64,000 bases of DNA from Xylanimonas ulmi. GTDB lineage: Bacteria > Actinomycetota > Actinomycetes > Actinomycetales > Cellulomonadaceae. The position numbers were made by a program, and so were the translations under genes. The notes beneath the pieces are model-generated. The model was given only the letters and a program-made list of their open reading frames with translations, did no database searches and was not told where the DNA came from. How positions within the stretch are numbered: position 1 is the stretch's first letter; each line of letters starts with the position of its first letter. The stretch spans positions 124,001-188,000 of the forward strand of contig NZ_SGWX01000001.1 of NCBI RefSeq assembly GCF_004216535.1, written 5' to 3'. Shown piece by piece: positions 1-64,000 of this stretch.

Positions 1-522
1 GCGTGCGTCGTCGTGCTCGTGGCCCAGGGGTGGGTCGCGGCGCTGATCATGCTGGCCATCGTGCTGGCCGTGCAGCAGATCGAGGGCCACGTGCTCCAAC
101 CCTTCCTCATGGGCCACGCCGTCTCGCTGCACCCCGTGGCCGTGGTGCTGGTGGTCGCCGCGGGCTCGCTGGCCGCGGGCATCGTCGGCGCACTGTTCTC
201 GGTGCCCCTCGTCGCGGTGCTCAACACGGTGATCCTGTACCTGCACGGCACCGACAAGTTCCCCGCGCTCGGCACCGACGACCATGTGCCGCTGCTGCGG
301 CGGCGCCCGTCGCTGCCGGCCATCTCGCTGCCGGGGCGTACCGGGCTGCGCTGGACGGCCCGCGGCGGCGACGCCGTCGCGCAGGGCGAGAGCGCGGGCG
401 TCCACAGCGCGGGCGGCGAGGGCGCAGAGGCAGAGAGCGCAGAGGCCGAGAGCGCGGGCGACGAGAGCGCGGGCGACGAGGACGCGCGCGGCGTGCGGCG
501 CTCGAGCGGAGCCGACCGATGA
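1..522 (+). CDS. AI-2E family transporter, C-terminal part (5' end outside window)
   Basis: Only the last 173 codons are present; the reading frame is open from base 1. The product has two to three hydrophobic segments (WVAALIMLAIVLAVQQIEGH and AVVLVVAAGSLAAGIVGALF). The QQIEGHVLQPFLMG stretch and the following FSVPLVAVLNTV segment are typical of the C-terminal half of AI-2E/PerM (UPF0118) membrane proteins, which are proposed exporters or permeases. After about residue 105 a hydrophilic tail of short Glu/Ala/Gly/Ser repeats (ESAEAESAGDESAGDE) follows and is probably disordered in the cytoplasm. The stop overlaps the ilvA start (ATGA), so the two are probably co-transcribed. Family assignment is good; the substrate cannot be told from the sequence. 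Confidence 0.8.
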   Translation, partial: ACVVVLVAQGWVAALIMLAIVLAVQQIEGHVLQPFLMGHAVSLHPVAVVLVVAAGSLAAGIVGALFSVPLVAVLNTVILYLHGTDKFPALGTDDHVPLLRRRPSLPAISLPGRTGLRWTARGGDAVAQGESAGVHSAGGEGAEAESAEAESAGDESAGDEDARGVRRSSGADR

Positions 523-1796
523 GCGCCGGGCCGCCGACGACGTCGGGCGTCGCCCCGCACGCCGGACCTCCCGTGGTGACCATCGACGACGTGCGCGCCG
601 CCGCACGGCTGCTGGAGGGCGTGGCGATCCGCACGCCCGTCCAGCCGTTCCGCGCGCTGGCCGAGGCCGCCGGCGTGCCCGTAGTCCTCAAACTGGAGAA
701 CCTGCAGCGCGCCGGCTCGTTCAAGGTGCGCGGCGCCTACACGCGCATGGCCCGGCTCTCGCAGGCCGAGCGCGACGCCGGCGTGGTCGCGGCGTCTGCG
801 GGCAACCACGCGCAGGGCGTGGCGCTCGGCGCGCAACTGCTCGGCATCGACGCGGTCGTGTACATGCCCGTCGACGCGCCGCTGCCCAAGCTCGCGGCGA
901 CGCGCGGGTACGGCGCCGATGTGCGCCTGGTCGGGACCAGCGTCGACGAGGCGCTCGTCGCCGCGCGTGCCGACGCCGCGCGCTCGGGGCGCGTGCTCAT
1001 CCACCCGTTCGACCACGTCGACGTCGTCGCCGGACAGGGCACCGTCGCGCTCGAGATCCTTGAGCAGACGCCCGACGTCGGCACGATCGTCGTGCCGCTC
1101 GGCGGCGGGGGGCTCGTGGCCGGGATCGCGACCGTGCTGGCCGAGGCCGCGCCGCACGTGCGCGTCGTCGGCGTCCAGGCCGAGATCGCGGCGGCCTATC
1201 CGGGCTCGCTCGCGGCCGGGCATCCGGTGTCGCGCGCGCTCGGGCCGACCATGGCCGACGGCATCGCGGTCGGCACACCGGGCGAGGTGCCGTTCGAGAT
1301 CCTCGAACGCCTCGGCGTCGAGGTGCGCACGGTCAGCGAGGAGCAGATGTCGCGCGCGCTGCTGCTGGTCGCCGAGCGCGCCAAACTCGTCGTCGAGCCG
1401 TCGGGGGCCGCGGGCGTCGCCGCCGTCATGGCCGACCCGCGCGGGATGCCGGGCACCGTGGTGCCGCTGCTGACCGGCGGAAACATCGACCCGCTGCTGC
1501 TGATGCGCGTGATCCAGCACGGCATGGTCGCGGCCGGGCGCTACCTGCAACTCCAGGTGCGGGTCGACGACCGGCCCGGCGCGTTGGCGACGCTGGTGCA
1601 GACGGTCGCCGCGGCGGGCGGCAACATCATGCACGTCGACCACACGCGCACCGATGTCGCGCTCGGCGTCTTCGACGTCATGGTGACGATGCAGGTCGAG
1701 GCCAAGGGGCCCGAGCACTGCGCCCAGATCCTCGCGGCCCTGCGCGAGGCGGGATTCGAGACGCATCCCACCCGCGGGGCGCACCCGGCCGGGTAG
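519..1796 (+). CDS. ilvA: Threonine ammonia-lyase (threonine deaminase) with C-terminal ACT domain
   Basis: The 425-aa product deaminates L-threonine to 2-oxobutanoate and ammonia with pyridoxal phosphate, the entry to isoleucine synthesis or to threonine catabolism. The PLP lysine is K69 in GSFKVRGA; the SAGNHAQG loop is at 93-100 and the phosphate-binding GGGGL at 195-199. A single ACT domain occupies about 342-415 (LQVRVDDRPGALATLV). This short form with one ACT domain resembles the TdcB/short IlvA type common in actinobacteria, not the two-ACT enterobacterial IlvA. The ATG was chosen because it overlaps the upstream stop (ATGA) and the catalytic domain begins soon after; codons upstream in this frame are antisense-like Arg-rich sequence. 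Confidence 0.93.
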   Translation: MSAGPPTTSGVAPHAGPPVVTIDDVRAAARLLEGVAIRTPVQPFRALAEAAGVPVVLKLENLQRAGSFKVRGAYTRMARLSQAERDAGVVAASAGNHAQGVALGAQLLGIDAVVYMPVDAPLPKLAATRGYGADVRLVGTSVDEALVAARADAARSGRVLIHPFDHVDVVAGQGTVALEILEQTPDVGTIVVPLGGGGLVAGIATVLAEAAPHVRVVGVQAEIAAAYPGSLAAGHPVSRALGPTMADGIAVGTPGEVPFEILERLGVEVRTVSEEQMSRALLLVAERAKLVVEPSGAAGVAAVMADPRGMPGTVVPLLTGGNIDPLLLMRVIQHGMVAAGRYLQLQVRVDDRPGALATLVQTVAAAGGNIMHVDHTRTDVALGVFDVMVTMQVEAKGPEHCAQILAALREAGFETHPTRGAHPAG

Positions 1797-1830
1797 CGGC
1801 GGCGTTCGCCCGACGCGGCCCCGAACGACA

Positions 1831-1876
1831 GAGCCCTCCGCCGGCCGCGGGTCGTGCCGCGGCGGGCGGAGGGCTC
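1831..1876. terminator. Bidirectional terminator-like hairpin between ilvA and greA
   Basis: GAGCCCTCCGCC (1831-1842) pairs with GGCGGAGGGCTC (1865-1876), and the inner CCGCGG copies can extend the stem. It lies between two convergent genes, 35 nt after the ilvA stop and 40 nt from the greA stop. No U tract follows, as is usual in high-GC actinobacteria. Confidence 0.7.
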
Positions 1877-1915
1877 GGGGCCACGGGGCGTCAGCGCCCG
1901 CGGCGAAGCCTGCGC

Positions 1916-2398
1916 TCAGCCCACAAAAGGCTTGGCGCCGGTGATCTCGACGGTGAACACCTTGCCGTTCGGGGCGGTGTAGCTCACCGTGTCGCCGATG
2001 GAGTGGCCGTCGATGGCCGCCCCCAGGGGCGAGGTGGGGGAGTAGACGTCGACGTGCGTGGTGCCCGCGATCTCGCGCGAGCCGAGGAGGAACGTCATCG
2101 GCTCGCCGGCGAGCAGGACGTCGACGAGCATGCCAGCCTCGACCATCCCGTCGTCGGGCGGCGTGCCGATGTGCACGGTGCGCAGCTTCTCCGTGAGCTC
2201 ACGGATGCGCGCCTCGTTCTTGGCCTGCTCCTCGCGGGCGGCGTGGTAGCCGCCGTTCTCCTTGAGGTCGCCTTCGTCGCGGGCAGCCGCGATGCGCTCC
2301 GCGATCTCGGTGCGGGCGGGCCCGGTGAGGTGCTCGAGCTCAGCCTTCAGCCGGTCGTGAGCCTCCTGGGTGAGCCAGGTGACAGCGGATTCGGACAC
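1916..2398 (-). CDS. greA: Transcription elongation factor GreA
   Basis: The 160-aa protein is a secondary-channel factor that makes stalled RNA polymerase cleave backtracked RNA. The N-terminal coiled-coil hairpin carries the acidic tip motif ARDEGDLKENGGYHAAREEQ (E. coli GreA has ARDEGDLKEN), and the C-terminal FKBP-like domain ends TVEITGAKPFVG. The GTG start (VSESAVTWL) was chosen over longer readings because AAAGGAGAG stands 5 nt upstream and because the sequence before it is Arg/His-rich, not protein-like. A TAGGCT hexamer about 110 nt upstream could be the -10, which would give a long leader. Convergent with ilvA; DUF4307 and mca follow in the same order as Mycobacterium Rv1080c-Rv1082. 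Confidence 0.95.
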   Translation of the reverse strand: MSESAVTWLTQEAHDRLKAELEHLTGPARTEIAERIAAARDEGDLKENGGYHAAREEQAKNEARIRELTEKLRTVHIGTPPDDGMVEAGMLVDVLLAGEPMTFLLGSREIAGTTHVDVYSPTSPLGAAIDGHSIGDTVSYTAPNGKVFTVEITGAKPFVG

Positions 2399-2543
2399 GA
2401 GGGCTCTCCTTTCGTGATGCTCGGTCGCCTGGCTCTTGACCGCACGAAAGCCGCACCGACCGCGTCGGCACGCGTGTCGGTGAGGGCCAGGACTGCGTGA
2501 ATCCCTCAGCCTAGCGCGCGACCACCCGGCCGAGGCAAGTCCA

Positions 2544-2948
2544 TCAGTCCGCGACGCATCCGTCGACGACAGCGGCATCGGCCTTTTGCGACGTGCGCAC
2601 GGTCACGCTGTAGCGCGCGGCGCCCGAATCGCTGGGACCCACCGGCACGCGCAGCGACCCCACCTCGGCGAAGCTCTCCGAGAGCGCGCCCACCGTGCAC
2701 ACCGCCGTCGTGCCGGGGCGCATCGAGACCTGGAAGTCGATCTCGATCTCCTCGGCGCTGGTCACCCGGAAGGAGACGACGTCGGCCTGGATGGGAGAGC
2801 GCTGATACTGCGCGACGGCGAACCATGCGGCCAGCGCCACGGCCACCGCGAGGGCCACCACGACGGCCACCTTGGCCAGTCGCGAGGACCCGCGCGCGGG
2901 GCGCCCGTACCGGTCGACGGGCGGTGTGGGCGGCTGTGCGGTGCTCAT
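2544..2948 (-). CDS. DUF4307 single-pass membrane protein
   Basis: The 134-aa product has a short Pro-rich cytoplasmic N terminus (STAQPPTPPVDRYGRP), one transmembrane segment at about 26-47 (VAVVVALAVAVALAAWFAVA) and an extracytoplasmic beta-rich domain with the SFRVTSAEEIEIDF region and two cysteines (AVCTVG and VDGCVAD) that could form a disulfide. This is the DUF4307 pattern found beside mca and greA across Actinobacteria (Rv1081c in M. tuberculosis). Function is not established. The ATG at 2948 was preferred to an upstream in-frame start because the extra residues would be Arg-rich non-homologous sequence. It is divergent from mca with about 100 nt between, so the two may share a control region. 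Confidence 0.8.
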   Translation of the reverse strand: MSTAQPPTPPVDRYGRPARGSSRLAKVAVVVALAVAVALAAWFAVAQYQRSPIQADVVSFRVTSAEEIEIDFQVSMRPGTTAVCTVGALSESFAEVGSLRVPVGPSDSGAARYSVTVRTSQKADAAVVDGCVAD

Positions 2949-3049
2949 GGAGCATGATTGTGGTCGATGCGCGCGGCGCCGCCGACCTGCACGGGGTCGG
3001 AGGCGCGCTCCGGCGCGCACCGTAACGCCCCTGATCGTGGAGGTCAGCC

Positions 3050-3973
3050 TTGTCCAGCGCCCCTCTCGGCACCCCCGGCCGCCTGCGGCTGATGGCAGTG
3101 CACGCCCACCCTGACGACGAGTCGAGCAAGGGCGCCGGCACGACGGCGCGCTATGCCGCCGAGGGCGTCGAGGTGCTGGTGGTCACGTGTACGGGAGGTG
3201 AGCGCGGCGACGTGCTCAACCCCGCGTTCGAGGTCCCGCCGGGTCACGAGTTCGAGACGCTCGCGGGCAAGCGCGCCGTGCGCAGGCTGGAGATGGCCGC
3301 CGCGGCGAGCGCGCTCGGCGTGCGGCAGCACTGGCTCGGCTTCGTCGACTCGGGGCTGCCCGAGGGCGACCCGCTGCCGCCGCTGCCGCAGGACGCCTTC
3401 GCGCGCGTCCCGGTCGAGGTCGCGGCCGCGCCCGTGGTCGAGGCGGTGCGGCGCTTCCGTCCGCACGTGCTGACGACGTACGACCCGAGCGGCGGCTACC
3501 CGCACCCCGACCACGTCTACACGCACACGGTCTCGATGGAGGCGTGGCGGGCCGCGGGTGACCCGGCGCGCTACGTCGTCGACGGCGGAGCGCCACCGTG
3601 GACGCCGCTCAAGCTGTACTACAACCACGGCTTCTCGCTCGCCCGGCTGCGCGCCGTGCACGAGGCGATGGAGGGTCTGGGCCTGGAGTCGCCGTTCGGG
3701 GACTGGATCGAGTCGCGCGCGGCGCGCGAGATCCCCGAGCGTCAGGTGACCACACGCGTCACCGTGGCCGACTACTTCGGCCAGCGCGACGCCGCGTTGG
3801 TCGCGCACGCCTCGCAGATCGACCCGACCGGCTTCTTCTTCGCGGTGCCGCGCGACGTCGAGGCGGATGTGTGGCCCTGGGAGGAGTACGAGCTCGCGGC
3901 ATCGCGCGTGCCGGTCGAGCCCGAGGAGGACGACCTGTTCGCGGGCGTCCGCGGAACGCAGGAGGCACGATGA
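3050..3973 (+). CDS. mca: Mycothiol S-conjugate amidase
   Basis: The 307-aa zinc amidase of the PIG-L/LmbE family cleaves mycothiol S-conjugates, giving a mercapturic acid for export and GlcN-Ins for recycling; it is a cytoplasmic detoxification enzyme. The metal-binding motif HAHPDDESSKG is at 18-28 (H20, D22/D23), followed by VTCTGGERGDVLNP and a second metal site in GGYPHPDHVYTHT. Length matches the Mca branch (Rv1082 is 288 aa). The start is taken as TTG at 3050 because GTGGAGG lies 6 nt upstream; an internal ATG (M15) is possible but has no ribosome site. The stop overlaps the next gene (ATGA). It shows that the host makes mycothiol. Confidence 0.93.
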   Translation: MSSAPLGTPGRLRLMAVHAHPDDESSKGAGTTARYAAEGVEVLVVTCTGGERGDVLNPAFEVPPGHEFETLAGKRAVRRLEMAAAASALGVRQHWLGFVDSGLPEGDPLPPLPQDAFARVPVEVAAAPVVEAVRRFRPHVLTTYDPSGGYPHPDHVYTHTVSMEAWRAAGDPARYVVDGGAPPWTPLKLYYNHGFSLARLRAVHEAMEGLGLESPFGDWIESRAAREIPERQVTTRVTVADYFGQRDAALVAHASQIDPTGFFFAVPRDVEADVWPWEEYELAASRVPVEPEEDDLFAGVRGTQEAR

Positions 3974-4329
3974 GCGCGCTCGCCCTGGCGACGGGGATCA
4001 CGGCCGGGCTGGCGGCCGCCGCGCCGTCGCCCTCGCCCTCGCCCGCCAAGCAACTCGACGCGACCACGGTGACGCCCGGGATCGCCGGGTTCATCGCGAC
4101 GTTCCTGCTGGTCCTCGCCGCGATCGGGCTGTTCCTGCTCATGTCGCGCTCGCTGCGGCGCACGGGGCACAACGCGCGGTTGCGCGGGCTGGAGGTCCCC
4201 GAGTCCGCGCAGGGTGTGCGGCGCGGGAGGCTGCCCGTGCGCCGCGCCGAGCCCACCGCGCCGGGCGTGCTCGACGGCGGCACGCCGTTCGCGGCGCCGG
4301 ACGCTCCCGGGCAGAGCCCGGACGCGTGA
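3970..4329 (+). CDS. Small membrane protein of the mca operon
   Basis: The 119-aa product begins with a weakly hydrophobic stretch that could be a signal peptide (ALALATGITAGLAAAAPSPS), then has one clear transmembrane helix at about 38-58 (IAGFIATFLLVLAAIGLFLL) followed by a basic SRSLRRTGHNARLRG anchor and a disordered Pro/Ala tail. It overlaps mca by ATGA and the next gene by GTGA, so it is translationally coupled to both. Its place matches M. tuberculosis Rv1083, a membrane protein of unknown function. The neighbourhood might suggest a link to mycothiol chemistry or export, but the sequence itself does not show it. Confidence 0.72.
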   Translation: MSALALATGITAGLAAAAPSPSPSPAKQLDATTVTPGIAGFIATFLLVLAAIGLFLLMSRSLRRTGHNARLRGLEVPESAQGVRRGRLPVRRAEPTAPGVLDGGTPFAAPDAPGQSPDA

Positions 4330-5153
4330 CGGCGCCGGACGAGGCGGCGAGCACGGCGGGCGTGCGCGTCACGGTCGCGCAGGTCGAGGTCTCCCGCGAC
4401 CACGCCGCCAACCGCGATGCCGTCACCGCCGTCGTGCGCGAGGCGGCCGAGGCGGGCGCCGACCTGGTGGCGCTGCCCGAGTACGCCTCGGGCTACGAGC
4501 GGCGCGGGGTCGGCCCGGCGCACGCCGAGCCGCTCGACGGGCCGTTCGTCACGCTGCTGCGCTCGCTCGCCGCCGAGCACGGGCTGGCGGTGGTCGCGGG
4601 AATGACGCTGCCGGGTCGGTCGCCGCAGCGGGCCGTCAACGCCGTCGTCGCGGTGGGGGCCGACGGCGAGGTCGCGGGCGTCTACCGCAAGGTGCACCTG
4701 TACGACGCGTTCGGGTCGCGTGAGTCGGACACGCTGGAGCCGGGGCCGCTCGACGCCCGGCCGCTGACATTCGCCGTCGGCGGCCTCACGTTCGGCGTGC
4801 TGACGTGCTACGACCTGCGCTTCCCCGAGTCGGCGCGGCGCGCGGTGGACGCGGGGGCACAGGCGCTGCTGGTGCCCGCGGCGTGGGTCGCCGGGCCGCT
4901 CAAGGCCGACCACTGGCGGACGCTCTTGCGCGCCCGCGCGATCGAGAACACCGCGGCCGTGGTCGGCGTCGGCATGGCGGGCCACGGGACGACGGGCCGC
5001 TCGCTGGTGGCGGGCCCGGACGGCGTCGTGACCCTGGAGTTGGGCGATGGCCCGCAGACGGCGACGGTCACCCTGGACCCGGCCGCGATCACCCGCACGC
5101 GCGCGGCCAACCCGTCGCTGGCCAACCGCCGCTACACCACCGCGCCGCGGTAG
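4326..5153 (+). CDS. Carbon-nitrogen hydrolase (nitrilase superfamily)
   Basis: The 275-aa product has the complete nitrilase triad: E52 in LPEYASG, K122 in YRKVHLYD and C161 in LTCYDLRFPE. It belongs to the C-N hydrolase fold (amidase, omega-amidase or deaminated-glutathione-amidase-like branches). The LTCYDLRFPE motif is typical of the Nit/omega-amidase groups, so repair or removal of an amide metabolite is likelier than nitrile hydrolysis. The substrate is unknown, but being coupled to mca by GTGA overlaps through the membrane gene suggests a thiol-metabolite role. The GTG start was chosen because of the overlap and because the fold begins at VRVTVAQVEV only 12 residues later. Confidence 0.85.
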   Translation: MTAPDEAASTAGVRVTVAQVEVSRDHAANRDAVTAVVREAAEAGADLVALPEYASGYERRGVGPAHAEPLDGPFVTLLRSLAAEHGLAVVAGMTLPGRSPQRAVNAVVAVGADGEVAGVYRKVHLYDAFGSRESDTLEPGPLDARPLTFAVGGLTFGVLTCYDLRFPESARRAVDAGAQALLVPAAWVAGPLKADHWRTLLRARAIENTAAVVGVGMAGHGTTGRSLVAGPDGVVTLELGDGPQTATVTLDPAAITRTRAANPSLANRRYTTAPR

Positions 5154-5194
5154 CCGCCGAAGCGCCCAGGGCGGGCGCACAGCGCGGCGCGCGC

Positions 5195-5242
5195 ACCGGG
5201 CCGCTATCGCACCGGACCGCTATCGCACCGGGCCGCTATCGC
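5195..5242. repeat. Three 16-bp tandem repeats at the end of the hemolysin III gene
   Basis: Units ACCGGGCCGCTATCGC (5195-5210), ACCGGACCGCTATCGC (5211-5226) and ACCGGGCCGCTATCGC (5227-5242) follow head to tail. The third unit contains the complement of the TAG stop codon (5236-5238) of the minus-strand gene, so changes in copy number could alter the 3' end without changing the protein. Confidence 0.85.
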
Positions 5243-5991
5243 GCGGCGAGGGCGGCGATGAAGATGGCGACCGTGTGGCAGCCGAAGCCGACGACCGTCA
5301 GGGCGTGGAAGATCTCGTGGAAGCCGAACCAGCGCGGGGACGGGTTGGGGAACTTGGTGCCGTAGATGACCGCGCCGAGCGTGTACGCGACGCCGCCGGC
5401 GATGACGAGCCACACGACGGCGGGGCCGCCGCTGGCCCAGAACTGGTGCATGTAGGCGACCGCGACCCAGCCGAGCGCCACGTACACGGGCACGTAGACC
5501 CATCGCGGCGCGCTCATCCAGAACACCCGCGCGAGCAGCCCGACAACGGAGCCGCCCCATACGAGGGCCAGGAGCACCGTCGCGGTCCGCGTGTCGAGCA
5601 GCAGCACCGCGAGCGGCGTGTAGGTGCCGGCGATGATGAGGAAGATGTTCGAGTGGTCCATGCGCCGCAGCACCGCGGCGACCTTGGCCGACCAGGTGCC
5701 GCGGTGGTAGACGGCGCTGGTGCCGAACAGCGACAGCGACGTCACGGTGAAGACGGTCGCGGCGACCCGGCCGGCGACGGGTGGCGACAGCACGATGAGC
5801 ACGATGCCCGCGGCGAGCGCGAGCGGCGTCGTCACGGCGTGGATCCACCCGCGCAACTTGGGCTTGATCTGTGCGACGGCGGTGCTCATCGAGGTCCCCA
5901 TCGTCTGGACGGTCTGGGTGACCGCGTTGCGCGCGACGTCGATCGCGTCGGGCACGAGGTCGCCGGAGCGAGGGTCGGCGTGCGTTGCCAC
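5236..5991 (-). CDS. Hemolysin III / PAQR family membrane protein
   Basis: The 251-aa protein has about seven hydrophobic helices and the family markers SAVYHRGTW, MDHSNIFLIIAGTYTPLA and GFHEIFHALTVVGFGCHTVA. In PAQR folds the His and Asp residues of these segments bind zinc, which suggests a hydrolase-type membrane enzyme, although bacterial hemolysin III function is poorly defined. The GTG at 5991 was chosen because AGGAGG lies about 4 nt upstream; an ATG at 6030 lacks such a site. The gene is convergent with the nitrilase and divergent from uppS, and a perfect dyad (6032-6051) sits just upstream, so it is probably repressor-controlled. The order matches Rv1085c next to Rv1086. Confidence 0.88.
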   Translation of the reverse strand: MATHADPRSGDLVPDAIDVARNAVTQTVQTMGTSMSTAVAQIKPKLRGWIHAVTTPLALAAGIVLIVLSPPVAGRVAATVFTVTSLSLFGTSAVYHRGTWSAKVAAVLRRMDHSNIFLIIAGTYTPLAVLLLDTRTATVLLALVWGGSVVGLLARVFWMSAPRWVYVPVYVALGWVAVAYMHQFWASGGPAVVWLVIAGGVAYTLGAVIYGTKFPNPSPRWFGFHEIFHALTVVGFGCHTVAIFIAALAAR

Positions 5992-6031
5992 GGGGCCTCC
6001 TGAGGTGGGTGGGGTGTGGTGGTCGACCACG

Positions 6032-6051
6032 AACCTACGCTTGCGTAGGTT
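6032..6051. promoter_or_regulatory. Perfect 20-bp palindrome upstream of hemolysin III (likely operator)
   Basis: AACCTACGC (6032-6040), TT, GCGTAGGTT (6043-6051): 9-bp arms without mismatch. Size and symmetry suit a TetR-type dimer. It lies 41 nt before the chosen hemolysin III start and 134 nt before uppS. Confidence 0.6.
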
Positions 6052-6172
6052 ACGCCACCGTAGCCGACGGCGCCCAGCGGCGGCGGCCGTGCGCCGTGCG
6101 CAACGGGTGAAGATCTGGGATCGGCGCTGAACGCGAGGCAGGGCGTCGTCGGACGTGCGCGTCGCGGCCCGG

Positions 6173-6178
6173 TAACGT
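6173..6178 (+). promoter_or_regulatory. -10 element for leaderless uppS mRNA
   Basis: TAACGT stands 6 nt before the GTG start of uppS and no Shine-Dalgarno is visible, the spacing expected when transcription starts at the start codon. Confidence 0.5.
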
Positions 6179-6184
6179 TGACGC

Positions 6185-6946
6185 GTGCGACAGCCTCAAA
6201 CGCTTTACCGTCTGTACGAGCGTCGCCTCGCCGCCGGACTCACCCCCGACCGTGTGCCCCGACACGTGGGCGTGATCCTCGACGGCAACCGCCGTTGGGC
6301 GAAGTCCTTCGGCGAGACGGCGGCCACCGGTCACCGTCGCGGCGCCGACAAGATCGCCGAGTTCCTCGGCTGGGCCGAGGACCTGGGCATCGAGGTCGTC
6401 ACGCTGTGGATGCTGTCGACCGACAACCTCAGCCGCTCCGCCACCGAGCTCGGCGACCTGCTCGACATCATCGAGGACGCCGTGCGCGGCCTGTCCGACT
6501 CGCGGCGCTGGCGCCTGCGCGTCGTGGGGCGACTGGACCTGCTGCCCGAGCGCCTGGCCGCCGCGGTGCGCGACGCGTCCGAGCGCACCGCCGGGGTCAC
6601 GGGCCTGCAGGTCAACGTCGCGATCGGCTACGGCGGGCGGCACGAGATCGCCGACGCCGTGCGCGCCTACCTGCGCCAGCAGGCCGAGGCCGGCGCGACG
6701 CTCGCCGAGCTCGCCGAGCGCATCGACGTGGGCGACATCGCCGAGCACCTGTACACCGCAGGCCAACCGGACCCCGAGCTGGTCATCCGCACCTCGGGTG
6801 AGCAGCGCATCGGCGGGTTCCTCATGTGGCAGTCGGCCCACTCGGAGCTGTATTTCTGCGAGGCGTACTGGCCCGACTTCCGCCGCGTGGACTTCTTGCG
6901 AGCGCTGCGCGACTTCACCCAACGCGAGCGCAGGCTCGGGCGGTGA
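6185..6946 (+). CDS. uppS: cis-Prenyltransferase (UppS / Rv1086-like short-chain Z-prenyl diphosphate synthase)
   Basis: The 253-aa enzyme condenses isopentenyl diphosphate onto an allylic diphosphate in the Z configuration, producing the lipid carrier (or its Z,E-farnesyl precursor) for cell-wall glycans. Family motifs are complete: catalytic D33 in GVILDGNRRWAK, the DNLSRSATEL segment, and ELVIRTSGEQRIGGFLMWQS with the SELYF end. Gene order (next to hemolysin III) matches M. tuberculosis Rv1086, a Z,E-farnesyl diphosphate synthase, so this may be the short-chain enzyme and a second, long-chain one may lie elsewhere; chain length cannot be read reliably here. The GTG start fits a leaderless -10 and starts the conserved region. 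It overlaps the MarR gene by GTGA. Confidence 0.9.
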   Translation: MRQPQTLYRLYERRLAAGLTPDRVPRHVGVILDGNRRWAKSFGETAATGHRRGADKIAEFLGWAEDLGIEVVTLWMLSTDNLSRSATELGDLLDIIEDAVRGLSDSRRWRLRVVGRLDLLPERLAAAVRDASERTAGVTGLQVNVAIGYGGRHEIADAVRAYLRQQAEAGATLAELAERIDVGDIAEHLYTAGQPDPELVIRTSGEQRIGGFLMWQSAHSELYFCEAYWPDFRRVDFLRALRDFTQRERRLGR

Positions 6947-7467
6947 CCTCGCCGCGCGGCGCCGCACCGCCCGCCGACGAAGGCGCGGCGGGGCGCGGCG
7001 AGCGCGTCCACGAGGGCGACCGGCGGGCCGCCGCCACCTGGCAGGCCCTCTTCCGCACGCAGGCCCTGCTGCTGCGGCGCCTGCAGGACGACCCGATCTG
7101 GGACGACGTCTCCCTGCGCGAGTACGACGTGCTGTTCGCGCTGGCCTCCGCGGGCGGCGCGCTGCGCCTGCGCGATCTGACCGAGAGCCTCTACCTGGTC
7201 CAGTCGTCGGTCTCGCGGCTCGTCGCGCGCATGGCGGCGCGCGGCCTGGTGAGCCGCTCGGTGCCGTCCGACGACGCGCGCGGCACGCTCGTGACCATCA
7301 CCGGCGAGGGGCGCCGCGTGCAGCGTGAGGTCGGCGCCCGGCACGTGCAGGCCATCGGCCGCTACGTGGGCGACGCGCTCGACGACGACCAGCAGCGCGC
7401 GCTGCGCGCCCTGCTCGACGCGCTGCGCAAGGCCCAGCCGCGCATCGCGGACATCGAGCGCCCCTGA
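6943..7467 (+). CDS. MarR family transcriptional regulator
   Basis: The 174-aa protein has a MarR winged helix: LREYDVLFALASAGGALRLR, recognition-helix region LYLVQSSVSRLVARMAARGL and the wing SDDARGTLVTITGEGRR. About 20 disordered residues precede it. It is translated from a GTG overlapping the uppS stop, so it is probably made with UppS. MarR proteins usually respond to phenolic or oxidant ligands and act on neighbouring genes; the palindrome upstream of hemolysin III (6032-6051) is a possible target, but nothing links them directly. Confidence 0.87.
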   Translation: MTSPRGAAPPADEGAAGRGERVHEGDRRAAATWQALFRTQALLLRRLQDDPIWDDVSLREYDVLFALASAGGALRLRDLTESLYLVQSSVSRLVARMAARGLVSRSVPSDDARGTLVTITGEGRRVQREVGARHVQAIGRYVGDALDDDQQRALRALLDALRKAQPRIADIERP

Positions 7468-7534
7468 CGCGAGCGCCGTGCGCGCCGCCCGACGCGCGTG
7501 CGACGGCGCGCCCGGCCCGCGGGTCGACGCCCAG

Positions 7535-7540
7535 TATCGT
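7535..7540 (+). promoter_or_regulatory. -10 element for leaderless glycerate kinase mRNA
   Basis: TATCGT lies 7 nt before the ATG at 7548 and no ribosome-binding site is seen between them. Confidence 0.5.
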
Positions 7541-7547
7541 CGCCCAG

Positions 7548-8723
7548 ATGACCCTCACCACCACGGACCCCGCCTCCGCCGGCCCGCACGTCGTCGTCGC
7601 CCCCGACTCCTTCAAGGGGTCGCTCGACGCGATCGAGGTGGCCGAGGCCATCGCCGCGGGCGTGCTCGCCGCCGTCCCGACGGCCCGGGTCACGCGCCTG
7701 CCGATGGCCGACGGCGGTGAGGGGTCGCTCGCGGCGCTCGCCGCGGCGTGGCGGGTGCCGCAGCACGAGCTCGACACGGTCGACGCCCTGGGGCGCCCGA
7801 CCACGGCGCGTTGGGCGACCTCGCCGGACGGGCGCACCGGCGTCGTCGAGCTCGCCTCGGCGTCCGGGCTGCCCGCCGTCGCCGACGCCGAGCCGCAGCC
7901 GCTGCACGCCCACACGCGCGGCACGGGTGAGGTCGCCGCGGCGGTGCTCTCGGCGGGCGTCGAGGAGGTGCTGGTGTGCCTGGGCGGCTCGGCGTCGACC
8001 GACGGCGGCGCCGGGGTGCTCGCCGGGCTGGGTGCGCGCATGCTCGACGCCGACGGCGTCGAGGTGCCCGACGGCGGGCAGGGCCTGGCGCGCGTGGCCT
8101 CGCTCGACCTGACGGGCCTGCACCCGCGGGCGCGTCAGGTGCGCTGGCGGCTCGCCGTCGACGTCACGAGCTCGTTGACCGGTGAGCACGGCGCCGCGGC
8201 GGTTTACGGGCCGCAGAAGGGCGCCGGGCCGGGCGACGTCGCGTTCCTCGACGAGGCCCTTGCGCGCTGGGCGGGCGTGCTCGAACGCGAGACGGGGCGC
8301 GCGGTGCGCTCGCTGCCGGGCGCGGGAGCCGCGGGCGGCGTGCCCGCAGCGCTCGTCGCCGTGTTCGGCGCGGCCGTCGAGCGCGGGGCCGACCTGGTCG
8401 CCGAGGCCGTCGGGCTGCCCGCGGCGCTCGCGGACGCCGACCTGGTCATCACGGGCGAGGGGTCGTTCGACTCGCAGTCCTCGCGCGGCAAGGCGCCCGA
8501 CGGCGTCGCGCGCGCCGCGGCGGCCTCGCCCGCCCACCCGCCGGTGGTCGTCATCGCCGGGCAGGTGTTGATGCCCGCGGCGCAGTCGCGCGCCTCCGGC
8601 ATCCGGGCCGCGTTCTCGATCGCGAACGGGCCGCTCGGGCTCGACGAGCTCGTGGCGCACACGGCGCAGCGGCTGACCGAGACGGCGGCGCACGTCGCCG
8701 CGCTGGCGCTCGGCGAGGGCTGA
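7548..8723 (+). CDS. Glycerate kinase (GlxK/GarK family)
   Basis: The 391-aa kinase phosphorylates D-glycerate (2-phosphoglycerate in the best-studied members), feeding glycolate, glyoxylate or glucarate breakdown into glycolysis. Conserved markers are APDSFKGSL near the N terminus, MADGGEGSLAAL, the GGSASTDGGAGVL nucleotide loop and ITGEGSFDSQSSRGKAP. Length equals the family norm (about 380). No other glyoxylate or sugar-acid genes flank it, so the pathway that supplies glycerate is not visible. Its own promoter appears leaderless. Confidence 0.92.
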   Translation: MTLTTTDPASAGPHVVVAPDSFKGSLDAIEVAEAIAAGVLAAVPTARVTRLPMADGGEGSLAALAAAWRVPQHELDTVDALGRPTTARWATSPDGRTGVVELASASGLPAVADAEPQPLHAHTRGTGEVAAAVLSAGVEEVLVCLGGSASTDGGAGVLAGLGARMLDADGVEVPDGGQGLARVASLDLTGLHPRARQVRWRLAVDVTSSLTGEHGAAAVYGPQKGAGPGDVAFLDEALARWAGVLERETGRAVRSLPGAGAAGGVPAALVAVFGAAVERGADLVAEAVGLPAALADADLVITGEGSFDSQSSRGKAPDGVARAAAASPAHPPVVVIAGQVLMPAAQSRASGIRAAFSIANGPLGLDELVAHTAQRLTETAAHVAALALGEG

Positions 8724-8882
8724 GCGGCGCTCGCGGCGCCCCGTGCGACCTGCGCCGTCTTGACTGGCGGGCGCCCGAGGCAGAGGTCTGACCACGCTGG
8801 AATACTGGCGGCGCAAGCGCTGTTCTTCACAAGTCGCCTGCCGACGAGCCTGTCGGCGCGCAGCGCATGGCAGGAGGTTCAC

Positions 8883-9290
8883 ATGACCCGCCGCAATACG
8901 AGCCGCGTGGAGTTCGAGGAGTACGGGCGCACGGTGGTCTACCGGCGTCACCGCAATGGCGGAGGGCTCGTGTCGCCGAACGCCTCGGTCGACGCCACGG
9001 CGTTCGTCGCGAGCGACGCGTGGATCGAGGACGGCGCCCGGGTGGGCGCGCGGACGACGGTGGGCGCGGGCAGCTGGGTCGACGTGGACGCGGACGTCGG
9101 CGACGGCGTCGTCATCGGGCCCAACGTGCACGTGGGCCAGCGCGCCGAGGTCGGCGACGAGGTGCACCTGGGCAAGGGCGTGCGCCTCGGCGCCGACGTG
9201 CGCGTTGCGGCGCGCACGCGTCTGCCGGAGGACTTTGTGGTCGCGCCGGGCGAGGTCGTGCACCGCACCCGCTGGGGCGTCGCCGCCTGA
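8883..9290 (+). CDS. Left-handed beta-helix (hexapeptide repeat) protein
   Basis: The 135-aa product has about 35 N-terminal residues, then hexapeptide turns typical of LbH acyltransferases and gamma carbonic anhydrases (ASVDATAFVASDAWIEDGAR, VGDGVVIGPNVHVGQRAEVG), ending VAPGEVVHRTRWGVAA. No catalytic histidine of a sugar acetyltransferase is evident, and it is shorter than most enzymes of that fold, so the substrate is unknown and it may be structural. The ATG is preceded by CAGGAGG at a good distance. It lies alone between glycerate kinase and hemH. Confidence 0.75.
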   Translation: MTRRNTSRVEFEEYGRTVVYRRHRNGGGLVSPNASVDATAFVASDAWIEDGARVGARTTVGAGSWVDVDADVGDGVVIGPNVHVGQRAEVGDEVHLGKGVRLGADVRVAARTRLPEDFVVAPGEVVHRTRWGVAA

Positions 9291-9398
9291 CGCGACGCCC
9301 GCGCCGCGGGCCGAGCCCCACCCCGTAGTGACACGCCGTCTGGACAACGTCACGTCGGGCGGGCCGCCTGACGGTCCGAACCCCAGGGCGGCGGTGGA

Positions 9399-10556
9399 AT
9401 GATGCCTACCATGCCGACTGAGACCGCGGCGCTTGACGCGCGCCCTTACGACGCCCTGATGCTCTACTCCTTCGGCGGGCCCGACAAGCCCGAGGACGTC
9501 GTCCCGTTCCTGCGCAACGTGACCGCCGGCAAGGGAATCCCCGACTCACGGCTCGAGGCCGTGGGCGAGCACTACTACGGGTTCGGCGGCAAGAGCCCCA
9601 TCAACGAGCAGAACCTCGCGCTCAAGGCCGCGCTGGAGAAGGAGATCGCCGAGCGCGGACTCGACCTTCCCGTGGTGTGGGGCAACCGCAACTGGGCGCC
9701 CTACACGACCGACGCGGTCGACGAGCTCGAGGCGATGGGCGCCACGCGCGCCGTGACCCTGGTGACCAGCGCGTACTCCTCCTACAGCGGCTGCCGCCAG
9801 TACCGCGAGGACCTGGCGACCGTGCTCGACCAGCGCGGCCAACTCGGCCCGGAGGGCTCGACGGGAGTGCGGTTCGACAAGATCCGCTCCTACTTCAACA
9901 CCCCCGGCTACGTGCAGGGCAACGCCGACGCCGTCGTCGAGGCCTACGCGACGCTCGCCGCGCAGGGCGGCGACCCGGCCGCGGCCCGGCTCCTGTTCGT
10001 CACGCACTCCATCCCGGCGACCATGGACGCCGCGTCCGGCGTCGGTCACGCAACCTACCGTGAGCAGCACCTCGACATCGCCGCGCTCGTGGCGGCGCAG
10101 GCGGGCGAGCGACTGGGCCACGCCGTCGAGTGGGAGCTCGCCTACTGCTCGCGCTCGGGCCCGCCGCACCAGCCGTGGCTTGAGCCCGACGTCAACGACC
10201 GCCTCGGCGAGTTCGCCCAGGCCGGGGTGCGCGACGTCGTGATCTCCCCGATCGGGTTCGTCTCCGACCACATGGAGGTCGCCTACGACCTCGACACCGA
10301 GGCGCTGGCCACGGCCCGCGAGCACGGCATGGTCGCCGTGCGCGCCGGGACCGTCGGCACGCGTGAGGTGTTCGTGAGGCAGCTCGTCGACCTCGTGCTC
10401 GAGCGCGCCGCGCTCGCGCGTGGCGAGGACGTCGAGCAGGCCGTGGTGGGGTCGCTCCCCGCCTTCCCATCCGTCACGCCGAATGACTGCTGTCTGCGCG
10501 TTCACGAGCAGCCCAGCGGCATCCCGGCCCTGTGCAGTGAGGACATGCACCGATGA
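9399..10556 (+). CDS. hemH: Coproporphyrin III ferrochelatase
   Basis: The 385-aa enzyme inserts Fe(II) into coproporphyrin III (the actinobacterial route) to give coproheme. Catalytic H203 lies in [13 protein letters not shown] and the conserved acid E293 in [11 protein letters not shown]. Cys132 (SGCRQYRED) and Cys364, Cys365 and Cys379 in the C-terminal extension are placed like the four ligands of the [2Fe-2S] cluster in actinobacterial ferrochelatases, so this one is probably an iron-sulfur form. ATG at 9399 is used; a second ATG (9402) and one at 9411 are close. The stop overlaps chdC by ATGA, pairing the two last enzymes of the pathway. Confidence 0.93.
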
Positions 10557-11317
10557 GCGAGTCTCACCACCACGCCGACACCGGCGACGCCGTCGACACC
10601 ACCGCCATCAACGAGACCATCCGCTACGCCATCATCGCGACCTTCGCGACGACGCAGCCGCTGCCCGCCGACGACGACGAGCGCGCCGCGCTGGTCCGCG
10701 CCGCCGAGGACGCGCTGTGGGCTGGCCAGCCCGAGTCCGCGCGCGACGCGGCCCGCGCGAGCGGCGACGTCGTCGTGCGCGGCGTGTACGACGTCGCCGG
10801 CCTGCGCGCCGACGCCGACCTCATGGTCTGGGCGCACGGCCCCTCGGTCGAGTCCGTGCAGGGCGTGTTCCACCGGCTGCGCGCGTCCGACCTGGGCGCC
10901 GCGCTCGAGCCCGTCTGGTCGGTCGTGGCGCTGCACCGCGCCGCCGAGTTCAACAAGGGCCACGTGCCGGCGTTCCTCGCGGGCGAGCAGCCGCGCGGGT
11001 ACCTGTGCGTCTACCCGTTCGTGCGCTCGTACGACTGGTACCTGCTACCCGACGACGAGCGCCGCGCCATGCTGCGCGACCACGGCATGGCCGCGGCCGG
11101 GTACGCCGACGTGCGCGCCAACACCATGAGCACGTTCGCGCTGTCGGACTACGAGTGGCTGCTCGCGTTCGAGGCCGACGAGCTGCACCGCATCGTCGAC
11201 CTCATGCGCGATCTGCGCGCCACCGAGGCGCGCCGGCACGTGCGCGAGGAGGTCCCGTTCTTCACGGGCCCGCGCGTCACGCTCGCCGACTGGGCCGCGT
11301 CCCAACCCCGCGCCTGA
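10553..11317 (+). CDS. chdC: Coproheme decarboxylase (ChdC/HemQ, chlorite-dismutase fold)
   Basis: The 254-aa protein oxidatively removes two propionate carboxyls from coproheme with H2O2 to yield heme b, the last step of the coproporphyrin-dependent pathway. Family signatures are [40 protein letters not shown] (holding the tyrosine that serves as redox residue in actinobacterial ChdC) and the end [16 protein letters not shown]. It is coupled to hemH by a 4-bp overlap. The first 15 residues are His/Asp-rich and outside the domain. The 3' end is followed at once by a cluster of palindromic repeats. Confidence 0.93.
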
Positions 11318-11332
11318 CCGCCGCGCCCGCCC

Positions 11333-11494
11333 GGTGGTTGAGCCTGTCGAAACCACGCCGCCGCGCCCGCCCGGTGGTTGAGCCTGTCGAAACCACCCCA
11401 GTCATGACGCGTGGTTTCGACGGGCTCAACCAGCGGGGTGGGCGGTTTCGACGGGCTCAACCAGCGGGGTGGGCGGTTTCGACGGGCTCAACCG
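11333..11494. repeat. Cluster of five copies of a palindromic intergenic repeat
   Basis: Two copies read GGTTGAGCCTGTCGAAACC (within 11333-11356 and 11373-11396) and three the opposite way with one base change, GGTTTCGACGGGCTCAACC (11411-11432, 11442-11463, 11473-11494). Arms GTGGTT/AACCAC flank an 11-nt centre. The array lies between the convergent chdC and methyltransferase genes, and the last copy contains the methyltransferase stop codon (11488-11490). Confidence 0.9.
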
Positions 11495-12405
11495 GCGGGG
11501 GCGCGCGTCGCGACGACGACCATCGCGGCCGTCTCGTCGTCCTCATGGACCTGGGCGCGCAGCCCGGCCTGCGCCAACAGCGCCCGCGCCGCGGTGAGCT
11601 GCCGCCCGTCTCCGAGCTCGAACAGCAGGGCCCCGTCGTGTGCGAGCCACGTGGGCGCCGCGGCGATCACCCGTCGCAGCACCGCCAGGCCGTCGGCCCC
11701 GCCGTCGAGCGCGCGCACGGGCTCGTGCTCGCGCGCCTCGGGCGGCAGCAGCGCGATGGCGGCCGTCGGCACATAGGGGGCGTGGCACAGCAGCAGGTCG
11801 ACGCGCCCGCGCAGCGTGGGTGGCAGCGGCGCGTCCAGGTCGCCCGTGTGGACGGCGGCGCCGAGGTCCGCGAGGTTGCGCGCCGCGCACGCGCTCGCGG
11901 CCGGGTCGACGTCGGCCGCATGGAGAGTGACGGCGCGTCCGGCCTCGCGTAGCGCGATCGTCACCGCGCCGCCCAGCGCGCCGACGCCGCAGCACAGGTC
12001 GACCACGGTGACCGTCGCGTCGCCCGGTCCGCCATCGCCCGGTCCGCCATCGCCCGGTCCGCCATCGCCCCATCCGGGATCGACCCGTGCGTCGCCGCCG
12101 TCGTCGTGCCGCACCACCCGCACCGCCGCCTCGACCAACAACTCCGAGCGCTGCCGCGGCACGAACACCCCCGGCGCGACGGCCCAGCGCCGCCCGGCGA
12201 ACGCGACCCAGCCGAGCACGTGCTCCAGCGGCTCACCCGCCACGCGCCGCGCGACCAGGCGTTCGAGTCGGGCGTCCGCGTCGGGGCCTGCCGCCTCGCG
12301 CAACAGCGCGGCCTCCTCCTCGGCGAACACGCAGCCCGCCGCGCGCAGACGCGCCACGAGCGGGTCTGGCACGAGCGGGTCCGGCGAGGGCGGTGCGCTG
12401 GCCAC
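11488..12405 (-). CDS. PrmC/HemK-related methyltransferase with altered NPPY motif
   Basis: The 305-aa product has an N-terminal helical region (LERLVARRVAGEPLEHVLGW, as in PrmC) and a SAM-binding Rossmann domain (VTVVDLCCGVGALGGAV). It resembles the PrmC-related putative glutamine N5-methyltransferases of actinobacteria. Where PrmC has the catalytic NPPY and relatives have NAPY, this protein reads CHAPYVPT, so the asparagine that holds the target amide is replaced by histidine. Activity on release factors is therefore doubtful. A GDGGP-type repeat lies between the two domains. The stop codon comes from a palindromic repeat copy. ATG at 12405 begins close to the first conserved residues. Confidence 0.78.
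   Translation of the reverse strand: MASAPPSPDPLVPDPLVARLRAAGCVFAEEEAALLREAAGPDADARLERLVARRVAGEPLEHVLGWVAFAGRRWAVAPGVFVPRQRSELLVEAAVRVVRHDDGGDARVDPGWGDGGPGDGGPGDGGPGDATVTVVDLCCGVGALGGAVTIALREAGRAVTLHAADVDPAASACAARNLADLGAAVHTGDLDAPLPPTLRGRVDLLLCHAPYVPTAAIALLPPEAREHEPVRALDGGADGLAVLRRVIAAAPTWLAHDGALLFELGDGRQLTAARALLAQAGLRAQVHEDDETAAMVVVATRAPAG
12021..12080. repeat. 15-bp tandem repeat inside the PrmC-related gene
   Basis: CGCCCGGTCCGCCAT is repeated at 12021-12035, 12036-12050 and 12051-12065, with a degenerate fourth unit at 12066-12080. Read on the minus strand it encodes repeated MADRA or GDGGP-like pentapeptides in frame, so unit gain or loss would keep the reading frame. Confidence 0.85.
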
Positions 12406-12419
12406 CCGGCGATGGTAGG

Positions 12420-13685
12420 TCAGGGGTACAGGCCGCGGGTCTTGTGCGCCTCGGCGACGCGCTTCACACCGATCGCCAGCGCGGCGTCGCGCAGCGACAG
12501 GCCCTCACGCCGCGCGAGGTCGGCCACGGCGGAGTACGCCGCGACCATGCGGTGCTCCAGCCGCTCCGCGATCTCCCGCTCGGTCCACCAGTACGTCTGA
12601 TTGGCCTGGACCCACTCGAAGTAGGAGACGACGACGCCGCCCGCGTTGGCCAGCACGTCGGGCACCACCGTCACGCCGTTCTTGGCGAGCACCTCGTCGC
12701 CCTCGGTCGTGGTGGGGCCGTTGGCGCCCTCGACCACGAACCGCGCGCGCACGTCGTGCGCCGTCACCTCGTCGATGACCCCCTGGGTCGCGGCGGGCAC
12801 CAGCACGTCGACGTCCAGGGCCAGCAGCTCGTCGTTGGTGAGCGCGTCGGCGTTGTCGAAGCCCACAACCGTCCCGGTCGCCGCGACGTGCTCGGTCAGC
12901 CGGCCGACGTCGAGGCCGTCGTCGGCGCGCACGGCGCCGTCGACGTCGGACACGGCGACGACGCGCGCTCCGGCCCGCGCGAAGATCTGCGCGGCGTGCG
13001 AGCCGACCTTGCCGAAGCCTTGGACCGCGATGGTGCGGCCGTCCAGCGGCTCGCCTGCGGTGCGCAGCGCCGACTCGGTGACGTGGACGACGCCGGCGCT
13101 GGTCGCGGTGCTGCGGCCCAGCGACCCGCCGACGGCGATGGGCTTGCCGGTGACGATCGCGGGGATGGTGTGGCCCTGATTGACCGAGTAGGTGTCCATG
13201 ACCCAGGCCATGGTCTGCTCGTCGGTGCCCATGTCGGGGGCCATGATGTCGGTGTCCGGGCCGATCATCGGCATGATCTCGGAGGTGTAGCGCCGCGTGA
13301 CGCGCTCGAGCTCCGAGGCCGAGTGCTCGCGCGGGTCGATCGCGACACCGCCCTTCGCGCCGCCGAACGGCAGGTCGACGACGGCGCACTTCCACGTCAT
13401 CCACATCGCCAGCGCGCGCACCTCGTCGATGTCGACGGAGGGGTGGTAGCGCAGGCCGCCCTTGCCGGGCCCGCGCGAGACGTTGTGCTGCACGCGGAAG
13501 CCGTGGAACAGGCGGATCTCGCCCGAGTCCATGCGCAGCGGGACCGAGACGTGCACCTCGCGTCGCGGCGTGGCGAGGTTGGCGTGCAGGCCGTCGTCGT
13601 ACCCGAGATGGCGCACGGCGGCGGCGAGCTGCGCTTGGGCGGTGGCGAGTGGGGACTGGGTGTGTGGCTCGGACGGCGTCGTCAC
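12420..13685 (-). CDS. gdhA: Glutamate dehydrogenase (Glu/Leu/Phe/Val dehydrogenase family)
   Basis: The 421-aa enzyme interconverts glutamate and 2-oxoglutarate plus ammonia with NAD(P). Substrate-binding K75 lies in GPGKGGLRYHP, K99 in MWMTWKC, and catalytic K111 in PFGGAKGG; the Rossmann loop is IAVQGFGKVGSHAA. The GTG start was chosen over an ATG six codons upstream because those codons (GCT, AGT, TTG) are unlike the gene's usage, and TAGTTT lies 7 nt before the GTG, giving a leaderless promoter. The length suits the hexameric class of about 420 residues. putA nearby also makes glutamate, so this gene may complete proline use as a carbon source. Confidence 0.9.
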   Translation of the reverse strand: MTTPSEPHTQSPLATAQAQLAAAVRHLGYDDGLHANLATPRREVHVSVPLRMDSGEIRLFHGFRVQHNVSRGPGKGGLRYHPSVDIDEVRALAMWMTWKCAVVDLPFGGAKGGVAIDPREHSASELERVTRRYTSEIMPMIGPDTDIMAPDMGTDEQTMAWVMDTYSVNQGHTIPAIVTGKPIAVGGSLGRSTATSAGVVHVTESALRTAGEPLDGRTIAVQGFGKVGSHAAQIFARAGARVVAVSDVDGAVRADDGLDVGRLTEHVAATGTVVGFDNADALTNDELLALDVDVLVPAATQGVIDEVTAHDVRARFVVEGANGPTTTEGDEVLAKNGVTVVPDVLANAGGVVVSYFEWVQANQTYWWTEREIAERLEHRMVAAYSAVADLARREGLSLRDAALAIGVKRVAEAHKTRGLYP

Positions 13686-13692
13686 GCACCCC

Positions 13693-13698
13693 AAACTA
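13693..13698 (-). promoter_or_regulatory. -10 element for leaderless gdhA mRNA
   Basis: TAGTTT (minus strand) is 7 nt before the GTG at 13685. It lies inside the six extra codons of the longer reading, which supports the shorter start. Confidence 0.45.
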
Positions 13699-13745
13699 GC
13701 CATCGCGGGGCCAGTTGGCGACGGCGCCCGTCGTGAAGGGCCCGT

Positions 13746-14581
13746 TCAGTGCCCGAACGAGTCGGAGTCGGTCACGTGCGCCTCGCCGCGGTCCAGCGCG
13801 TCGATCGCCGCGACCTGCGCGGCGCTCAGCGTGAAGTCGAAGATGGCGAGGTTCTCGGCCTGCCGCCGCGGGTCGGCGGACTTGGGGATGGGCACGTAGC
13901 CGTGCTGGGTGTGCCAGCGCAGCACGACCTGGGCGGGCGTGACGCCGTGCTCGCGCGCCGCCGTCACGACCGCGGGCTCGGCCAGCATCGCGGCGGGCTT
14001 GATCGGGCTCCACGACTCGGTCACGGCGCCGTGCGCGGCGTTCGCGGCGACGCTCGCGGTGCGCAGCGCGTACGGGTTGAGGTTGATCTGGTTGACGTCG
14101 GGCGTCACGCCGGTCGCCGCCACGACGCGCTCCAGGTGTGCGGGCTTGAAGTTGGACATGCCGATCGCGCGCACCTTGCCCGCATCGAGCAGCGCGGCCA
14201 GCCCTCCCACGCCTGCGGGTAGGCGCCCTGGTCGGGGTTGGGCCAGTGGATGAGGAACAGGTCCAGGTAGTCGAGGCCCAGGCGGCGCACGCTGTTCTCC
14301 CATGCGGTGCGCACCCCCTCGACGGAGTGCCACTGGCGGTTGAGCTTGGTGGTCACGAAGACGTCCTCGCGCGGCACGCCCGCGTCACGCAGTCCCTGCC
14401 CGACGCCGGCCTCGTTGCGGTAGTTCTCGGCGGTGTCGACCAGGCGGTAACCGGCCTCGACGGCGGTGGCGACCGCGCGGGCCGCCTCGGCGTCGTCCAT
14501 GGGCCAGGTGCCCAGGCCGATCGCGGGCAGCGCCGCGCCGTGGGTGAGCGGGATCGTGGGGATGGTGGTGGGTGCGCTCAT
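13746..14581 (-). pseudogene. Aldo/keto reductase interrupted by a one-base frameshift
   Basis: The first part (from ATG 14581) reads normally through the AKR tetrad D49 (RLVDTAENYRNE), Y54, K79 (VTTKLN) and H112 (LFLIHWPNP) up to AYPQAWEG. The frame then shifts near 14202-14204, and the rest (LAALLDAGKVRAIGMSNF through IPKSADPRRQAENLAIFDF to the stop) continues in another frame. The span of 836 nt is one short of 279 codons, so a single lost G (a GGG run on the coding strand) explains it. Full length would be 278 aa, the family norm, a cytoplasmic NADPH-dependent carbonyl reductase of the AKR5-like type. It may be a true recent mutation or a sequencing error in a homopolymer. Confidence 0.85.
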
Positions 14582-14587
14582 GGCGTC

Positions 14588-14593
14588 AACCTA
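14588..14593 (-). promoter_or_regulatory. -10 element upstream of the aldo/keto reductase
   Basis: TAGGTT on the minus strand lies 6 nt before the ATG at 14581, consistent with a leaderless transcript. Confidence 0.45.
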
Positions 14594-14644
14594 CGTCGTG
14601 GGGCGTGGGCGCCGCGCTCGGCGCCGCCTGGCGCCACGGCGCCG

Positions 14645-15430
14645 TCAGCGCCGGCGCGCCCGACGCCGGAACGACGACGGCGTCTCGCCCGTCAGACGGG
14701 CGAACTGCCGCGAGAACGACGGCTGGTCGTAGAACCCCGCGGCGTGCGCGACCTGGGCGAGCGGAGTCGTCGTCTCCGCCAGCAACCGCGCGGCGCGGTC
14801 GGTGCGCGCGCGCAGCACGAGTTGGCGCGGGGAGATGCCGAACACCCGGCGCACCTGACGGTCGAGCGTGCGCGGCTCGCAGCCGGCCAACGCGGCGAGC
14901 GCCGCGAGGCTCAGCGGCGCCGACGGCGTCGCCTCCAGGTGCGCCGCCACGCCCGCGCTCAGCCGGGACATGGCGTCCATCGTGGCGTCGTCGGCGTCCC
15001 GCGAGCGCAGGTCCTGGGACACCGACACGAGCCCGACGACCTGGCCGTCGTCGCCGCGCACCGAGAGCTTGGAGGTCAGGAACCAGCCCGGCTGGCCACC
15101 CGGCCGGCGGATGAGCTCGAGCTCGCCGCGCAGCGGGCGGCCGGTGCGCAGCACCTCGCCGTCCTGCGCCTCGTAGCGCTCGGCGAGGTCGGGGACGAAC
15201 AGGTCGACGGCGCGGCGCCCGACGACGTCGCGCCGTGAGCGGGCGTGCGCGCGGCGCACGAACACCTCGTTGACCAGCACGTAGCGGCCCGAGGTGTCCT
15301 TGGCGCAGAACATGACCTCCGACAGGTCGTCCATGAGACCGACCATGGCGGGGGAGAGGGCGGTGAGCAGCGCGTCGCCCTCGGGCCACCCCACGGTGTC
15401 CCCGTCTGACTTGTCGGATTCGCGCGCCAT
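14645..15430 (-). CDS. PAS-domain AraC-family regulator, divergent from putA
   Basis: The 261-aa protein has a PAS domain at about 25-130 (LSEVMFCAKDTSGRYVLVNE, VSVSQDLRSRD) followed by an AraC-type double helix-turn-helix (LAALAALAGCEPRTLDRQVR and LAQVAHAAGFYDQPSFSRQF). A sensor domain of this kind may bind a small ligand, and the divergent placement 53 nt from putA suggests it controls proline catabolism. That role is inferred from context only. A GTG nine bases upstream (15439) is an alternative start; neither has a clear Shine-Dalgarno. A TACTGT hexamer lies in the intergenic space. Confidence 0.82.
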   Translation of the reverse strand: MARESDKSDGDTVGWPEGDALLTALSPAMVGLMDDLSEVMFCAKDTSGRYVLVNEVFVRRAHARSRRDVVGRRAVDLFVPDLAERYEAQDGEVLRTGRPLRGELELIRRPGGQPGWFLTSKLSVRGDDGQVVGLVSVSQDLRSRDADDATMDAMSRLSAGVAAHLEATPSAPLSLAALAALAGCEPRTLDRQVRRVFGISPRQLVLRARTDRAARLLAETTTPLAQVAHAAGFYDQPSFSRQFARLTGETPSSFRRRARRR

Positions 15431-15483
15431 GGAGCCCACAACAGTACAAGACGGCCGCCGCGCCGCGGGGGCACGCTGGGGGC

Positions 15484-18400
15484 ATGACCCATGCCACGGC
15501 CGCGCCCGGGTCCGCGGGCGCCCCTGACCAGCCGCCCACCTCTGGCCCGCCGCCCACCCCGATCTCCGGACTCGTCGAGCCCGCCGTCGCCCTCGCGGGG
15601 CGTTGGGCCGCGGCGTCGGGCGGCGGGACGGGGCGCGCGGACCGCCGCGCCCACGCCGAAGCCGAGCGCCTCGCCCGCCTCGTGTCCGACCCCGCCGGGC
15701 TCGACCTCGCCGTGGGGTTCGTCGACGACGTCGCCCGCCCGCAGGACGTGCGGGTGGCCGCCAAGGCGCTCGCCCGCCTCGGGGATCGCGCCGGGGAGGC
15801 GAGCTTCCTGGGCGGCGCCGACCGCCTGCTGCTGCGCGTGGGCGCGCGCCTGGCGACCACGCTGCCCGGCGTCGTCGTGCCCGCCGCGCGCATGCGGCTG
15901 CGCCAGCTCGTCGGCCATCTCGTGGCCGACGCCGGGCCGGGCCTGAGCCGGCGCCTGGCGCGCACCCGCGCCGACGGGTTCGCGCTCAACGTCAACCTGC
16001 TCGGCGAGGCCGTGCTCGGCGAGGACGAGGCGCGTGCGCGCCTGGCCCGCACCATCGCGCTCGCCGAGCGCCCCGACGTCGACTACGTGTCGGTCAAGGT
16101 GTCGTCGGTCGCCGCGCAGCTCGTGACGTGGGACCTGGAGGGCTCGCGCGCCCGCGTCGTCGAGCGGCTGCTGCCGCTGTACCGCGCGGCGCGCGACCAC
16201 GGCGTGTTCCTCAACCTCGACATGGAGGAGTACCGCGACCTCGCGCTGACCACGGCGGTGTTCCAGGACGTCCTGGGCCGGGAGGAGTTCCGCTCGCTCG
16301 AGGCCGGCATCGTGTTGCAGGCGTACCTGCCCGACGCGCTCGGCGCGCTCGACGAGCTCACCGCGTTCGCGCGCGCACGCCTCGCCGCGGGTGGGGCGCG
16401 CGTCAAGGTGCGGCTGGTCAAGGGCGCCAACCTCGCCATGGAGCAGGTCGAGGCCGAGGCGCACGACTGGCCGCAGGCGCCCTACCCGTCCAAGGCCGAG
16501 GTCGACGCCAACTACGTGCGCGTGCTCGACACGGCGCTGACGGCCGAGCGCACCGCCGCCGTGCGCCTGGGCGTCGCGTCCCACAACCTGTTCGACCTGG
16601 CGCTGGCCGTGCTCACCGCGCGCGCCCGCGGCGTCACCGAGGGGCTCGACCTCGAGATGCTGCAGGGCATGGCGCCGGGCGAGTCGCGTGCCGTGCGCGA
16701 GGAGGTCGCGCGCGACGGCGGACGCGTCGTGCTCTACACGCCCGTGGTGCGCGCGCAGGACTTCGACGTCGCCATTAGCTACCTGGTGCGGCGCCTGGAG
16801 GAGAACGCCGCGCCGCAGAACTTCCTGCACGCCGCCGCGGCGCCCGGGCGCGAGGCGATGGTCGCCCAGGAGGCCGCCTTCCGTGCCTCGGTCGCCGCCG
16901 CGGTCCCGTACGCGCCCGACGACGTCGCCCCGCGCCGCACCCCCCGCCAACCCGCCTCGGTGGTTGAGCCTGTCGAAACCACCTCACCATCCATGCCCGG
17001 GGTCTCGACAGGCTCGACCGCCCAGGTTGGCTCGACCGCCCAGGTTGGTTCGACCGCCCAGGTTGGCTCGACCGCCCAGGTTGGCTCGACCGCCGAGGTC
17101 CGCTCGACCGGCGCGCCCACCGCCGCCGGGTTCCACAACGCCGCCGACACCGACCCCGCCGTCGCCGCGCACCGCGCGTGGGCCGCGCGGATCGTCTCGC
17201 GCACGCAGTCGGGATACCGCCCCCTGCAGACCGCCCCGGTCGCGACGACCGCCGCGGTCGACGACGCCGTCGCCCGCGCGTCCCAGGCGCAGCGCGCATG
17301 GGCCGCCGTGCCCACCGCCGCCCGCGCGGCGGCGCTGCGCGCGATCGGCGACCGCCTGGAGGGGCGCCGCGCCGACCTGGTCGCGGCGATGGTCCACGAG
17401 GCGGGCAAGACCGTCGCCGAGGCGGACCCCGAGGTCAGCGAGGCCGTCGACTTCGCGCGCTACTACGCGGGCTCGGCTCAGGCGCTCGACGCCGTCCCGG
17501 GCGCCCGGTTCACGCCCGAGGGCGTCACGCTCGTGACCCCGCCGTGGAACTTCCCGGTGGCGATCCCCGTGGGCGGTGTGCTCGCGGCGCTCGCGGCCGG
17601 ATCGAGCGTGCTGGCCAAGCCGGCCTCGCCTACGCCGCGCTGCTTCGAGGTCGCGGTCGAGGCGATCGGCGCGGGACTGGCCGACGCGGCCGCCGCGACC
17701 GGCCTCACCGACGCCCAGTGCGCGGGCGTGCTCCAGTTCCTGCCCGTGCGCGACCGCGCCGTCGCCCGCCACCTGGTGACGCATGACGGCGTGGCGCGCG
17801 CGATCCTCACGGGCTCGATCGAGACGGCGGAGCTGTTCGCGGGCTGGCGCCCGCAGCGGCCGGTGCTGGCGGAGACGAGCGGCAAGAACGCGATCGTCGT
17901 GACGCCGTCGGCGGACCTCGACCTGGCCGTGGCCGACCTGGTGCGCAGCGCGTTCGGCCACGCAGGGCAGAAGTGCTCGGCGGCCTCGCTCGCGATCCTG
18001 GTCGGCTCGGTGGGCGATCCGACGACGGCGACGGGCGAGCGGTTCCGCCGCCAGCTCGTCGACGCGGTGCGCTCGCTGCGGGTCGGGCCAGCGACGGACC
18101 TGGCGACGGTGATGGGGCCGCTCACCGAGCCTGCGGCGGGCAAGTTGGAGCGCGCGCTGACCACACTGGAGCCCGGCGAGTCGTGGCTGGTGCGTCCCGA
18201 GCGGCTCGACGAGACCGCCGACGCCGCCGGCCTTGACCCGCGTCGGCTGTGGACGCCCGGATTGCGCGACGGGGTCGCGCGCGGCTCGTTCTTCCACCTG
18301 ACCGAGGTCTTCGGCCCGGTGCTCGGCCTCATGACCGCCGCCGACCTCGACGAGGCGATCGCGCTGCAGAACGGCGTCGCGTTCGGCCTCACCGCAGGCC

Positions 18401-19113
18401 TGCACTCGCTCGACGACGACGAGGTCGCCACGTGGTGCGACCGGGTCGAGGCGGGCAACCTCTACGTCAACCGCCACATCACGGGCGCCATCGTGCGCCG
18501 CCAGCCGTTCGGCGGGTGGAAGGCGTCGAGCGTCGGCCCCGGAGCCAAGGCGGGCGGTCCGCACTACGTGGCGCAGCTCGGCGCCTGGTCCGACGGTGAG
18601 GGCGTGCCGTCGCGCGCGTCCGACCCCGGCGCTTGGCTCGCGTGGGCGCAGGCCGACGACGCGCGCGCCTGGCCGCTGCTCGTCGCGGGCCAGGACCCGT
18701 CCCGGCTGCGCGCCGAGGAGAACACCTTCCGGCTGCGACCGGTCGACGAGGTCACGGTGCGCGTCGGCGAGGGGGCGCTGCCCGTCGAGGTCGCCCGGGT
18801 GGTCGCGGCCGCCGGGCGCGCGGGGGTGCGCGCCGTCGTCGTGCCCGCCGCCGATCAGGGGTGGGGTGTGCCGCACGAGGCGCCGATGGGTGACGCCGAC
18901 TTCGCCGCCGCGGTCGCGTCCGGGCAGGTCAGCGGCCGAATCCGGGTCATCGGCGGTGCGCCCGGGCTGCGTGCGGCGGCCGCCGCGCACCCCGGCTCGA
19001 CGACGGTGCTGGACGCGCCCGTGGTCGCCTCGGGTGAGCGCGAGCTGCTGGTGTTCCTGCGCGAGCAGGCGGTCAGCCGCACGCGCCACCGCTACGGACA
19101 TGTGCGCCACTGA
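15484..19113 (+). CDS. putA: Bifunctional proline dehydrogenase / glutamate-semialdehyde dehydrogenase
   Basis: The 1209-aa enzyme oxidises proline to glutamate in two steps. The FAD-dependent PRODH barrel spans about 100-470 (FALNVNLLGEAVLG, VRLVKGANLAMEQVE, NLFDLALAVL). The aldehyde dehydrogenase spans about 560-1050, with general base E797 in LAETSGKNAIVV and nucleophile C831 in GHAGQKCSAAS, 34 residues apart as in the ALDH family. There is no N-terminal ribbon-helix-helix, so it is not an autoregulator of the E. coli kind. The interdomain linker (about 492-542) consists of a translated palindromic repeat (VVEPVETT) and repeated STAQVG hexapeptides. The gene starts 53 nt from a divergent PAS-AraC regulator. 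Confidence 0.95.
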   Translation: MTHATAAPGSAGAPDQPPTSGPPPTPISGLVEPAVALAGRWAAASGGGTGRADRRAHAEAERLARLVSDPAGLDLAVGFVDDVARPQDVRVAAKALARLGDRAGEASFLGGADRLLLRVGARLATTLPGVVVPAARMRLRQLVGHLVADAGPGLSRRLARTRADGFALNVNLLGEAVLGEDEARARLARTIALAERPDVDYVSVKVSSVAAQLVTWDLEGSRARVVERLLPLYRAARDHGVFLNLDMEEYRDLALTTAVFQDVLGREEFRSLEAGIVLQAYLPDALGALDELTAFARARLAAGGARVKVRLVKGANLAMEQVEAEAHDWPQAPYPSKAEVDANYVRVLDTALTAERTAAVRLGVASHNLFDLALAVLTARARGVTEGLDLEMLQGMAPGESRAVREEVARDGGRVVLYTPVVRAQDFDVAISYLVRRLEENAAPQNFLHAAAAPGREAMVAQEAAFRASVAAAVPYAPDDVAPRRTPRQPASVVEPVETTSPSMPGVSTGSTAQVGSTAQVGSTAQVGSTAQVGSTAEVRSTGAPTAAGFHNAADTDPAVAAHRAWAARIVSRTQSGYRPLQTAPVATTAAVDDAVARASQAQRAWAAVPTAARAAALRAIGDRLEGRRADLVAAMVHEAGKTVAEADPEVSEAVDFARYYAGSAQALDAVPGARFTPEGVTLVTPPWNFPVAIPVGGVLAALAAGSSVLAKPASPTPRCFEVAVEAIGAGLADAAAATGLTDAQCAGVLQFLPVRDRAVARHLVTHDGVARAILTGSIETAELFAGWRPQRPVLAETSGKNAIVVTPSADLDLAVADLVRSAFGHAGQKCSAASLAILVGSVGDPTTATGERFRRQLVDAVRSLRVGPATDLATVMGPLTEPAAGKLERALTTLEPGESWLVRPERLDETADAAGLDPRRLWTPGLRDGVARGSFFHLTEVFGPVLGLMTAADLDEAIALQNGVAFGLTAGLHSLDDDEVATWCDRVEAGNLYVNRHITGAIVRRQPFGGWKASSVGPGAKAGGPHYVAQLGAWSDGEGVPSRASDPGAWLAWAQADDARAWPLLVAGQDPSRLRAEENTFRLRPVDEVTVRVGEGALPVEVARVVAAAGRAGVRAVVVPAADQGWGVPHEAPMGDADFAAAVASGQVSGRIRVIGGAPGLRAAAAAHPGSTTVLDAPVVASGERELLVFLREQAVSRTRHRYGHVRH
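16959..17109 (+). repeat. Palindromic repeat plus five 18-bp tandem units inside putA
   Basis: A full copy of the genomic repeat (16959-16983, encoding VVEPVETT) is followed by a related half copy, GGTCTCGACAGGCTCGACC (17001-17019). Then come five 18-bp units: GCCCAGGTTGGCTCGACC at 17020, 17038 (one change), 17056 and 17074, and a diverged unit at 17092-17109. All stay in the putA frame. Confidence 0.92.
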
Positions 19114-19119
19114 GCGAGA

Positions 19120-19133
19120 TGACAACGTTTGCA
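19120..19133. promoter_or_regulatory. LacI-family operator-like site before the GPH symporter
   Basis: TGACAACGTTTGCA matches the symmetric LacI/CytR-type sequence TGCAAACGTTTGCA at 12 of 14 positions. It lies 102 nt before the symporter start and just after the putA stop, so the symporter is probably controlled by a sugar-responsive repressor different from CebR. Confidence 0.5.
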
Positions 19134-19234
19134 GGATTCTCTGCTACCGTCGCGTGGCGCGGGTGACGTGGGTCACTAGCGCGGTTCGGCCAAGGAGGCC
19201 CGGACCGGGATCCGAGCGATGAGGCGAGGCTGAC

Positions 19235-20791
19235 GTGGCGACGAGCGACACGACGAGAGCGCGGGTGTACACGGCACGGCCCATCACGTTGGCCCGCAGC
19301 GTGGGGTTCGGCGTGCTGGACTTCATGGGCGGCGGTTGGAACACCATCGTCGGCGGCCTGATGCTGTACTTCTTCACCACCTACGGCGGTGTGAGCGTCG
19401 GGCAGAGCGCCACCATCTTGTTCGTCGCCCGCATCGTCGACGCGCTGGCGTCGCTGCTCATCGGCCCGGCGACCGACAACTTCTACCGCACGCGCCTCGG
19501 CCGGCGGTTCGGCCGCCGCCACTTCTTCCTGCTGGTCGGCGTCCCGGCGCTGCTCGTGGTCTTCCCGCTGCTGTGGGTCTCGGGCGGAGGATTCTGGTAC
19601 TACCTCGTGGTGTACCTGGCCGTCGAGGTGGTCATGGCGTTCATCCTCATCCCGTGGGAGACGCTGCCCACGGAGATGACCGACGACTACGCCCAGCGCA
19701 CCAAGCTGAGCTCGACGCGCATGTTCCTGTCGGCGCTCGGCACGTTCGTCGTGTTCTTCGTGCCCGCGATGGTCAAGGAGACCGGCAACCCGCACGCGTT
19801 CACCATCACGGGCGCGATCTTCGCCGTGCTGTTCGGCGCGGCCGTGGCCACGACCTACCTGACGACGTGGGAGCGCGAGCTGACGCCCGAGCTGATCGCC
19901 GAGCTCGACGCCCGCCCACGCCTGACGGCGCGCGAGGCTGTGGTCTCCACGGCCAAGGACTTCGCCTCCACGTTCCGCAACGCCAGCTTCCGCAAGCACC
20001 TGACGATCTACCTGTTCTCGTTCACGGGCAAGGACGTCTACGCCTCGGCGCTGACCTTCTTCACCGTGTACGCGGTGACCATCGCCGACGGCGAGCAGAT
20101 CGGCTTCGTCCTGCAGACCCTGTCGATCGTGGGCCTGCCCGTGACCGTCGCCGCCGGGTTCCTCATGGTCAAGAGGGGGCCGCGGTTCCTGTGGGCGACG
20201 TCGTACACGCTCATCCTCCTGGCGCTCGTGGCGACCGGGGCGATCTACGCGCTGCGGCCGGGCGCCGTCGTCGCGCTGCTCGTCGTCGTCAACGTCGTCT
20301 ACCAGGCCGGGCGGGCGCTGCTGGAGTTCACGCCGTGGAACGTGTTCCCGTTCATCCCCGACGTCGACCGCATCATGACGGGCAAGGACCGCGCCGGGAT
20401 CTACGCCGCGGTCATGACATTCGGCCGCAAGTCGACCGGCGCGCTGGCCACGCTGCTGGTGGGCTGGCTGCTGGAGGTCGGCGGGTTCGTCTCGCCGGGC
20501 GCCGACGGCGCCCCCGTGGCGCAGACCCCGCAGGCGCTGCACACCGTCGCACTGGTCACCGTGCTGGCCCCGGCGGCGCTCATTCTCGTCGCCTTCGTGA
20601 CCTCACGCCTGTTCCGGCTCGACGCGACCACGCACGCCGTGCTGCGCGCCGAGATCGACCGCCTCGCCGCCGGGGGCGCGAAGGCCGACGCGACGCCCCG
20701 GGCGCGCGCCGTGGCCGAGCAGCTCACCGGCCGCCCCTATGACGAGTTGTGGCCGGTGCCGCCGGTCGCGGAGGCCAGGGCGCTCGTGTGA
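19235..20791 (+). CDS. GPH-family (glycoside-pentoside-hexuronide) MFS symporter
   Basis: The 518-aa protein has about twelve hydrophobic helices, beginning SVGFGVLDFMGGGWNTIVGG, with the GPATDNFYRTRLGRRFGRRH loop (D-x5-TRxGRxR-type motif of this family) and IPWETLPTEMTDDYAQRTKL after helix 4. GPH carriers import sugars or glycosides with H+ or Na+. A 12/14 LacI-type operator upstream supports sugar control. No glycosidase is adjacent, so the sugar is unknown. GTG at 19235 was used because it precedes the first helix and a GAGGCGAGG stretch lies upstream. Confidence 0.85.
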   Translation: MATSDTTRARVYTARPITLARSVGFGVLDFMGGGWNTIVGGLMLYFFTTYGGVSVGQSATILFVARIVDALASLLIGPATDNFYRTRLGRRFGRRHFFLLVGVPALLVVFPLLWVSGGGFWYYLVVYLAVEVVMAFILIPWETLPTEMTDDYAQRTKLSSTRMFLSALGTFVVFFVPAMVKETGNPHAFTITGAIFAVLFGAAVATTYLTTWERELTPELIAELDARPRLTAREAVVSTAKDFASTFRNASFRKHLTIYLFSFTGKDVYASALTFFTVYAVTIADGEQIGFVLQTLSIVGLPVTVAAGFLMVKRGPRFLWATSYTLILLALVATGAIYALRPGAVVALLVVVNVVYQAGRALLEFTPWNVFPFIPDVDRIMTGKDRAGIYAAVMTFGRKSTGALATLLVGWLLEVGGFVSPGADGAPVAQTPQALHTVALVTVLAPAALILVAFVTSRLFRLDATTHAVLRAEIDRLAAGGAKADATPRARAVAEQLTGRPYDELWPVPPVAEARALV

Positions 20792-20830
20792 GCCCCCGGC
20801 GGGCGCCCGACGCCAGTTCTGAACACCCCG

Positions 20831-20858
20831 TTCACCATTCGAGATGGTGCGGTATCGT
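20831..20858 (+). promoter_or_regulatory. Promoter with overlapping dyad for the APC permease
   Basis: TTCACC (20831-20836) and TATCGT (20853-20858) are 16 nt apart and could be -35 and -10. An inverted repeat CACCAT-tcgag-ATGGTG (20833-20849) covers the -35 and the spacer, where a repressor would block polymerase. Confidence 0.45.
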
Positions 20859-20940
20859 CAGGCGGCGCCGGCGCTTGCGGCGATCGGCGCGCCTGCGGGC
20901 CCGGAGCGCGCGCCACTGAACACCGAAAGAGGTACCTCGC

Positions 20941-22563
20941 ATGGAGCTCATGCGCAGGCGGTCGATCGAAGCGACGATCGCCGCATCCGACGAGCCTGAA
21001 CGCCATCTGCGCCGGACGCTCGGGGCATGGGACCTCGTCGTCCTCGGCATCTCCGTCGTGATCGGCGCCGGCATCTTCTCCAAGGCCGCGATGGTCTCGG
21101 CGACGCAGACCGGCCCCGCCGTCGTCATCTCGTTCCTCATCGCGGGGACCGTGTGCGCGCTCGCGGCGCTGTGCTACGCCGAGTTCGCCTCGCACATGCC
21201 CGTCGCCGGGTCCGCGTACACCTACTCCTACGCCTCCATGGGCGAGGTCGTCGCGTGGATCATCGGCTGGGACCTCATCCTCGAGCTGTTCTTCGCCGCG
21301 GGCGTCGTGTCCAAGGCGTGGGGGCTGTACCTCGACAACGTCCTGAACCTGTTCGGCCTGGGCGGCGTCGACACCGACGGCGTCGCCTCGGGCGTCCACA
21401 ACACGGTCCACCTGGGCGGGGGCGTGACGTTCGACCTGGGCACCGTCATCCTGATCGCCGTGCTGGCCACGTTGCTGACGGTCGGCACTCGGCTCTCGAC
21501 GCGCTTCACCGGCGTGCTGACGGCGATCAAGGTCGCCATCGTGCTGCTCATCATCGTCGTGGGCTTCTCGTACTTCTCGGCCTCGAACCTCAGCCCGTTC
21601 ATCCCGTCGAGCGAGTCGTTCGGCGACTCCCTGACGCACGGCTCGGTGTGGACGCAGACCCTGTTCTCGTTCGCCTCGGGCTCCGAGCTGTCGGTCGGCG
21701 GCGTGTTCGGCATCCTCGCCGGCGCCGGCACCGTGTTCTTCGCGTTCATCGGCTTCGACGTCGTCGCCACCGCCGCGGAGGAGACCCGCGACCCGCGGCG
21801 CAACGTGCCCCGAGGCATCATCGGCGGCCTCGTGGTGTGCACCCTGCTGTATGTCCTGGTCTCGCTCGCGCTGTCGGGCATGGCCACCCCGGAGCAGCTG
21901 CGCGACGCCACGCCCGACGGCGGGGCGTCCGCCACGATCATCACCGCGTTCCAGCTCCAGCCCAACGCGCCCGAGTGGGCGACGAAGGTCATCGCCGTCG
22001 GCATCCTCGTGGGCCTGACCACGGTGGTCATGGTGCTCATGCTCGGCCTGACGCGCGTCGTGTTCGCCATGTCGCGCGACGGCCTGCTGCCGCGCGGCCT
22101 GTCCAAGACCTCGGCGCGGTTCGGCACGCCCGTGCGCCTGCAGATCGGCGGCGCGGTCCTCATCGCCCTGGTCACCGCGTTCACCCGGGTCGACGTGCTG
22201 GGCAACATGGTCAACATCGGCACCCTGTCGGCCTTCGTGCTCGTGAGCTTCGGCGTGCCGCTGCTGCGCAAGCGCCGCAAGGCGGCCCTGGCGCTGGAGG
22301 GCAAGGACGACGCCTCCGACCACTTCCGTGTGCCGTGGTCGCCCGCCCTGCCGATCATCTCGGGCGTGCTGTGCATCTGGCTCATGCTGCAGCTCGACGT
22401 CGAGACCTGGGTGCGGTTCCTCGTGTGGCTCGCGGTCGGATTCGCGATCTACTTCGGCTACTCCTACCGCAACTCCCAGCTGCACAAGAACCCGGACTTC
22501 ATCGCCGCCGACTACCGCGAGGCCCTGCAGGAGTCCGTGGGCATCGAGGAGCCCCGCCGCTGA
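20941..22563 (+). CDS. APC-superfamily amino acid permease (cationic amino acid transporter type)
   Basis: The 540-aa product has twelve or more transmembrane segments starting [20 protein letters not shown], the GAGIF motif that binds the substrate backbone in APC carriers. Further marks are [49 protein letters not shown] and [18 protein letters not shown], all typical of the CAT/YfnA branch. It is probably a proton-coupled amino-acid importer; substrate unknown. AAAGAGG lies before the ATG. A strong hairpin ends the transcript. The nearness of putA makes an amino-acid-use role plausible, but the sugar symporter lies between them. Confidence 0.88.
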
Positions 22564-22573
22564 CGCTCGCTGG

Positions 22574-22610
22574 GGACCGCTGAGTGGGAACCGCTCCCGC
22601 TCAGCGGTCC
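22574..22610 (+). terminator. Terminator hairpin after the APC permease
   Basis: GGACCGCTGAG (22574-22584) pairs perfectly with CTCAGCGGTCC (22600-22610), and GGGA/TCCC extends the stem inward around a 5-nt loop. It starts 11 nt after the stop codon. Confidence 0.8.
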
Positions 22611-22641
22611 CGCGCCCGGACGGCCGCGTATGCTTCGCGTG

Positions 22642-22655
22642 TGGGAGCGCTCCCA
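22642..22655. promoter_or_regulatory. CebR/CelR box at the cbp promoter
   Basis: TGGGAGCGCTCCCA is the exact 14-bp palindrome bound by the cellulose regulator CelR of Thermobifida and CebR of Streptomyces. A TATGCT -10 (22629-22634) ends 7 nt before it, so the box covers the expected transcription start and would act as a roadblock. A looser copy of the half sites lies in the hairpin at 22584-22599. Confidence 0.85.
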
Positions 22656-22699
22656 TGTCCCATGCTCGTCCGACTCTCGACCGCCCTGGAGGCGCAACG

Positions 22700-25183
22700 A
22701 TGCGTTACGGCCACTTCGACGACTCGGCGCGCGAGTACGTCATCACCACGCCGCACACGCCGTACCCGTGGATCAACTACCTCGGGTCGGAGCAGTTCTT
22801 CTCGCTGCTCAGCCACCAGGCCGGCGGGTACTCCTTCTACCGCGACGCGAAGCTGCGCCGTCTGACGCGGTACCGCTACAACAACATCCCCACCGACGTC
22901 GGCGGACGCTACCTGTTCGTCAATGACGGCGGCGACGTGTGGACGCCGTCGTGGCTTCCCGTCAAGGCCGACCTCGACCACTTCGAGGCCCGGCACGGAC
23001 TCGGCTACTCGACCATCACGGGCGAGCGCGGCGGGCTGCGGGTGTCCACCACATTCCTCGTGCCGCTGGGCGAGAACGCCGAGGTCCAGAAGGTCACGCT
23101 CACCAACACCTCCGACGCCGCCAAGTCCGTCTCGGTGTTCCCGTACGTCGAGTTCTGCTTGTGGAACGCCGAGGACGACCAGACCAACTACCAGCGCAAC
23201 CTGTCGATCGGCGAGGTCGAGGTCGAGCCGTCGACGCCGTCGGGCGGCTCGGCGGTCTACCACCGCACCGAGTACCGCGAGCGCCGCGACCACTACGCGG
23301 TCTTCGCCGTGAATGTGCCCGCGGCCGGGTTCGACACCGACCGCGACGCGTTCGTCGGCGCGTACAACCACCTGGGCGAGGCGGCCGTGCCGCGCGCGGG
23401 CCGGGCCACGGGCTCGGTCGCGTCCGGGTGGTACCCGGTGGGCGCGTTCCAGGTCGACCTGACGCTGGAGCCGGGCGAGTCGCGCGACGTCGTCGTCATG
23501 CTGGGCTACGTGGAGAACCCCGAGGCGGAGAAGTGGGCCGACGACGCCCACCAGGTCGTGGACAAGCGGCGTGCCCACGCGCTGCTGGAGCGCTTCGCGA
23601 CCGGCGACGCCGTCGACGCGGCGCTGGCCGCGCTGCGCGAGCACTGGACGGCGCTGCTGTCGACCTATGAGGTGCGCTCGGGCGACGAGCGGCTGGACCG
23701 GATGGTCAACATCTGGAACCAGTACCAGTGCATGGTCACGTTCAACATGTCGCGCTCGGCGTCGTACTTCGAGACGGGCATGGGGCGCGGGATGGGGTTC
23801 CGCGACTCGTCGCAAGACCTGCTCGGGTTCGTGCACCTGGTGCCCGAGCGGGCGCGTGAGCGCATCGTCGACATCGCGTCCACGCAGTTCCCCGACGGCT
23901 CCGCCTACCACCAGTACCAGCCGCTGACCAAGCGCGGGAACCACAACCTCGGGTCGGGGTTCAACGACGACCCGATGTGGCTCGTGGGCGGCGTGGCCGC
24001 GTACGTCAAGGAGACCGGCGACTGGGGGATCCTCGACGAGCCCGTGCCGTTCGACAACGAGCCCGGCACCGAGGCGCCACTGTTCGAGCACCTGGTGCGC
24101 TCGGTCGAGTTCGTGCTGAGCCACCTGGGCCCGCACGGGCTGCCGCTCATCGGGCGCGCCGACTGGAACGACTGCCTCAACCTCAACTGCTTCTCGACGA
24201 CGCCGGGCGAGTCGTTCCAGACCACGGGCAACAAGACGGGCGGGGTCGCGGAGTCGACCTTCATCGCCGCGCAGTTCGTGCTGTACGGGGAGCAGTTCGT
24301 CGAGCTCGCCCGCCGTCGCGGCGACGACGCGCAGGCGGCGCGCGCGGCGGACGCCGTCGCCGCGATGCGCCAGGCGCTGCTGACCGACGGGTGGGACGGG
24401 CGCTGGTTCCTGCGCGCCTACGACTACTACGGGCGCCCGATCGGCACCGACGCCGACCCCGAGGGCAAGATCTGGATCGAGCCGCAGGGCTTCGCCATCA
24501 TGGCGGGCGTCGGGGTCGAGTCGAGTGACCCGACCACGCCCGAGTGGGCCGCGAGCCCCGCGGGCAAGGCGCTGACCGCCGTCGAGGAGTTGCTGGGCAC
24601 CGAGCACGGCATGGTGTTGCAATACCCCGCCTACACCACCTACCAGGTGCATATGGGGGAGGTGTCCACCTACCCGCCGGGGTACAAGGAGAACGGCGGC
24701 ATCTTCTGCCACAACAACCCGTGGGTCATCATCGCCGAGACCGTCGCGGGCGACGGGGCGCGGGCGTTCGACCACTACAGGCGCATCACGCCCGCCTACC
24801 GCGAGGAGATCAGCGACGTACATCGGCTTGAGCCGTACGTGTACGCCCAGATGATCGCGGGCAAGCAGGCCGTGCGGCACGGCGAGGCCAAGAACTCGTG
24901 GCTTACGGGCACCGCCGCGTGGAACTTCGTCGCGGTCAGCCAGTACCTGCTGGGCGTGCGCCCGGACTTCGACGGCCTGGTCGTCGACCCGCAGATCGGC
25001 CCCGACGTCCCCGAGTTCACCGTCACGCGCGTCGCCCGCGGCGCCACCTACGAGATCACGGTCCACAACAGCGGCCGCCCCGGCGCCCGCGCCACCCTCA
25101 CTGTCGACGGCGCCCCGATCAAGGGCCGCACCGTCCCCTACGCCGCCCCCGGCGCCCACGTCACCATCACCGCCACCCTCTAG
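22700..25183 (+). CDS. cbp: Cellobiose phosphorylase (GH94)
   Basis: The 827-aa cytoplasmic enzyme splits cellobiose with phosphate into glucose 1-phosphate and glucose. It closely resembles the Cellulomonas enzyme from the first residues ([20 protein letters not shown]) to the end and has the same length (about 822). The catalytic acid is D491 in [12 protein letters not shown] (D490 in C. gilvus); [20 protein letters not shown] and HNNPWVI bind phosphate and sugar. ATG 22700 follows GGAGG. A CebR box in the promoter places it in the same regulon as the ceb operon 1.3 kb downstream, giving an ATP-saving route beside hydrolysis by BglC. Confidence 0.96.
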
Positions 25184-25213
25184 CGCCACCCCACCCCCCA
25201 CCCCCCCTCACCT

Positions 25214-25280
25214 GCCGAAATGGGACCCTGGCGGTCCGGTTCTGGGCCCCTTAACCGGACCGTCAGGGTCCCATTTCGGC
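25214..25280. terminator. Long hairpin between cbp and the AbiEi-type gene
   Basis: A 28-nt arm (25214-25241) pairs with 25253-25280 around an 11-nt loop with only one G-T pair. It follows cbp by 30 nt and the convergent AbiEi-type gene by 28 nt, so it can end both transcripts. It is nearly identical in sequence and orientation to the hairpin at 26434-26504, which an ordinary terminator would not be. Confidence 0.75.
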
Positions 25281-25308
25281 CACCGGGTGTGACATGTGGG
25301 TGGGCGAG

Positions 25309-26334
25309 TTAGTGGGGGAGGTGAAGGGTGGGTGGCGTGGGGCGGCGGGGGCGCCAGCCTGCTGTGGTGAGGCGGCGGGCGACCTCATCGGCGACGCGCC
25401 CGCTCCACGCGTCGCGTCCGGTGAAGCGCAACACCGCCCCGAGGTCGGCGAGAAGGTTCTGCCGGGTGCGGTCGCGCACGACGGCGAGAGGGGTGCTGTG
25501 GACGTCCTGCCCGTCGATCTCCGCGAACAGCCACCCGCCGCGGGGCAAGAGCCAGGCCATGTCGACGCGCGCGATAAGGATGCCGGCGTGGTTCCTGACC
25601 TCCAGTTGAAGCCGGTCGGGCGGGCATCCAGCGTCCTCACAGGAGAGCCGTGCCCAGGTCTCGGCCGGCGACTGAGAGCCGGGATTCACCTGGTCGAGCC
25701 ACTCGCGCGCTTGCGCGGCCCCCGGCCGGTGCCACACCCGACGCCTGACCTCCCTCAGTCCGTCAAGGTCGATGAGGCCGCGGCTGACGACGTCGTCGAG
25801 CAGAGCGACGGCGTAGCGCCGGCGCCCGGGACGGCTGGCGAGTTCGAGCAGCGCTTGCGCGACGGCGCAGGGCAGGGGAGCGGCGCGCAGACCGCGGACG
25901 ATGACGACGTCGTCCGACCGGCGTGCGCGCCGGACCGAGCCACGGCCGGGTGACGTTCGCGGTGCGCGCCGGGGGATGGTGACCGCGGGGTCGAAGTCCG
26001 CGGGCAGGCCGCGCACCTCGTGGAGGGCGAGCGCGGCGAGTCCGACCGCAATCGCGGCCGATCCCCGCTCGAACAGGGCGAGGATCGCGGCGCGACGATG
26101 AAGGTGGTCGACGACGGCGCCGGGCCGCTCCCACCCCTGTGCGCGCGCCCAGTGCGGCGTGCGGTCCACCACGGGGACGAGTTCGACGTCGAACACGCCC
26201 CGCGAGACCCGCACGAGCGTTCCCTGCGCCACCTTGTCGGCGACGCGCTGCCGTGGCACGCCGCACGCGGCGAGCTGCCGACTCGTCACGAGCCCCTCCT
26301 GCTGCGAGGCGAGCCTGACCACCCCGTCCGGCAC
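25309..26334 (-). CDS. Orphan AbiEi-like regulator fused to a DUF559/endonuclease-like domain
   Basis: The 341-aa product starts with a winged helix of the AbiEi_4 antitoxin type (RLASQQEGLVTSRQLAACGV, then QGTLVRVSRGVF), a middle region with FERGSAAIAVGLAALALHEV, and a C-terminal segment like the Vsr/DUF559 nuclease fold (LEVRNHAGILIARVDMAW and LFAEIDGQDVHS, with acidic residues at the expected places). No AbiEii nucleotidyltransferase toxin is next to it. The GTG at 26334 was chosen because earlier codons come from a G-run and give low-complexity WGVGVGWDG; ATG 26391 is the alternative. A regulatory, nuclease or defence role is inferred from folds only. Near-identical hairpins flank it. Confidence 0.68.
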   Translation of the reverse strand: MPDGVVRLASQQEGLVTSRQLAACGVPRQRVADKVAQGTLVRVSRGVFDVELVPVVDRTPHWARAQGWERPGAVVDHLHRRAAILALFERGSAAIAVGLAALALHEVRGLPADFDPAVTIPRRAPRTSPGRGSVRRARRSDDVVIVRGLRAAPLPCAVAQALLELASRPGRRRYAVALLDDVVSRGLIDLDGLREVRRRVWHRPGAAQAREWLDQVNPGSQSPAETWARLSCEDAGCPPDRLQLEVRNHAGILIARVDMAWLLPRGGWLFAEIDGQDVHSTPLAVVRDRTRQNLLADLGAVLRFTGRDAWSGRVADEVARRLTTAGWRPRRPTPPTLHLPH

Positions 26335-26433
26335 CCCACTCGACCGCCTCACCGCCCCATCCCACCCCACCCCCACCCCCCACCGCCGCACCCACCCCCA
26401 CCCCTGTGGACAACGCGGGACTTCCGGGCACTT

Positions 26434-26504
26434 CTGCAGAAACGGGACCCTGACGGTCCGGTTCTGGGCCTCATAACCGGACCGTCAGGGTCCCATTTCG
26501 GCAG
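26434..26504. terminator. Second copy of the long hairpin, upstream of the AbiEi-type gene
   Basis: Arms 26434-26463 and 26475-26504 pair over 30 bp with two mismatches around the 11-nt loop CTGGGCCTCAT. It lies 27 nt after the cebR stop (minus strand) and so can end the ceb operon, while its sequence duplicates the hairpin at 25214-25280. Confidence 0.72.
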
Positions 26505-26530
26505 GTGGGTGGGTGGGGGGTGGGTGGGGG
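26504..26530 (+). other. G-quadruplex-prone tract at the cebR stop codon
   Basis: Six runs of three or more G separated by single T bases abut the cebR TAA (26531-26533). C-rich counterparts lie at 25187-25212 and about 26350-26404, so each hairpin of the cassette is bordered by a possible G4 on one strand. Confidence 0.6.
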
Positions 26531-27538
26531 TTAGGCGCTTTCGCCCTCGATGAGGGTGGGGGTGAAGATTTGGGGGGTTGTGGGGACGGGGGCTCCGGCG
26601 AGGAGGGCGAGCAACGCGGCGGTGGCGGCCATCGTCGTGCGGATCACCGGGTTGTGCACCGTCGTCAGCCGTGGGCTGGTGTGTTGTGCGATCCCCAGGT
26701 CGTCGAAGCCGACCAGCGCGACGTCGTCGGGCACCCGCGCCCCGCGCGAGTGCAGCGTGCGCAGCACCCCCTCGGCCATGAGGTCGGACGCGGCGAAGAT
26801 GCCGTCGAGGTCGGGGTGCGCGTCGAGCAGGCGGGAGGCGGCCGCCGCGCCCCCTGAGGCCGTGAAGTCGCACTCGACGACGGCGTCGTCACGCAGGCCG
26901 TGCTCGCGGAGTGTGTCGCGCCACCCCTGGAGCCGGTCGATGCCGGCCGGCATGTCGAGCGGCCCGGTGATCGTGCCGATGCGCCGTCGCCCGCTGTCGA
27001 TGAGCCGCTGGGTCGCCAGGCGCGCGCCCGCGACGTTGTCGACGTCGACGTAGTGGTGTGTCGCGTCGCCGAACGGGCGGCCCACGAACACCGCGGGCAG
27101 TTGTGCTCGCGCGAGCGCCGACTCGAGCTGGTCGCGGCGGTGGTGCGAGGCGACGATCGCCCCGTCGACGTGACCCGAGGCGAGGTAGCGCGCGAGGCGG
27201 CCGGGGCCCTCGTCGACGCGGTTGAGCAGCAGCACGAGCTGCAGGTCGGCGCCCACCAGGCCGTCCGACACGCCCCGGATCACGCCGGTGAGGAACGGGT
27301 CGGTGAGCACGAGCGTGTCGGGCTCGGGCACCACCAGTGCGATCGAGTCGGTGCGTCGCGTCACGAGCGAGCGCGCCGCGCGGTTCGGCGAGTAGCCCAG
27401 GCGTGCGACCGCGTCGTCGACGGCGGCCTGAGCCTCGGGCGAGACGCGCTCGCCGCCGTTGATGGCGCGCGAGGCCGTCGAGCGCGAGACGCTCGCCTCG
27501 CGCGCGACGTCGTCGAGTGTCGGCTGCGCGCCGCTCAC
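26531..27538 (-). CDS. cebR: LacI-family regulator, probable CebR (cellobiose-responsive repressor)
   Basis: The 335-aa protein has an N-terminal LacI helix-turn-helix (PTLDDVAREASVSRSTASRA, hinge helix RLGYSPNRAARSLVTRR) and a periplasmic-binding-like ligand domain (DGIFAASDLMAEGVLR, DDVALVGFDDLGIAQHTSP). It is the last gene of the ceb operon, overlapping bglC by GTGA. By analogy with Streptomyces CebR and Thermobifida CelR it should bind TGGGAGCGCTCCCA and leave it on binding cellobiose; exact and near-exact sites stand before cbp and cebE. Being inside the operon it would be autoregulated. Sugar specificity is inferred from the operon. Confidence 0.88.
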   Translation of the reverse strand: MSGAQPTLDDVAREASVSRSTASRAINGGERVSPEAQAAVDDAVARLGYSPNRAARSLVTRRTDSIALVVPEPDTLVLTDPFLTGVIRGVSDGLVGADLQLVLLLNRVDEGPGRLARYLASGHVDGAIVASHHRRDQLESALARAQLPAVFVGRPFGDATHHYVDVDNVAGARLATQRLIDSGRRRIGTITGPLDMPAGIDRLQGWRDTLREHGLRDDAVVECDFTASGGAAAASRLLDAHPDLDGIFAASDLMAEGVLRTLHSRGARVPDDVALVGFDDLGIAQHTSPRLTTVHNPVIRTTMAATAALLALLAGAPVPTTPQIFTPTLIEGESA

Positions 27539-29223
27539 GAGTCAGCCCCTCGCGGCCCGACGGCGCCGCGCGCCGCAGCCCTCGCGCCCCCGGCCCCGTC
27601 ATCGCCCCCGGCGGCGCGCCCGTCAGCGGCCCCGCCAGTGACCCCGTCAGCGCTCTGGTCGGCGCCTGCGACGGCGCTCGCATCCGGCACGACGCCGGTG
27701 CGCGCCACCTGCCCGTACCAGCGCCCCGACGCCTTGACGGTCCGCCGTTGTGTCGCGTAGTCGGTGCGCACGATCCCGAACCGCTTGGAGTACCCGTGCG
27801 CCCACTCGAAGTTGTCGAGCAGCGACCAGGCGAAGTACCCGCGCACGTCGGCGCCCGCGTCGATGGCGTCCTTGACGGCCCGCAGGTGCGCGTCGAGGTA
27901 GGCCAGGCGGTCGCCGCTGTCGTCGACGAACCCGTCGTCGTCGGCGACGTCGTCGTAGGCGGCGCCGTTCTCGGTGACGTACAGCGCCACGCCCGCCGGC
28001 CCGGTGTAGTCGCGGTGCAGGCGCGTGAGCAGGCGGGTCAGCCCCTCGGGCTGCACCTCCCAGCCCATCGCCGTGCGCGGCAGACCGCGACCGTGGTGGT
28101 GGACGCCCTCGGGGGACGGCGTCGGCGCCTGCGTGTGGCGGCGGGGCGCGTCGGCGTCGTCGCGCACGCCGTCGGGCCGGTCGGTCACGCCCGCGTCGAC
28201 GACGGCGGGGGGCGTCGCGGCGACGGATGAGCCGTTGTAGTAGTTGACGCCCAGGGCGTCGATGGGCGTCGAGATGAGCGGCAGGTCGCCGTCGCGCACG
28301 ACGTCGTCGAGGCCGTAGGGCGCGAGCCACTCGCGCACGTCGGCGGGGTAGTCGCCGCGCAGCACCGGGTCGAGGAACGTGCGGTTGAACAGCCCGTCGT
28401 GCTTGGCGGCCGCGGCCACGTCGGCGGGGTTGGCCGGGTCGACGGGGTCGGCGACCGTGAGGTTGACGGTCAGGCCGACGACGGCGGTGGGGTCGACCTC
28501 GCGGATCGCGGCGGCGGCCAGGCCGTGGCCCAGCAGCAGGTGGTGCGCGGCGGCGACGCCGTCGCGGCGCGAGGTGCGGCCGGGCGCGTGCTCCCCGCCG
28601 ATGTAGGACAGGAACGACGAGCACCAGGGCTCGTTGAGCGTGGTCCACACGCGCACACGGTCACCCAGCGCCTCGTGCGCCGTCATCGCGTAGTCCGCGA
28701 ACCGGTAGGCGGTCTCGCGCGCGGGCCACCCGCCGGCGTCCTCGAGCGCCTGCGGCAGGTCCCAGTGGTAGAGCGTGACCCACGGCAGGATGTCCGCGGC
28801 GAGCAGCTCGTCGACGAGCCGGTCGTAGAACGCCAGGCCGCGCGGGTTGGGGGCGCCGCCGTCGGGCCGCACCCGCGCCCACGACGTCGAGAACCGGTAG
28901 GCGCCCAGATGGAGCGAGCGCATGAGGGCGACGTCGTCGCGGTAGCGGTGGTAGTGGTCGCACGCGACCGCGCCGTCGTCGCCGCCCGCGACGGCGCCCG
29001 GCACGCGCGCGAACACGTCCCAGATCGAGTCGGTGCGTCCGTCCTCGGCGGTGGCGCCCTCGATCTGGAAGGCGGCTGTGGCCGCGCCCCACACGAACCC
29101 CGGGGGGAAGGCGACCGCGCCCGTCGCGTTCGACGTCGGGGCGAGCGGCGCGCTCGGAGCGAACGGGAGGGTGGTCCCCGGGGCGGGGCGGCGGGGGCCG
29201 GCGGCCGGCACGGCGAACGGCAT
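27535..29223 (-). CDS. bglC: GH1 beta-glucosidase
   Basis: The 562-aa enzyme hydrolyses cellobiose and other beta-glucosides to glucose in the cytoplasm (no signal peptide). Catalytic acid/base is E198 in TTLNEPW and nucleophile E418 in LYVTENGAAY; WGAATAAFQIEG and YFAWSLLDNFEWAHGYSKRF are GH1 signatures. The domain ends near ASGRWYGQVART (about 505), after which some 55 residues of Ala/Gly/Asp-rich sequence follow, unusual for GH1 and probably disordered. About 35 extra residues also precede the fold. It is downstream of cebG, from which a hairpin separates it, and overlaps cebR. Confidence 0.93.
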   Translation of the reverse strand: MPFAVPAAGPRRPAPGTTLPFAPSAPLAPTSNATGAVAFPPGFVWGAATAAFQIEGATAEDGRTDSIWDVFARVPGAVAGGDDGAVACDHYHRYRDDVALMRSLHLGAYRFSTSWARVRPDGGAPNPRGLAFYDRLVDELLAADILPWVTLYHWDLPQALEDAGGWPARETAYRFADYAMTAHEALGDRVRVWTTLNEPWCSSFLSYIGGEHAPGRTSRRDGVAAAHHLLLGHGLAAAAIREVDPTAVVGLTVNLTVADPVDPANPADVAAAAKHDGLFNRTFLDPVLRGDYPADVREWLAPYGLDDVVRDGDLPLISTPIDALGVNYYNGSSVAATPPAVVDAGVTDRPDGVRDDADAPRRHTQAPTPSPEGVHHHGRGLPRTAMGWEVQPEGLTRLLTRLHRDYTGPAGVALYVTENGAAYDDVADDDGFVDDSGDRLAYLDAHLRAVKDAIDAGADVRGYFAWSLLDNFEWAHGYSKRFGIVRTDYATQRRTVKASGRWYGQVARTGVVPDASAVAGADQSADGVTGGAADGRAAGGDDGAGGARAAARGAVGPRGADS

Positions 29224-29267
29224 CGATGCTCCTCAGGTCGGCGCGCGGGCTGGCCGCGCGGCAAGGG

Positions 29268-29300
29268 CGGGGCGCGGCCAGTCTCTCAGGCCGCGCCCCG
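29268..29300 (-). terminator. Hairpin between cebG and bglC (partial terminator or RNA stabiliser)
   Basis: Arms 29268-29279 and 29289-29300 pair perfectly over 12 bp with a 9-nt loop, inside the operon. It could lower bglC and cebR expression relative to the transporter genes. Confidence 0.55.
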
Positions 29301-29355
29301 GTGACGGCGGACCACGGCGCCGTCGCGTCGTCGGCCGCGTGGTCGGTGGGGTGAC

Positions 29356-30273
29356 TCAGCCCTTGACGGCGCCCGCCATAATCCCGGACACGAGCTGACG
29401 GCCCGCGAAGAAGAACACGATGATCAGCGGGAACGCCGTGAGCACGACGCCGGACATCACCAGTGTGTAGTCGGTGAACCGCGCGCCCTTGAGCGCGGCG
29501 GCGGCGACCGTCAGCATCGAGTTCTTGTTGGGGCCGAGGATCAACATGGGCCAGTAGTAGTTGGTCCACTGCGCCACGAAGGTGAACAGTGCGAGCATGG
29601 CGGCGGCCGGGCGGGCGGCGGGCAGCGCCACCGACCAGAACGTGCGGATCATCGACGCGCCGTCGACGCGGGCCGCCTCGATGAGCTCGAACGGCAGGGC
29701 GCCGTCGAGGTACTGCGTCATCCAGAACACGCCGAACGCGGTGACCAGGCCGGGGATCATGACGGCCGCGAGCGTCCCGAACAGGTGCAGGCGGGCCATC
29801 ATGATGTACAGCGGCACGACGGCGAGCTGCGTCGGGATCGCCATCGTGCCGATGACGAAGAACAGCAGCGGGCCGCGGCCGCGGAAGCGCAGCTTGGCGA
29901 ACGCGTACCCGGCGAGGGTCGAGAACAGCACGGTCGACAGCGCGCACACGGTCGAGACCAGCAGCGTGCCGCTGAGCGCGGTGAGGAAGTCGATCTCGCC
30001 GAACGCCGTGCTCAGGTTCCGGAACAGGCCCGAGCCGAGCTTGAGGGCGGGCAGCCCGTACTGGGTGTCGGTGGTGGGCTGCGACGCGATCGAGATGGCG
30101 TAGTACAGCGGGAACACCGAGACGAGCAGGACGGCCGTCAAGATCGCGTAGGACACCCAGCCGGGGCGGCGGCCCTCGCTCGTGACGACGATGCGACGCT
30201 TGCGCGCCGCGGCGTTTGCGACGCCCTTGCCGCCGACCTGGCGGATCGCGGCGACGGAGACCTCGCGGCTCAT
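29356..30273 (-). CDS. cebG: Cellobiose/cello-oligosaccharide ABC permease CebG
   Basis: The 305-aa MalG-type permease has six hydrophobic helices and the EAA loop EAARVDGASMIRTFWSVALP, which contacts the ATPase. Typical marks are FPLYYAISIAS near the first helix, AGYAFAKLRFRGRG and the C-terminal QLVSGIMAGAVKG. The ATG overlaps the cebF stop (ATGA). No ATPase gene is present in the operon; in Streptomyces a shared ATPase, MsiK, energises CebEFG, and the same is expected here. Confidence 0.9.
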   Translation of the reverse strand: MSREVSVAAIRQVGGKGVANAAARKRRIVVTSEGRRPGWVSYAILTAVLLVSVFPLYYAISIASQPTTDTQYGLPALKLGSGLFRNLSTAFGEIDFLTALSGTLLVSTVCALSTVLFSTLAGYAFAKLRFRGRGPLLFFVIGTMAIPTQLAVVPLYIMMARLHLFGTLAAVMIPGLVTAFGVFWMTQYLDGALPFELIEAARVDGASMIRTFWSVALPAARPAAAMLALFTFVAQWTNYYWPMLILGPNKNSMLTVAAAALKGARFTDYTLVMSGVVLTAFPLIIVFFFAGRQLVSGIMAGAVKG

Positions 30274-31346
30274 CGAGCCACCTCCTTGGCGTGGTGCTTG
30301 CGGGCGGGGGCGCCGCCGGCCGACGCGATACGCCGGGTGAGCAGGAAGTTGACGATCGCGAACGCCACCACGATGAGGAACAGCAGCCAGGCGACGGCGG
30401 CCGACCGGCCGAGGTTGGGCTGCCCGATCGAGACGTGGTTGAAGCCCAGGTCCCACAAGTACAGCGACACGGTCAGGAACTGGCGGTTGGGCCCGCCGTA
30501 TCCCGAGGTGCCCTGGGTGAACATCTGCGGCTCGTCGAAGATCTGCAGGCCGCCGATGGTCGAGGTGATGATGACGAAGATCAGCGTGGGCCGCAGCATC
30601 GGGATCGTCACCGACACGAGTTGGCGCACGCGCCCGGCGCCGTCGACCACGGACGCCTCGAACACATCGCGCGGAATGGCCTGCATGGCCGCCAGCAGGA
30701 TGAGCGTGTTGTAGCCCGTCCAGCGGAAGTTGACGATGCTCGCGATGGCGATGTGGCTCGCGAGCGTGTTGGCGTGCCAGGGCACGGGGCTGACGCCGAT
30801 CCACCCCAGGAACGTGTTGATGAGGCCCGACTGGTCGCTGAAGATCTGCGAGAAGATGATCGCCGCCGCGGACGGGGCGATGACGTAGGGCAGCAGCACG
30901 CCCATGCGCCAGAACGTCTTGGCCTTGAGGTTGGCGTCGAGGATGGCGGCCAGGATGAGCGCCGCGATGAGCTGCGGGATGGTCGAGATCAGGAAGATCG
31001 AGAACGTGTTGCGCAGCGCGTCCCAGAACGCGGGCTGGTTCAGCACCCACTGGAAGTTCGCGAAGATCGACGGGTCGGTCGATCCGCAGACCGCGCCGCA
31101 GACGGCGACGCCGCCGTCGCCCGTGATGGTGTTCCACTGCCGGGTCGCGACCCAGGCCGTGTAGATGAGGGGGAACAGGCCGGTCAGCGCGAACAGCAGG
31201 AAGAACGGCGAGATGTAGAGGTAGGGCGAGAGCCGGACGTCGAGGCGTCCGCGCCGGCCGCGTGCGCGCAGACGGCGCTCGTGGGCGTCGTCGTGGGCTG
31301 GGGGAGGGGTCTGGGGTTTGTCGGGGGCGACGGGGTTGGCGGTCAC
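30270..31346 (-). CDS. cebF: Cellobiose/cello-oligosaccharide ABC permease CebF
   Basis: The 358-aa MalF-type permease has a basic cytoplasmic N terminus, about six helices (YLYISPFFLLFALTGLFPLI first) and the EAA-like loop EASVVDGAGRVRQLVSVTIP. A short periplasmic loop has two cysteines (VAVCGAVCGSTD). GTG 31346 has AAGGA 6-7 nt upstream. It is preceded by a very stable hairpin that separates it from cebE and probably lowers its expression relative to the binding protein. Partner of CebG; the pair forms the membrane channel. Confidence 0.9.
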   Translation of the reverse strand: MTANPVAPDKPQTPPPAHDDAHERRLRARGRRGRLDVRLSPYLYISPFFLLFALTGLFPLIYTAWVATRQWNTITGDGGVAVCGAVCGSTDPSIFANFQWVLNQPAFWDALRNTFSIFLISTIPQLIAALILAAILDANLKAKTFWRMGVLLPYVIAPSAAAIIFSQIFSDQSGLINTFLGWIGVSPVPWHANTLASHIAIASIVNFRWTGYNTLILLAAMQAIPRDVFEASVVDGAGRVRQLVSVTIPMLRPTLIFVIITSTIGGLQIFDEPQMFTQGTSGYGGPNRQFLTVSLYLWDLGFNHVSIGQPNLGRSAAVAWLLFLIVVAFAIVNFLLTRRIASAGGAPARKHHAKEVAR

Positions 31347-31387
31347 GGCACGTCCTTGGGCGCTGGCACGGTCTCGACGGTGGGATG

Positions 31388-31424
31388 GCCCGTCCGGGGG
31401 CGCGGTGCGCGCCCCCGGACGGGC
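31388..31424 (-). terminator. Very stable hairpin between cebE and cebF
   Basis: A perfect 17-bp stem (31388-31404 with 31408-31424) closes a 3-nt loop 33 nt after the cebE stop. Such stem-loops after a binding-protein gene usually protect its mRNA and attenuate the permease genes (known from malE-malF). Confidence 0.7.
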
Positions 31425-31456
31425 GTGGCCGGGCGGTCAGGCCCGGCGAGGCTCCG

Positions 31457-32788
31457 TCAGGACAGCGCCTTGACGTCCTGCAGCCACTGGTCGAACGACT
31501 GCTGCGGTGACTGCTCCTTGGTGACGTCGACGCGGTTGAGCGCGTCGGCCATCTTGGTCTGGATGTCGAAGTACTGCGCGCCCTTGAACGGGACGACGGT
31601 CACGGCCTTGGCGCGGTTGGCGAAGATCTGCCCGACCGGGGCGTCGTTGAGGAACGGCTCGGTCTTGTCGGCGACGGACGGGTCGGCCTGCGCGGTCGGC
31701 GAGCTCGGGAAGTTGGACGCCGCGGCGAAGACGGCGGCCTGCTGCTCGGGCGCGGTGATCCACGCGGCGAGCTTGGCGGCCTCCTCCTTGACCTTGGACT
31801 GCTCGGGGACGACGAGGAACGAGCCGCCCCAGTTGCCGCCGCCGCCGGGGAAGACGTCGGCGATGTCCCAGCCGGTGAAGTCGGCGCCGGCGTTGCCCTT
31901 GATGTTGTTGATGAACCAGGCGGGGCACAGTGTCGTGGCGAACTTGTCGGACTTGAACGCCGCGTTGAAGTCGTCGCTCCACTGCTGCAGGCCGGCGGAC
32001 TGGCCGGCGAGGGCCGCCGCGGTCACCTTGTCGAAGGCGGCCTTGACGTCGGGGTTGGTGCCGGCGATGACGTTGCCGTCCTTGTCGACGTGCGAGTACT
32101 CGATCTGGTTGACCATGCCCTGGAAGACGGCGGCCGAGGAGTCGAACCACGCCTTGCCGGTCGCGTCGGTGTACTGCTGGCCGACCTCGAAGTACTTGTC
32201 CCAGGTGGCGTCGGCGCCGCCGAGCAGGGTGGCGACCTCGGCGCGGTCGGTCGGCAGGCCGGCGGCCGCGAACAGGTCGGAGCGGTAGCAGATGCCCTCG
32301 GGGCCGATGTCGGTGCCCAGGCCCACGACCTTGCCGTCGGGGGTGGTGCCCTGCTCCTTCTTCCAGTCGAGCCAGTCGTTGTCGCCCGCGTAGGCGCCCA
32401 GGTCCACGAACGCGTCGGGCTGGGCCATGATCGAGGGCATCCAGTCGACGTCGACGGCCTGGATGTCGTAGGCGCCCGTGCCGGTCGAGATGGCGGTGTT
32501 GAAGGCCGCGCGCGCGTCGTCCGACGACGCCGCCACGACCTCGTCGATCTTCACGTTGGGGTGTTCGGCCTCGTACTTGGCCCACAGGTCCGCGCCGGGG
32601 CGGGTGTCGCTGGGGGCGCCCAGGCCGAAGTTGTTGAACGTGCTCACCTTGATGGTGACCTGGCCGCCGGCGTCGGTCGTGTCGCCCGAGGCGTCGTCCG
32701 AGCCGCCGTTCGAGCATGCCGAGGCGGCGAGCGCCAGGACAGCGGCGCCTGCGACGGCGCCGAAGCCCTTCCTGGTCGCGTTCTTCAC
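31457..32788 (-). CDS. cebE: Cellobiose-binding lipoprotein CebE (ABC solute-binding protein)
   Basis: The 443-aa precursor has a lipoprotein signal peptide (KNATRKGFGAVAGAAVLALA) with lipobox AASAC, so the mature protein is anchored by Cys, then a Gly/Asp/Ser linker and a family 1 (MalE-type) binding domain starting VTIKVSTFNNFG. Internal marks are DADLWAKYEAEHPNVKIDEV-like and DVDWMPSIMAQPDAFVDLG. The GTG has AAGGAGGTCACT directly upstream, an ideal ribosome site. Two CebR-type boxes lie 134-169 nt upstream. It delivers cellobiose or longer cello-oligosaccharides to CebF and CebG. Confidence 0.92.
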   Translation of the reverse strand: MKNATRKGFGAVAGAAVLALAASACSNGGSDDASGDTTDAGGQVTIKVSTFNNFGLGAPSDTRPGADLWAKYEAEHPNVKIDEVVAASSDDARAAFNTAISTGTGAYDIQAVDVDWMPSIMAQPDAFVDLGAYAGDNDWLDWKKEQGTTPDGKVVGLGTDIGPEGICYRSDLFAAAGLPTDRAEVATLLGGADATWDKYFEVGQQYTDATGKAWFDSSAAVFQGMVNQIEYSHVDKDGNVIAGTNPDVKAAFDKVTAAALAGQSAGLQQWSDDFNAAFKSDKFATTLCPAWFINNIKGNAGADFTGWDIADVFPGGGGNWGGSFLVVPEQSKVKEEAAKLAAWITAPEQQAAVFAAASNFPSSPTAQADPSVADKTEPFLNDAPVGQIFANRAKAVTVVPFKGAQYFDIQTKMADALNRVDVTKEQSPQQSFDQWLQDVKALS

Positions 32789-32921
32789 AGTGACCTCCTT
32801 GTCTGAGGGCGGCCGGTCGGCGGCCCTTCCAGCCGTGCGACGGCGAGTGTGGGCCCGGACCCCGCGGCGGTGCAGTGGTCGTGGGCCGTGCCCCTGGACT
32901 TCCTCGTCTGTCGCCCGCGAG

Positions 32922-32935
32922 TGGTAGCGCTCCCA
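32922..32935. promoter_or_regulatory. CebR-type box 1 upstream of cebE
   Basis: TGGTAGCGCTCCCA differs from the perfect CebR palindrome at one position. Its centre is 22 bp, about two helical turns, from box 2. Confidence 0.75.
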
Positions 32936-32943
32936 CACTGATG

Positions 32944-32957
32944 TGGTAGCGCTCCCA
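32944..32957. promoter_or_regulatory. CebR-type box 2 upstream of cebE
   Basis: An identical copy of box 1, same orientation. Same-face spacing would allow two repressor dimers to bind side by side and cooperate. Confidence 0.75.
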
Positions 32958-33036
32958 CGCACTGTCTGAACTGTGGATCGGCCAGGGGGCGCCCGTCAAG
33001 GCCAAGCGGCTGCGGGCCCGGTCCGAGGCGACCACT

Positions 33037-33050
33037 CGAAAGCGTTTTCG
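33037..33050. promoter_or_regulatory. Second type of LacI-like operator upstream of cebE
   Basis: CGAAAGCGTTTTCG has 5-bp arms CGAAA/TTTCG around GCGT, like the GAAA-N-CG-N-TTTC sites of other LacI members. It may serve a different sugar regulator and lies about 250 nt before cebE. Confidence 0.45.
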
Positions 33051-33153
33051 CAGGTCAGGCGCGAGAGGCCATCGTGCGCGTGATCAGATCGTTATGGGTC
33101 GCTTGGTCACACCTCGGCGTGCGCCCTCGTCCTGGGCGTCAGCGCCCTGGGTG

Positions 33154-33660
33154 TCAGCGCACCCCGGCGAGCCAGTCGCGCCCGGCGGCCTCCTCGGCCG
33201 TGAGCGTCGATCGCACCGTGCCCGCGGTGGCCTGCTCGACGACCGAGGCGAACAGCGGGACCGTCGCGCGCACGTCACCCGTGTAGACCTGGCGAGCGCC
33301 CCCGTCCGCAAGCGGCTCCAACGTCACCGTGCCGGTCAGGCGCACCGGCGCCCCCGTGATCTCGAGCGCCACGGTGCCCACGCGGCGCCCGCCCCGAGCG
33401 GCCTCCCACACCTCGGCCTGGCGCACCTCGAGCCGCGCGCCGACGAACGGGCGCGCCTGCGCGGGGATCTGGTCGGTCGGCAGGGTGCGGCGCACCAGCA
33501 CCGTGAACCCGCCGTCGGGGTCAGAGTCGACGTCCGCCTGCTCGACGGTGCCCGCACCCGTCGTGCGCTCGGCCCGCCAGCGGACGAACGAGGCGTCGGC
33601 CAACATCGCGGCGACGTCCTCGACGCTCGCGGGATAGGTCTGCTCGACGTTCAGGTGCAC
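33154..33660 (-). CDS. DUF2505 protein (START-like fold)
   Basis: The 168-aa protein starts MHLNVEQTYPASVEDVAAML and has the DUF2505 pattern: a START/SRPBCC-like ligand-binding sheet (VEQADVDSDPDGGFTVLVRR, TLEPLADGGARQVYTGDVRA) ending in a helix (VVEQATAGTVRSTLTAEEAA). No catalytic residues are known for the family, which occurs throughout Actinobacteria. The GTG at 33660 has GGGAGGGACCC before it. It is a single gene between the ceb control region and pdtaS, divergent from the latter. Confidence 0.8.
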   Translation of the reverse strand: MHLNVEQTYPASVEDVAAMLADASFVRWRAERTTGAGTVEQADVDSDPDGGFTVLVRRTLPTDQIPAQARPFVGARLEVRQAEVWEAARGGRRVGTVALEITGAPVRLTGTVTLEPLADGGARQVYTGDVRATVPLFASVVEQATAGTVRSTLTAEEAAGRDWLAGVR

Positions 33661-33745
33661 GGGTCCCTCCCAGGCGGGTTGCCGGTGGCTGAACTCTAGC
33701 GCCAGCGAGCCCGCCGTTCAGGCGGGACGTGCGCATCCGCGCACG

Positions 33746-33751
33746 TAGGCT
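33746..33751 (+). promoter_or_regulatory. -10 element for leaderless pdtaS-like mRNA
   Basis: TAGGCT stands 6 nt before the GTG at 33758, with no Shine-Dalgarno between. Confidence 0.5.
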
Positions 33752-33757
33752 GGTCGC

Positions 33758-35248
33758 GTGTCCGCCATGAGTGATCTCGTCGCCCAGCATGCCGACCTCG
33801 CCCCGGGCGATGTCGAGTGGTTGCACCTGCTCGTGGGTGACTGGCAGATCGTCTCCGACCTGGCGTTCGCCGACCTCGTGCTGTGGCTGCCCTCGCGCGA
33901 CGGCGGGTTCGTCGCCGTCGCGCAGTGCCGCCCGTCGACCGGCGCCACGATCCACTACGACGACATCGTGGGATCCATCGCGTCGGGCGGGCTGCGCCCG
34001 CAGCTTGAGGCGGCGCTGCGCGAGGTGCGCCCGCAGCGCCCGCGCGAGCCGCGCTGGTTCGGCGCGTACGCGGTGCGCGAGGAGGCCGTGCCGGTGGTGC
34101 ACGCGGGGCGGGCCATCGCCGTCGTCGCGCGCCAGACCAACCTGGGCTCAGGTCGCACGCCCTCGCGCCTGGAGCTCAACTACGTCGAGTCGGCCGACGA
34201 CCTCATGGCGATGATCGCGCGCGGCGAGTACCCCGTGCCCAACGCGGCGACCGGGCCGCGGCGCGGCGCCCCGCGCGTGGGCGACGGGCTCATCCGCCTC
34301 AACTCGGAGGGCGAGGTGCTCTACGCCTCGCCCAACGCGCTGTCGTGCTTCCACCGCCTGGGCATCATCGGGCCGCTCGTCGGGCAGTCGCTCGTCGAGG
34401 TCACCAGCGGCACGATCGAGTACCAGTCGACCGTCGACGAGGCGCTGCCGCTCGTGGTCATGGGCCGCGCGCCCTGGCGCACCGACATCGAGACGCGCGG
34501 CGTCGCGCTGTCGCTGCGCGCGCTGCCGCTAACCGACCACGGGCAGCGCATCGGCGCCGTGCTGCTGTGCCGCGACGTGTCCGAGCTGCGCCGCCGCGAG
34601 CGCGAGCTGATGACCAAGGACGCGACGATCCGCGAGATCCACCACCGCGTCAAGAACAACCTCGCCACGGTCGCGGCGCTGCTGCGCCTGCAGGCCCGTC
34701 GGGTCGAGATCCCCGAGGCGCGCGAGGCGCTGGCCGAGGCCACCCGGCGCGTGGCGACCATCTCGCTGGTCCACGAGTTCCTGTCGCAGACCCTCGACGA
34801 GCAGGTCGAGCTCGACGGCATGCTGCAGCGCGCGCTGCGCATGACGGCCGAGGTCGCCTCGACGCGCACCTCGGTGCGCACCGTCCAGAACGGGTCGTTC
34901 GGGCTCGTCCCGGCCGAGGACGCGACGCCGCTCGCACTCGTGCTGACCGAGCTGGTCACCAACGCCGTCGAGCACGGGTTCCCCGACGAGCGCGAGACCG
35001 GAACGGTGCAGATCGACGTCGAGCGCGACGGCTCGCAGCTGCGGGTGCGGGTCACCGACGACGGCGTGGGCTTGGGCGACGGCGACATCTCCGACCTGGG
35101 CAAACAGTCCCGGTCGGGGCTGGGCAACCAGATCGTGCGCACGCTCGTGACCAACGAGCTCGGCGGGTCGATCGAGTGGCGCGTGCGCGAGGGCGGCGGC
35201 ACCGAGGTGGAGATCCAGGCGCGGCTGCGCGACACCCCGCGACCGTGA
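33758..35248 (+). CDS. pdtaS: PdtaS-like sensor histidine kinase
   Basis: The 496-aa soluble kinase has an N-terminal GAF-like domain (about 15-150), a PAS domain (about 175-275, LIRLNSEGEVLYASPNALSC) and a HisKA_2/HATPase core. The phospho-acceptor is H295 or H296 in EIHHRVKNNLATVAALLRLQ; the ATP lid region is VTDDGVGLGDGDISDLG and SGLGNQIVRTLV. There are no membrane segments. In Mycobacterium PdtaS (Rv3220c, beside whiB1) signals to the ANTAR RNA-binding regulator PdtaR; the same gene pair here supports the assignment. PdtaR is not in the window. A second start (ATG 33767) is three codons on. Confidence 0.88.
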   Translation: MSAMSDLVAQHADLAPGDVEWLHLLVGDWQIVSDLAFADLVLWLPSRDGGFVAVAQCRPSTGATIHYDDIVGSIASGGLRPQLEAALREVRPQRPREPRWFGAYAVREEAVPVVHAGRAIAVVARQTNLGSGRTPSRLELNYVESADDLMAMIARGEYPVPNAATGPRRGAPRVGDGLIRLNSEGEVLYASPNALSCFHRLGIIGPLVGQSLVEVTSGTIEYQSTVDEALPLVVMGRAPWRTDIETRGVALSLRALPLTDHGQRIGAVLLCRDVSELRRRERELMTKDATIREIHHRVKNNLATVAALLRLQARRVEIPEAREALAEATRRVATISLVHEFLSQTLDEQVELDGMLQRALRMTAEVASTRTSVRTVQNGSFGLVPAEDATPLALVLTELVTNAVEHGFPDERETGTVQIDVERDGSQLRVRVTDDGVGLGDGDISDLGKQSRSGLGNQIVRTLVTNELGGSIEWRVREGGGTEVEIQARLRDTPRP

Positions 35249-35343
35249 GGTCGCCCGTGGGGCATGCGCGCGGTGTCGTCGTCGCGCGACGGGTCGCCGA
35301 TGCGAGTCGATGCGAGTCGATCGTGAAGGGCCCGCAGACGTGA

Positions 35344-35379
35344 CTGCGGCCCGGCCCCCAGGCGGGGACCGGGCCGCAG
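35344..35379. terminator. Terminator hairpin between pdtaS and whiB1
   Basis: CTGCGGCCCGG (35344-35354) pairs with CCGGGCCGCAG (35369-35379), with CCCC/GGGG inside. It sits between convergent genes and can serve both. Confidence 0.7.
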
Positions 35380-35395
35380 GCGCGAGCGGGTGGCG

Positions 35396-35644
35396 TCAGC
35401 CGGCGCGGCGGGCGCGGGCGGTGCGGCGCTTGAGCGCGCGGCGCTCGTCCTCGGACATGCCGCCCCAGACGCCGGCGTCCTGGCCGGACTCGATGGCCCA
35501 CTTCAGGCAGGTGTCGACGACCTCGCACCGACGGCAGACCTGCTTGGCCTCTTCGATCTGGAGGAGCGCGGGTCCCGTGTTGCCGATCGGGAAGAAGAGC
35601 TCCGGGTCCTCGTCGAGGCAGGCTGCCTTGTGGCGCCAGTCCAT
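35396..35644 (-). CDS. whiB1: WhiB-family iron-sulfur regulator, WhiB1 type
   Basis: The 82-aa protein binds a [4Fe-4S] cluster by C9, C37, C40 and C46 (the C-x2-C-x5-C pattern) and has the GVWGG turn followed by the basic tail MSEDERRALKRRTARARR. It is nearly superimposable on M. tuberculosis WhiB1 (MDWRHKA start, DEDPELFFP, GQDAGVWGGMSEDERRALKRR), an essential nitric-oxide-sensitive partner of the primary sigma factor. AAGGAGATGAC precedes the ATG. The neighbour pdtaS is the same as in Mycobacterium. A dyad upstream at 35781-35802 and paired GGTGGG-ACTCCA repeats (35741-35775) mark its control region. Confidence 0.95.
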   Translation of the reverse strand: MDWRHKAACLDEDPELFFPIGNTGPALLQIEEAKQVCRRCEVVDTCLKWAIESGQDAGVWGGMSEDERRALKRRTARARRAG

Positions 35645-35780
35645 GTCATCTCCTTGCGTCAAATGTGCCCCGGCGCGCCGATGATGCACGAGGCTGAGAG
35701 CCGAGTGCGGGCGCACGGATGCCGGGAAGACTGTGTCTGGGGTGGGGACTCCACCAGTGGTGCGGTGGGAACTCCATCTA

Positions 35781-35802
35781 GGTTCACACCTCGTGAAGAA
35801 CC
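35781..35802. promoter_or_regulatory. Imperfect dyad in the whiB1 upstream region
   Basis: GGTTC...GAACC arms enclose TTCAC...GTGAA (35783-35797). It lies about 140 nt before whiB1 and 95 nt before the divergent membrane gene. The binding protein is unknown. Confidence 0.35.
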
Positions 35803-35896
35803 GCACAAGAGGTGTCAGGCGGGTTTCTGGTGCATGAACCGTGAGGTTTTGCTCACATTGTCGTGAAACCGCAGGTCGCCGGTACTCTGGGGGGTC

Positions 35897-36352
35897 ATGT
35901 CCGTGAGTCCGGAGCCCCTGCGAGACCCTGGTCAACACAGGTCCTCGATCGATCATCCCGCGCCAAGGCCGAGTGTGCGCGCGCTCGTCGGCGCTCTCCG
36001 CGTCGAGGCCGCGCTACTCGCCATCGCCGCACTCGCCGTCGTCGTCGATCTGATCGCCCGCGGCGGTCCGCATGACGGACGCGAGATCGGCATGGGGGCG
36101 TTCCTCGCGGCCTGCGCGCTCGGCGTCGGCTGGGCGCTGTGGTCCGCCGCCCGCGCGCTGCGCGCCGGACGCCGGTCAGGCCGGGCCGTGGCCATGACCT
36201 GGCAGATCTTCCAGGTGGTCGTCGGTGTGAGCGCGATGGGCGCCGGGTCGGCGGGAGCCGTGGCGCTCGGCGTGGTGCTGATCGCGCTCGCCGTGGGCGT
36301 CGGGGTGCTGCTGCTCCTGCCGCGTGTGGTCGAGGCGACGACGAGCCGCTGA
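35897..36352 (+). CDS. Small integral membrane protein next to whiB1
   Basis: The 151-aa product has four hydrophobic segments (VEAALLAIAALAVVVDLI, GAFLAACALGVGWALWSA, TWQIFQVVVGVSAMGAG, VALGVVLIALAVGVGVLLLL) after a 30-residue polar N terminus. A membrane protein stands near whiB1 in M. tuberculosis too (Rv3217c), but function is unknown. The ATG is preceded by GGGGGG and by TACTCT 8 nt upstream, so either normal or leaderless initiation is possible. Its last 177 nt are overlapped from the opposite strand by the EccC-like gene. Confidence 0.78.
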   Translation: MSVSPEPLRDPGQHRSSIDHPAPRPSVRALVGALRVEAALLAIAALAVVVDLIARGGPHDGREIGMGAFLAACALGVGWALWSAARALRAGRRSGRAVAMTWQIFQVVVGVSAMGAGSAGAVALGVVLIALAVGVGVLLLLPRVVEATTSR

Positions 36353-39300
36353 GGCCGCGTCGGCGGCGCGCGGCCCCGTCGCGGCGTGGTCCGTGGGCCC
36401 CGCCGCGTCGAGGTCCGGTGAGGCGACCTGGACCGGAACGACGACGCCGTCGACGACGAGCGCGCCGCGTCCCGGGTGCGGCGCCCCCGGCTCAGCCGCG
36501 TCGTCGAGCGCGGTGGCGAAAACCTCCTCGCTCCCGCGCTCGGCCGGCGCCAGCACGAGCCCGGTGCGTGTCGCGCGCAGGTGCGCGAGCAGCCCGCGAT
36601 GGGCCATCGAGGCGGACAGGGTGGTGGCGGACGCGACGACGGCGAGGGCGCCGTCGGCGGCGAGCTCGGCGAGCCGGTCGACCTCGAGCGGGCACGTCTG
36701 CGCGACCGTGTCGGCGTCGTCGAGCAGCAGCAATGGCGTCGCGGGGTCGCCCACCGCGGGGTCGCCCACTGCGAGGGCGTCGAGCGCGGTGCGCAGCGCG
36801 CCGGGCGTCGGCGCCACCAGTGCGGCGCCGAGACGCGCGGCGTCGGCGCACAACGCGCGGTCGCGCCCGACGACCACGACCCGGCGGGATCCGCGCGCCA
36901 GGCCGCGGGCCAGCGCCCGCAGCACGGACGTGCGGCCCGCGCCGCGCGGCCCGGTGACCAGTGCGCCCGCGGTGACGTCGAGGCGGACGGGAGTGGCGCC
37001 GTCGCCGCCGACGCCGACCAGCGGGGCGCCGGACTCGTCGCCGGGATGTGCGTCGCGGTCCAGGTCCGCGAGGCTCACGGCGTGGGGCAGCGGCAGCACG
37101 CGCGCCGGCGTCGCGACCGGTCCGGTCCGGCGCGCGGCGACGCCCGCGGCCGTGATGGCGTCGGTCATGTCCCCGGGCCTGGCGACCTGGCACTCGACGG
37201 GGTCGGCGCCCAGCCAGACGCCGCGGCCCGGCGTTCGGCCCCTGCCGGCCAGCGCGGTCGGGGACCCGAGGATCGCGTCGCCCGCGGCGTCGGCCGAGAG
37301 CAGCACGAGGCGCGGCCCGAACCGCGTGGCCAGCCCGCCGAGGCTCGCCGTGTCCGCCGTGACCGCGAACACCGCCCCGCCCGCCGCGAGCGCGGTGGCC
37401 AGGGGGTCGTGCGTGGGGGTGGCGAGCGCACCGCGCAGCTCCTCGACGCCGTCGACCAGCACGAGCGTCGGCGCTTGCTCTCGGTCGCGCCGTCCGCTCA
37501 CGATCCGCAGCAGCCGCAGGGCTCGGCGCGGGTCGTCGGGTCCGGCGAGCGTGCCGAACCCCGGGTGGGCGGCGAGCGGTTCCAGCACCGTGGCGGCCGA
37601 CGACGGAGCGAGCGCGTGCACGTGCCATCCCCGCGCCAGCGCGGCGTGGGCGAGTGTGCGCAGCGCGGTGGTGCGACCGGTGCGGGCGCGCCCGAGGACC
37701 GCGAGGTGGCCGGACGCCGGGTCCCACGCGACCGCGGTGCGCGACTGGGTCGACGGCGAGTCCCCGAGCGCGAGGGGGAGGGAGCCGGGTGGGACGGCGC
37801 CGATCTCGGCCTCCTCGACCGTGGGCGGCAGTGGCGGCAGCCACGGGGCGGGCCATCGGGGCGGGGCGTCCCCGGCCGCCGCGCGGGCGCGCGCGACGAG
37901 GTCAGCCACCGGGTCGGGCGCCGGGTCGCTCAGCGGGCGCGTCGTCGGGTCGCCCAGCGCGTTGGAAGCCGGCCCGGTCCCATGGTCGCTCAGTGGACGC
38001 GCCGCCGGGTTCGCCCACACGCCTCCGGGCATGTCGGACCATGCGGGCGCGCGCCGCGCGGGGGAGTGCGCCTGCCCGGGCACGGCGCCCGCGTACGCGC
38101 ACTGCAACGCGATCGGCGCCGACGCGCCGACCCGCAGCACGGCGCGCCCGGGCGTCCCGGAGGGGATGAGCGCCGCCGCGGGGGAGTCGAGCACGTCGTG
38201 CGAGTCGGCCACATCGACCACGCGCAGGGCCAGGCGCGCCGAGACGTTCGCGCGCACGTCGGCCGATACGGCGCCCGCGGGGCGTTGCGTCGCCAGCACC
38301 AGGTGCACACCGAGGGAGCGGCCTTGGGCGGCGACGCGCAGCAGACCCGGCAGCAGGTCGGGCAGGTCGTCGGCCAGCGCGCGGAACTCGTCGACCACCA
38401 CGACGAGGCGAGGCAGGACGCCCGGCGCCAGCGCGTCGGCGTCGGCGACCGCATGCTCGGCGAGGACCTCCTTGCGCCGCCGCAGCTCGGCGCGCAGCCC
38501 CTCCAGCGCGCGCGCCGCGAGCGCTGCGTCAAGGTCGGTGACCTGGCCGACGACGTGCGGCAGGTGGGCGCAGGCCCCGAACGACGCGCCGCCCTTGAAG
38601 TCGATGAGCGCGAGGGCGAGGTCGCGTGGCGTGCGCCGCAGTGCGAGGGCGAGCACGAACGCCTGCAGCAGTTCGGACTTGCCGGCGCCCGTGGTTCCCG
38701 CGACCAGCAGGTGGGGGCCGTCGGCGACCAGGTCGAAGGTGACCACGCGCCCGGCCGCGTCGACTCCGAGCGGCGCCGCCCAAGTGCCGACGGGGCCGGG
38801 CCTACCCGGCGCCCGCGCGCCCGCCAGTCCGTCCGCGAGCGCTCCCGCCGGCCCGTCCGGGAGCGGGTCAGCGGGCGCGTCCGGGAGCAGGTCGGCGAGC
38901 GGCACGACGGCGGGCAGTCGCGGGTCGGCCGGGTCGGCGCCCGCGGGCAGGGGAGACTCCTCGGCGCCCGACGCACCCCGTGGGCCCACGGCCCACAGCG
39001 CCGCCAGGTCGCGGCCGAGACTGCGGATGGCCGCCAGCCGGCGGGCGAACCGCTCGGCCCACGCGGCGCTGACCCCCACCAGGGGCTCGACCGCGGCGCC
39101 GCCGTCGGGTGCCGAGCGTCGCACGCGCGCCACGTCGTCCGAGCCGGGTTCCACGTCGATCGTCGCCCGGCACCACGACGGCGTGTCGGCGCCTGGCGGC
39201 AGGCACAGCACGACGGCGTCGCCCGCGCGGTGGGCGGCATGAGCCGCGTCGAGGTCGGCCTGGGTCGGGCAGTCGACGATCAGGGCGCGCGGCGTCGCGC

Positions 39301-40420
39301 GCGAGGGCTCACTTACGCCGAGCCAGCGGCACCACGCCCACTCGGGCCGTCCCGCTCCGGTCACGGCCACGGGCGACCCGCGCGCCGCGAGCTCGGCGGC
39401 GACCGCGCGTGCGGCGGCGCGCGCGTGGGGCAGCGTCCCGCGGATCGCCAGGGCGCCGTCGGGCACGGGGTCGGCGAGCGGTCCGTGTGGCGCGCGCAGC
39501 GCCGCCTGCCACGCGCTGGCGGTCGCGGCGAGCCCGGCCAGCGCGGCCTGGGCGACACGCGCGGGATCGACCGCAGGCCCCGGCGGCGCGCTTGCCCCGG
39601 CGCCGAACAGCGGGTCGGACGGTGGGGGGCCGGGGGTGCCGCCCGTCCGGGCCGCTCGGCGCCGGCGCAAAGCCGTGGTGATCTGCGGGAGCGCGGCGAG
39701 CAGGCCGACGAGCGAGAACAGCATGAAGGCCGGATGGCGCAGCGCGATCGCGAGCCCGACCGAGCCGAGCACCGGCAGCAGGGCCATGGCGAGCGTGAGG
39801 CCGATACCCGGCGACGCGGCGTCCGGCGCCGCCGCGCCTGTGGGTGGGCGGCCGAGCAGGGTGGCGGCGTCGCCCGAGCGGCGCAGCTCATAGCGGGCGT
39901 CCGCGTCCAGCACGTCCCCTGGCCGCCAGGTGCGGGCGGTACGGCCGAGGCGTCGTCGGCGCTCGCGGCCCGCGGTTCGGACGATGGCGACGCCGCGGCG
40001 CCGCGGGCAGCGCGCCCGCACCCGCCCGCGCGCCGAGACCCACACGCGCACGCCGGGGGCGAGGTCGACCGCTCGGCCGGGCGCGAGCGCGTGGAGCTCA
40101 CCCGCGTCAGGCCCCGTCAGACGGGACACCATCCACGGCGAGCGCAGCGCGTCCTGGTCAGCGGCGCCCCGCGGCCTGCTGGCGCCGGCTTCGACGCGGA
40201 GCGTCGCCCCGGCGAGCAGCGGCCGCTCGCCCGCCACGTCGCCAGGGCCGAGCCGCACGCCGTCGGCCCAGACGGTGGCGTGCCGCAGCTCGGGACGTCG
40301 CAGCAGGTCGGCGAGCGGCTCGCGCAGCGCCGCGAGCGTGCGTCCCGCGGGCAGCAGCACATCCTCGCCAGGGTGCACGGTGACGCGGACGTCGGGGCAC
40401 GCGGCGTTCGTCGAGGTCAC
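36176..40420 (-). CDS. EccC/EssC-like FtsK-SpoIIIE ATPase
   Basis: The 1414-aa protein looks like a type VII secretion motor. It has two N-terminal FHA-like regions (about 10-190), two transmembrane helices at about 205-248 and three ATPase modules. Only the first has an intact Walker A (GTTGAGKSELLQ, K581) and Walker B (LVVVVDEFRAL); the second (LGRARTGRTTALR) and third (GPRGAGRTSVLR) are degenerate, as in EccC. The GTG start was chosen because VRVTVHPGEDVLLPAGRTLA begins the fold soon after. The last 59 codons are antisense to the membrane gene and His/Arg-rich, unlike a real domain. No WXG100, EccB, EccD or mycosin gene is nearby, so its substrate is unknown. Confidence 0.82.
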   Translation of the reverse strand: MTSTNAACPDVRVTVHPGEDVLLPAGRTLAALREPLADLLRRPELRHATVWADGVRLGPGDVAGERPLLAGATLRVEAGASRPRGAADQDALRSPWMVSRLTGPDAGELHALAPGRAVDLAPGVRVWVSARGRVRARCPRRRGVAIVRTAGRERRRRLGRTARTWRPGDVLDADARYELRRSGDAATLLGRPPTGAAAPDAASPGIGLTLAMALLPVLGSVGLAIALRHPAFMLFSLVGLLAALPQITTALRRRRAARTGGTPGPPPSDPLFGAGASAPPGPAVDPARVAQAALAGLAATASAWQAALRAPHGPLADPVPDGALAIRGTLPHARAAARAVAAELAARGSPVAVTGAGRPEWAWCRWLGVSEPSRATPRALIVDCPTQADLDAAHAAHRAGDAVVLCLPPGADTPSWCRATIDVEPGSDDVARVRRSAPDGGAAVEPLVGVSAAWAERFARRLAAIRSLGRDLAALWAVGPRGASGAEESPLPAGADPADPRLPAVVPLADLLPDAPADPLPDGPAGALADGLAGARAPGRPGPVGTWAAPLGVDAAGRVVTFDLVADGPHLLVAGTTGAGKSELLQAFVLALALRRTPRDLALALIDFKGGASFGACAHLPHVVGQVTDLDAALAARALEGLRAELRRRKEVLAEHAVADADALAPGVLPRLVVVVDEFRALADDLPDLLPGLLRVAAQGRSLGVHLVLATQRPAGAVSADVRANVSARLALRVVDVADSHDVLDSPAAALIPSGTPGRAVLRVGASAPIALQCAYAGAVPGQAHSPARRAPAWSDMPGGVWANPAARPLSDHGTGPASNALGDPTTRPLSDPAPDPVADLVARARAAAGDAPPRWPAPWLPPLPPTVEEAEIGAVPPGSLPLALGDSPSTQSRTAVAWDPASGHLAVLGRARTGRTTALRTLAHAALARGWHVHALAPSSAATVLEPLAAHPGFGTLAGPDDPRRALRLLRIVSGRRDREQAPTLVLVDGVEELRGALATPTHDPLATALAAGGAVFAVTADTASLGGLATRFGPRLVLLSADAAGDAILGSPTALAGRGRTPGRGVWLGADPVECQVARPGDMTDAITAAGVAARRTGPVATPARVLPLPHAVSLADLDRDAHPGDESGAPLVGVGGDGATPVRLDVTAGALVTGPRGAGRTSVLRALARGLARGSRRVVVVGRDRALCADAARLGAALVAPTPGALRTALDALAVGDPAVGDPATPLLLLDDADTVAQTCPLEVDRLAELAADGALAVVASATTLSASMAHRGLLAHLRATRTGLVLAPAERGSEEVFATALDDAAEPGAPHPGRGALVVDGVVVPVQVASPDLDAAGPTDHAATGPRAADAASAARRRLDHTRQEQQHPDAHGERDQHHAERHGSRRPGAHRAHTDDHLEDLPGHGHGPA

Positions 40421-40521
40421 GCGCCCAGGATGCCGCCCGCGCGAGCGCCCCGGATCGCCCCTGTGGACAGCGGAAGCCCCGCCGGGCGCCGCCGCGGGCA
40501 CGGCCGAGCCCGGGCGCGCGC

Positions 40522-40552
40522 GAGGCCCCCCGCCGCACGGGCGGGAGGCCTC
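40522..40552 (-). terminator. Terminator hairpin after the ABC permease gene
   Basis: GAGGCCCCCCGCC (40522-40534) pairs with GGCGGGAGGCCTC (40540-40552) with one mismatch, 19 nt after the permease stop on the minus strand. Confidence 0.7.
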
Positions 40553-40570
40553 GGACGCGCCCAGCCGGCG

Positions 40571-43165
40571 CTACTCGGTCGCGAGCGCCGCGACGGGCGA
40601 GGGGCGCACCGCGGAGCGTCCGGGCGCCACCGAGGCGACCAGCCCCGCGGCCAGCGCGATCGCGGCGACCAGGGCGACGTCGCGCCACGGCACCGCGAGG
40701 CGCACGTCGCCGATGGAGCCGAGCGCCGCGAGCGACCCGCCCCAGCCGTAGACAAGCCCGAGCGCGATGCCGAGCACAGCCCCGACGCCCGCGATGAGCA
40801 TGCCCTCGACGGCCAGCATCCAGCGCAGCTGCCCGCGCGTGACGCCGATGGCCCGCAGGGTCGCCGACTCGCGGCGCCGCTCGAGCACGCTCAGCGACAG
40901 CGTGTTGGCCACACCGATGAGCGCGATGACGACGGCGACGGCGAGCAGTCCCACGACGACGCCCAGCGCGGTGTCGATGACGCTCTCGAACGACGCGCGC
41001 TCGACGGCCGCGCCCTCGACCGAGATCTGCGCGTCGGCGTCCGCCACGGCGTCCTGGATCGCGGCGACGGCGGACACGTCACCGCTGGTGAGCGCGACCC
41101 ACAGCCGAGAGGCGTCGGGGTGGGCGTCGAGCGTCGCGAGGTCGGCGGGCACCACCATGAGGTCGGTGACCGCGCCGATCGGCGCGGTCGCGACGGTGAG
41201 CGTCTCGCCGCCGTCGGGCCCCTGGAGCGTCAGGTGGTCGCCGGCGGCCAGGCCCCAGGCGTCGGCGAGCGAGTCGGCCGCGAGGACCGTGCCGGGCGCG
41301 AGCGCGTCGAGCGCGGACCCGTCGGCCAGCGTGGCGCGCGCCTCGGCGGCGTCCACCCCCACGACGTGGGCGCTGACGGGCTCCGTCCCGGCGGGCGCGG
41401 CGCCCGCGGCGACGTGGCCCGCGGCGTCGAAGTACCGGTCGATGGTGACCTGCGTGGACGCGGGCTGGGCGATCGACGCCACGCCGTCGACGCCCCTGAC
41501 GGTCGCGACGACGGCGGCCGGCACCGACGGCGCCGAGTCCTCGCCGCCGTCGAGCGCCACGAGGGCCACGTCGACGGGGTACTGCGTGTCGAGCAGCGCC
41601 GTCAGGCTCGTGCGGGCGCTGGCCGCGCCGGTCGACATCATCGCCACGAGCGTGACGCCGATGAGCAGCGCGGTCGACGTCGCCGCGGTGCGCCGCGGGT
41701 TGCGCAGCGTGTTCGCGGCGGCCAGGCGCGCCGTCGGTCCGGTCAGGCCCACGAGGCGCCCGGTGAGCGCGGTGACGCGCGGCAGCCAGAACACCGCCGA
41801 GACGGCGACGCCGACGAACGACAGCGCGCCGCCGGCGACCCCGGCGAGCAGCCCGAGCTGTGGGTCCTCCTCGACCGTGCCGAGCGCGGCGCCGGCGCCC
41901 AGGAGGGCGAAGCCGCCGAGGATCGCGAGCACGGAGAGCACCAGGCGCACGCGCCCGGCCGAGCCCTTCTCGACCGACGGGCCGGTGTCGGGGCGCAGCG
42001 CCGCGAGCGGCGCGACCCGTGTGGCGGCGCGCGCGGGCACGAGCGCGGCCAGCACGGTCACCGCCGTGCCGACCAGCACCGGGATGACCACGACCTGCCA
42101 GGTGACGGTGATCGCCGAGGGCAGGAACGGGGCGGCGTCACCGTTGCTCGCGACCAGCAGCGCGAGCTGGCCGAGCCCGCAGCCGACCAGCACGCCCGCG
42201 AGCGAGGCGGCCACGCCGAGCATGGCGGCCTCGAGCAGCACGCCCGCGCCGACCTGCCGCTTGCCCGCGCCCACGGCGCGCAGCAGCGCGAGGGTGCGGG
42301 TGCGCTGGGCGACCAGCACCTGGAAGGTGTTGGTGATGACGAGCCCGGCGACCAGCAGCGCGATCGCCGCGAACGTCAGCACGAACACGAGGAAGATGAC
42401 GTCCTGGCCGCCGGTCATCGCCCGGGCGGTCGCCGCGGCGTGCTCGGCGGGCGTGACGACCTCGGCGCCCCGGGGCAGGGCCTGGGCGAGCGCGGCGCGC
42501 ACCTCGCCGAGCGAGGCGCCGTCGGCCAAGAGCACGGAGACCTCGGTGACCTGCGGGTCGCCGCCGCGCTGGGCCGCGGCCCGCTCGGCGAGCGTGGCGG
42601 CGTCCAGGACGGCGGCGCCGCCCTGCATGCCGTAGGCGTTCTTGGGGTCGGCGACCAGGCCGGTGACGGTGAACTGCTCGGTCTGGGTCTCGCCGTCCTC
42701 GTCCCAGGTCTCGACGCCGACGTCGGAGCCGACGCCGACGCGCAGGCGCTCGGCGACGTCGGGCGGCAGCGCGACCTGGCCCGGCCCGGTCGGCCACGCG
42801 CCCTCGCTGAGCTCGAGCGGCATGAGGCGCGGGTTGGCGGTCGTGCCGATGACGCCTTGGTAGATGGTGCGCCCGCCTCCGGTGAACAGCTCGGACGAGA
42901 CGATCTGGTCGGCGGTGGCCGCCACGCCCGGCGCCGTGCGCAGCGCCTCGCGCTGGGCCTGCGTCAGCGGGGCGCCGACGGGGGCTTTGACGACGAGGTC
43001 GGCGCTCGCGTACTGCGCGGCGATCGCGTCGTACGTCGAGCGGGTGATGAGGTTGCCGGCCAGGAGGGTCGCGGCGACGAACGCCGTGCCGATGAGGATG
43101 GCGACGCCGGCCGCCGTGAGCCGGCCGACGCTGCGGCGCATCTGCGCCAGGGTCAGGCGCAGCAT
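40571..43165 (-). CDS. MacB/FtsX-type ABC transporter permease
   Basis: The 864-aa protein has the duplicated FtsX layout: a helix near the N terminus (AGVAILIGTAFVAATLLAGN), a large extracytoplasmic domain, three helices (FLVFVLTFAAIALLVAGLVI onward), a central pair, a second extracytoplasmic domain and three final helices (VVVGLLAVAVVIALIGVANT onward). The paired cytoplasmic motifs RTRTLALLRAVGAGKRQV and RRRESATLRAIGVTRGQLRW are the usual coupling helices. Such systems export lipids, peptides or antibiotics or act by mechanotransmission; no substrate is indicated. It is coupled to the ATPase by a stop/start overlap (TGATG). Confidence 0.9.
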   Translation of the reverse strand: MLRLTLAQMRRSVGRLTAAGVAILIGTAFVAATLLAGNLITRSTYDAIAAQYASADLVVKAPVGAPLTQAQREALRTAPGVAATADQIVSSELFTGGGRTIYQGVIGTTANPRLMPLELSEGAWPTGPGQVALPPDVAERLRVGVGSDVGVETWDEDGETQTEQFTVTGLVADPKNAYGMQGGAAVLDAATLAERAAAQRGGDPQVTEVSVLLADGASLGEVRAALAQALPRGAEVVTPAEHAAATARAMTGGQDVIFLVFVLTFAAIALLVAGLVITNTFQVLVAQRTRTLALLRAVGAGKRQVGAGVLLEAAMLGVAASLAGVLVGCGLGQLALLVASNGDAAPFLPSAITVTWQVVVIPVLVGTAVTVLAALVPARAATRVAPLAALRPDTGPSVEKGSAGRVRLVLSVLAILGGFALLGAGAALGTVEEDPQLGLLAGVAGGALSFVGVAVSAVFWLPRVTALTGRLVGLTGPTARLAAANTLRNPRRTAATSTALLIGVTLVAMMSTGAASARTSLTALLDTQYPVDVALVALDGGEDSAPSVPAAVVATVRGVDGVASIAQPASTQVTIDRYFDAAGHVAAGAAPAGTEPVSAHVVGVDAAEARATLADGSALDALAPGTVLAADSLADAWGLAAGDHLTLQGPDGGETLTVATAPIGAVTDLMVVPADLATLDAHPDASRLWVALTSGDVSAVAAIQDAVADADAQISVEGAAVERASFESVIDTALGVVVGLLAVAVVIALIGVANTLSLSVLERRRESATLRAIGVTRGQLRWMLAVEGMLIAGVGAVLGIALGLVYGWGGSLAALGSIGDVRLAVPWRDVALVAAIALAAGLVASVAPGRSAVRPSPVAALATE

Positions 43166-44010
43166 CACGCGCCCGCCTTCGCGCCCAGGCCCTCGGCGTC
43201 GTCGAGGGGCTGTTCGAGCGAGCGCAGCGCGTCGAGTCCGGCGAGCACCGCCTCGGGCGTCGGGTCGGTGATCTCCCCGGCGATGCGCCCGTCGGCGAGC
43301 AGGACGACGCGGTCGGCGTAGGCGGCCGCGGCCGGGTCGTGCGTGACCATGATGATGGTGCGGCCCAGCTCGCGCACCGAGCGGCGCAGGAACGAGAGCA
43401 CCTGGGCGCCGGAGCGTGAGTCGAGGTTGCCGGTCGGCTCGTCGGCGAAGACGACGTCGGGCTTGGCGATGAGCGCGCGGGCGATGGCGACGCGCTGCTG
43501 CTGGCCGCCCGACATCTCGGCGGGGCGGTGCTCGAGGCGGTCGGCGATGCCGAGGGTGCGGGTGAGCGTCGCGAGCCACTCGCGGTCGACCTTGCCGCCC
43601 GCGAGCTCGACGGGCAGCGTGATGTTCTTCTCGGCGGTGAACATCGGCAGCAGGTTGAACTGCTGGAAGACGAAGCCGACGCGGTTGCGGCGCAGCAGCG
43701 TGAGCTCCTTGTCGCCCAGCCCGGTGATCTCGGTCGAGCCGATGAAGGCCTGCCCGCTCGTGGCCGAGTCGAGGCCGGCGAGCAGGTGCATGAGCGTCGA
43801 CTTGCCCGAGCCCGAGGGGCCCATGATCGCGGTGAAGCGGCCGGCCTCGAAGTCGACGTCGACGGCGTCGAGCGCGCGCACCTGCGCGGCGCCGCGGCCG
43901 TAGGTCTTGGCGAGCGAGCGCGCCCGGACGGCGGCGACAGAGCGGGGGGAGCCGCCGGACGCGGCGCCCGAGGCGGCGTCGGCGAGCGGGACGAACACGG
44001 TGGTGTCCAC
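43165..44010 (-). CDS. MacB/LolD-type ABC transporter ATPase
   Basis: The 281-aa ATPase has Walker A GPSGSGKST, Q-loop FVFQQFNLLP, signature MSGGQQQRVAIARAL, Walker B VVFADEPTGNLD and the switch His in IIMVTHDPAAA. The Q-loop and DEPTGNLD are typical of the LolD/MacB class that pairs with FtsX-type permeases, here the overlapping downstream gene. The GTG at 44010 was chosen because GGAG lies 6 nt before it; an upstream GTG (44049) is possible. A TetR gene reads toward it from upstream on the same strand but looks tied to the GH13 gene instead. Confidence 0.92.
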   Translation of the reverse strand: MDTTVFVPLADAASGAASGGSPRSVAAVRARSLAKTYGRGAAQVRALDAVDVDFEAGRFTAIMGPSGSGKSTLMHLLAGLDSATSGQAFIGSTEITGLGDKELTLLRRNRVGFVFQQFNLLPMFTAEKNITLPVELAGGKVDREWLATLTRTLGIADRLEHRPAEMSGGQQQRVAIARALIAKPDVVFADEPTGNLDSRSGAQVLSFLRRSVRELGRTIIMVTHDPAAAAYADRVVLLADGRIAGEITDPTPEAVLAGLDALRSLEQPLDDAEGLGAKAGA

Positions 44011-44138
44011 GGGGTTCTCCGGTTCGAGTGAGGGATCGGTGCGGAACACCTCGAAACTACGGAGCGTGGCGGGGGCGGGGCGTCGCCCCTGAGGCTGGTC
44101 CTGGCGGGACTCAGGTCATACCCAGGTCGTACGCGCCG

Positions 44139-44750
44139 TCATCCGCCCCAGTCGCCCAAGGCGCCCTGTAGGGCGCCGAGCGCGGCCTCGACGAGCGGCC
44201 ACCGGTCCTCGGGCGGGCAGCCCTGCTCGGCCCAGCGCGCGCAGGCCGACTCCAGGAACCCGAGGTAGCCCCACAACGCGTATTCGAACCGCCGGTCGAC
44301 GCGGTCCGCGAGCAGGTCGCGCAGCCGCGTGGCCTGCTCGGCGCGCGCCTGGCGGCGCACCTGTGCGACGACGGCGGGCTCGTCGCCGGGGCGCAGCACG
44401 GCCCCGGCCCATGCGTGCGGGTGGGCGGCGACGTCGTCGAGCTGGACGAGCGTGACGGCGCGCACGCGGTCGCGGCGCGGCACGCCGGGGCGCAGCGCGG
44501 CGACGGCGGCCTCTTGGCGTGCGGCGAGGTCGGCGACCGTGTGGCGCACGACCGTGGCGTACAGGTCGTCCTTGCCGGCGAAGTACCGGTAGAGCAGCGC
44601 CTCGGAGGCCCCGGCCCGCGCGGCGACCTGCGTGATGGTGACCTGCGCGTAGGGGGCGCGCGAGAACTCCTGCGCGGCGGCCGCGACGATCGCGGCCCGC
44701 CGTGAGTCGGGGTCGAGCCGGCGGCGCGGGCTGGCGTCGGTGCGCGTCAC
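44139..44750 (-). CDS. TetR-family regulator, divergent from the GH13 gene
   Basis: The 203-aa protein has a TetR DNA-binding domain (RRAAIVAAAAQEFSRAPYAQ, VTITQVAARAGASEALLYRY with FAGKDDLYATV) and an all-helical ligand domain ending GALGDWGG. The GTG start fits a leaderless -10 (TAGGCT, 7 nt upstream). A 19-bp dyad, TAGTGAATCCCATTCACTA, lies between it and the divergent GH13 gene, so it very likely represses that gene and perhaps itself. Its inducer is not evident. Confidence 0.88.
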   Translation of the reverse strand: MTRTDASPRRRLDPDSRRAAIVAAAAQEFSRAPYAQVTITQVAARAGASEALLYRYFAGKDDLYATVVRHTVADLAARQEAAVAALRPGVPRRDRVRAVTLVQLDDVAAHPHAWAGAVLRPGDEPAVVAQVRRQARAEQATRLRDLLADRVDRRFEYALWGYLGFLESACARWAEQGCPPEDRWPLVEAALGALQGALGDWGG

Positions 44751-44757
44751 GTTGCCC

Positions 44758-44763
44758 AGCCTA
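44758..44763 (-). promoter_or_regulatory. -10 element for leaderless tetR mRNA
   Basis: TAGGCT on the minus strand lies 7 nt before the GTG at 44750. Confidence 0.5.
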
Positions 44764-44783
44764 CGAGAGCGGGCTATGGTCAC

Positions 44784-44802
44784 TAGTGAATCCCATTCAC
44801 TA
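44784..44802. promoter_or_regulatory. TetR operator between tetR and the GH13 gene
   Basis: TAGTGAAT-CCC-ATTCACTA has perfect 8-bp arms. It ends 10 nt before the GH13 start and overlaps the start of its ribosome site AAGGAG; TATGGT just upstream could be the -10. Binding would block GH13 transcription. Confidence 0.75.
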
Positions 44803-44812
44803 AGGAGCTGGC

Positions 44813-46093
44813 ATGGCCTCTCACGCGGCCTGGTCCGAGCACGCGGTGCTCTGGCACGTCTACCCGCTCGGCTTCTGCGGGGCGCCGATCCGCCCCGAGC
44901 GCCCCGAGCCCGCCCCCGTCCACCGCCTGCGCCGCCTGACCGCCTGGCTCGACCACGCCGTCGCGCTGGGCGCCTCGGCGCTGCTGCTCGGACCGGTGCA
45001 CGCCTCGGCGACCCACGGCTACGACACCCTCGACCACCTGCGGCTCGACCCGCGGCTGGGGACCGAGGAGGACTTCGACGCCCTCGTGGCCGCGTGCCAC
45101 CAGCGCGGCCTGCGCGTGGTGCTCGACGCCGTCCTGAGCCACGTCGGGCGGGAGCACCCCGCGCTCGTGCGCGCGCTGCGCGAGGGGCCCGGCAGCCCGG
45201 ACGCCGCGCTCTTTGACATCGACTGGGACGCGCCCGGCGGGCCTGCACCGCGCGTCTTCGAGGGGCACGGCTCCCTCGCGCGCCTCGACCACTCCGGCCA
45301 GGCCGCGCGTGAGCACGCCGTGCGGGTGCTGACGCACTGGCTCGACCGCGGCGTCGACGGCTGGCGCCTGGACGCCGCCTACTCGGTGCCCACCGACTTC
45401 TGGGCCGACGTCGTCGCGGCCGTGCGCCGTACGCACCCCGACGCGTGGCTCCTCGGCGAGGTCATCCACGGCGACTACGCGGGCTTCGTGCGCGCCAGCG
45501 GCGTCGACACCGTCACGCAGTACGAGCTGTGGAAGGCCGTGTGGTCCTCGCTGCGCGACCGCAACCTGTACGAGCTCGACTGGACCCTGCGCCGGCACTG
45601 CGCGCTGCTGGAGGAGTTCGTGCCGCAGACGTTCGTGGGCAACCACGACGTGACCCGCATCGCGTCGCTCGCCGGGCGCGACGGCGCTCTCGTGGCGCTC
45701 GCGGTGCTCATGACGGTCGGCGGCGTCCCGTCGGTCTACGCCGGCGACGAGCACGGCTTCACCGGGGTCAAGGAGGAGCGGCTCGGGGGAGACGACGCCG
45801 TGCGGCCCGCGTTCCCCGACACCCCGGGCGAGCTGGCGCCCTGGGGGATGGACGTGCTGCGCGCCCATCAGGACCTCATCGGGCTGCGCAGGCGCCACCC
45901 CTGGCTGACGACCGCGCGCACCGAGGCCGTCGAGCTGAGCAACACGCGGTTCGTCTACCGGACGGTCGCGGCCGACGGCGGCGCGTCGCTGCGCGTCGAG
46001 CTCGACGTCGCCGACACGCCGCGCGCGGTGGTCCGCGCCGCCGACGGCGCACAACTGTGGCCCCTGCCCACCGCCCCCACCGCTGGTGGTTGA
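44813..46093 (+). CDS. GH13 (alpha-amylase family) glycosidase
   Basis: The 426-aa enzyme has the GH13 catalytic triad: nucleophile D187 in GWRLDAAY, acid/base E216 in LLGEVIHG and D279 in FVGNHDVTRI. Region I reads DAVLSHVG where most members have DAVxNH. It has no signal peptide, so it acts inside the cell, and it is shorter than typical amylases with a small C-terminal sheet domain. It could be a maltose- or trehalose-related hydrolase or transglycosidase; the exact reaction is not clear. AAGGAGCTGGC precedes the ATG. A TetR dyad overlaps its promoter. The stop codon (46091-46093) is provided by a palindromic repeat copy. Confidence 0.88.
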   Translation: MASHAAWSEHAVLWHVYPLGFCGAPIRPERPEPAPVHRLRRLTAWLDHAVALGASALLLGPVHASATHGYDTLDHLRLDPRLGTEEDFDALVAACHQRGLRVVLDAVLSHVGREHPALVRALREGPGSPDAALFDIDWDAPGGPAPRVFEGHGSLARLDHSGQAAREHAVRVLTHWLDRGVDGWRLDAAYSVPTDFWADVVAAVRRTHPDAWLLGEVIHGDYAGFVRASGVDTVTQYELWKAVWSSLRDRNLYELDWTLRRHCALLEEFVPQTFVGNHDVTRIASLAGRDGALVALAVLMTVGGVPSVYAGDEHGFTGVKEERLGGDDAVRPAFPDTPGELAPWGMDVLRAHQDLIGLRRRHPWLTTARTEAVELSNTRFVYRTVAADGGASLRVELDVADTPRAVVRAADGAQLWPLPTAPTAGG

Positions 46094-46204
46094 GCCCGTC
46101 GAAACCACCCCACCACCCCACCGCTGGTTGAGCCTGTCGAAACCACGCGACCCGAACGTGGTGGTGGTTTCGACAGGCTCAACCACCGGGTGGGGCTCAA
46201 CCAC
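46085..46204. repeat. Cluster of palindromic repeats between the GH13 and response-regulator genes
   Basis: Full copies lie at 46085-46109 and 46124-46146 in one orientation and at 46163-46187 in the other, followed by a half copy (46193-46204). They separate two convergent genes. The first contains the GH13 stop codon. Confidence 0.9.
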
Positions 46205-46213
46205 CGGGTGGGC

Positions 46214-46966
46214 TCAGGCGCCGGGGCGGACCAGGCCGGTCTCGTAGGCCACCACCACCGCCTGCACGCGGTCGCGCGCGCCGAGCTTGGCCAGCACCCG
46301 CCCCACGTGCGTCTTGACGGTCGCCTCGGCCACGAACAGGTCCGAGGCGATCTCGGTGTTGGACCGCCCGCGCGCCATGAGCACCAGCACCTCGCGCTCG
46401 CGGTCGGTGAGCGTGGCGAGGGCCTCGTGCTCGGGCGTCGAGGCATCGGCGGTCGGCTCGGGCAGCGCCGTGACGAGGTGTTCGAGCAGTCGACGTGTCG
46501 AGGACGGCGCGATGACCGCGTCACCGTGGTGCACGGTGCGGATCGCCGTCAGCATCTCCTCGGGCGGCGCGTCCTTGAGCAGGAACCCCGACGCCCCGGC
46601 CCGGATGGCCTCGAGCACGTACTCGTCGAGGTCGAACGTGGTCAGCACGACGACGCGCGGCGCGTCGGGCGCCTGCGTCAGCCGCGCGGTCGCCGTCAGC
46701 CCGTCCATGCGCGGCATGCGCACGTCCATGAGCACGACGTCGGCGGGCACAGGCAGCACGCCCAGCACTCGCAGCGCCTCGACGCCGTCGCCCGCCTCGG
46801 CGACCACGGTGAGGTCAGGCTGGGAGTCGATGACCATGCGGAAGCCCGCGCGCACGAGCTGCTGGTCGTCGATCAAGGCCACCCGGATCGGCCCGCCGTC
46901 GCCGTCCCCGGAGTGCTCGCGGACGCCGATGTCGGCTCCCCGCGCGTCGTGCGCGCTCGTGCTCAT
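46214..46966 (-). CDS. NarL/FixJ-family response regulator
   Basis: The 250-aa regulator has a receiver domain with phosphorylation site D81 (DVVLMDVRMPRMDGL), T in VVVLTTFD and K in GFLLKDAPPEEML, then a LuxR-type helix-turn-helix (LTDREREVLVLMARGRSNTE, EATVKTHVGRVLAKLGARDR). About 25 extra residues precede the receiver. Its ATG overlaps the stop of the kinase gene upstream (ATGA), so the two form a pair. Targets and signal are unknown. Palindromic repeats follow its stop. Confidence 0.92.
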   Translation of the reverse strand: MSTSAHDARGADIGVREHSGDGDGGPIRVALIDDQQLVRAGFRMVIDSQPDLTVVAEAGDGVEALRVLGVLPVPADVVLMDVRMPRMDGLTATARLTQAPDAPRVVVLTTFDLDEYVLEAIRAGASGFLLKDAPPEEMLTAIRTVHHGDAVIAPSSTRRLLEHLVTALPEPTADASTPEHEALATLTDREREVLVLMARGRSNTEIASDLFVAEATVKTHVGRVLAKLGARDRVQAVVVAYETGLVRPGA

Positions 46967-48459
46967 GCCGGCTCCCTTGTCTCGGTCGTCGCGTCGGTCG
47001 CGTCGGTCGTCTCGCTGCTCCCGGTCCCACCGGTCGCCTCGCCGGGCCTGATCTCAGCGGGCCTGATCTCAGCGGGCCTGGCCTCAGCGGGCGCAGTCGG
47101 GCTGGGCGCGGTCGGGCTGGGCCCGGCCTCGGCGGGCCGCGACTCCGGCGGCAGCGGCATCGCGAACCGCACGCGCCAGCCGCCCCCGGGCCGCGGACCG
47201 GCCGTCGCCGAGCCGCCGAACAGGGCCGCCCGCTCACGCATGCCCAGCAGGCCGTAGCCGGGCCCGCCCGGCTGGGCGTCGACGGCCGCGGCGCCACGCC
47301 CGTCGTCGGAGACCTCAAGCTCGACGCCCGCCGCGGCCCAGCGCACGACGACGGTCACCGACACCCCGGGTCCGGCGTGCTTGCGCACATTGGTCAGCGC
47401 CTCCTGGCACACGCGGTGCAGCGTCAGCCCGGCCCCGGGCGGCAGGCGCCGCGGCTCGCCGACGCGCACGAGCGACACCTGTGTGCCGGCGTCGCGCGCC
47501 TGGTCGATGAGCGAGCCGAGGTCGGCGTCGTCGAGCGGCGCGGCGATCGGGGTTGGCTGGTACGCCTGGCCGGCTGGCGTGGCGCCCGCTCTGGCGGCGC
47601 CTGTCCCCGTCGCGGCGGTCGGGGACATGCCGGGCTGGGGCGCGCGCGGCGCGGCGGCGCCGTCGTCCGAGCGCAGCACCCCCAGCAGGCGCCGCATGTC
47701 GGCGAGCGCGGCGCGCCCGGTCTCGGAGATGACCTCCAGCGCCCGCCCCGCGGCGCCCGGGTCGCCCACCGCGGCGTAACGGCCGCCGTCGGCCTGGGCG
47801 ATGACGACCGACAGCGAGTGGGCGACGATGTCGTGCATCTCGCGCGCGATGCGGGCGCGCTCGGCGGCCGTGGCGAGCTGCGCCTGCTGGTCGCGCTCGA
47901 TCTCCAGGCGGCGGGTGCGGTCGTGCAGGGCTTCGAGCATTTCGCGGCGGGCGCGGCGCATCAGGCCGAACGCCCACGCCGACAACGCCATGATGGATGC
48001 GACAACCGTCACGCCCACCAGGTCGGCCTGCGCCGCGCGGCCGCCCGCCTGGTAGGCCATCGCGGCGCCGAGCAGCGCGGCGCCGCCCAGCGCGGTGACC
48101 ATGGCGGCCCGGTGCGCCCAGACGGGGCCGTTGACGGTGACCGAGTAGAGCGCGATGAGGATGGCGAAGTCCGCGGGCAGGATGAGGGGATTGCCCGTGA
48201 GCACGTGGGCGAGGGCGACCGCGGCGACGGCCGCGGTGGCGGGCACGGGCCGCACGCGCCGCCAGGCGAGCGGCACGACGAGCAGCGTCGACCAGATCAG
48301 CGCCGCCAGCGGGCTCTCGTACGTCACGAACCGGGCGGCGCTGCCGAACGCCACGACCGAGAGCGCCACGGTCGGCAGCCCGAGCGCGACGGTGGCCACC
48401 ACGTCGACGCCGAAGCGGTGCGCCTCCGCCCAACGCACGAGGCGCTCGTACCAACTCAT
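46963..48459 (-). CDS. DesK/NarX-type sensor histidine kinase
   Basis: The 498-aa kinase has five to six membrane helices in residues 15-165, a HisKA_3 dimerisation helix with H209 (REMHDIVAHSLSVVIAQ) and a HATPase domain (CQEALTNVRKHA, LEVSDDGRGAAAV, GYGLLGMRERAALFGG). The C terminus is a 60-residue Pro/Ala/Glu tail encoded by 15-bp tandem repeats (GGGCCTGATCTCAGC at 47044, 47059 and, changed, 47074), giving repeated AEIRP. The ATG at 48459 was chosen over 48465 because the -10 TAGCCT is then 8 nt away. Partner of the overlapping response regulator; the signal is probably a membrane or lipid stress. Confidence 0.9.
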   Translation of the reverse strand: MSWYERLVRWAEAHRFGVDVVATVALGLPTVALSVVAFGSAARFVTYESPLAALIWSTLLVVPLAWRRVRPVPATAAVAAVALAHVLTGNPLILPADFAILIALYSVTVNGPVWAHRAAMVTALGGAALLGAAMAYQAGGRAAQADLVGVTVVASIMALSAWAFGLMRRARREMLEALHDRTRRLEIERDQQAQLATAAERARIAREMHDIVAHSLSVVIAQADGGRYAAVGDPGAAGRALEVISETGRAALADMRRLLGVLRSDDGAAAPRAPQPGMSPTAATGTGAARAGATPAGQAYQPTPIAAPLDDADLGSLIDQARDAGTQVSLVRVGEPRRLPPGAGLTLHRVCQEALTNVRKHAGPGVSVTVVVRWAAAGVELEVSDDGRGAAAVDAQPGGPGYGLLGMRERAALFGGSATAGPRPGGGWRVRFAMPLPPESRPAEAGPSPTAPSPTAPAEARPAEIRPAEIRPGEATGGTGSSETTDATDATTETREPA

Positions 48460-48467
48460 GGACATCG

Positions 48468-48473
48468 AGGCTA
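48468..48473 (-). promoter_or_regulatory. -10 element for the sensor kinase-regulator operon
   Basis: TAGCCT (minus strand) is 8 nt from the ATG at 48459 but only 2 nt from the ATG at 48465, which favours the second start. Confidence 0.4.
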
Positions 48474-48622
48474 GGGTGTGAGGCGTGCGGGCGCGTCAGC
48501 CCGCGGGATGGTTCGGCGCGCGAAGCGTCATCCCTGGGGTGGGTGAGGCCCGTGGGTGACACCACCCGCCGGGTTTGCGGCGTGGCGTCGCAACGACGGC
48601 CTGACGCCTGCCTGGATGCCGC

Positions 48623-48628
48623 TACCAT
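48623..48628 (+). promoter_or_regulatory. -10 element for leaderless OmpR-type regulator mRNA
   Basis: TACCAT lies 6 nt before the ATG at 48635. The intervening GGCGGA is too close to the start to act as a normal ribosome site. Confidence 0.45.
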
Positions 48629-48634
48629 GGCGGA

Positions 48635-49318
48635 ATGACCCACGTGCTGCTAGCTGAGGACGACCCGGCGATTGCCGAACCCTTGGCCCGGGCCCTCACT
48701 CGTGAGGGTTACGACGTGATCGTGCAAGGAACTGGTCAAGGCGCCCTCGACAATGTGGGCACCGCGGACGTCGTCGTCCTCGACCTGGGCCTTCCGGACA
48801 TGGACGGGCTCGATGTCGCGCGCAAGGTGCGCGCCAGCGGCCTGACCGTCCCGATCCTCGTGCTGACGGCCCGTGCCGACGAGGTGGACCTCGTCGTCGG
48901 CCTCGACGCCGGCGCCGACGACTACGTCACCAAGCCGTTCCGCCTGGCCGAGCTGCTCGCCCGCGTGCGCGCGCTGCTGCGCCGCACGCACGGCGAGGTC
49001 GCGGACGAGGAGGAGCTGCGCGCGCAGGACGTGCGCGTCGACGTCTCGGCGCACCGCGCGTTCCAGGGCGACCGCGAGCTGCACCTGACGACCAAGGAGT
49101 TCGACCTGCTGCGGGTGCTGGTCGCCAACGCCGGCTCCGTCGTCGTGCGCGACACGCTCATGCGCGACGTGTGGGGCTCGGACCCGGTCGGCTCGACCAA
49201 GACGCTCGACATGCACGTGTCGTGGCTGCGCCGCAAGCTCGGCGACGACGCGAACTCGCCTCGCTACGTCTCGACCGTCCGGGGGCTCGGCTTCCGCTTC
49301 GAGGCCGGGGCGAGCTGA
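48635..49318 (+). CDS. OmpR/PhoB-family response regulator
   Basis: The 227-aa protein has a receiver with D50 (VVVLDLGLPDMDG) and K100 (DDYVTKPFR) and a winged-helix DNA-binding domain (LTTKEFDLLRVLVANAGSVV, KTLDMHVSWLRRKLGDD, VSTVRGLGFRFE). The kinase gene starts 3 nt after its stop. In many actinobacteria a regulator-kinase pair of this type stands just before purK, as it does here; its stimulus is not known. Confidence 0.93.
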   Translation: MTHVLLAEDDPAIAEPLARALTREGYDVIVQGTGQGALDNVGTADVVVLDLGLPDMDGLDVARKVRASGLTVPILVLTARADEVDLVVGLDAGADDYVTKPFRLAELLARVRALLRRTHGEVADEEELRAQDVRVDVSAHRAFQGDRELHLTTKEFDLLRVLVANAGSVVVRDTLMRDVWGSDPVGSTKTLDMHVSWLRRKLGDDANSPRYVSTVRGLGFRFEAGAS

Positions 49319-49321
49319 CCC

Positions 49322-50659
49322 GTGCGTCGGCGGGTCCTGCTGTCGACCATCGCCGCCGTCGCCGTAGCGGTCATCCTCCTGGGAGTGCCGCTGGGCTTCT
49401 TCGGCGCGCAGATCGTCATGAACAACGAGCGGCAGCGCCTGTCGGACCGCCTCGACCGCCTGGTCAGCAACGTCCAGACGGCGCAGGAGGGCGCGTACGC
49501 CATCCCCGAGGCGGCGATGCGCCGCGCCGTCGAGGGGCGTGAGGGCGACATCCCCGCCTACGTGAGCGTCGTGCTGCCCGACGGCACGCTGGTCGAGGCG
49601 GGAACGCCCGTCGACGGCCCCGACATGACGGTGGGCGCGACGACGTCGCTGGCCGCGAGCGTCTCCCTGTCGGTGTCGAGCGTGTCGACGTGGATCAGGG
49701 CCGCGTATGTGGTCACGCTCGTGGTCGTGGCCGGGGTCGTGGCCATCGCCGCGGGCGTCGCGGTCGCGGTGTGGCAGGCCAACCGGCTCTCGGCGCCCCT
49801 GGTGTATCTGGCGGCCTCCGCAGAGCAGGTCGCCAGCGGGCAGGTGCGCCCGCGACTGGAGCCGAGCGGTGTCGAGGAGATCGACCTGGTGGCCGCCGAG
49901 CTGGCCCGCACGAGTGACCGGCTGGCCGCCCGCCTGGCCGCCGAACGGCAGTTCACCTCCAACGCCTCGCATCAGCTGCGCACGCCCCTGACCGCGCTGA
50001 CCATGCGCTTGGAGGAGATCCAGGCGGCCTCCAAGGATCCGGACGTGCAGGAGGAGGCCCGCATCTCGCTGGAGCAGGTCGAGCGCCTGGTCGCCGTCGT
50101 CGACGACCTGCTGGCGGCCTCGCGCCGCTCCCAGGGCGGCACGACCGAGCCGGTGCTGCTGATCGACGTCGTGCGCCAGCAGGAGGAGGAGTGGGGCCCG
50201 ACGTTCGCGCGCGAGGGCCGCCGCCTGGTGCTCGACGTCGCGCCCGACCAGCGCGTGCTGGCCACGCCGGGGGCGCTGGCGCAGGTGCTCGCCACCCTCA
50301 TCGAGAACTCGCTGCGCCACGGCGACGGCACGACGACGGTGCGCTCGCGTCCCTCGGGGACCACGGGCGCCGTGCGTGTCGAGGTCACCGACGAGGGTCC
50401 GGGGGTGCCCGACGAGCTCGCCGGGAAGGTGTTCGAGCGTGGCGCGACCTCGGGGGCGGGCACGGGCCTGGGGCTCGCGCTGGCGCGTGACCTCGCGGCG
50501 GCCGACGGCGGCCGGCTGGAGCTCGCGCAACGCCGCCCGCCGGTGTTCGCGCTGTTCCTCGCGGGGGTGCCCAAGACCCTCGACCCGGGGGTGGTGCTGC
50601 CGCCTGGCACAACCATCTCCTCGCACGGGAGACGCGGACGGCGGCGCGCGAGCGGCTGA
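49322..50659 (+). CDS. Membrane sensor histidine kinase (HAMP-HisKA-HATPase)
   Basis: The 445-aa kinase has helices at about 6-30 and 128-150 framing a short extracytoplasmic sensor of some 95 residues, a HAMP linker (ANRLSAPLVYLAASAEQVAS), the phospho-acceptor H217 in NASHQLRTPLTALTMRLEE and ATP-binding boxes LIENSLRHGDG, VTDEGPGVPDEL and GTGLGLALARDLA. The C-terminal 40 residues are Pro/Arg-rich. GTG 49322 follows the regulator stop by 3 nt, so the pair is an operon. Partner of the OmpR-type regulator. Confidence 0.93.
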   Translation: MRRRVLLSTIAAVAVAVILLGVPLGFFGAQIVMNNERQRLSDRLDRLVSNVQTAQEGAYAIPEAAMRRAVEGREGDIPAYVSVVLPDGTLVEAGTPVDGPDMTVGATTSLAASVSLSVSSVSTWIRAAYVVTLVVVAGVVAIAAGVAVAVWQANRLSAPLVYLAASAEQVASGQVRPRLEPSGVEEIDLVAAELARTSDRLAARLAAERQFTSNASHQLRTPLTALTMRLEEIQAASKDPDVQEEARISLEQVERLVAVVDDLLAASRRSQGGTTEPVLLIDVVRQQEEEWGPTFAREGRRLVLDVAPDQRVLATPGALAQVLATLIENSLRHGDGTTTVRSRPSGTTGAVRVEVTDEGPGVPDELAGKVFERGATSGAGTGLGLALARDLAAADGGRLELAQRRPPVFALFLAGVPKTLDPGVVLPPGTTISSHGRRGRRRASG

Positions 50660-50701
50660 CGCGTGCCTGGACCCGGATCAAGGGCCGTGCCCGTCGGCGG
50701 G

Positions 50702-50707
50702 TAGCCT
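50702..50707 (+). promoter_or_regulatory. -10 element for purK
   Basis: TAGCCT is 8 nt before the GTG at 50716; no Shine-Dalgarno is seen. Confidence 0.4.
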
Positions 50708-50715
50708 GGTCACCC

Positions 50716-51915
50716 GTGACAGCACCTGTGATCGCCGTGGTCGGCGGAGGACAGCTCGCCCGCATGATGGCCCCGGCGGCCGGAGAGCTCGGCGTCCACC
50801 TGCGTGTTCTGGTCGAGGAGCCCGGCAGCTCGGCGGCCCAGGTCCTCGCCGACGCCCCCGTGGGCGCCGCATCCGACGAGGCCGCGATCCGCGCGCTCAT
50901 CGCGCCCGGTGGCGACGACGCCGCGCCCGCCGCCGTCCTGACCTTCGAGCACGAGCACGTGCCCAACGCCCTGCTGCGGGACCTGCTCGAGCACGGCACC
51001 CCCGTGCGGCCCGGCCCCGACGCGCTGGTGCACGCGCAGGACAAGATCGTCATGCGCACGCGCCTGACGCAGCTCGGCCTGCCGTGCCCGCGCTGGGCGC
51101 CGCTGCCGCTCGACCCGGACGCCGCGCGCGCCGCGCTGGGGGAGTTCCTCGCGGGCGCCCCGGACGGCGAGGCCGTGGTCAAGACCTCGCGCGGCGGGTA
51201 TGACGGCAAGGGCGTGCGCGTGGTGTCGGCCGCGAGCGACGTCGACGACTGGATCGCCGCCGCGGCGGCCGGCGCCCCGCAACTTCTGGTCGAGGAGAAG
51301 GTGCCGTTCACGCGTGAGCTCGCGGCGCTGGTGGCCCGGCGCCCCAGCGGCGAGGTGCGCACCTGGCCCGTCGTCGAGTCGATCCAGCGCGACGGCGTCT
51401 GCTCCGAGGTCATCGCGCCCGCGCCGGGCATCTCGGCCGAACTGGAGGCGCGCGCCGAGCAGATCGCGCGCGACGTCGCCACGGGCGTCGGGGTGACCGG
51501 GGTGCTGGCCGTCGAGCTGTTCGAGTACCCGGACCCCGTCACTGGCGAGCCGAACGTCGCCGTCAACGAGCTGGCCATGCGCCCGCACAACAGCGGGCAC
51601 TGGACCATCGACGGGGCGGTGACCAGCCAGTTCGAGCAGCACCTGCGCGCGGTGCTCGACCTGCCGCTGGGCGCGACCGAGGCGACCGCGCCGTGGACCG
51701 TGATGGCCAACGTGCTGGGCTCGTCGCTGACCGAGCTGACCGACGCGCTGCCGCAGGTCATGGCCCGGTTCCCCGAGGCGCGCGTCAACCTGTACGGCAA
51801 GGGCATCCGCGCCGGGCGCAAGCTCGGCCACGTCAACGTGAGCGGCGCCGACCTCGCGCAGGTGCGCAGCCGCGCCGTCGAGGCCGCCGCCCTCCTGCGC
51901 GGCGAAACCCTCTAG
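50716..51915 (+). CDS. purK: N5-carboxyaminoimidazole ribonucleotide synthase
   Basis: The 399-aa ATP-grasp enzyme makes N5-CAIR from AIR, bicarbonate and ATP in purine synthesis. It begins with the PurK Rossmann-like [20 protein letters not shown] and has the ATP-grasp segments [31 protein letters not shown] and the metal site [17 protein letters not shown]. Length is normal. GTG starts the conserved region and may be leaderless. purE follows after about 140 nt filled with palindromic repeats, so the two may be on one mRNA. Confidence 0.95.
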
Positions 51916-51930
51916 CCCCGACCCCGCCCC

Positions 51931-52037
51931 GGTGGTTGAGCCTGTCGAAACCACCCGCCCCACCCCGCCCCGGTGGTTGAGCCTGTCGAAACCACCCGCC
52001 CCGTACCCTCAAGGTGGTTTCGACAAGCTCAACCACC
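51931..52037. repeat. Three palindromic repeats between purK and purE
   Basis: Copies at 51931-51955 and 51972-51996 share one orientation; 52013-52037 (GGTGGTTTCGACAAGCTCAACCACC) is inverted and can pair with either, forming a large hairpin between the two purine genes. Confidence 0.9.
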
Positions 52038-52057
52038 GCGCCCCCGAAGGAGCCCCC

Positions 52058-52573
52058 ATGACCACCCACCCCGTCGTCGGCATCGTCATGGGGTCGGACT
52101 CCGACTGGCCGACCATGGAGGCCGCCGCCACGGCGCTCGACGAGTTCGGCGTGCCGTATGAGGCCGACGTCGTCTCCGCCCACCGCATGCCCGTCGAGAT
52201 GGTCGAGTACGGCCGCTCGGCCTCGTCGCGCGGTCTGCGCGTGATCATCGCCGGCGCGGGCGGCGCCGCGCACCTGCCGGGCATGCTCGCCGCGGTGACG
52301 CCGCTGCCCGTCATCGGTGTGCCGGTGCCGCTGCGCTATCTGGACGGCATGGACTCGCTGCTGTCGATCGTGCAGATGCCCGCAGGAGTTCCGGTCGCGA
52401 CGGTCTCGATCGGCGGGGCGCGCAACGCGGGGCTGCTGGCGGCGCGCATCCTCGGCGCCGGGACGAGCGAGCAGGACGCGGCGCTGCGGGCGCGCATGGA
52501 GGAGTTCCAGGCCGAGCTGGGCGAGGTCGCGCACGCCAAGGGCGCGGCGCTGCGCGAGCGCCTCCGCGGCTGA
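52058..52573 (+). CDS. purE: N5-carboxyaminoimidazole ribonucleotide mutase
   Basis: The 171-aa enzyme moves the carboxyl group of N5-CAIR to give CAIR, the step after PurK. It has the PurE signature [20 protein letters not shown], the catalytic histidine in [14 protein letters not shown] and [20 protein letters not shown] is upstream of the ATG; earlier in-frame codons are translated repeat sequence and are not part of the gene. It is convergent with the LCP gene, and another repeat array follows its stop. Confidence 0.95.
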
Positions 52574-52589
52574 CCCACCCCGGGGCCCC

Positions 52590-52724
52590 GGTGGTTGAGC
52601 CTGTCGAAACCACCCCAGCTGCCGGGTCTCGACAAGCTCGACCGCCGGGTTGGCTCGACCGCCGGGTTGGCTCGACCGCCGAGTGGGCTCGACCGCTGGG
52701 TTGGCTCGACCGCCGGGTCCAACC
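52590..52724. repeat. Palindromic repeat plus four 17-bp tandem units after purE
   Basis: A full copy (52590-52614) is followed by the half-type copy GGTCTCGACAAGCTCGACC (52625-52643) and units GCCGGGTTGGCTCGACC at 52644 and 52661, GCCGAGTGGGCTCGACC at 52678 and GCTGGGTTGGCTCGACC at 52695, then a partial unit. This is the same composite as inside putA, but with 17-bp, not 18-bp, units. Confidence 0.92.
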
Positions 52725-52748
52725 GGTCGCCGAGCGGCCCGAGGGCCC

Positions 52749-54434
52749 TCAGCTCGGCATGCCCCCGACCTGCCCCGGCGTCAGGTTTCCGTCGCGCAGG
52801 TCGGCCCAGAGCTGGGCGTTGCGCTCGGCGTCGAGTTGGACGGTGGAGCCGACGCCGCCGCCTGGCCGGTAGTTGACGCTGGCGATCCAGGGCGTCCCCG
52901 TCACGCCGCCGGGGCCGTTGGCCGCGCGGAACGCGAGGGCGAGGCCGACGAAGTTGAGGATGTTGGTGTCCTCGTCCACGGTCAGCGCGCCGAGGCCCGC
53001 GTCCGCGAGTGACACCTGCGCGCTCGGACGGAAGATGAGGCCCGGGTCGGCGACCTTGCCGGTCACCGCGCTGATGAGCTGCCGCTGCCGCTCGGTGCGC
53101 CCGATGTCACCCTGCGGGTCGGAGTAGCGCATGCGGGAGAACGCGATCGCCGTCGCGCCGTCGACGTCATGGCAGCCGCTGGTCCACTGCAGCCCGCTGT
53201 TGGCGTCGTTGACGTCGAGGTCGAGGCACAGGTTGACGCCGTCCACCGCGTCGACGACGTCGGCGATGCCGCCGAACCCGACCTCGACGTAGTGGTCGAC
53301 GGTGAGGCCGGTGAGGTGCTCGACAGTCGCGACCAGGAGCGGCGCGCCGCCGAACGCGAACGCGGCGTTGAGCTTGTTGGAGCCGTGCCCCGGGATCTCG
53401 ACGAACGAGTCGCGCGGCAGGCTGAGCAGCGCCGCAGGCCCGCTCGAGGGCTTGTGCAGCAGCATGATCGTGTCGGTGCGCGCGCCCGTGGTCTCGTCCT
53501 CGATGCCGCCGCTGCCGCGCGCGTCCGAGCCGGCGAGCAGGTAGGTGGTGCCGGGTGTGCCGGGCGCGCCCGAGAGCGCCTCGATGTGCTGGATCTTGCC
53601 GTTGGCCCAGATCAGCAGGCCGACCGGCCAGGCGAGCACGAGCACGAGCACGACGGCGGCCACCGCCGCGATGACGCGGCCCTTGCGCCGCCGACGACGG
53701 CCCGGGGCGGCCGTGAGGGGCGCGCCGTCGGCGGAGGCGGGGCGCGACAGGCGACCGGCTGCGACGGAGCGGGTGCCGTGGGGGTGCGCGGCGCCTGAGG
53801 GACGGGCCGCGCCGTGGGGGCGCGCGGTCCCGGCGGTTCGGGAGGCGCCGGCGGTTCGGGGGGCGCCTGCACCCCGGGGGGCGTCGCCGGACGCCGTCGG
53901 ACGCCCGTCGGCCGCTCGGCCAGCGTCGACGGTGCGGCCCGCGTCGGCCGAACGGCCCGCGACGGCGCGCGGCGCTGCCGCGGATGCCCCGTCGGCGGCC
54001 TGCCGTCGGGGTGGGATCGCCCGCGGGGCTCCCGCGGGAGAGGGGCCCTGTGTCGAGGGACGCTGCGCCGAGGGACGCTGCGCCGAGGGACGCTGGGGAG
54101 CGGCGGACGGTGCGGCGTCGTGTTGCTCGCCGCCGCGCCGCTCGGACCCGCGGGGCGTCGCACCGCTCGCGCGCGGCGTCGCGCCCGGCGGGAAGGCCTG
54201 GGGGCGGGCGATGCGGGGGCGGCGCTCGGGCGGGGTCACGGGGACCTCACGCGAGGACTGACGGCGCACGCGGGGGGAGTCGCCGCCGACGACGGCGTCG
54301 TCGGGCTCGGTGGCGCGAGGCGCAGGCGCGTCGCCGCGCCGCCCGTGGACGGGCACGGCGCCGTCAGGCCCAGGCGGACGCTGTCGGGTTCCCGAGGGGC
54401 TGAAGGACGGGGGGATGCGGGGGGTGTCAGTCAT
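52749..54434 (-). CDS. LytR-CpsA-Psr (LCP) family protein with long disordered N terminus
   Basis: The 561-aa protein has a 245-residue cytoplasmic N terminus rich in Pro, Arg, Ala and Gly (with QRPSAQRPSA repeats from 15-bp units near 54057-54100), one transmembrane helix at about 254-276 and an extracytoplasmic LCP domain (TYLLAGSDARG, RTDTIMLLHKPSSG, LLSLPRDSFVEIPGHGSNKL, YVEVGFGGIADVVDAVDGV, GDIGRTERQRQLI). LCP enzymes move glycopolymers from polyprenyl carriers to peptidoglycan; the Arg and Asp residues needed are present. ATG 54434 lies 4 nt after the upstream LCP gene and has GAGG nearby; GTG 54446 would overlap it. Confidence 0.9.
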   Translation of the reverse strand: MTDTPRIPPSFSPSGTRQRPPGPDGAVPVHGRRGDAPAPRATEPDDAVVGGDSPRVRRQSSREVPVTPPERRPRIARPQAFPPGATPRASGATPRGSERRGGEQHDAAPSAAPQRPSAQRPSAQRPSTQGPSPAGAPRAIPPRRQAADGASAAAPRAVAGRSADAGRTVDAGRAADGRPTASGDAPRGAGAPRTAGASRTAGTARPHGAARPSGAAHPHGTRSVAAGRLSRPASADGAPLTAAPGRRRRRKGRVIAAVAAVVLVLVLAWPVGLLIWANGKIQHIEALSGAPGTPGTTYLLAGSDARGSGGIEDETTGARTDTIMLLHKPSSGPAALLSLPRDSFVEIPGHGSNKLNAAFAFGGAPLLVATVEHLTGLTVDHYVEVGFGGIADVVDAVDGVNLCLDLDVNDANSGLQWTSGCHDVDGATAIAFSRMRYSDPQGDIGRTERQRQLISAVTGKVADPGLIFRPSAQVSLADAGLGALTVDEDTNILNFVGLALAFRAANGPGGVTGTPWIASVNYRPGGGVGSTVQLDAERNAQLWADLRDGNLTPGQVGGMPS

Positions 54435-54438
54435 GGCC

Positions 54439-55803
54439 TCACCCACAGACCGAGGTGACGTCGGCGCCCGTGAAGGCCTCCTTGCCAGCCTGCTTGGTCT
54501 CTGTCGGAGTCGGGGTCGGGGTGGCGTCGGCCGCAGGGGGCGCAGCGTCGTCGGGCTGGTCGGTCGGCGACTCGTCGGGCGCGGCGGCCGAGCCGGCGGC
54601 GTCGTCGGCCGGGGCGGGGCTGGTGACGCCGCCCGCGGGCGTGCCGACCGGCACGTCGTTCCGCATGTTCTCCCAGACGACGCCGGCCGCGCTGGTCCAC
54701 ACGACGGTGTTCTTGTCGGCGGGGTTGGCGCCCCACGGAACGGTCATGAACGTGATGGTGTCAGGCCGCACGTTGCGCAGGCTGTAGGCGAGGCCGGTCA
54801 GTCCGGTCAGCGAGGCGAAGTTGCTCGACATCGTGAGCGACTGCGTCACCGCGTTGAGGAACTGGATCAGCGCGGGGGAGTCGGTGAGCATGTTCTTGCT
54901 GAGCACCTCGCGCGCGAGCGCCGCCATCATCTCCTGCTGGCGGCCGATGCGGCTGGTGTCCGAGCCGTCGCCCAGGCCTTGGCCGGTGCGCGCGCGGGCG
55001 TACTGGAGCGCCTGAAGCCCGTCGAGGGTCTGGTTGCCCGCCGCCAGGCGCAGGTGGTCCGCCTTGGGCGAGTACACCTCCTCGGGGATGCACATCGTGA
55101 CGCCGCCGAGCGCGTCGATCATGTTCTTGAACCCGGCGAAGTCGACGACGATGAAGCCGTCCATGCGCACGTTCGTGAGGCTCTCGATCGTGGCCATGGC
55201 GCACAGCGCGCCGGACTGCACGTCCTTGCCGTAGGCGACGCCCTGCGCGAAGGCCGCGTTGAACCGTGTGCCCTTGAGCGCCGGGGCGAGCTTGCCGTCC
55301 GACGTCGGGCACTGCGGAGTGTTGACGATCGAGTCGCGCGGGATCGAGACGAGCTCGACCCGGGTCCGGTCGGCGGAGATGTGCATGACCATCGTCGTGT
55401 CCGACCGCATGCCGTCGTTCGCGCCGCCGAGGTCGGCGTTCTCACCGCTGCGATCGTCACTGCCCATGAGCACGATGTTGAGCGGGGTGCCGGCGTTGGG
55501 GTCCTCAGGCTCGACCACCGTGGGGCGCTCGACGGCGGCGAGCGCCTCGTCCGCGTCGACCGTCTCGATGTTGCCCGTGAACTTGATGGCCGCCGCCGCG
55601 CCGCCTCCGAGCGCGAACGCCAGGACCGCCGTCATGCCCATCGCCACCACGCGCAGCACACTGTGGTGGCGCAGTGTGCGGGCGTGGGAGGGCCGACGCG
55701 GTCCTGCGGGATCGCCCGCGTCAACGAGGGCGCCGGGCGCCAGCGCGCGCACGTGCCGGGGCGCGTTCCGGTGCGCCGCGTGGCGTCGGTTCGGGCTGGT
55801 CAC
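54439..55803 (-). CDS. LytR-CpsA-Psr (LCP) family protein
   Basis: The 454-aa protein has a 48-residue basic cytoplasmic N terminus, a transmembrane helix at about 50-73 (VVAMGMTAVLAFALGGGAAA) and an LCP domain with VLMGSDDRSGENAD, SDTTMVMHISADRTRVELVS, IPRDSIVNTP, FIVVDFAGFKNMIDALGGV and SRIGRQQEMMAAL. A Pro/Ala/Thr tail ends in a cysteine. It is the first of two tandem LCP genes, presumably ligases for different glycopolymers or redundant. GTG at 55803 was chosen because the codons before it (GTT, TCA, CAA) are atypical and the region looks like promoter. The adjacent sugar genes suggest the polymer made nearby. Confidence 0.9.
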   Translation of the reverse strand: MTSPNRRHAAHRNAPRHVRALAPGALVDAGDPAGPRRPSHARTLRHHSVLRVVAMGMTAVLAFALGGGAAAAIKFTGNIETVDADEALAAVERPTVVEPEDPNAGTPLNIVLMGSDDRSGENADLGGANDGMRSDTTMVMHISADRTRVELVSIPRDSIVNTPQCPTSDGKLAPALKGTRFNAAFAQGVAYGKDVQSGALCAMATIESLTNVRMDGFIVVDFAGFKNMIDALGGVTMCIPEEVYSPKADHLRLAAGNQTLDGLQALQYARARTGQGLGDGSDTSRIGRQQEMMAALAREVLSKNMLTDSPALIQFLNAVTQSLTMSSNFASLTGLTGLAYSLRNVRPDTITFMTVPWGANPADKNTVVWTSAAGVVWENMRNDVPVGTPAGGVTSPAPADDAAGSAAAPDESPTDQPDDAAPPAADATPTPTPTETKQAGKEAFTGADVTSVCG

Positions 55804-55888
55804 GGTCGTTGAGCATACGTGGGCCGTGTTACCGGCATCGGTGCCGACGGCGTTCAGACGGTGCAGGGTTTGTGAAACGAACACACGA

Positions 55889-55922
55889 CTCGGCCCCGCA
55901 CCCGAACGGGTGCGGGGCCGAG
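55889..55922 (-). terminator. Strong terminator after rmlB
   Basis: A perfect 15-bp GC-rich stem (55889-55903 with 55908-55922) closes a 4-nt GAAC loop, 5 nt beyond the rmlB stop on the minus strand. It also separates rmlB from the LCP operon promoter. Confidence 0.85.
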
Positions 55923-55926
55923 GAGG

Positions 55927-56949
<1,023 letters not shown>

Positions 56950-57097
56950 TCAGGGCCAGCGTATCGGAGTGGCCACGCGCACGGTCCTCGCGCGTCAGCG
57001 GCAATCGAGGAATGGCCGACGTGGGCGTGTGGTGTTGCCCGTTCGCGCTTCACAGCGTTCACTCAGGCACGACCGAAGTGTGCAGGAGGGTGATCTC

Positions 57098-59422
57098 ATG
57101 GGTTGTCGCAAAGCGGCGGGATCTGTGGCGGTATGCGCTGTCGTCGTCATTGCCGGGTGCGGCGGGCCGGCCCCGCTCGGCGCCGTCGAGCGCGGCGGGT
57201 CGGCCAGAGCGCTGAGCGTGGCGGTGGCCGATCCGGATCCGTCAGATCCGCCGACGATCACCGAGATTCCGGTCGTCGTCGGCGACGAGGTGACCGCGGC
57301 GCTCGACGCCGGGCCCGCCCTGCCAGCGGCCGACGAGCTCGACGCGCAGGTCGAGGTGGTGCCTGACGTCCTGGCGGCCACGCCGCCCACGGTCTCCGCG
57401 CTCGCCGACGGCACGCCCATGGAGCTCGACACCCTCGACGCGGAGGACCGCGCGGCCGGACCGACCGTTGAGAGCGACACGACATTCCAGACCGTGGCGG
57501 TCACCTGGCCGAGCGACGCGCAGGTCGCCCCCGAGCTCCAGGCGCGGGTCCGCGGGCAGGACGGCGAGTGGAGCCGGTGGTTCCCGCTCGAGGACGACGG
57601 CGCCGCCCCGGACCCCGGCTCGCCCGACGCGCTGCGGGAGACGCGCGCGGGGACTGACGCCATCCACGTCGGCGACGCGAGCGCCGTGCAGGTCGCCACC
57701 GTCGGGCCAGCCGACGAGTCGCTCAGCGTCGACGGCGTGAGCCTGACGCTGATCGGATCGCAGGCGCCCACGGCGGGCCTCCACGCCTCGGCTCAGAGCG
57801 CCGTCCACCGGCCGGGTGGGCCGAGCGTGGTGTCCGACATCGCGTCGGGTCCGATCGTGCGGCAGGCTGCGGCGAGGCCAGCGTTCGTGACGCGGGCGCA
57901 GTGGGGCGCCGCGGCCCCCACGTGCGCCTTGGACTCGGCGCCGGCGCTGCGGGGCGCCGTCGTCCACCACACGGCTGGCGGGAACTCGTACTCGACGCAG
58001 GCACAGGCCATGCAGCAGATTCGCAACGACCAGGCGTACCACATGGGCACGCGCGGATGGTGCGACCTCGGGTACAACTTCGTCGTCGACAAGTGGGGCA
58101 CCTTGTACGAGGGCCGCGCAGGCAGCATGGACTCGGCGGTGGTCGGGGTCCACGCCTCCGGGTTCAACACGGGGTTCGTCGGCGTGTCGTTCCTCGGGAA
58201 CTACGACACGGTGGGACTCCCGGCCGCCGCGCTCGAGACCGCCGGGCGCGTCATCGGCTGGAGGCTGGGCGCGTACGGCGTCAACCCGAATGGCACGGGC
58301 ACGTTCACGATCTCGGTTGCGGGCACGAAACTCCCGATCGGGTCACAGGTGAGCCTTCCGCTGGTGATGGGCCACAAGGACGTCTCCTCGACGGCGTGCC
58401 CAGGCCGGTACGTCTACCCGAGCGCCGGTCAGGCGGGGACGAACCTCATGCCGTCGATCAGGGCGATCGCCGCGGCCAACCTCGGTCCGGCGCTCAACCC
58501 GCCGCCGGTGGGCGCGCTCGACGTCGTGACGCAGGTCGCCCACGGGTCGGTCATTGTCGCCGGGTGGGCCTTTGACGATGACGCGGCCACGATCCCGATC
58601 CATGTCTACGTCGACGGAGCGATCGCCGTCGGGACGACGACGGGACGCGAGCGGCCCGACATCACCGCGATCTTCGGCAAGCCGGGCGCGGGCTACTCGG
58701 TGACGATTCCCGTGAGCGACGGGACTCGCGAGGTGTGCGCCTACGCGATCAACGTTCCGGCGGGCGCCAACGCGCTGCTGGGGTGCAAGACGGTCGCCGT
58801 GCTGTCGAACCTCCAGCCGACCGGCGTGCTCGACGCGGTGACCGCGGCCCAGGGGTCGATCTCGGCCGTCGGGTGGGCGTTCGACGAGGACACGCAGGAG
58901 TCGATCCCTCTGCACCTCTACGTCGACGGCAAGATCGCCGCGGGTGTCACGACGGGCGGAGCCAGGCCTGACGTCGAGGCGGCGACGGGTCGCGCCGGCG
59001 CCGGCTTCTCGTTCGACGTGGCCGCGTCCATCGGCACTCACAACGCGTGCGTCTACGCCATCAACGTGCCGGCCGGGCTCAACGTGCTCCTCGGATGCCG
59101 CACGGTGACGCTCGCCAACGCGCAGCCCTTCGGGTTTCTCGACGTCGTCTCGGCGTCAGGCGGCACGATCACCGCCGCCGGCTGGGCCATCGACCACGAC
59201 GCGGCGTCGATCCCGGTCCACGTCTACGTGGACGGCGCGATCGTCGGGCAGGTGACGACCGGCGCGGCGCGGCCCGACGTCGAGGCGGCCTTCGGGCGAG
59301 CGGACGCGGGGTACACCATGTCCTTCCGCGCCGCGCCGGGCGCGCGGCAGGTGTGCGTCTACGCGATCAACGTGCCGACGGGTCTCAACACGCACCTGGG
59401 GTGCATGTCGGTTCGGGTGTGA
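57098..59422 (+). CDS. PGRP/amidase-2 lipoprotein with three C-terminal repeats
   Basis: The 774-aa precursor has a signal peptide with lipobox VIAGC (CAVVVIAGCGG), so it is probably anchored outside the membrane. Residues about 30-260 form a poorly conserved region; a peptidoglycan-recognition/N-acetylmuramoyl-L-alanine amidase domain covers about 268-460 with zinc-site residues in VVHHTAGGNS (H290 or H291), VGVHASGFNTGFVGVSFLGN and MGHKDVSSTACPG. Three repeats of about 95 residues follow from 473 (GALDVVTQ, GVLDAVTA, GFLDVVSA; each with GWAFDxD, VYVDGxI, RPDV and CxYAINVPxGxN). It would cut or bind peptidoglycan in the envelope. GGAGGG precedes the ATG. Confidence 0.9.
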   Translation: MGCRKAAGSVAVCAVVVIAGCGGPAPLGAVERGGSARALSVAVADPDPSDPPTITEIPVVVGDEVTAALDAGPALPAADELDAQVEVVPDVLAATPPTVSALADGTPMELDTLDAEDRAAGPTVESDTTFQTVAVTWPSDAQVAPELQARVRGQDGEWSRWFPLEDDGAAPDPGSPDALRETRAGTDAIHVGDASAVQVATVGPADESLSVDGVSLTLIGSQAPTAGLHASAQSAVHRPGGPSVVSDIASGPIVRQAAARPAFVTRAQWGAAAPTCALDSAPALRGAVVHHTAGGNSYSTQAQAMQQIRNDQAYHMGTRGWCDLGYNFVVDKWGTLYEGRAGSMDSAVVGVHASGFNTGFVGVSFLGNYDTVGLPAAALETAGRVIGWRLGAYGVNPNGTGTFTISVAGTKLPIGSQVSLPLVMGHKDVSSTACPGRYVYPSAGQAGTNLMPSIRAIAAANLGPALNPPPVGALDVVTQVAHGSVIVAGWAFDDDAATIPIHVYVDGAIAVGTTTGRERPDITAIFGKPGAGYSVTIPVSDGTREVCAYAINVPAGANALLGCKTVAVLSNLQPTGVLDAVTAAQGSISAVGWAFDEDTQESIPLHLYVDGKIAAGVTTGGARPDVEAATGRAGAGFSFDVAASIGTHNACVYAINVPAGLNVLLGCRTVTLANAQPFGFLDVVSASGGTITAAGWAIDHDAASIPVHVYVDGAIVGQVTTGAARPDVEAAFGRADAGYTMSFRAAPGARQVCVYAINVPTGLNTHLGCMSVRV

Positions 59423-59426
59423 CGGG

Positions 59427-59840
59427 TCAGGCGCCGGGCTCGTCGGGAGCCGGGGTCGGAGAGATCGGCCGGTCGGTGTCGGGTCGGGCCGGGCCGGGCG
59501 CGTTGAGCGGGGTCGAGGTCTCCGCCTCGAGGATCGCCAGACGTCGTGTGGTGAGCGTGATCATGCGCGCGAGCTCGGTGGCGCGCCGGGAGTTCATGGC
59601 GAGCGACCCGATGAACGCGACGACCAGCGCGTAGAGCAGGAGATCGGCGCCGCGCCCGACGCCCAGGAGTTGAGCGAACCGGCTCAGCAGGTTGGGGAAC
59701 GCGATCGCGACCATGGAGGCGATCGCGAACACGAGCAGGAAGAGGCGCCTGAACGCCATGTGCCGGGCGTTGCTGGTGCTGCGCCCGAGCAGGACCACCA
59801 GCAGGAGGATGGCGGTGACGAGGAGGAACTGGATCAGCAT
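59427..59840 (-). CDS. DUF2304 membrane protein
   Basis: The 137-aa protein has three hydrophobic helices (LIQFLLVTAILLLVVLLG, LFLLVFAIASMVAIAFP, LLLYALVVAFIGSLAM) and the NSRRATELARMITLTTRRLA cytoplasmic helix, the pattern of DUF2304 proteins that are found just after GT2 polyprenol-phosphate sugar transferases. It is translated 8 nt after the glycosyltransferase stop and probably helps it at the membrane. The C-terminal 30 residues are Pro-rich. Convergent with the amidase gene, 4 nt apart. Confidence 0.85.
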   Translation of the reverse strand: MLIQFLLVTAILLLVVLLGRSTSNARHMAFRRLFLLVFAIASMVAIAFPNLLSRFAQLLGVGRGADLLLYALVVAFIGSLAMNSRRATELARMITLTTRRLAILEAETSTPLNAPGPARPDTDRPISPTPAPDEPGA

Positions 59841-59848
59841 CGGCGGAC

Positions 59849-60541
59849 CTACCGGAACATGAGGTCGACAAGGATGTTGACGGAGTTCCACAGACTCTGT
59901 CCCTTGCCGCGCGAGTAGTCGGTGTACAGCACGTGGACGGGGTACTCGGCCCACGGGGCGCGAGTGCGCCCGAGCTGCCGCACGATCTCCGTGGCGTGCG
60001 CCATGCGGTTCTGGTGGAGATCCACCTGCGCGGCGACGTCGGCGCGGATGACTCGCAGGCCGTTGTGCGCGTCGGTGAGGCGCATCCCGGTGCTGTGCCG
60101 GGTGAACCAGGCCGCGAATCGCAGCACGAGCCGCTTGAGCGTGCCCGTGTCCGTCCGGTCGTCGAGGAAGCGGGAGCCGAAGACGAACCCGAGGTCGTTG
60201 GTCGCGGCGAGGCTCAGCATCGCGACGGCGTCCTCCACTTGGTGTTGCCCGTCCGCGTCGAACGTGAGGACGTAGGCGGCGCCACGGCGCAGGGCGAACT
60301 CGATCCCCGTCTGGAGCGCGGCCCCTTGGCCGAGATTGGTCGCGTGGCGGACCACGACGGCGCCGGCCGCGCGGGCGAGGTCGCCCGACGCGTCGCTCGA
60401 CGCGTCGTCGACGACGACGACTGGGAATCCCGCCGCGCGAACCTCGTGGACGACACCGCCGATGACAGGGCCCTCGTTGAATGCGGGCACCACGAACCAC
60501 GCGTCGGCGCGCCGAAACTCGGCTGCGGTGGCTCGGGGCAT
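59849..60541 (-). CDS. Family 2 glycosyltransferase (polyprenol-phosphate sugar transferase type)
   Basis: The 230-aa GT-A enzyme has WFVVPAFNEGPVIGGVV, the nucleotide site VVVVDDASSDASGDLA, NLGQGAALQTGIEFAL, the catalytic-metal motif LTFDADGQHQVED and FGSRFLDDRTDTGTLKRL. This is the DPM1/dolichol-phosphate-mannose synthase-like branch without membrane helices; the partner DUF2304 gene supplies them. It probably loads a sugar onto polyprenyl phosphate for a surface glycan. ATG at 60541 is used; the gene is divergent from the acetyltransferase gene by 83 nt. Confidence 0.9.
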   Translation of the reverse strand: MPRATAAEFRRADAWFVVPAFNEGPVIGGVVHEVRAAGFPVVVVDDASSDASGDLARAAGAVVVRHATNLGQGAALQTGIEFALRRGAAYVLTFDADGQHQVEDAVAMLSLAATNDLGFVFGSRFLDDRTDTGTLKRLVLRFAAWFTRHSTGMRLTDAHNGLRVIRADVAAQVDLHQNRMAHATEIVRQLGRTRAPWAEYPVHVLYTDYSRGKGQSLWNSVNILVDLMFR

Positions 60542-60624
60542 GCGAGCATTCTGCCAGGGTCGCCAAGCCGGCTCCTGATGCCGGGCTGCGAGCCCTCCAA
60601 CGCTTTCGAAGTCGAAGGAGTCAT

Positions 60625-61221
60625 ATGGCTGTGCGAATCGTGCCGAGCGCCGACGTGTCCGACGACGCCGTCATCGGCGACGGGACGTCCGTCTGGCACC
60701 TGGCCCAGGTGCGCGAGCAGGTTGTCATGGGTAGGGGCTGCGTCGTGGGCCGGGGCGCCTACATCGGCACGGGCGTGCGGATGGGTGACCACTGCAAGGT
60801 CCAGAACTACGCCCTCGTCTACGAGCCGGCGGTGCTCGGCGACGGGGTGTTCATCGGCCCGGCGGTGGTGCTGACGAACGACACCTATCCTCGCGCCATC
60901 AACCCGGACGGCTCGCTCAAGAGCGCCGACGACTGGCACGCGGTCGGCGTGACCATCGGGAAGGGCGCGTCGGTCGGCGCGCGGGCGGTGTGCGTCGCCC
61001 CGGTGACGATCGGCGCCTGGGCGACGGTCGCCGCCGGCGCCGTGGTGACGCGCGATGTCCCTGCCCACGCGATCGTCATGGGCGTCCCCGCGCGCCAGGT
61101 CGGGTGGGTGGGACGCGCCGGAGTGCCGTTGGAGCAGGCAGACGGCGCGTGGGTCTGCCCGCAGACGGGTACGGTCTACGAGGAGTTTGAGGACACGATC
61201 CGAGAGGTGGCCAGCAAGTGA
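60625..61221 (+). CDS. Sugar N-acetyltransferase, WbpD/WlbB type
   Basis: The 198-aa left-handed beta-helix enzyme begins with the short N-terminal region RIVPSADVSDDAVIGDGTSV and has hexapeptide coils (VVGRGAYIGTGVRMGDHCKV), the NDTYPRAINPDG loop and the end IVMGVPARQVGWVGRAG. Together with the two genes behind it, it matches WbpD/WlbB, which acetylate the 3-amino group of UDP-2-acetamido-3-amino-2,3-dideoxyglucuronate. GAAGGAG precedes the ATG. The stop overlaps the next gene (GTGA). The exact sugar is inferred from the gene set. Confidence 0.85.
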   Translation: MAVRIVPSADVSDDAVIGDGTSVWHLAQVREQVVMGRGCVVGRGAYIGTGVRMGDHCKVQNYALVYEPAVLGDGVFIGPAVVLTNDTYPRAINPDGSLKSADDWHAVGVTIGKGASVGARAVCVAPVTIGAWATVAAGAVVTRDVPAHAIVMGVPARQVGWVGRAGVPLEQADGAWVCPQTGTVYEEFEDTIREVASK

Positions 61222-62315
61222 GCACGTTCATCCCGGCAGCGAAGCCGATCGTTGGTGACGAGGAGCGTGAGGCCGTCGACCGCGTCCTGCGCAGCGGCAT
61301 GATCGCCCAGGGCCCTGAGGTGGCCGCGTTCGAGCAGGAGTTCGGCGCACAGATGGTCGGCGGGCGCGCCTGCGTCGCCGTCAACTCGGGCACGGCGGGG
61401 CTGCACCTCGGACTGCTCGCCGCGGGCGTCGGCCCCGGCGACGAGGTCATCGTCCCGTCCTTCACGTTCGCCGCGACGGGCAACTCGGTCGCGCTGGCCG
61501 GCGCGACCCCCGTCTTCGCCGACATCGACCCGGTGACGTTCTGCCTGGCCCCGGAGTCGGTCGAGGCGTCGATCACCGAGCGCACCAAGGCCGTCATGCC
61601 CGTGCACCTGTACGGCCACCCGGCTGACATGGACGGCTTCGCCGCGCTCGCGGACAAGCACGGCCTCGCGGTGTTCGAGGACGCGGCGCAGGCGCACGGC
61701 GCCACGCTGCACGGCAAGCCCGTCGGCTCTTTCGGCGCCTTCGGCATGTTCAGCCTGTACCCGACCAAGAACATGACGTCAGGCGAGGGCGGCATGGTCT
61801 CGTGCGCCACCGACGAGATCGCCCGCAACGTGCGCCTGCTGCGCAACCAGGGCATGGAGCGCCAGTACGCGAACGAGCTCGTCGGCTTCAACGCGCGCAT
61901 GACGGACATCCACGCCGCCATCGGCCGCGTGCAGCTGACCAAGGTGGACGCCTGGACGCAGCAGCGGCGGGCGAACGCCGCATTCCTCGACGCGAACCTC
62001 GAGGGCGTCGTCGTGCCGACCATCGCGGCGGGCGCGACGCACGTCTACCACCAGTACACGATCCGTGTCGCCGAGGACCGCGACCGTGTCGTGGCGGCGC
62101 TGCGCGAGGAGCACCAGGTCGGCTCGGGCGTCTACTACCCGATCCCGAACCACCGCCTCGACTCGCTCAAGCACTTCGCACCGGGCCTCGAGCTGCCCGA
62201 GACGGAGAAGGCGGCGGCCCAGGTCATCTCGCTGCCGGTGCACCCGTCGCTCACACCAGGCGACCTCGAGCGCATCGTGCACGCGGTCAACACCGTTGTG
62301 AAGGCGGGCGCCTGA
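61218..62315 (+). CDS. DegT/DnrJ/EryC1 sugar aminotransferase, WbpE/WlbC type
   Basis: The 365-aa PLP enzyme has the SAT family pattern: VNSGTAGLHLGLLAAGVG (phosphate loop), VIVPSFTFAATGNSVALAGA, VFEDAAQAHGA and the PLP lysine K184 in FSLYPTKNMTSGEGGM. It transfers an amino group from glutamate to a 3-keto sugar nucleotide. In the Wbp/Wlb pathway this is the step between the WbpB-type dehydrogenase and the WbpD-type acetylase, both of which overlap it (GTGA and TGATG). The GTG start is set by the overlap. Confidence 0.92.
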   Translation: MSTFIPAAKPIVGDEEREAVDRVLRSGMIAQGPEVAAFEQEFGAQMVGGRACVAVNSGTAGLHLGLLAAGVGPGDEVIVPSFTFAATGNSVALAGATPVFADIDPVTFCLAPESVEASITERTKAVMPVHLYGHPADMDGFAALADKHGLAVFEDAAQAHGATLHGKPVGSFGAFGMFSLYPTKNMTSGEGGMVSCATDEIARNVRLLRNQGMERQYANELVGFNARMTDIHAAIGRVQLTKVDAWTQQRRANAAFLDANLEGVVVPTIAAGATHVYHQYTIRVAEDRDRVVAALREEHQVGSGVYYPIPNHRLDSLKHFAPGLELPETEKAAAQVISLPVHPSLTPGDLERIVHAVNTVVKAGA

Positions 62316-63301
62316 TGGGGAACCTGCGCGCCGGACTCCTCGGCATCGGCTCGATGGGCCGTCACCACGCGCGCGTGCTGCGGGAGATCGACGGCGTGGA
62401 CCTGGTCGCCGTCGCGGATCCGGGCGGCGACAAGTTCGGCGTCGCACGCGACCTCGAGGTGCTGCCCGACGTCGAGAGCCTGATCGCCGCCGGACTGGAC
62501 ATGGCGATGGTGGCCGTGCCGACGGCGTTCCACGAGGACGCCGCGCTCAAGCTGGCCGCCGCAGGCGTGCACACGATGGTCGAGAAGCCCATCGCGAACA
62601 CGTCCGAGGAGGGCGAGCGCATGGCCAAGGCGTTCGCCGAGGCCGGCCTGGTCGGCGCCGTCGGGCACGTCGAGCGCTACAACCCCGCGCTGCAGGAGCT
62701 GCGCCGCCGCATCGAGGCCGGAGAGCTCGGCGAGGTCTACCAGATCGCGACGCGCCGCCAGGGCCCGTTCCCGGCGCGTATCGCCGACGTCGGCGTGATC
62801 AAGGACCTGGGCGCGCACGACTTCGATCTGACGGCGTGGGTCGCGCAGAGCGAGTACGCCTCGCTGTCGGCGCAGACGACGCACCGCTCAGGCCGCGAGC
62901 ATGAGGACATGGTCGTGGCCACCGGCAAGCTCGCCAACGGCGTGATGGTCAACCACACCATCAACTGGCTCTCACCCATGAAGGAGCGCCTCACGGTCGT
63001 GACGGGTGAGCGTGGCGCCTTCGTCGCCGACACCTCGACCGGTGACCTCACCTTCTTCGCGAACGGCGTGATCCCGACCGAGTGGGAGGCCGTCACGGCG
63101 TTCCGCGGTGTGTCCGAGGGCAACATCACGCGGTTCGCGTTCGCCAAGCGTGAGCCGCTGCGGGTCGAGCAGGAGGCGTTCCGCGACGCGGTGCTCGGCA
63201 AGCCGGCGGACATCGTGACGATGGAGCAGGGGCTCAAGACGCTGCGGGTGTGCGAGGCCGTGCTCGAGTCAGCGAGAGATGATCGGACGCGCACGTTCTG
63301 A
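62315..63301 (+). CDS. Gfo/Idh/MocA oxidoreductase, WbpB/WlbA type
   Basis: The 328-aa enzyme has the N-terminal NAD(P) fold (RAGLLGIGSMGRHHARVLRE), the EKP motif in HTMVEKPIANT, and the substrate-side HVERYNPALQEL and VGVIKDLGAHDFDLTAWV. In WbpB/WlbA this enzyme oxidises C3 of UDP-GlcNAcA to the 3-keto sugar. Its ATG lies inside the stop of the aminotransferase gene (TGATG). A terminator-like hairpin follows 22 nt after its stop, so it ends the three-gene operon. The WbpA-type UDP-GlcNAc 6-dehydrogenase is not in view. Confidence 0.9.
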   Translation: MGNLRAGLLGIGSMGRHHARVLREIDGVDLVAVADPGGDKFGVARDLEVLPDVESLIAAGLDMAMVAVPTAFHEDAALKLAAAGVHTMVEKPIANTSEEGERMAKAFAEAGLVGAVGHVERYNPALQELRRRIEAGELGEVYQIATRRQGPFPARIADVGVIKDLGAHDFDLTAWVAQSEYASLSAQTTHRSGREHEDMVVATGKLANGVMVNHTINWLSPMKERLTVVTGERGAFVADTSTGDLTFFANGVIPTEWEAVTAFRGVSEGNITRFAFAKREPLRVEQEAFRDAVLGKPADIVTMEQGLKTLRVCEAVLESARDDRTRTF

Positions 63302-63323
63302 GTTGCCGGGTCTGAATGCCGCG

Positions 63324-63359
63324 AGAGCGGGGTTGGCCTTGTCGAGCCGACCCCGCTCT
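63324..63359 (+). terminator. Terminator hairpin after the WbpB-type gene
   Basis: AGAGCGGGGTTGGC (63324-63337) pairs with GCCGACCCCGCTCT (63346-63359) with one G-T pair and an 8-nt loop. Confidence 0.8.
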
Positions 63360-63674
63360 GCGTTGGTCCGGTCGGCGCCCAGGCACCGCAGGGCTACGTG
63401 AGAGTCGGCCCCAGAGGCGGTCCTGTGGCCCAGAGACCGGTCGGACCTGATGAGGGTTCATCGGCAACTGGGCGGACCGCTGCGGTGGCGCGAAAAGCTC
63501 GGTTCCGAGAACGACCAGGGATCCGGAGCACGCGGCCCGGCCGCGGCAGAGACGCCGCTGGTGTGCTCGACAGGCCAGTCGAGCACGCACGTGCGCTCGA
63601 GGACCGCCTCGACCCGCGGATCGCCGCCTTCGCCGCGGACTCGACGCTTGCTCCTGGGTAGCGCAGCGGCACCG

Positions 63675-63680
63675 TAGAGT
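63675..63680 (+). promoter_or_regulatory. -10 element for leaderless glycosyltransferase mRNA
   Basis: TAGAGT stands 6 nt before the GTG at 63687, with no Shine-Dalgarno between. Confidence 0.5.
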
Positions 63681-63686
63681 CTTCCC

Positions 63687-64000
63687 GTGAGTCATACGCC
63701 GCGAGTCATCATCGCGACACGGATCTATCAGCCAGAGGCGGCTGCGGCGTCGTTCCGGCTCGCGGCTCTCGCGACGGCGCTTGTGAGTGCCGGTGCGGAC
63801 GTCACCGTGCTGACCACACGGCCACCACGGGGCTTCGCGCTGACCGATTCAGGTCCCGTCCGCGTGCGGAGGGCGCGCGTGCTGCGCGACTCGCAGGGCT
63901 ACGTCCGTGGATACCTGCAGTACATGAGTTTTGACGTTCCGTTGTTCTTCCGGCTGCTGTTTTCCCCGCGCCCTGACATTGTCGTCGCCGAGCCTCCTCC
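63687..64000 (+). CDS. Glycosyltransferase (GT4 type), N-terminal part; runs off the window
   Basis: The first 104 codons are present and open to the edge. The product starts SHTPRVIIATRIYQPEAAAA followed by SFRLAALATALVSAGADVTV and VLTTRPPRGF, the N-terminal Rossmann half of GT-B group 1 transferases (YxPExGxxxxR region). SPRPDIVVAEPPP matches the DvvhxxxP step of the same fold. It is probably the next gene of the surface-polysaccharide cluster, transferring a sugar from a nucleotide donor. Family is likely, sugar unknown because the donor-binding half is missing. GTG 63687 is supported by the -10 spacing. Confidence 0.8.
   Translation, partial: MSHTPRVIIATRIYQPEAAAASFRLAALATALVSAGADVTVLTTRPPRGFALTDSGPVRVRRARVLRDSQGYVRGYLQYMSFDVPLFFRLLFSPRPDIVVAEPP

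What the first reader, a model, noticed from the sequence alone, without database searches (positions are those of the whole stretch)
16959..17109. Genomic palindromic repeat and five 18-bp units translated inside PutA
The linker between the two catalytic domains of PutA contains a full copy of the intergenic repeat (read as VVEPVETT) plus repeated STAQVG hexapeptides. An apparently non-coding repeat has entered a 3.6-kb essential-looking enzyme gene in frame and been kept, in a place where extra residues are harmless.
Basis: seen in the sequence. Interest (0 to 1): 0.75.

Follow-up and report, generated by a model that had tools for sequence, protein, structure and literature searches.

The report
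Mobile DNA repeat translated inside PutA
A short repeat scattered through this actinobacterium's genome sits inside the gene of a proline-degrading enzyme, where it should be translated as a floppy linker, and it sits the same way, nearly always in one reading frame, in other genes of this genome and a relative, some of them DNA-repair genes.

Summary
PutA (15484-19113, 1209 aa) carries, between its catalytic domains, two inverted copies of a genome-wide REP-like hairpin (16959-16983 minus, exact; 17001-17019 plus, 2 mismatches) and an array of 18-bp half-element units (17011-17110). The genome holds 283 copies (up to 3 mismatches; reversed control 0). All 5 other genus members with a complete PutA linker lack it; two Promicromonospora PutAs carry it elsewhere in the same linker, so it probably entered twice. 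AlphaFold2 leaves residues 492-548 disordered. In 864 kb of this genome and 800 kb of a relative, 20 of 80 and 56 of 112 copies lie in called genes; of 38 with good coding signal on both sides, 36 read as VVEPVETT or VVSTGSTT. Host genes include DnaE2, TruB, MutM, ExoIII and HrpA. Best reading: a REPIN-like selfish element without RAYT, filtered by selection for places and a frame where its peptide is tolerated. Rickettsia palindromic elements and intragenic REPs of other bacteria are known precedents; new here, as far as searched, are the family and its actinobacterial home, without tag or Y1 transposase. Expression, neutrality and copy-number change are untested.

The parts
15484..19113 (+). 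putA, bifunctional proline dehydrogenase / glutamate-semialdehyde dehydrogenase, 1209 aa
   Evidence: ORF; both Pfam domains; closest solved chain 5ux5 PutA, E 3.4e-288. NCBIfam's PutA model matches below its cut-off (353 of 747 bits)
16959..16983 (-). REP-like element, exact consensus, read in the gene as VVEPVETT (residues 493-500)
17001..17019 (+). second, inverted REP-like element, 2 mismatches (together T-A to C-G in the stem), read as VSTGST
16955..17026 (.). pair of inverted elements: 26-nt arms, 85% complementary, 20 nt between; folds as one long hairpin, z -4.85 as DNA
17011..17110 (+). half-element array, 18-bp unit GGCTCGACCGCCCAGGTT x 5.6, read as GSTAQV repeats; overlaps the end of the second element
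16957..17127 (+). codons of PutA residues 492-548, the only long segment with pLDDT below 50
   Evidence: model numbering 466-522, plus 26
52590..52718 (.). intergenic twin: minus element, plus element, then array of 17-bp units (GCTCGACCGCCGGGTTG x 4.9)
11318..11500 (.). cluster of 5 elements between convergent genes (touches the end of one)
46067..46216 (.). cluster of 3 elements between convergent genes (touches the end of one)
51915..52034 (.). cluster of 3 elements downstream of the gene 50728-51915; the gene call 51977-52573 overlaps it at its doubtful start

Best explanation
A REPIN-like unit (two inverted REP-like hairpins about 40 bp apart, with a half-element array on its right) inserted into the linker between the two catalytic domains of PutA, in a frame where both hairpins read as polar, disorder-prone peptide ([14 protein letters not shown]) and where the array's 18-bp unit keeps the frame. 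The protein tolerates it because the linker is variable and unstructured. Shown: the insert, its absence in the genus relatives compared, its shared sequence with intergenic copies, the frame bias and the predicted disorder. Inferred: movement as a unit, removal by selection of insertions in other frames or places, and near-neutrality. The mobilising enzyme is unknown; no Y1-type REP transposase was found in this genome.
For: Copies: 283 in the genome, control 0. No element in the linker of 5 of 5 complete genus relatives; 3 of 87 PutA rows carry it: own, P. soli L091, P. iranensis L116. The two Promicromonospora inserts sit nearer the PRODH side, and those genomes are rich in the element (177 and 144 hits to a degenerate pattern with up to 1 mismatch). 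Long disorder only at 492-548. Frame: 36 of 38 well-supported in-gene copies are in the VVEPVETT / VVSTGSTT frames; 15 of 15 well-supported genes with the VEPVET orientation use that frame rather than the other open one. Element-like arrays have periods divisible by 3 in 15 of 15 cases inside called genes and 9 of 28 outside (4 at gene edges set aside). Alignments with relatives lacking the insert for TruB and MutM. Opposed neighbours are minus-plus 36 times, plus-minus 3 times. Lower GC3 of the insert, 0.78 against 0.86 for the rest of putA.
Against: No transposition intermediate or strain-level presence/absence was seen; one genome per species was available, and target duplications were not systematically sought. 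The tests on period and spacing are partly circular, because a gene call needs an open frame. Gene calls are home-made. Linkers about as long exist without the element (L078 121 aa, L079 124 aa, G002 110 aa, own 121), so length alone proves nothing. 8 of 76 in-gene copies read as GFDRLN and 1 in a further frame; 5 of those 8 are within 30 residues of a called gene end, 2 are in the middle of a NUDIX gene. Same-direction neighbours are commoner (61) than minus-plus pairs (36), so pairs are not the only unit. A Promicromonospora genome with 216 hits (L094) has none in PutA.
Confidence: 0.85

Rival explanations
1. The linker peptide is a selected coding repeat (a Pro/Glu/Thr or Ser/Thr linker) that arose by slippage inside putA, and the resemblance to intergenic DNA is coincidence or flowed from gene to intergenic space.
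For: The 18-bp array is typical of slippage; PVEP/PVET runs also occur with 2 mismatches in TruB and DnaE2, as if diverging under protein selection.
Against: An exact and a near-exact 19-bp copy of a 283-copy repeat, in the same inverted arrangement as intergenic pairs; intergenic twin with the same order of parts.
Confidence: 0.05
2. The insert is kept for a use: the mRNA hairpin at the domain border slows ribosomes so that PRODH folds before GSALDH, or the longer linker tunes the enzyme.
For: RNA of 16950-17115 folds at -88.5 kcal/mol, z -4.74; element in the same linker in two Promicromonospora.
Against: 84 of 87 PutA rows (one of them cut in the linker, one without it) lack the element; copies without an inverted partner occur in TruB and DnaE2; linker length varies from 61 to 124 aa.
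Confidence: 0.1
3. Assembly or annotation artefact.
For: No reads were available.
Against: Single-contig genome; the insert is about 150 bp; both domains are in one frame.
Confidence: 0.02

Closest known systems
Rickettsia palindromic elements (RPE; Ogata et al. 2000, not read; via passages of PMC10969869 and PMC3767692)
   Same: palindromic repeats inserted in frame in unrelated genes; [quoted passage not shown] PMC3767692 places inserts in solvent-exposed areas and shows DNA polymerase III alpha as one host gene
   Different: RPEs are given as 100-150 bp in several families; here a 19-29 bp hairpin, often in pairs, in a high-GC actinobacterium; no sequence comparison with RPEs was made
Intragenic GTAG- and CGTC-tagged REPs (Di Nocera et al. 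2013, PMC3733652; section 15, part 1 of section 17, and passages read)
   Same: short hairpins, head-to-head dimers, mostly downstream of genes; found inside genes, notably DnaE2, RecBCD/Uvr proteins and pseudouridine synthases; flexible linkers or loops suggested as tolerant sites
   Different: no GTAG or CGTC end tag in our consensus; the word part 'actino' is absent from that main text (supplements and figures not seen); single-frame use not stated in the parts read
REPINs with RAYT (PMC3116915; search listing and start of abstract only)
   Same: inverted REP doublets as a mobile unit (recalled)
   Different: no Y1 transposase found in this genome or the 11 genus genomes, 1 in 121 family genomes

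Membership tests
REP (repetitive extragenic palindrome) | 20-40 bp imperfect hairpin in high copy | tested here: met
   283 copies; stem pair 4/16 is C-G instead of T-A in 16 of 80 and 9 of 112 copies, unpaired in 2 of 80 and 8 of 112
REP (repetitive extragenic palindrome) | mostly outside genes, between convergent or same-direction genes | tested here: met
   60 of 80 copies outside genes or at edges in this genome, none between divergent genes; only 56 of 112 outside in G002
GTAG/CGTC-tagged REP super-families | GTAG or CGTC tetranucleotide at one end | tested here: not met
   majority bases over 80 and 112 copies give GGTGGTTTCGACAGGCTCAACCACCGGGG, no such tag
REPIN/RAYT system | inverted doublets as a usual unit | tested here: inconclusive
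   neighbours within 80 bp: minus-plus 36, plus-minus 3, same direction 61; 18 of 40 clusters in the G000 sample are single copies
REPIN/RAYT system | RAYT (Y1_Tnp) gene in the genome | tested here: not met
   0 in G000; 1 of 121 in the family, in a genome without copies at up to 2 mismatches
Rickettsia palindromic element-like behaviour | in-frame residence in unrelated genes with a conserved encoded peptide | tested here: met
   13 called genes in 864 kb and 23 in 800 kb, 5 and 11 of them well supported; 36 of 38 well-supported copies in two frames
Rickettsia palindromic element-like behaviour | insert expressed in the protein | not testable with these tools
   needs proteomics

The most novel reading that the evidence does not exclude
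The element has become a coding-compatible mobile module: it persists because its sequence reads as harmless linker peptide, and it recurrently fills the same loops (PutA linker, MutM loop) and the same gene classes (DnaE2, TruB, helicases and nucleases of repair) as unrelated REPs in other phyla, which would mean shared targeting or selection on those genes rather than chance tolerance.
Probability: 0.2. Interest if true: 0.85.

Novelty: new variant of a known kind. Interest (0 to 1): 0.6.

Why it matters
[quoted passage not shown] Among the six genus genomes that are 99% or more complete, copy number ranges from 5 to 600, so the same genes can be compared with and without inserts; this makes the neutrality, the frame filter and any gene-class bias of such inserts directly testable.

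Tried and rejected
RAYT as mobiliser: no Y1_Tnp gene in this genome or genus. Rfam at gathering threshold: no match in 15000-19500. Plasmid search with the pair: 5 records, weak (best E 0.1), no source found. Literature: no held paper contains VEPVET or any of four core strings. The word searches (9 of 9 papers listed; 12 of 42 listed) showed no title or abstract on an actinobacterial REP of this kind; (10 of 1,823 listed) gave nothing beyond PMC3733652. Enrichment for DNA-repair genes was not tested: the called genes as a whole could not be annotated. One search (gene calls without masking) gave 57 intergenic, 19 inside, 4 edge; the masked version (56, 20, 4) is the one used. One search stopped with a script error and was repeated. 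The place list is truncated, so no strand distribution was read from it.

Full report
What is there. PutA (15484-19113, + strand) is one frame of 1209 codons with proline dehydrogenase at 156-449 and aldehyde dehydrogenase at 580-1029; the closest solved chain is a PutA, 5ux5 (E 3.4e-288), while NCBIfam's PutA model matches below its cut-off (353 of 747 bits). Between the domains lie an exact REP-like core on the minus strand (16962-16980; 25-bp form 16959-16983), an inverted copy with 2 mismatches (17001-17019), and an array of 18-bp units (17011-17110). The pair has 26-nt arms, 85% complementary, and folds as one hairpin (z -4.85 as DNA; RNA of 16950-17115 z -4.74). The array's unit starts with the last nine bases of the second element.

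The element. The genome (3,965,098 bp, one contig) has 149 + 134 matches with up to 3 mismatches and none to the reversed pattern. Majority bases over 80 copies of this genome and 112 of relative G002 give GGTGGTTTCGACAGGCTCAACCACCGGGG; stem pair 4/16 is T-A in 62 and 87 copies, C-G in 16 and 9, unpaired in 2 and 8, and T-G in 8 of G002. Neighbouring copies within 80 bp are minus-plus 36 times (29 of them 35-45 bp apart), plus-minus 3 times and same-direction 61 times. Clusters outside genes favour convergent gene pairs and avoid divergent ones: 18 convergent, 10 same-direction, 0 divergent of 29 (1 at a stretch end) in this genome; 11, 12 and 1 of 25 (1 at an end) in G002.

Distribution. With up to 2 mismatches the 11 genus genomes hold 253 (own), 600, 187, 99, 75, 45, 5, 5, 2, 1 and 0 copies (five of them incomplete, 65-93%); 26 of 121 family genomes have a match, and 35 of 396 phylum genomes, 32 of these with one or two. 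The Y1 transposase family of RAYTs is in 1 of 121 family genomes, G081, which has no copies, and in none of the 11 genus genomes.

When did it enter PutA? In the two Promicromonospora it lies nearer the PRODH domain, which suggests a separate entry (inference). With a degenerate pattern and up to 1 mismatch their genomes hold 177 and 144 copies, three other Promicromonospora 41, 216 and 51 without the element in PutA, and four genomes of other genera 0, 1, 0 and 0. Linker lengths run from 61 to 124 aa among complete rows, so this is a permissive place. AF2 of residues 27-1209 (mean pLDDT 88, 38 sequences) leaves 492-548 below 50, matching the element-coded 493-543; the only other such run is 4 residues.

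PutA is not alone. In 864 kb of this genome (window plus 40 spaced stretches) a coding model that ignores the element's own bases puts 20 of 80 copies in genes, 4 at edges and 56 outside; in 800 kb of G002, 56 of 112 in genes and 56 outside; these are 13 and 23 genes, 5 and 11 of them with good coding signal on both sides of a copy. Over all 76 in-gene copies the frames are VEPVET 50, VSTGST 17, GFDRLN 8, other 1; with more than 25 bits on both sides, 26, 10, 2 and 0. One of three frames in the VEPVET orientation has a stop; the other open frame (LSLSK) was not seen in any of the 76, and 15 of 15 well-supported genes with that orientation use VEPVET. Periods of arrays containing GGCTCRACC are divisible by 3 in 15 of 15 in-gene and 9 of 28 intergenic arrays (4 at edges set aside); spacings of neighbouring copies in 33 of 38 and 19 of 62. 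These two tests are partly circular, since a gene call needs an open frame; the choice between open frames is not.

Which genes. Of the 35 element-bearing genes other than putA, 24 proteins were scanned with Pfam and 9 of these, plus PutA, with NCBIfam. Above an NCBIfam cut-off: error-prone DNA polymerase DnaE2, TruB, HrpA, MutM/Fpg, exonuclease III, a DECH helicase, and a succinate dehydrogenase/fumarate reductase flavoprotein. Below cut-offs: a rhamnulokinase-like kinase and a PDDEXK nuclease with UvrD_C. Pfam alone: an M18 peptidase, a NUDIX enzyme, a radical SAM protein, ABC transporters and others; one 764-aa protein matched no Pfam family. MutM of G002 is not in the well-supported set by bits, but has Pfam matches on both sides of the insert. 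In TruB, this genome has two copies (2 mismatches each) in a loop that 8 of 14 compared genomes lack or nearly lack; 5 others have element-free inserts there apart from one 4-mismatch match in G056. The AF2 model gives pLDDT of 54-71 over this loop, but another stretch (91-110) is as low, so this is weak support. In MutM, G002 has a pair and this genome an array plus one exact copy at the same loop; the other 7 of 9 genomes have no copy within 4 mismatches, two of them (G003, G007) with a very short loop, while G004 shows a VAAPVETT stretch that looks like a decayed copy (inference).

Mechanism. The simplest reading is that pairs of elements move or are copied as units, with array growth at their edge; most insertions into genes are lost, and those seen are the ones in a permissive loop or linker and in the frame whose peptide is polar and disorder-prone. 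The intergenic twin at 52590-52718 shows the same order (minus element, plus element, array) with 17-bp units against 18 in PutA, so the array is part of the element's habit rather than special to PutA. Units of 18 bp also occur outside genes (4 of 28 intergenic arrays), so PutA may have received a fitting unit rather than adjusted it. What moves the element is not known.

Known ground. Rickettsia palindromic elements are the classic case; the passages read say that they sit in frame in unrelated genes, that each encodes a conserved peptide and that the inserts are solvent-exposed (PMC10969869, PMC3767692). Di Nocera et al. (PMC3733652; section 15, part 1 of section 17 and passages) describe REPs inside genes, stress DnaE2, RecBCD/Uvr proteins and pseudouridine synthases, and suggest flexible linkers. 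The phenomenon is therefore known, one-peptide use included. The family, its actinobacterial home and its lack of tag and RAYT were not found in the searches made, which cover open-access text only. DnaE2 and TruB as hosts again, in an unrelated family and phylum, is the most provocative point, but enrichment was not tested.

Noticed in passing
window 13746-14581, minus strand: An aldo/keto reductase-like gene (name from reading the translation) whose two halves lie in different frames, as if frameshifted.
   Followed up: partly
window 52590-52718: Intergenic cluster with the same order of parts as the PutA insert but 17-bp array units.
   Followed up: yes
L287 (G004 mutM), protein residues about 70-80: VAAPVETT stretch in a genome with only 5 copies: possible decayed element in the MutM loop where two other species have clear copies.
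   Followed up: partly
L191 (G081): The only Y1 transposase found in 121 family genomes lies in a genome without a copy of the element (up to 2 mismatches).
   Followed up: no
G003 PutA (L063/L092): A different, Ser-rich insert (SSVSSSSVSSSVGAGSPGGWGRPRPLTPWRHD) a little upstream in the same linker; no element match within 3 mismatches.
   Followed up: no
L241:9159-10334 (G002): NUDIX protein with two copies read in the rarer frame ([10 protein letters not shown]), the one exception among the 16 well-supported genes.
   Followed up: no
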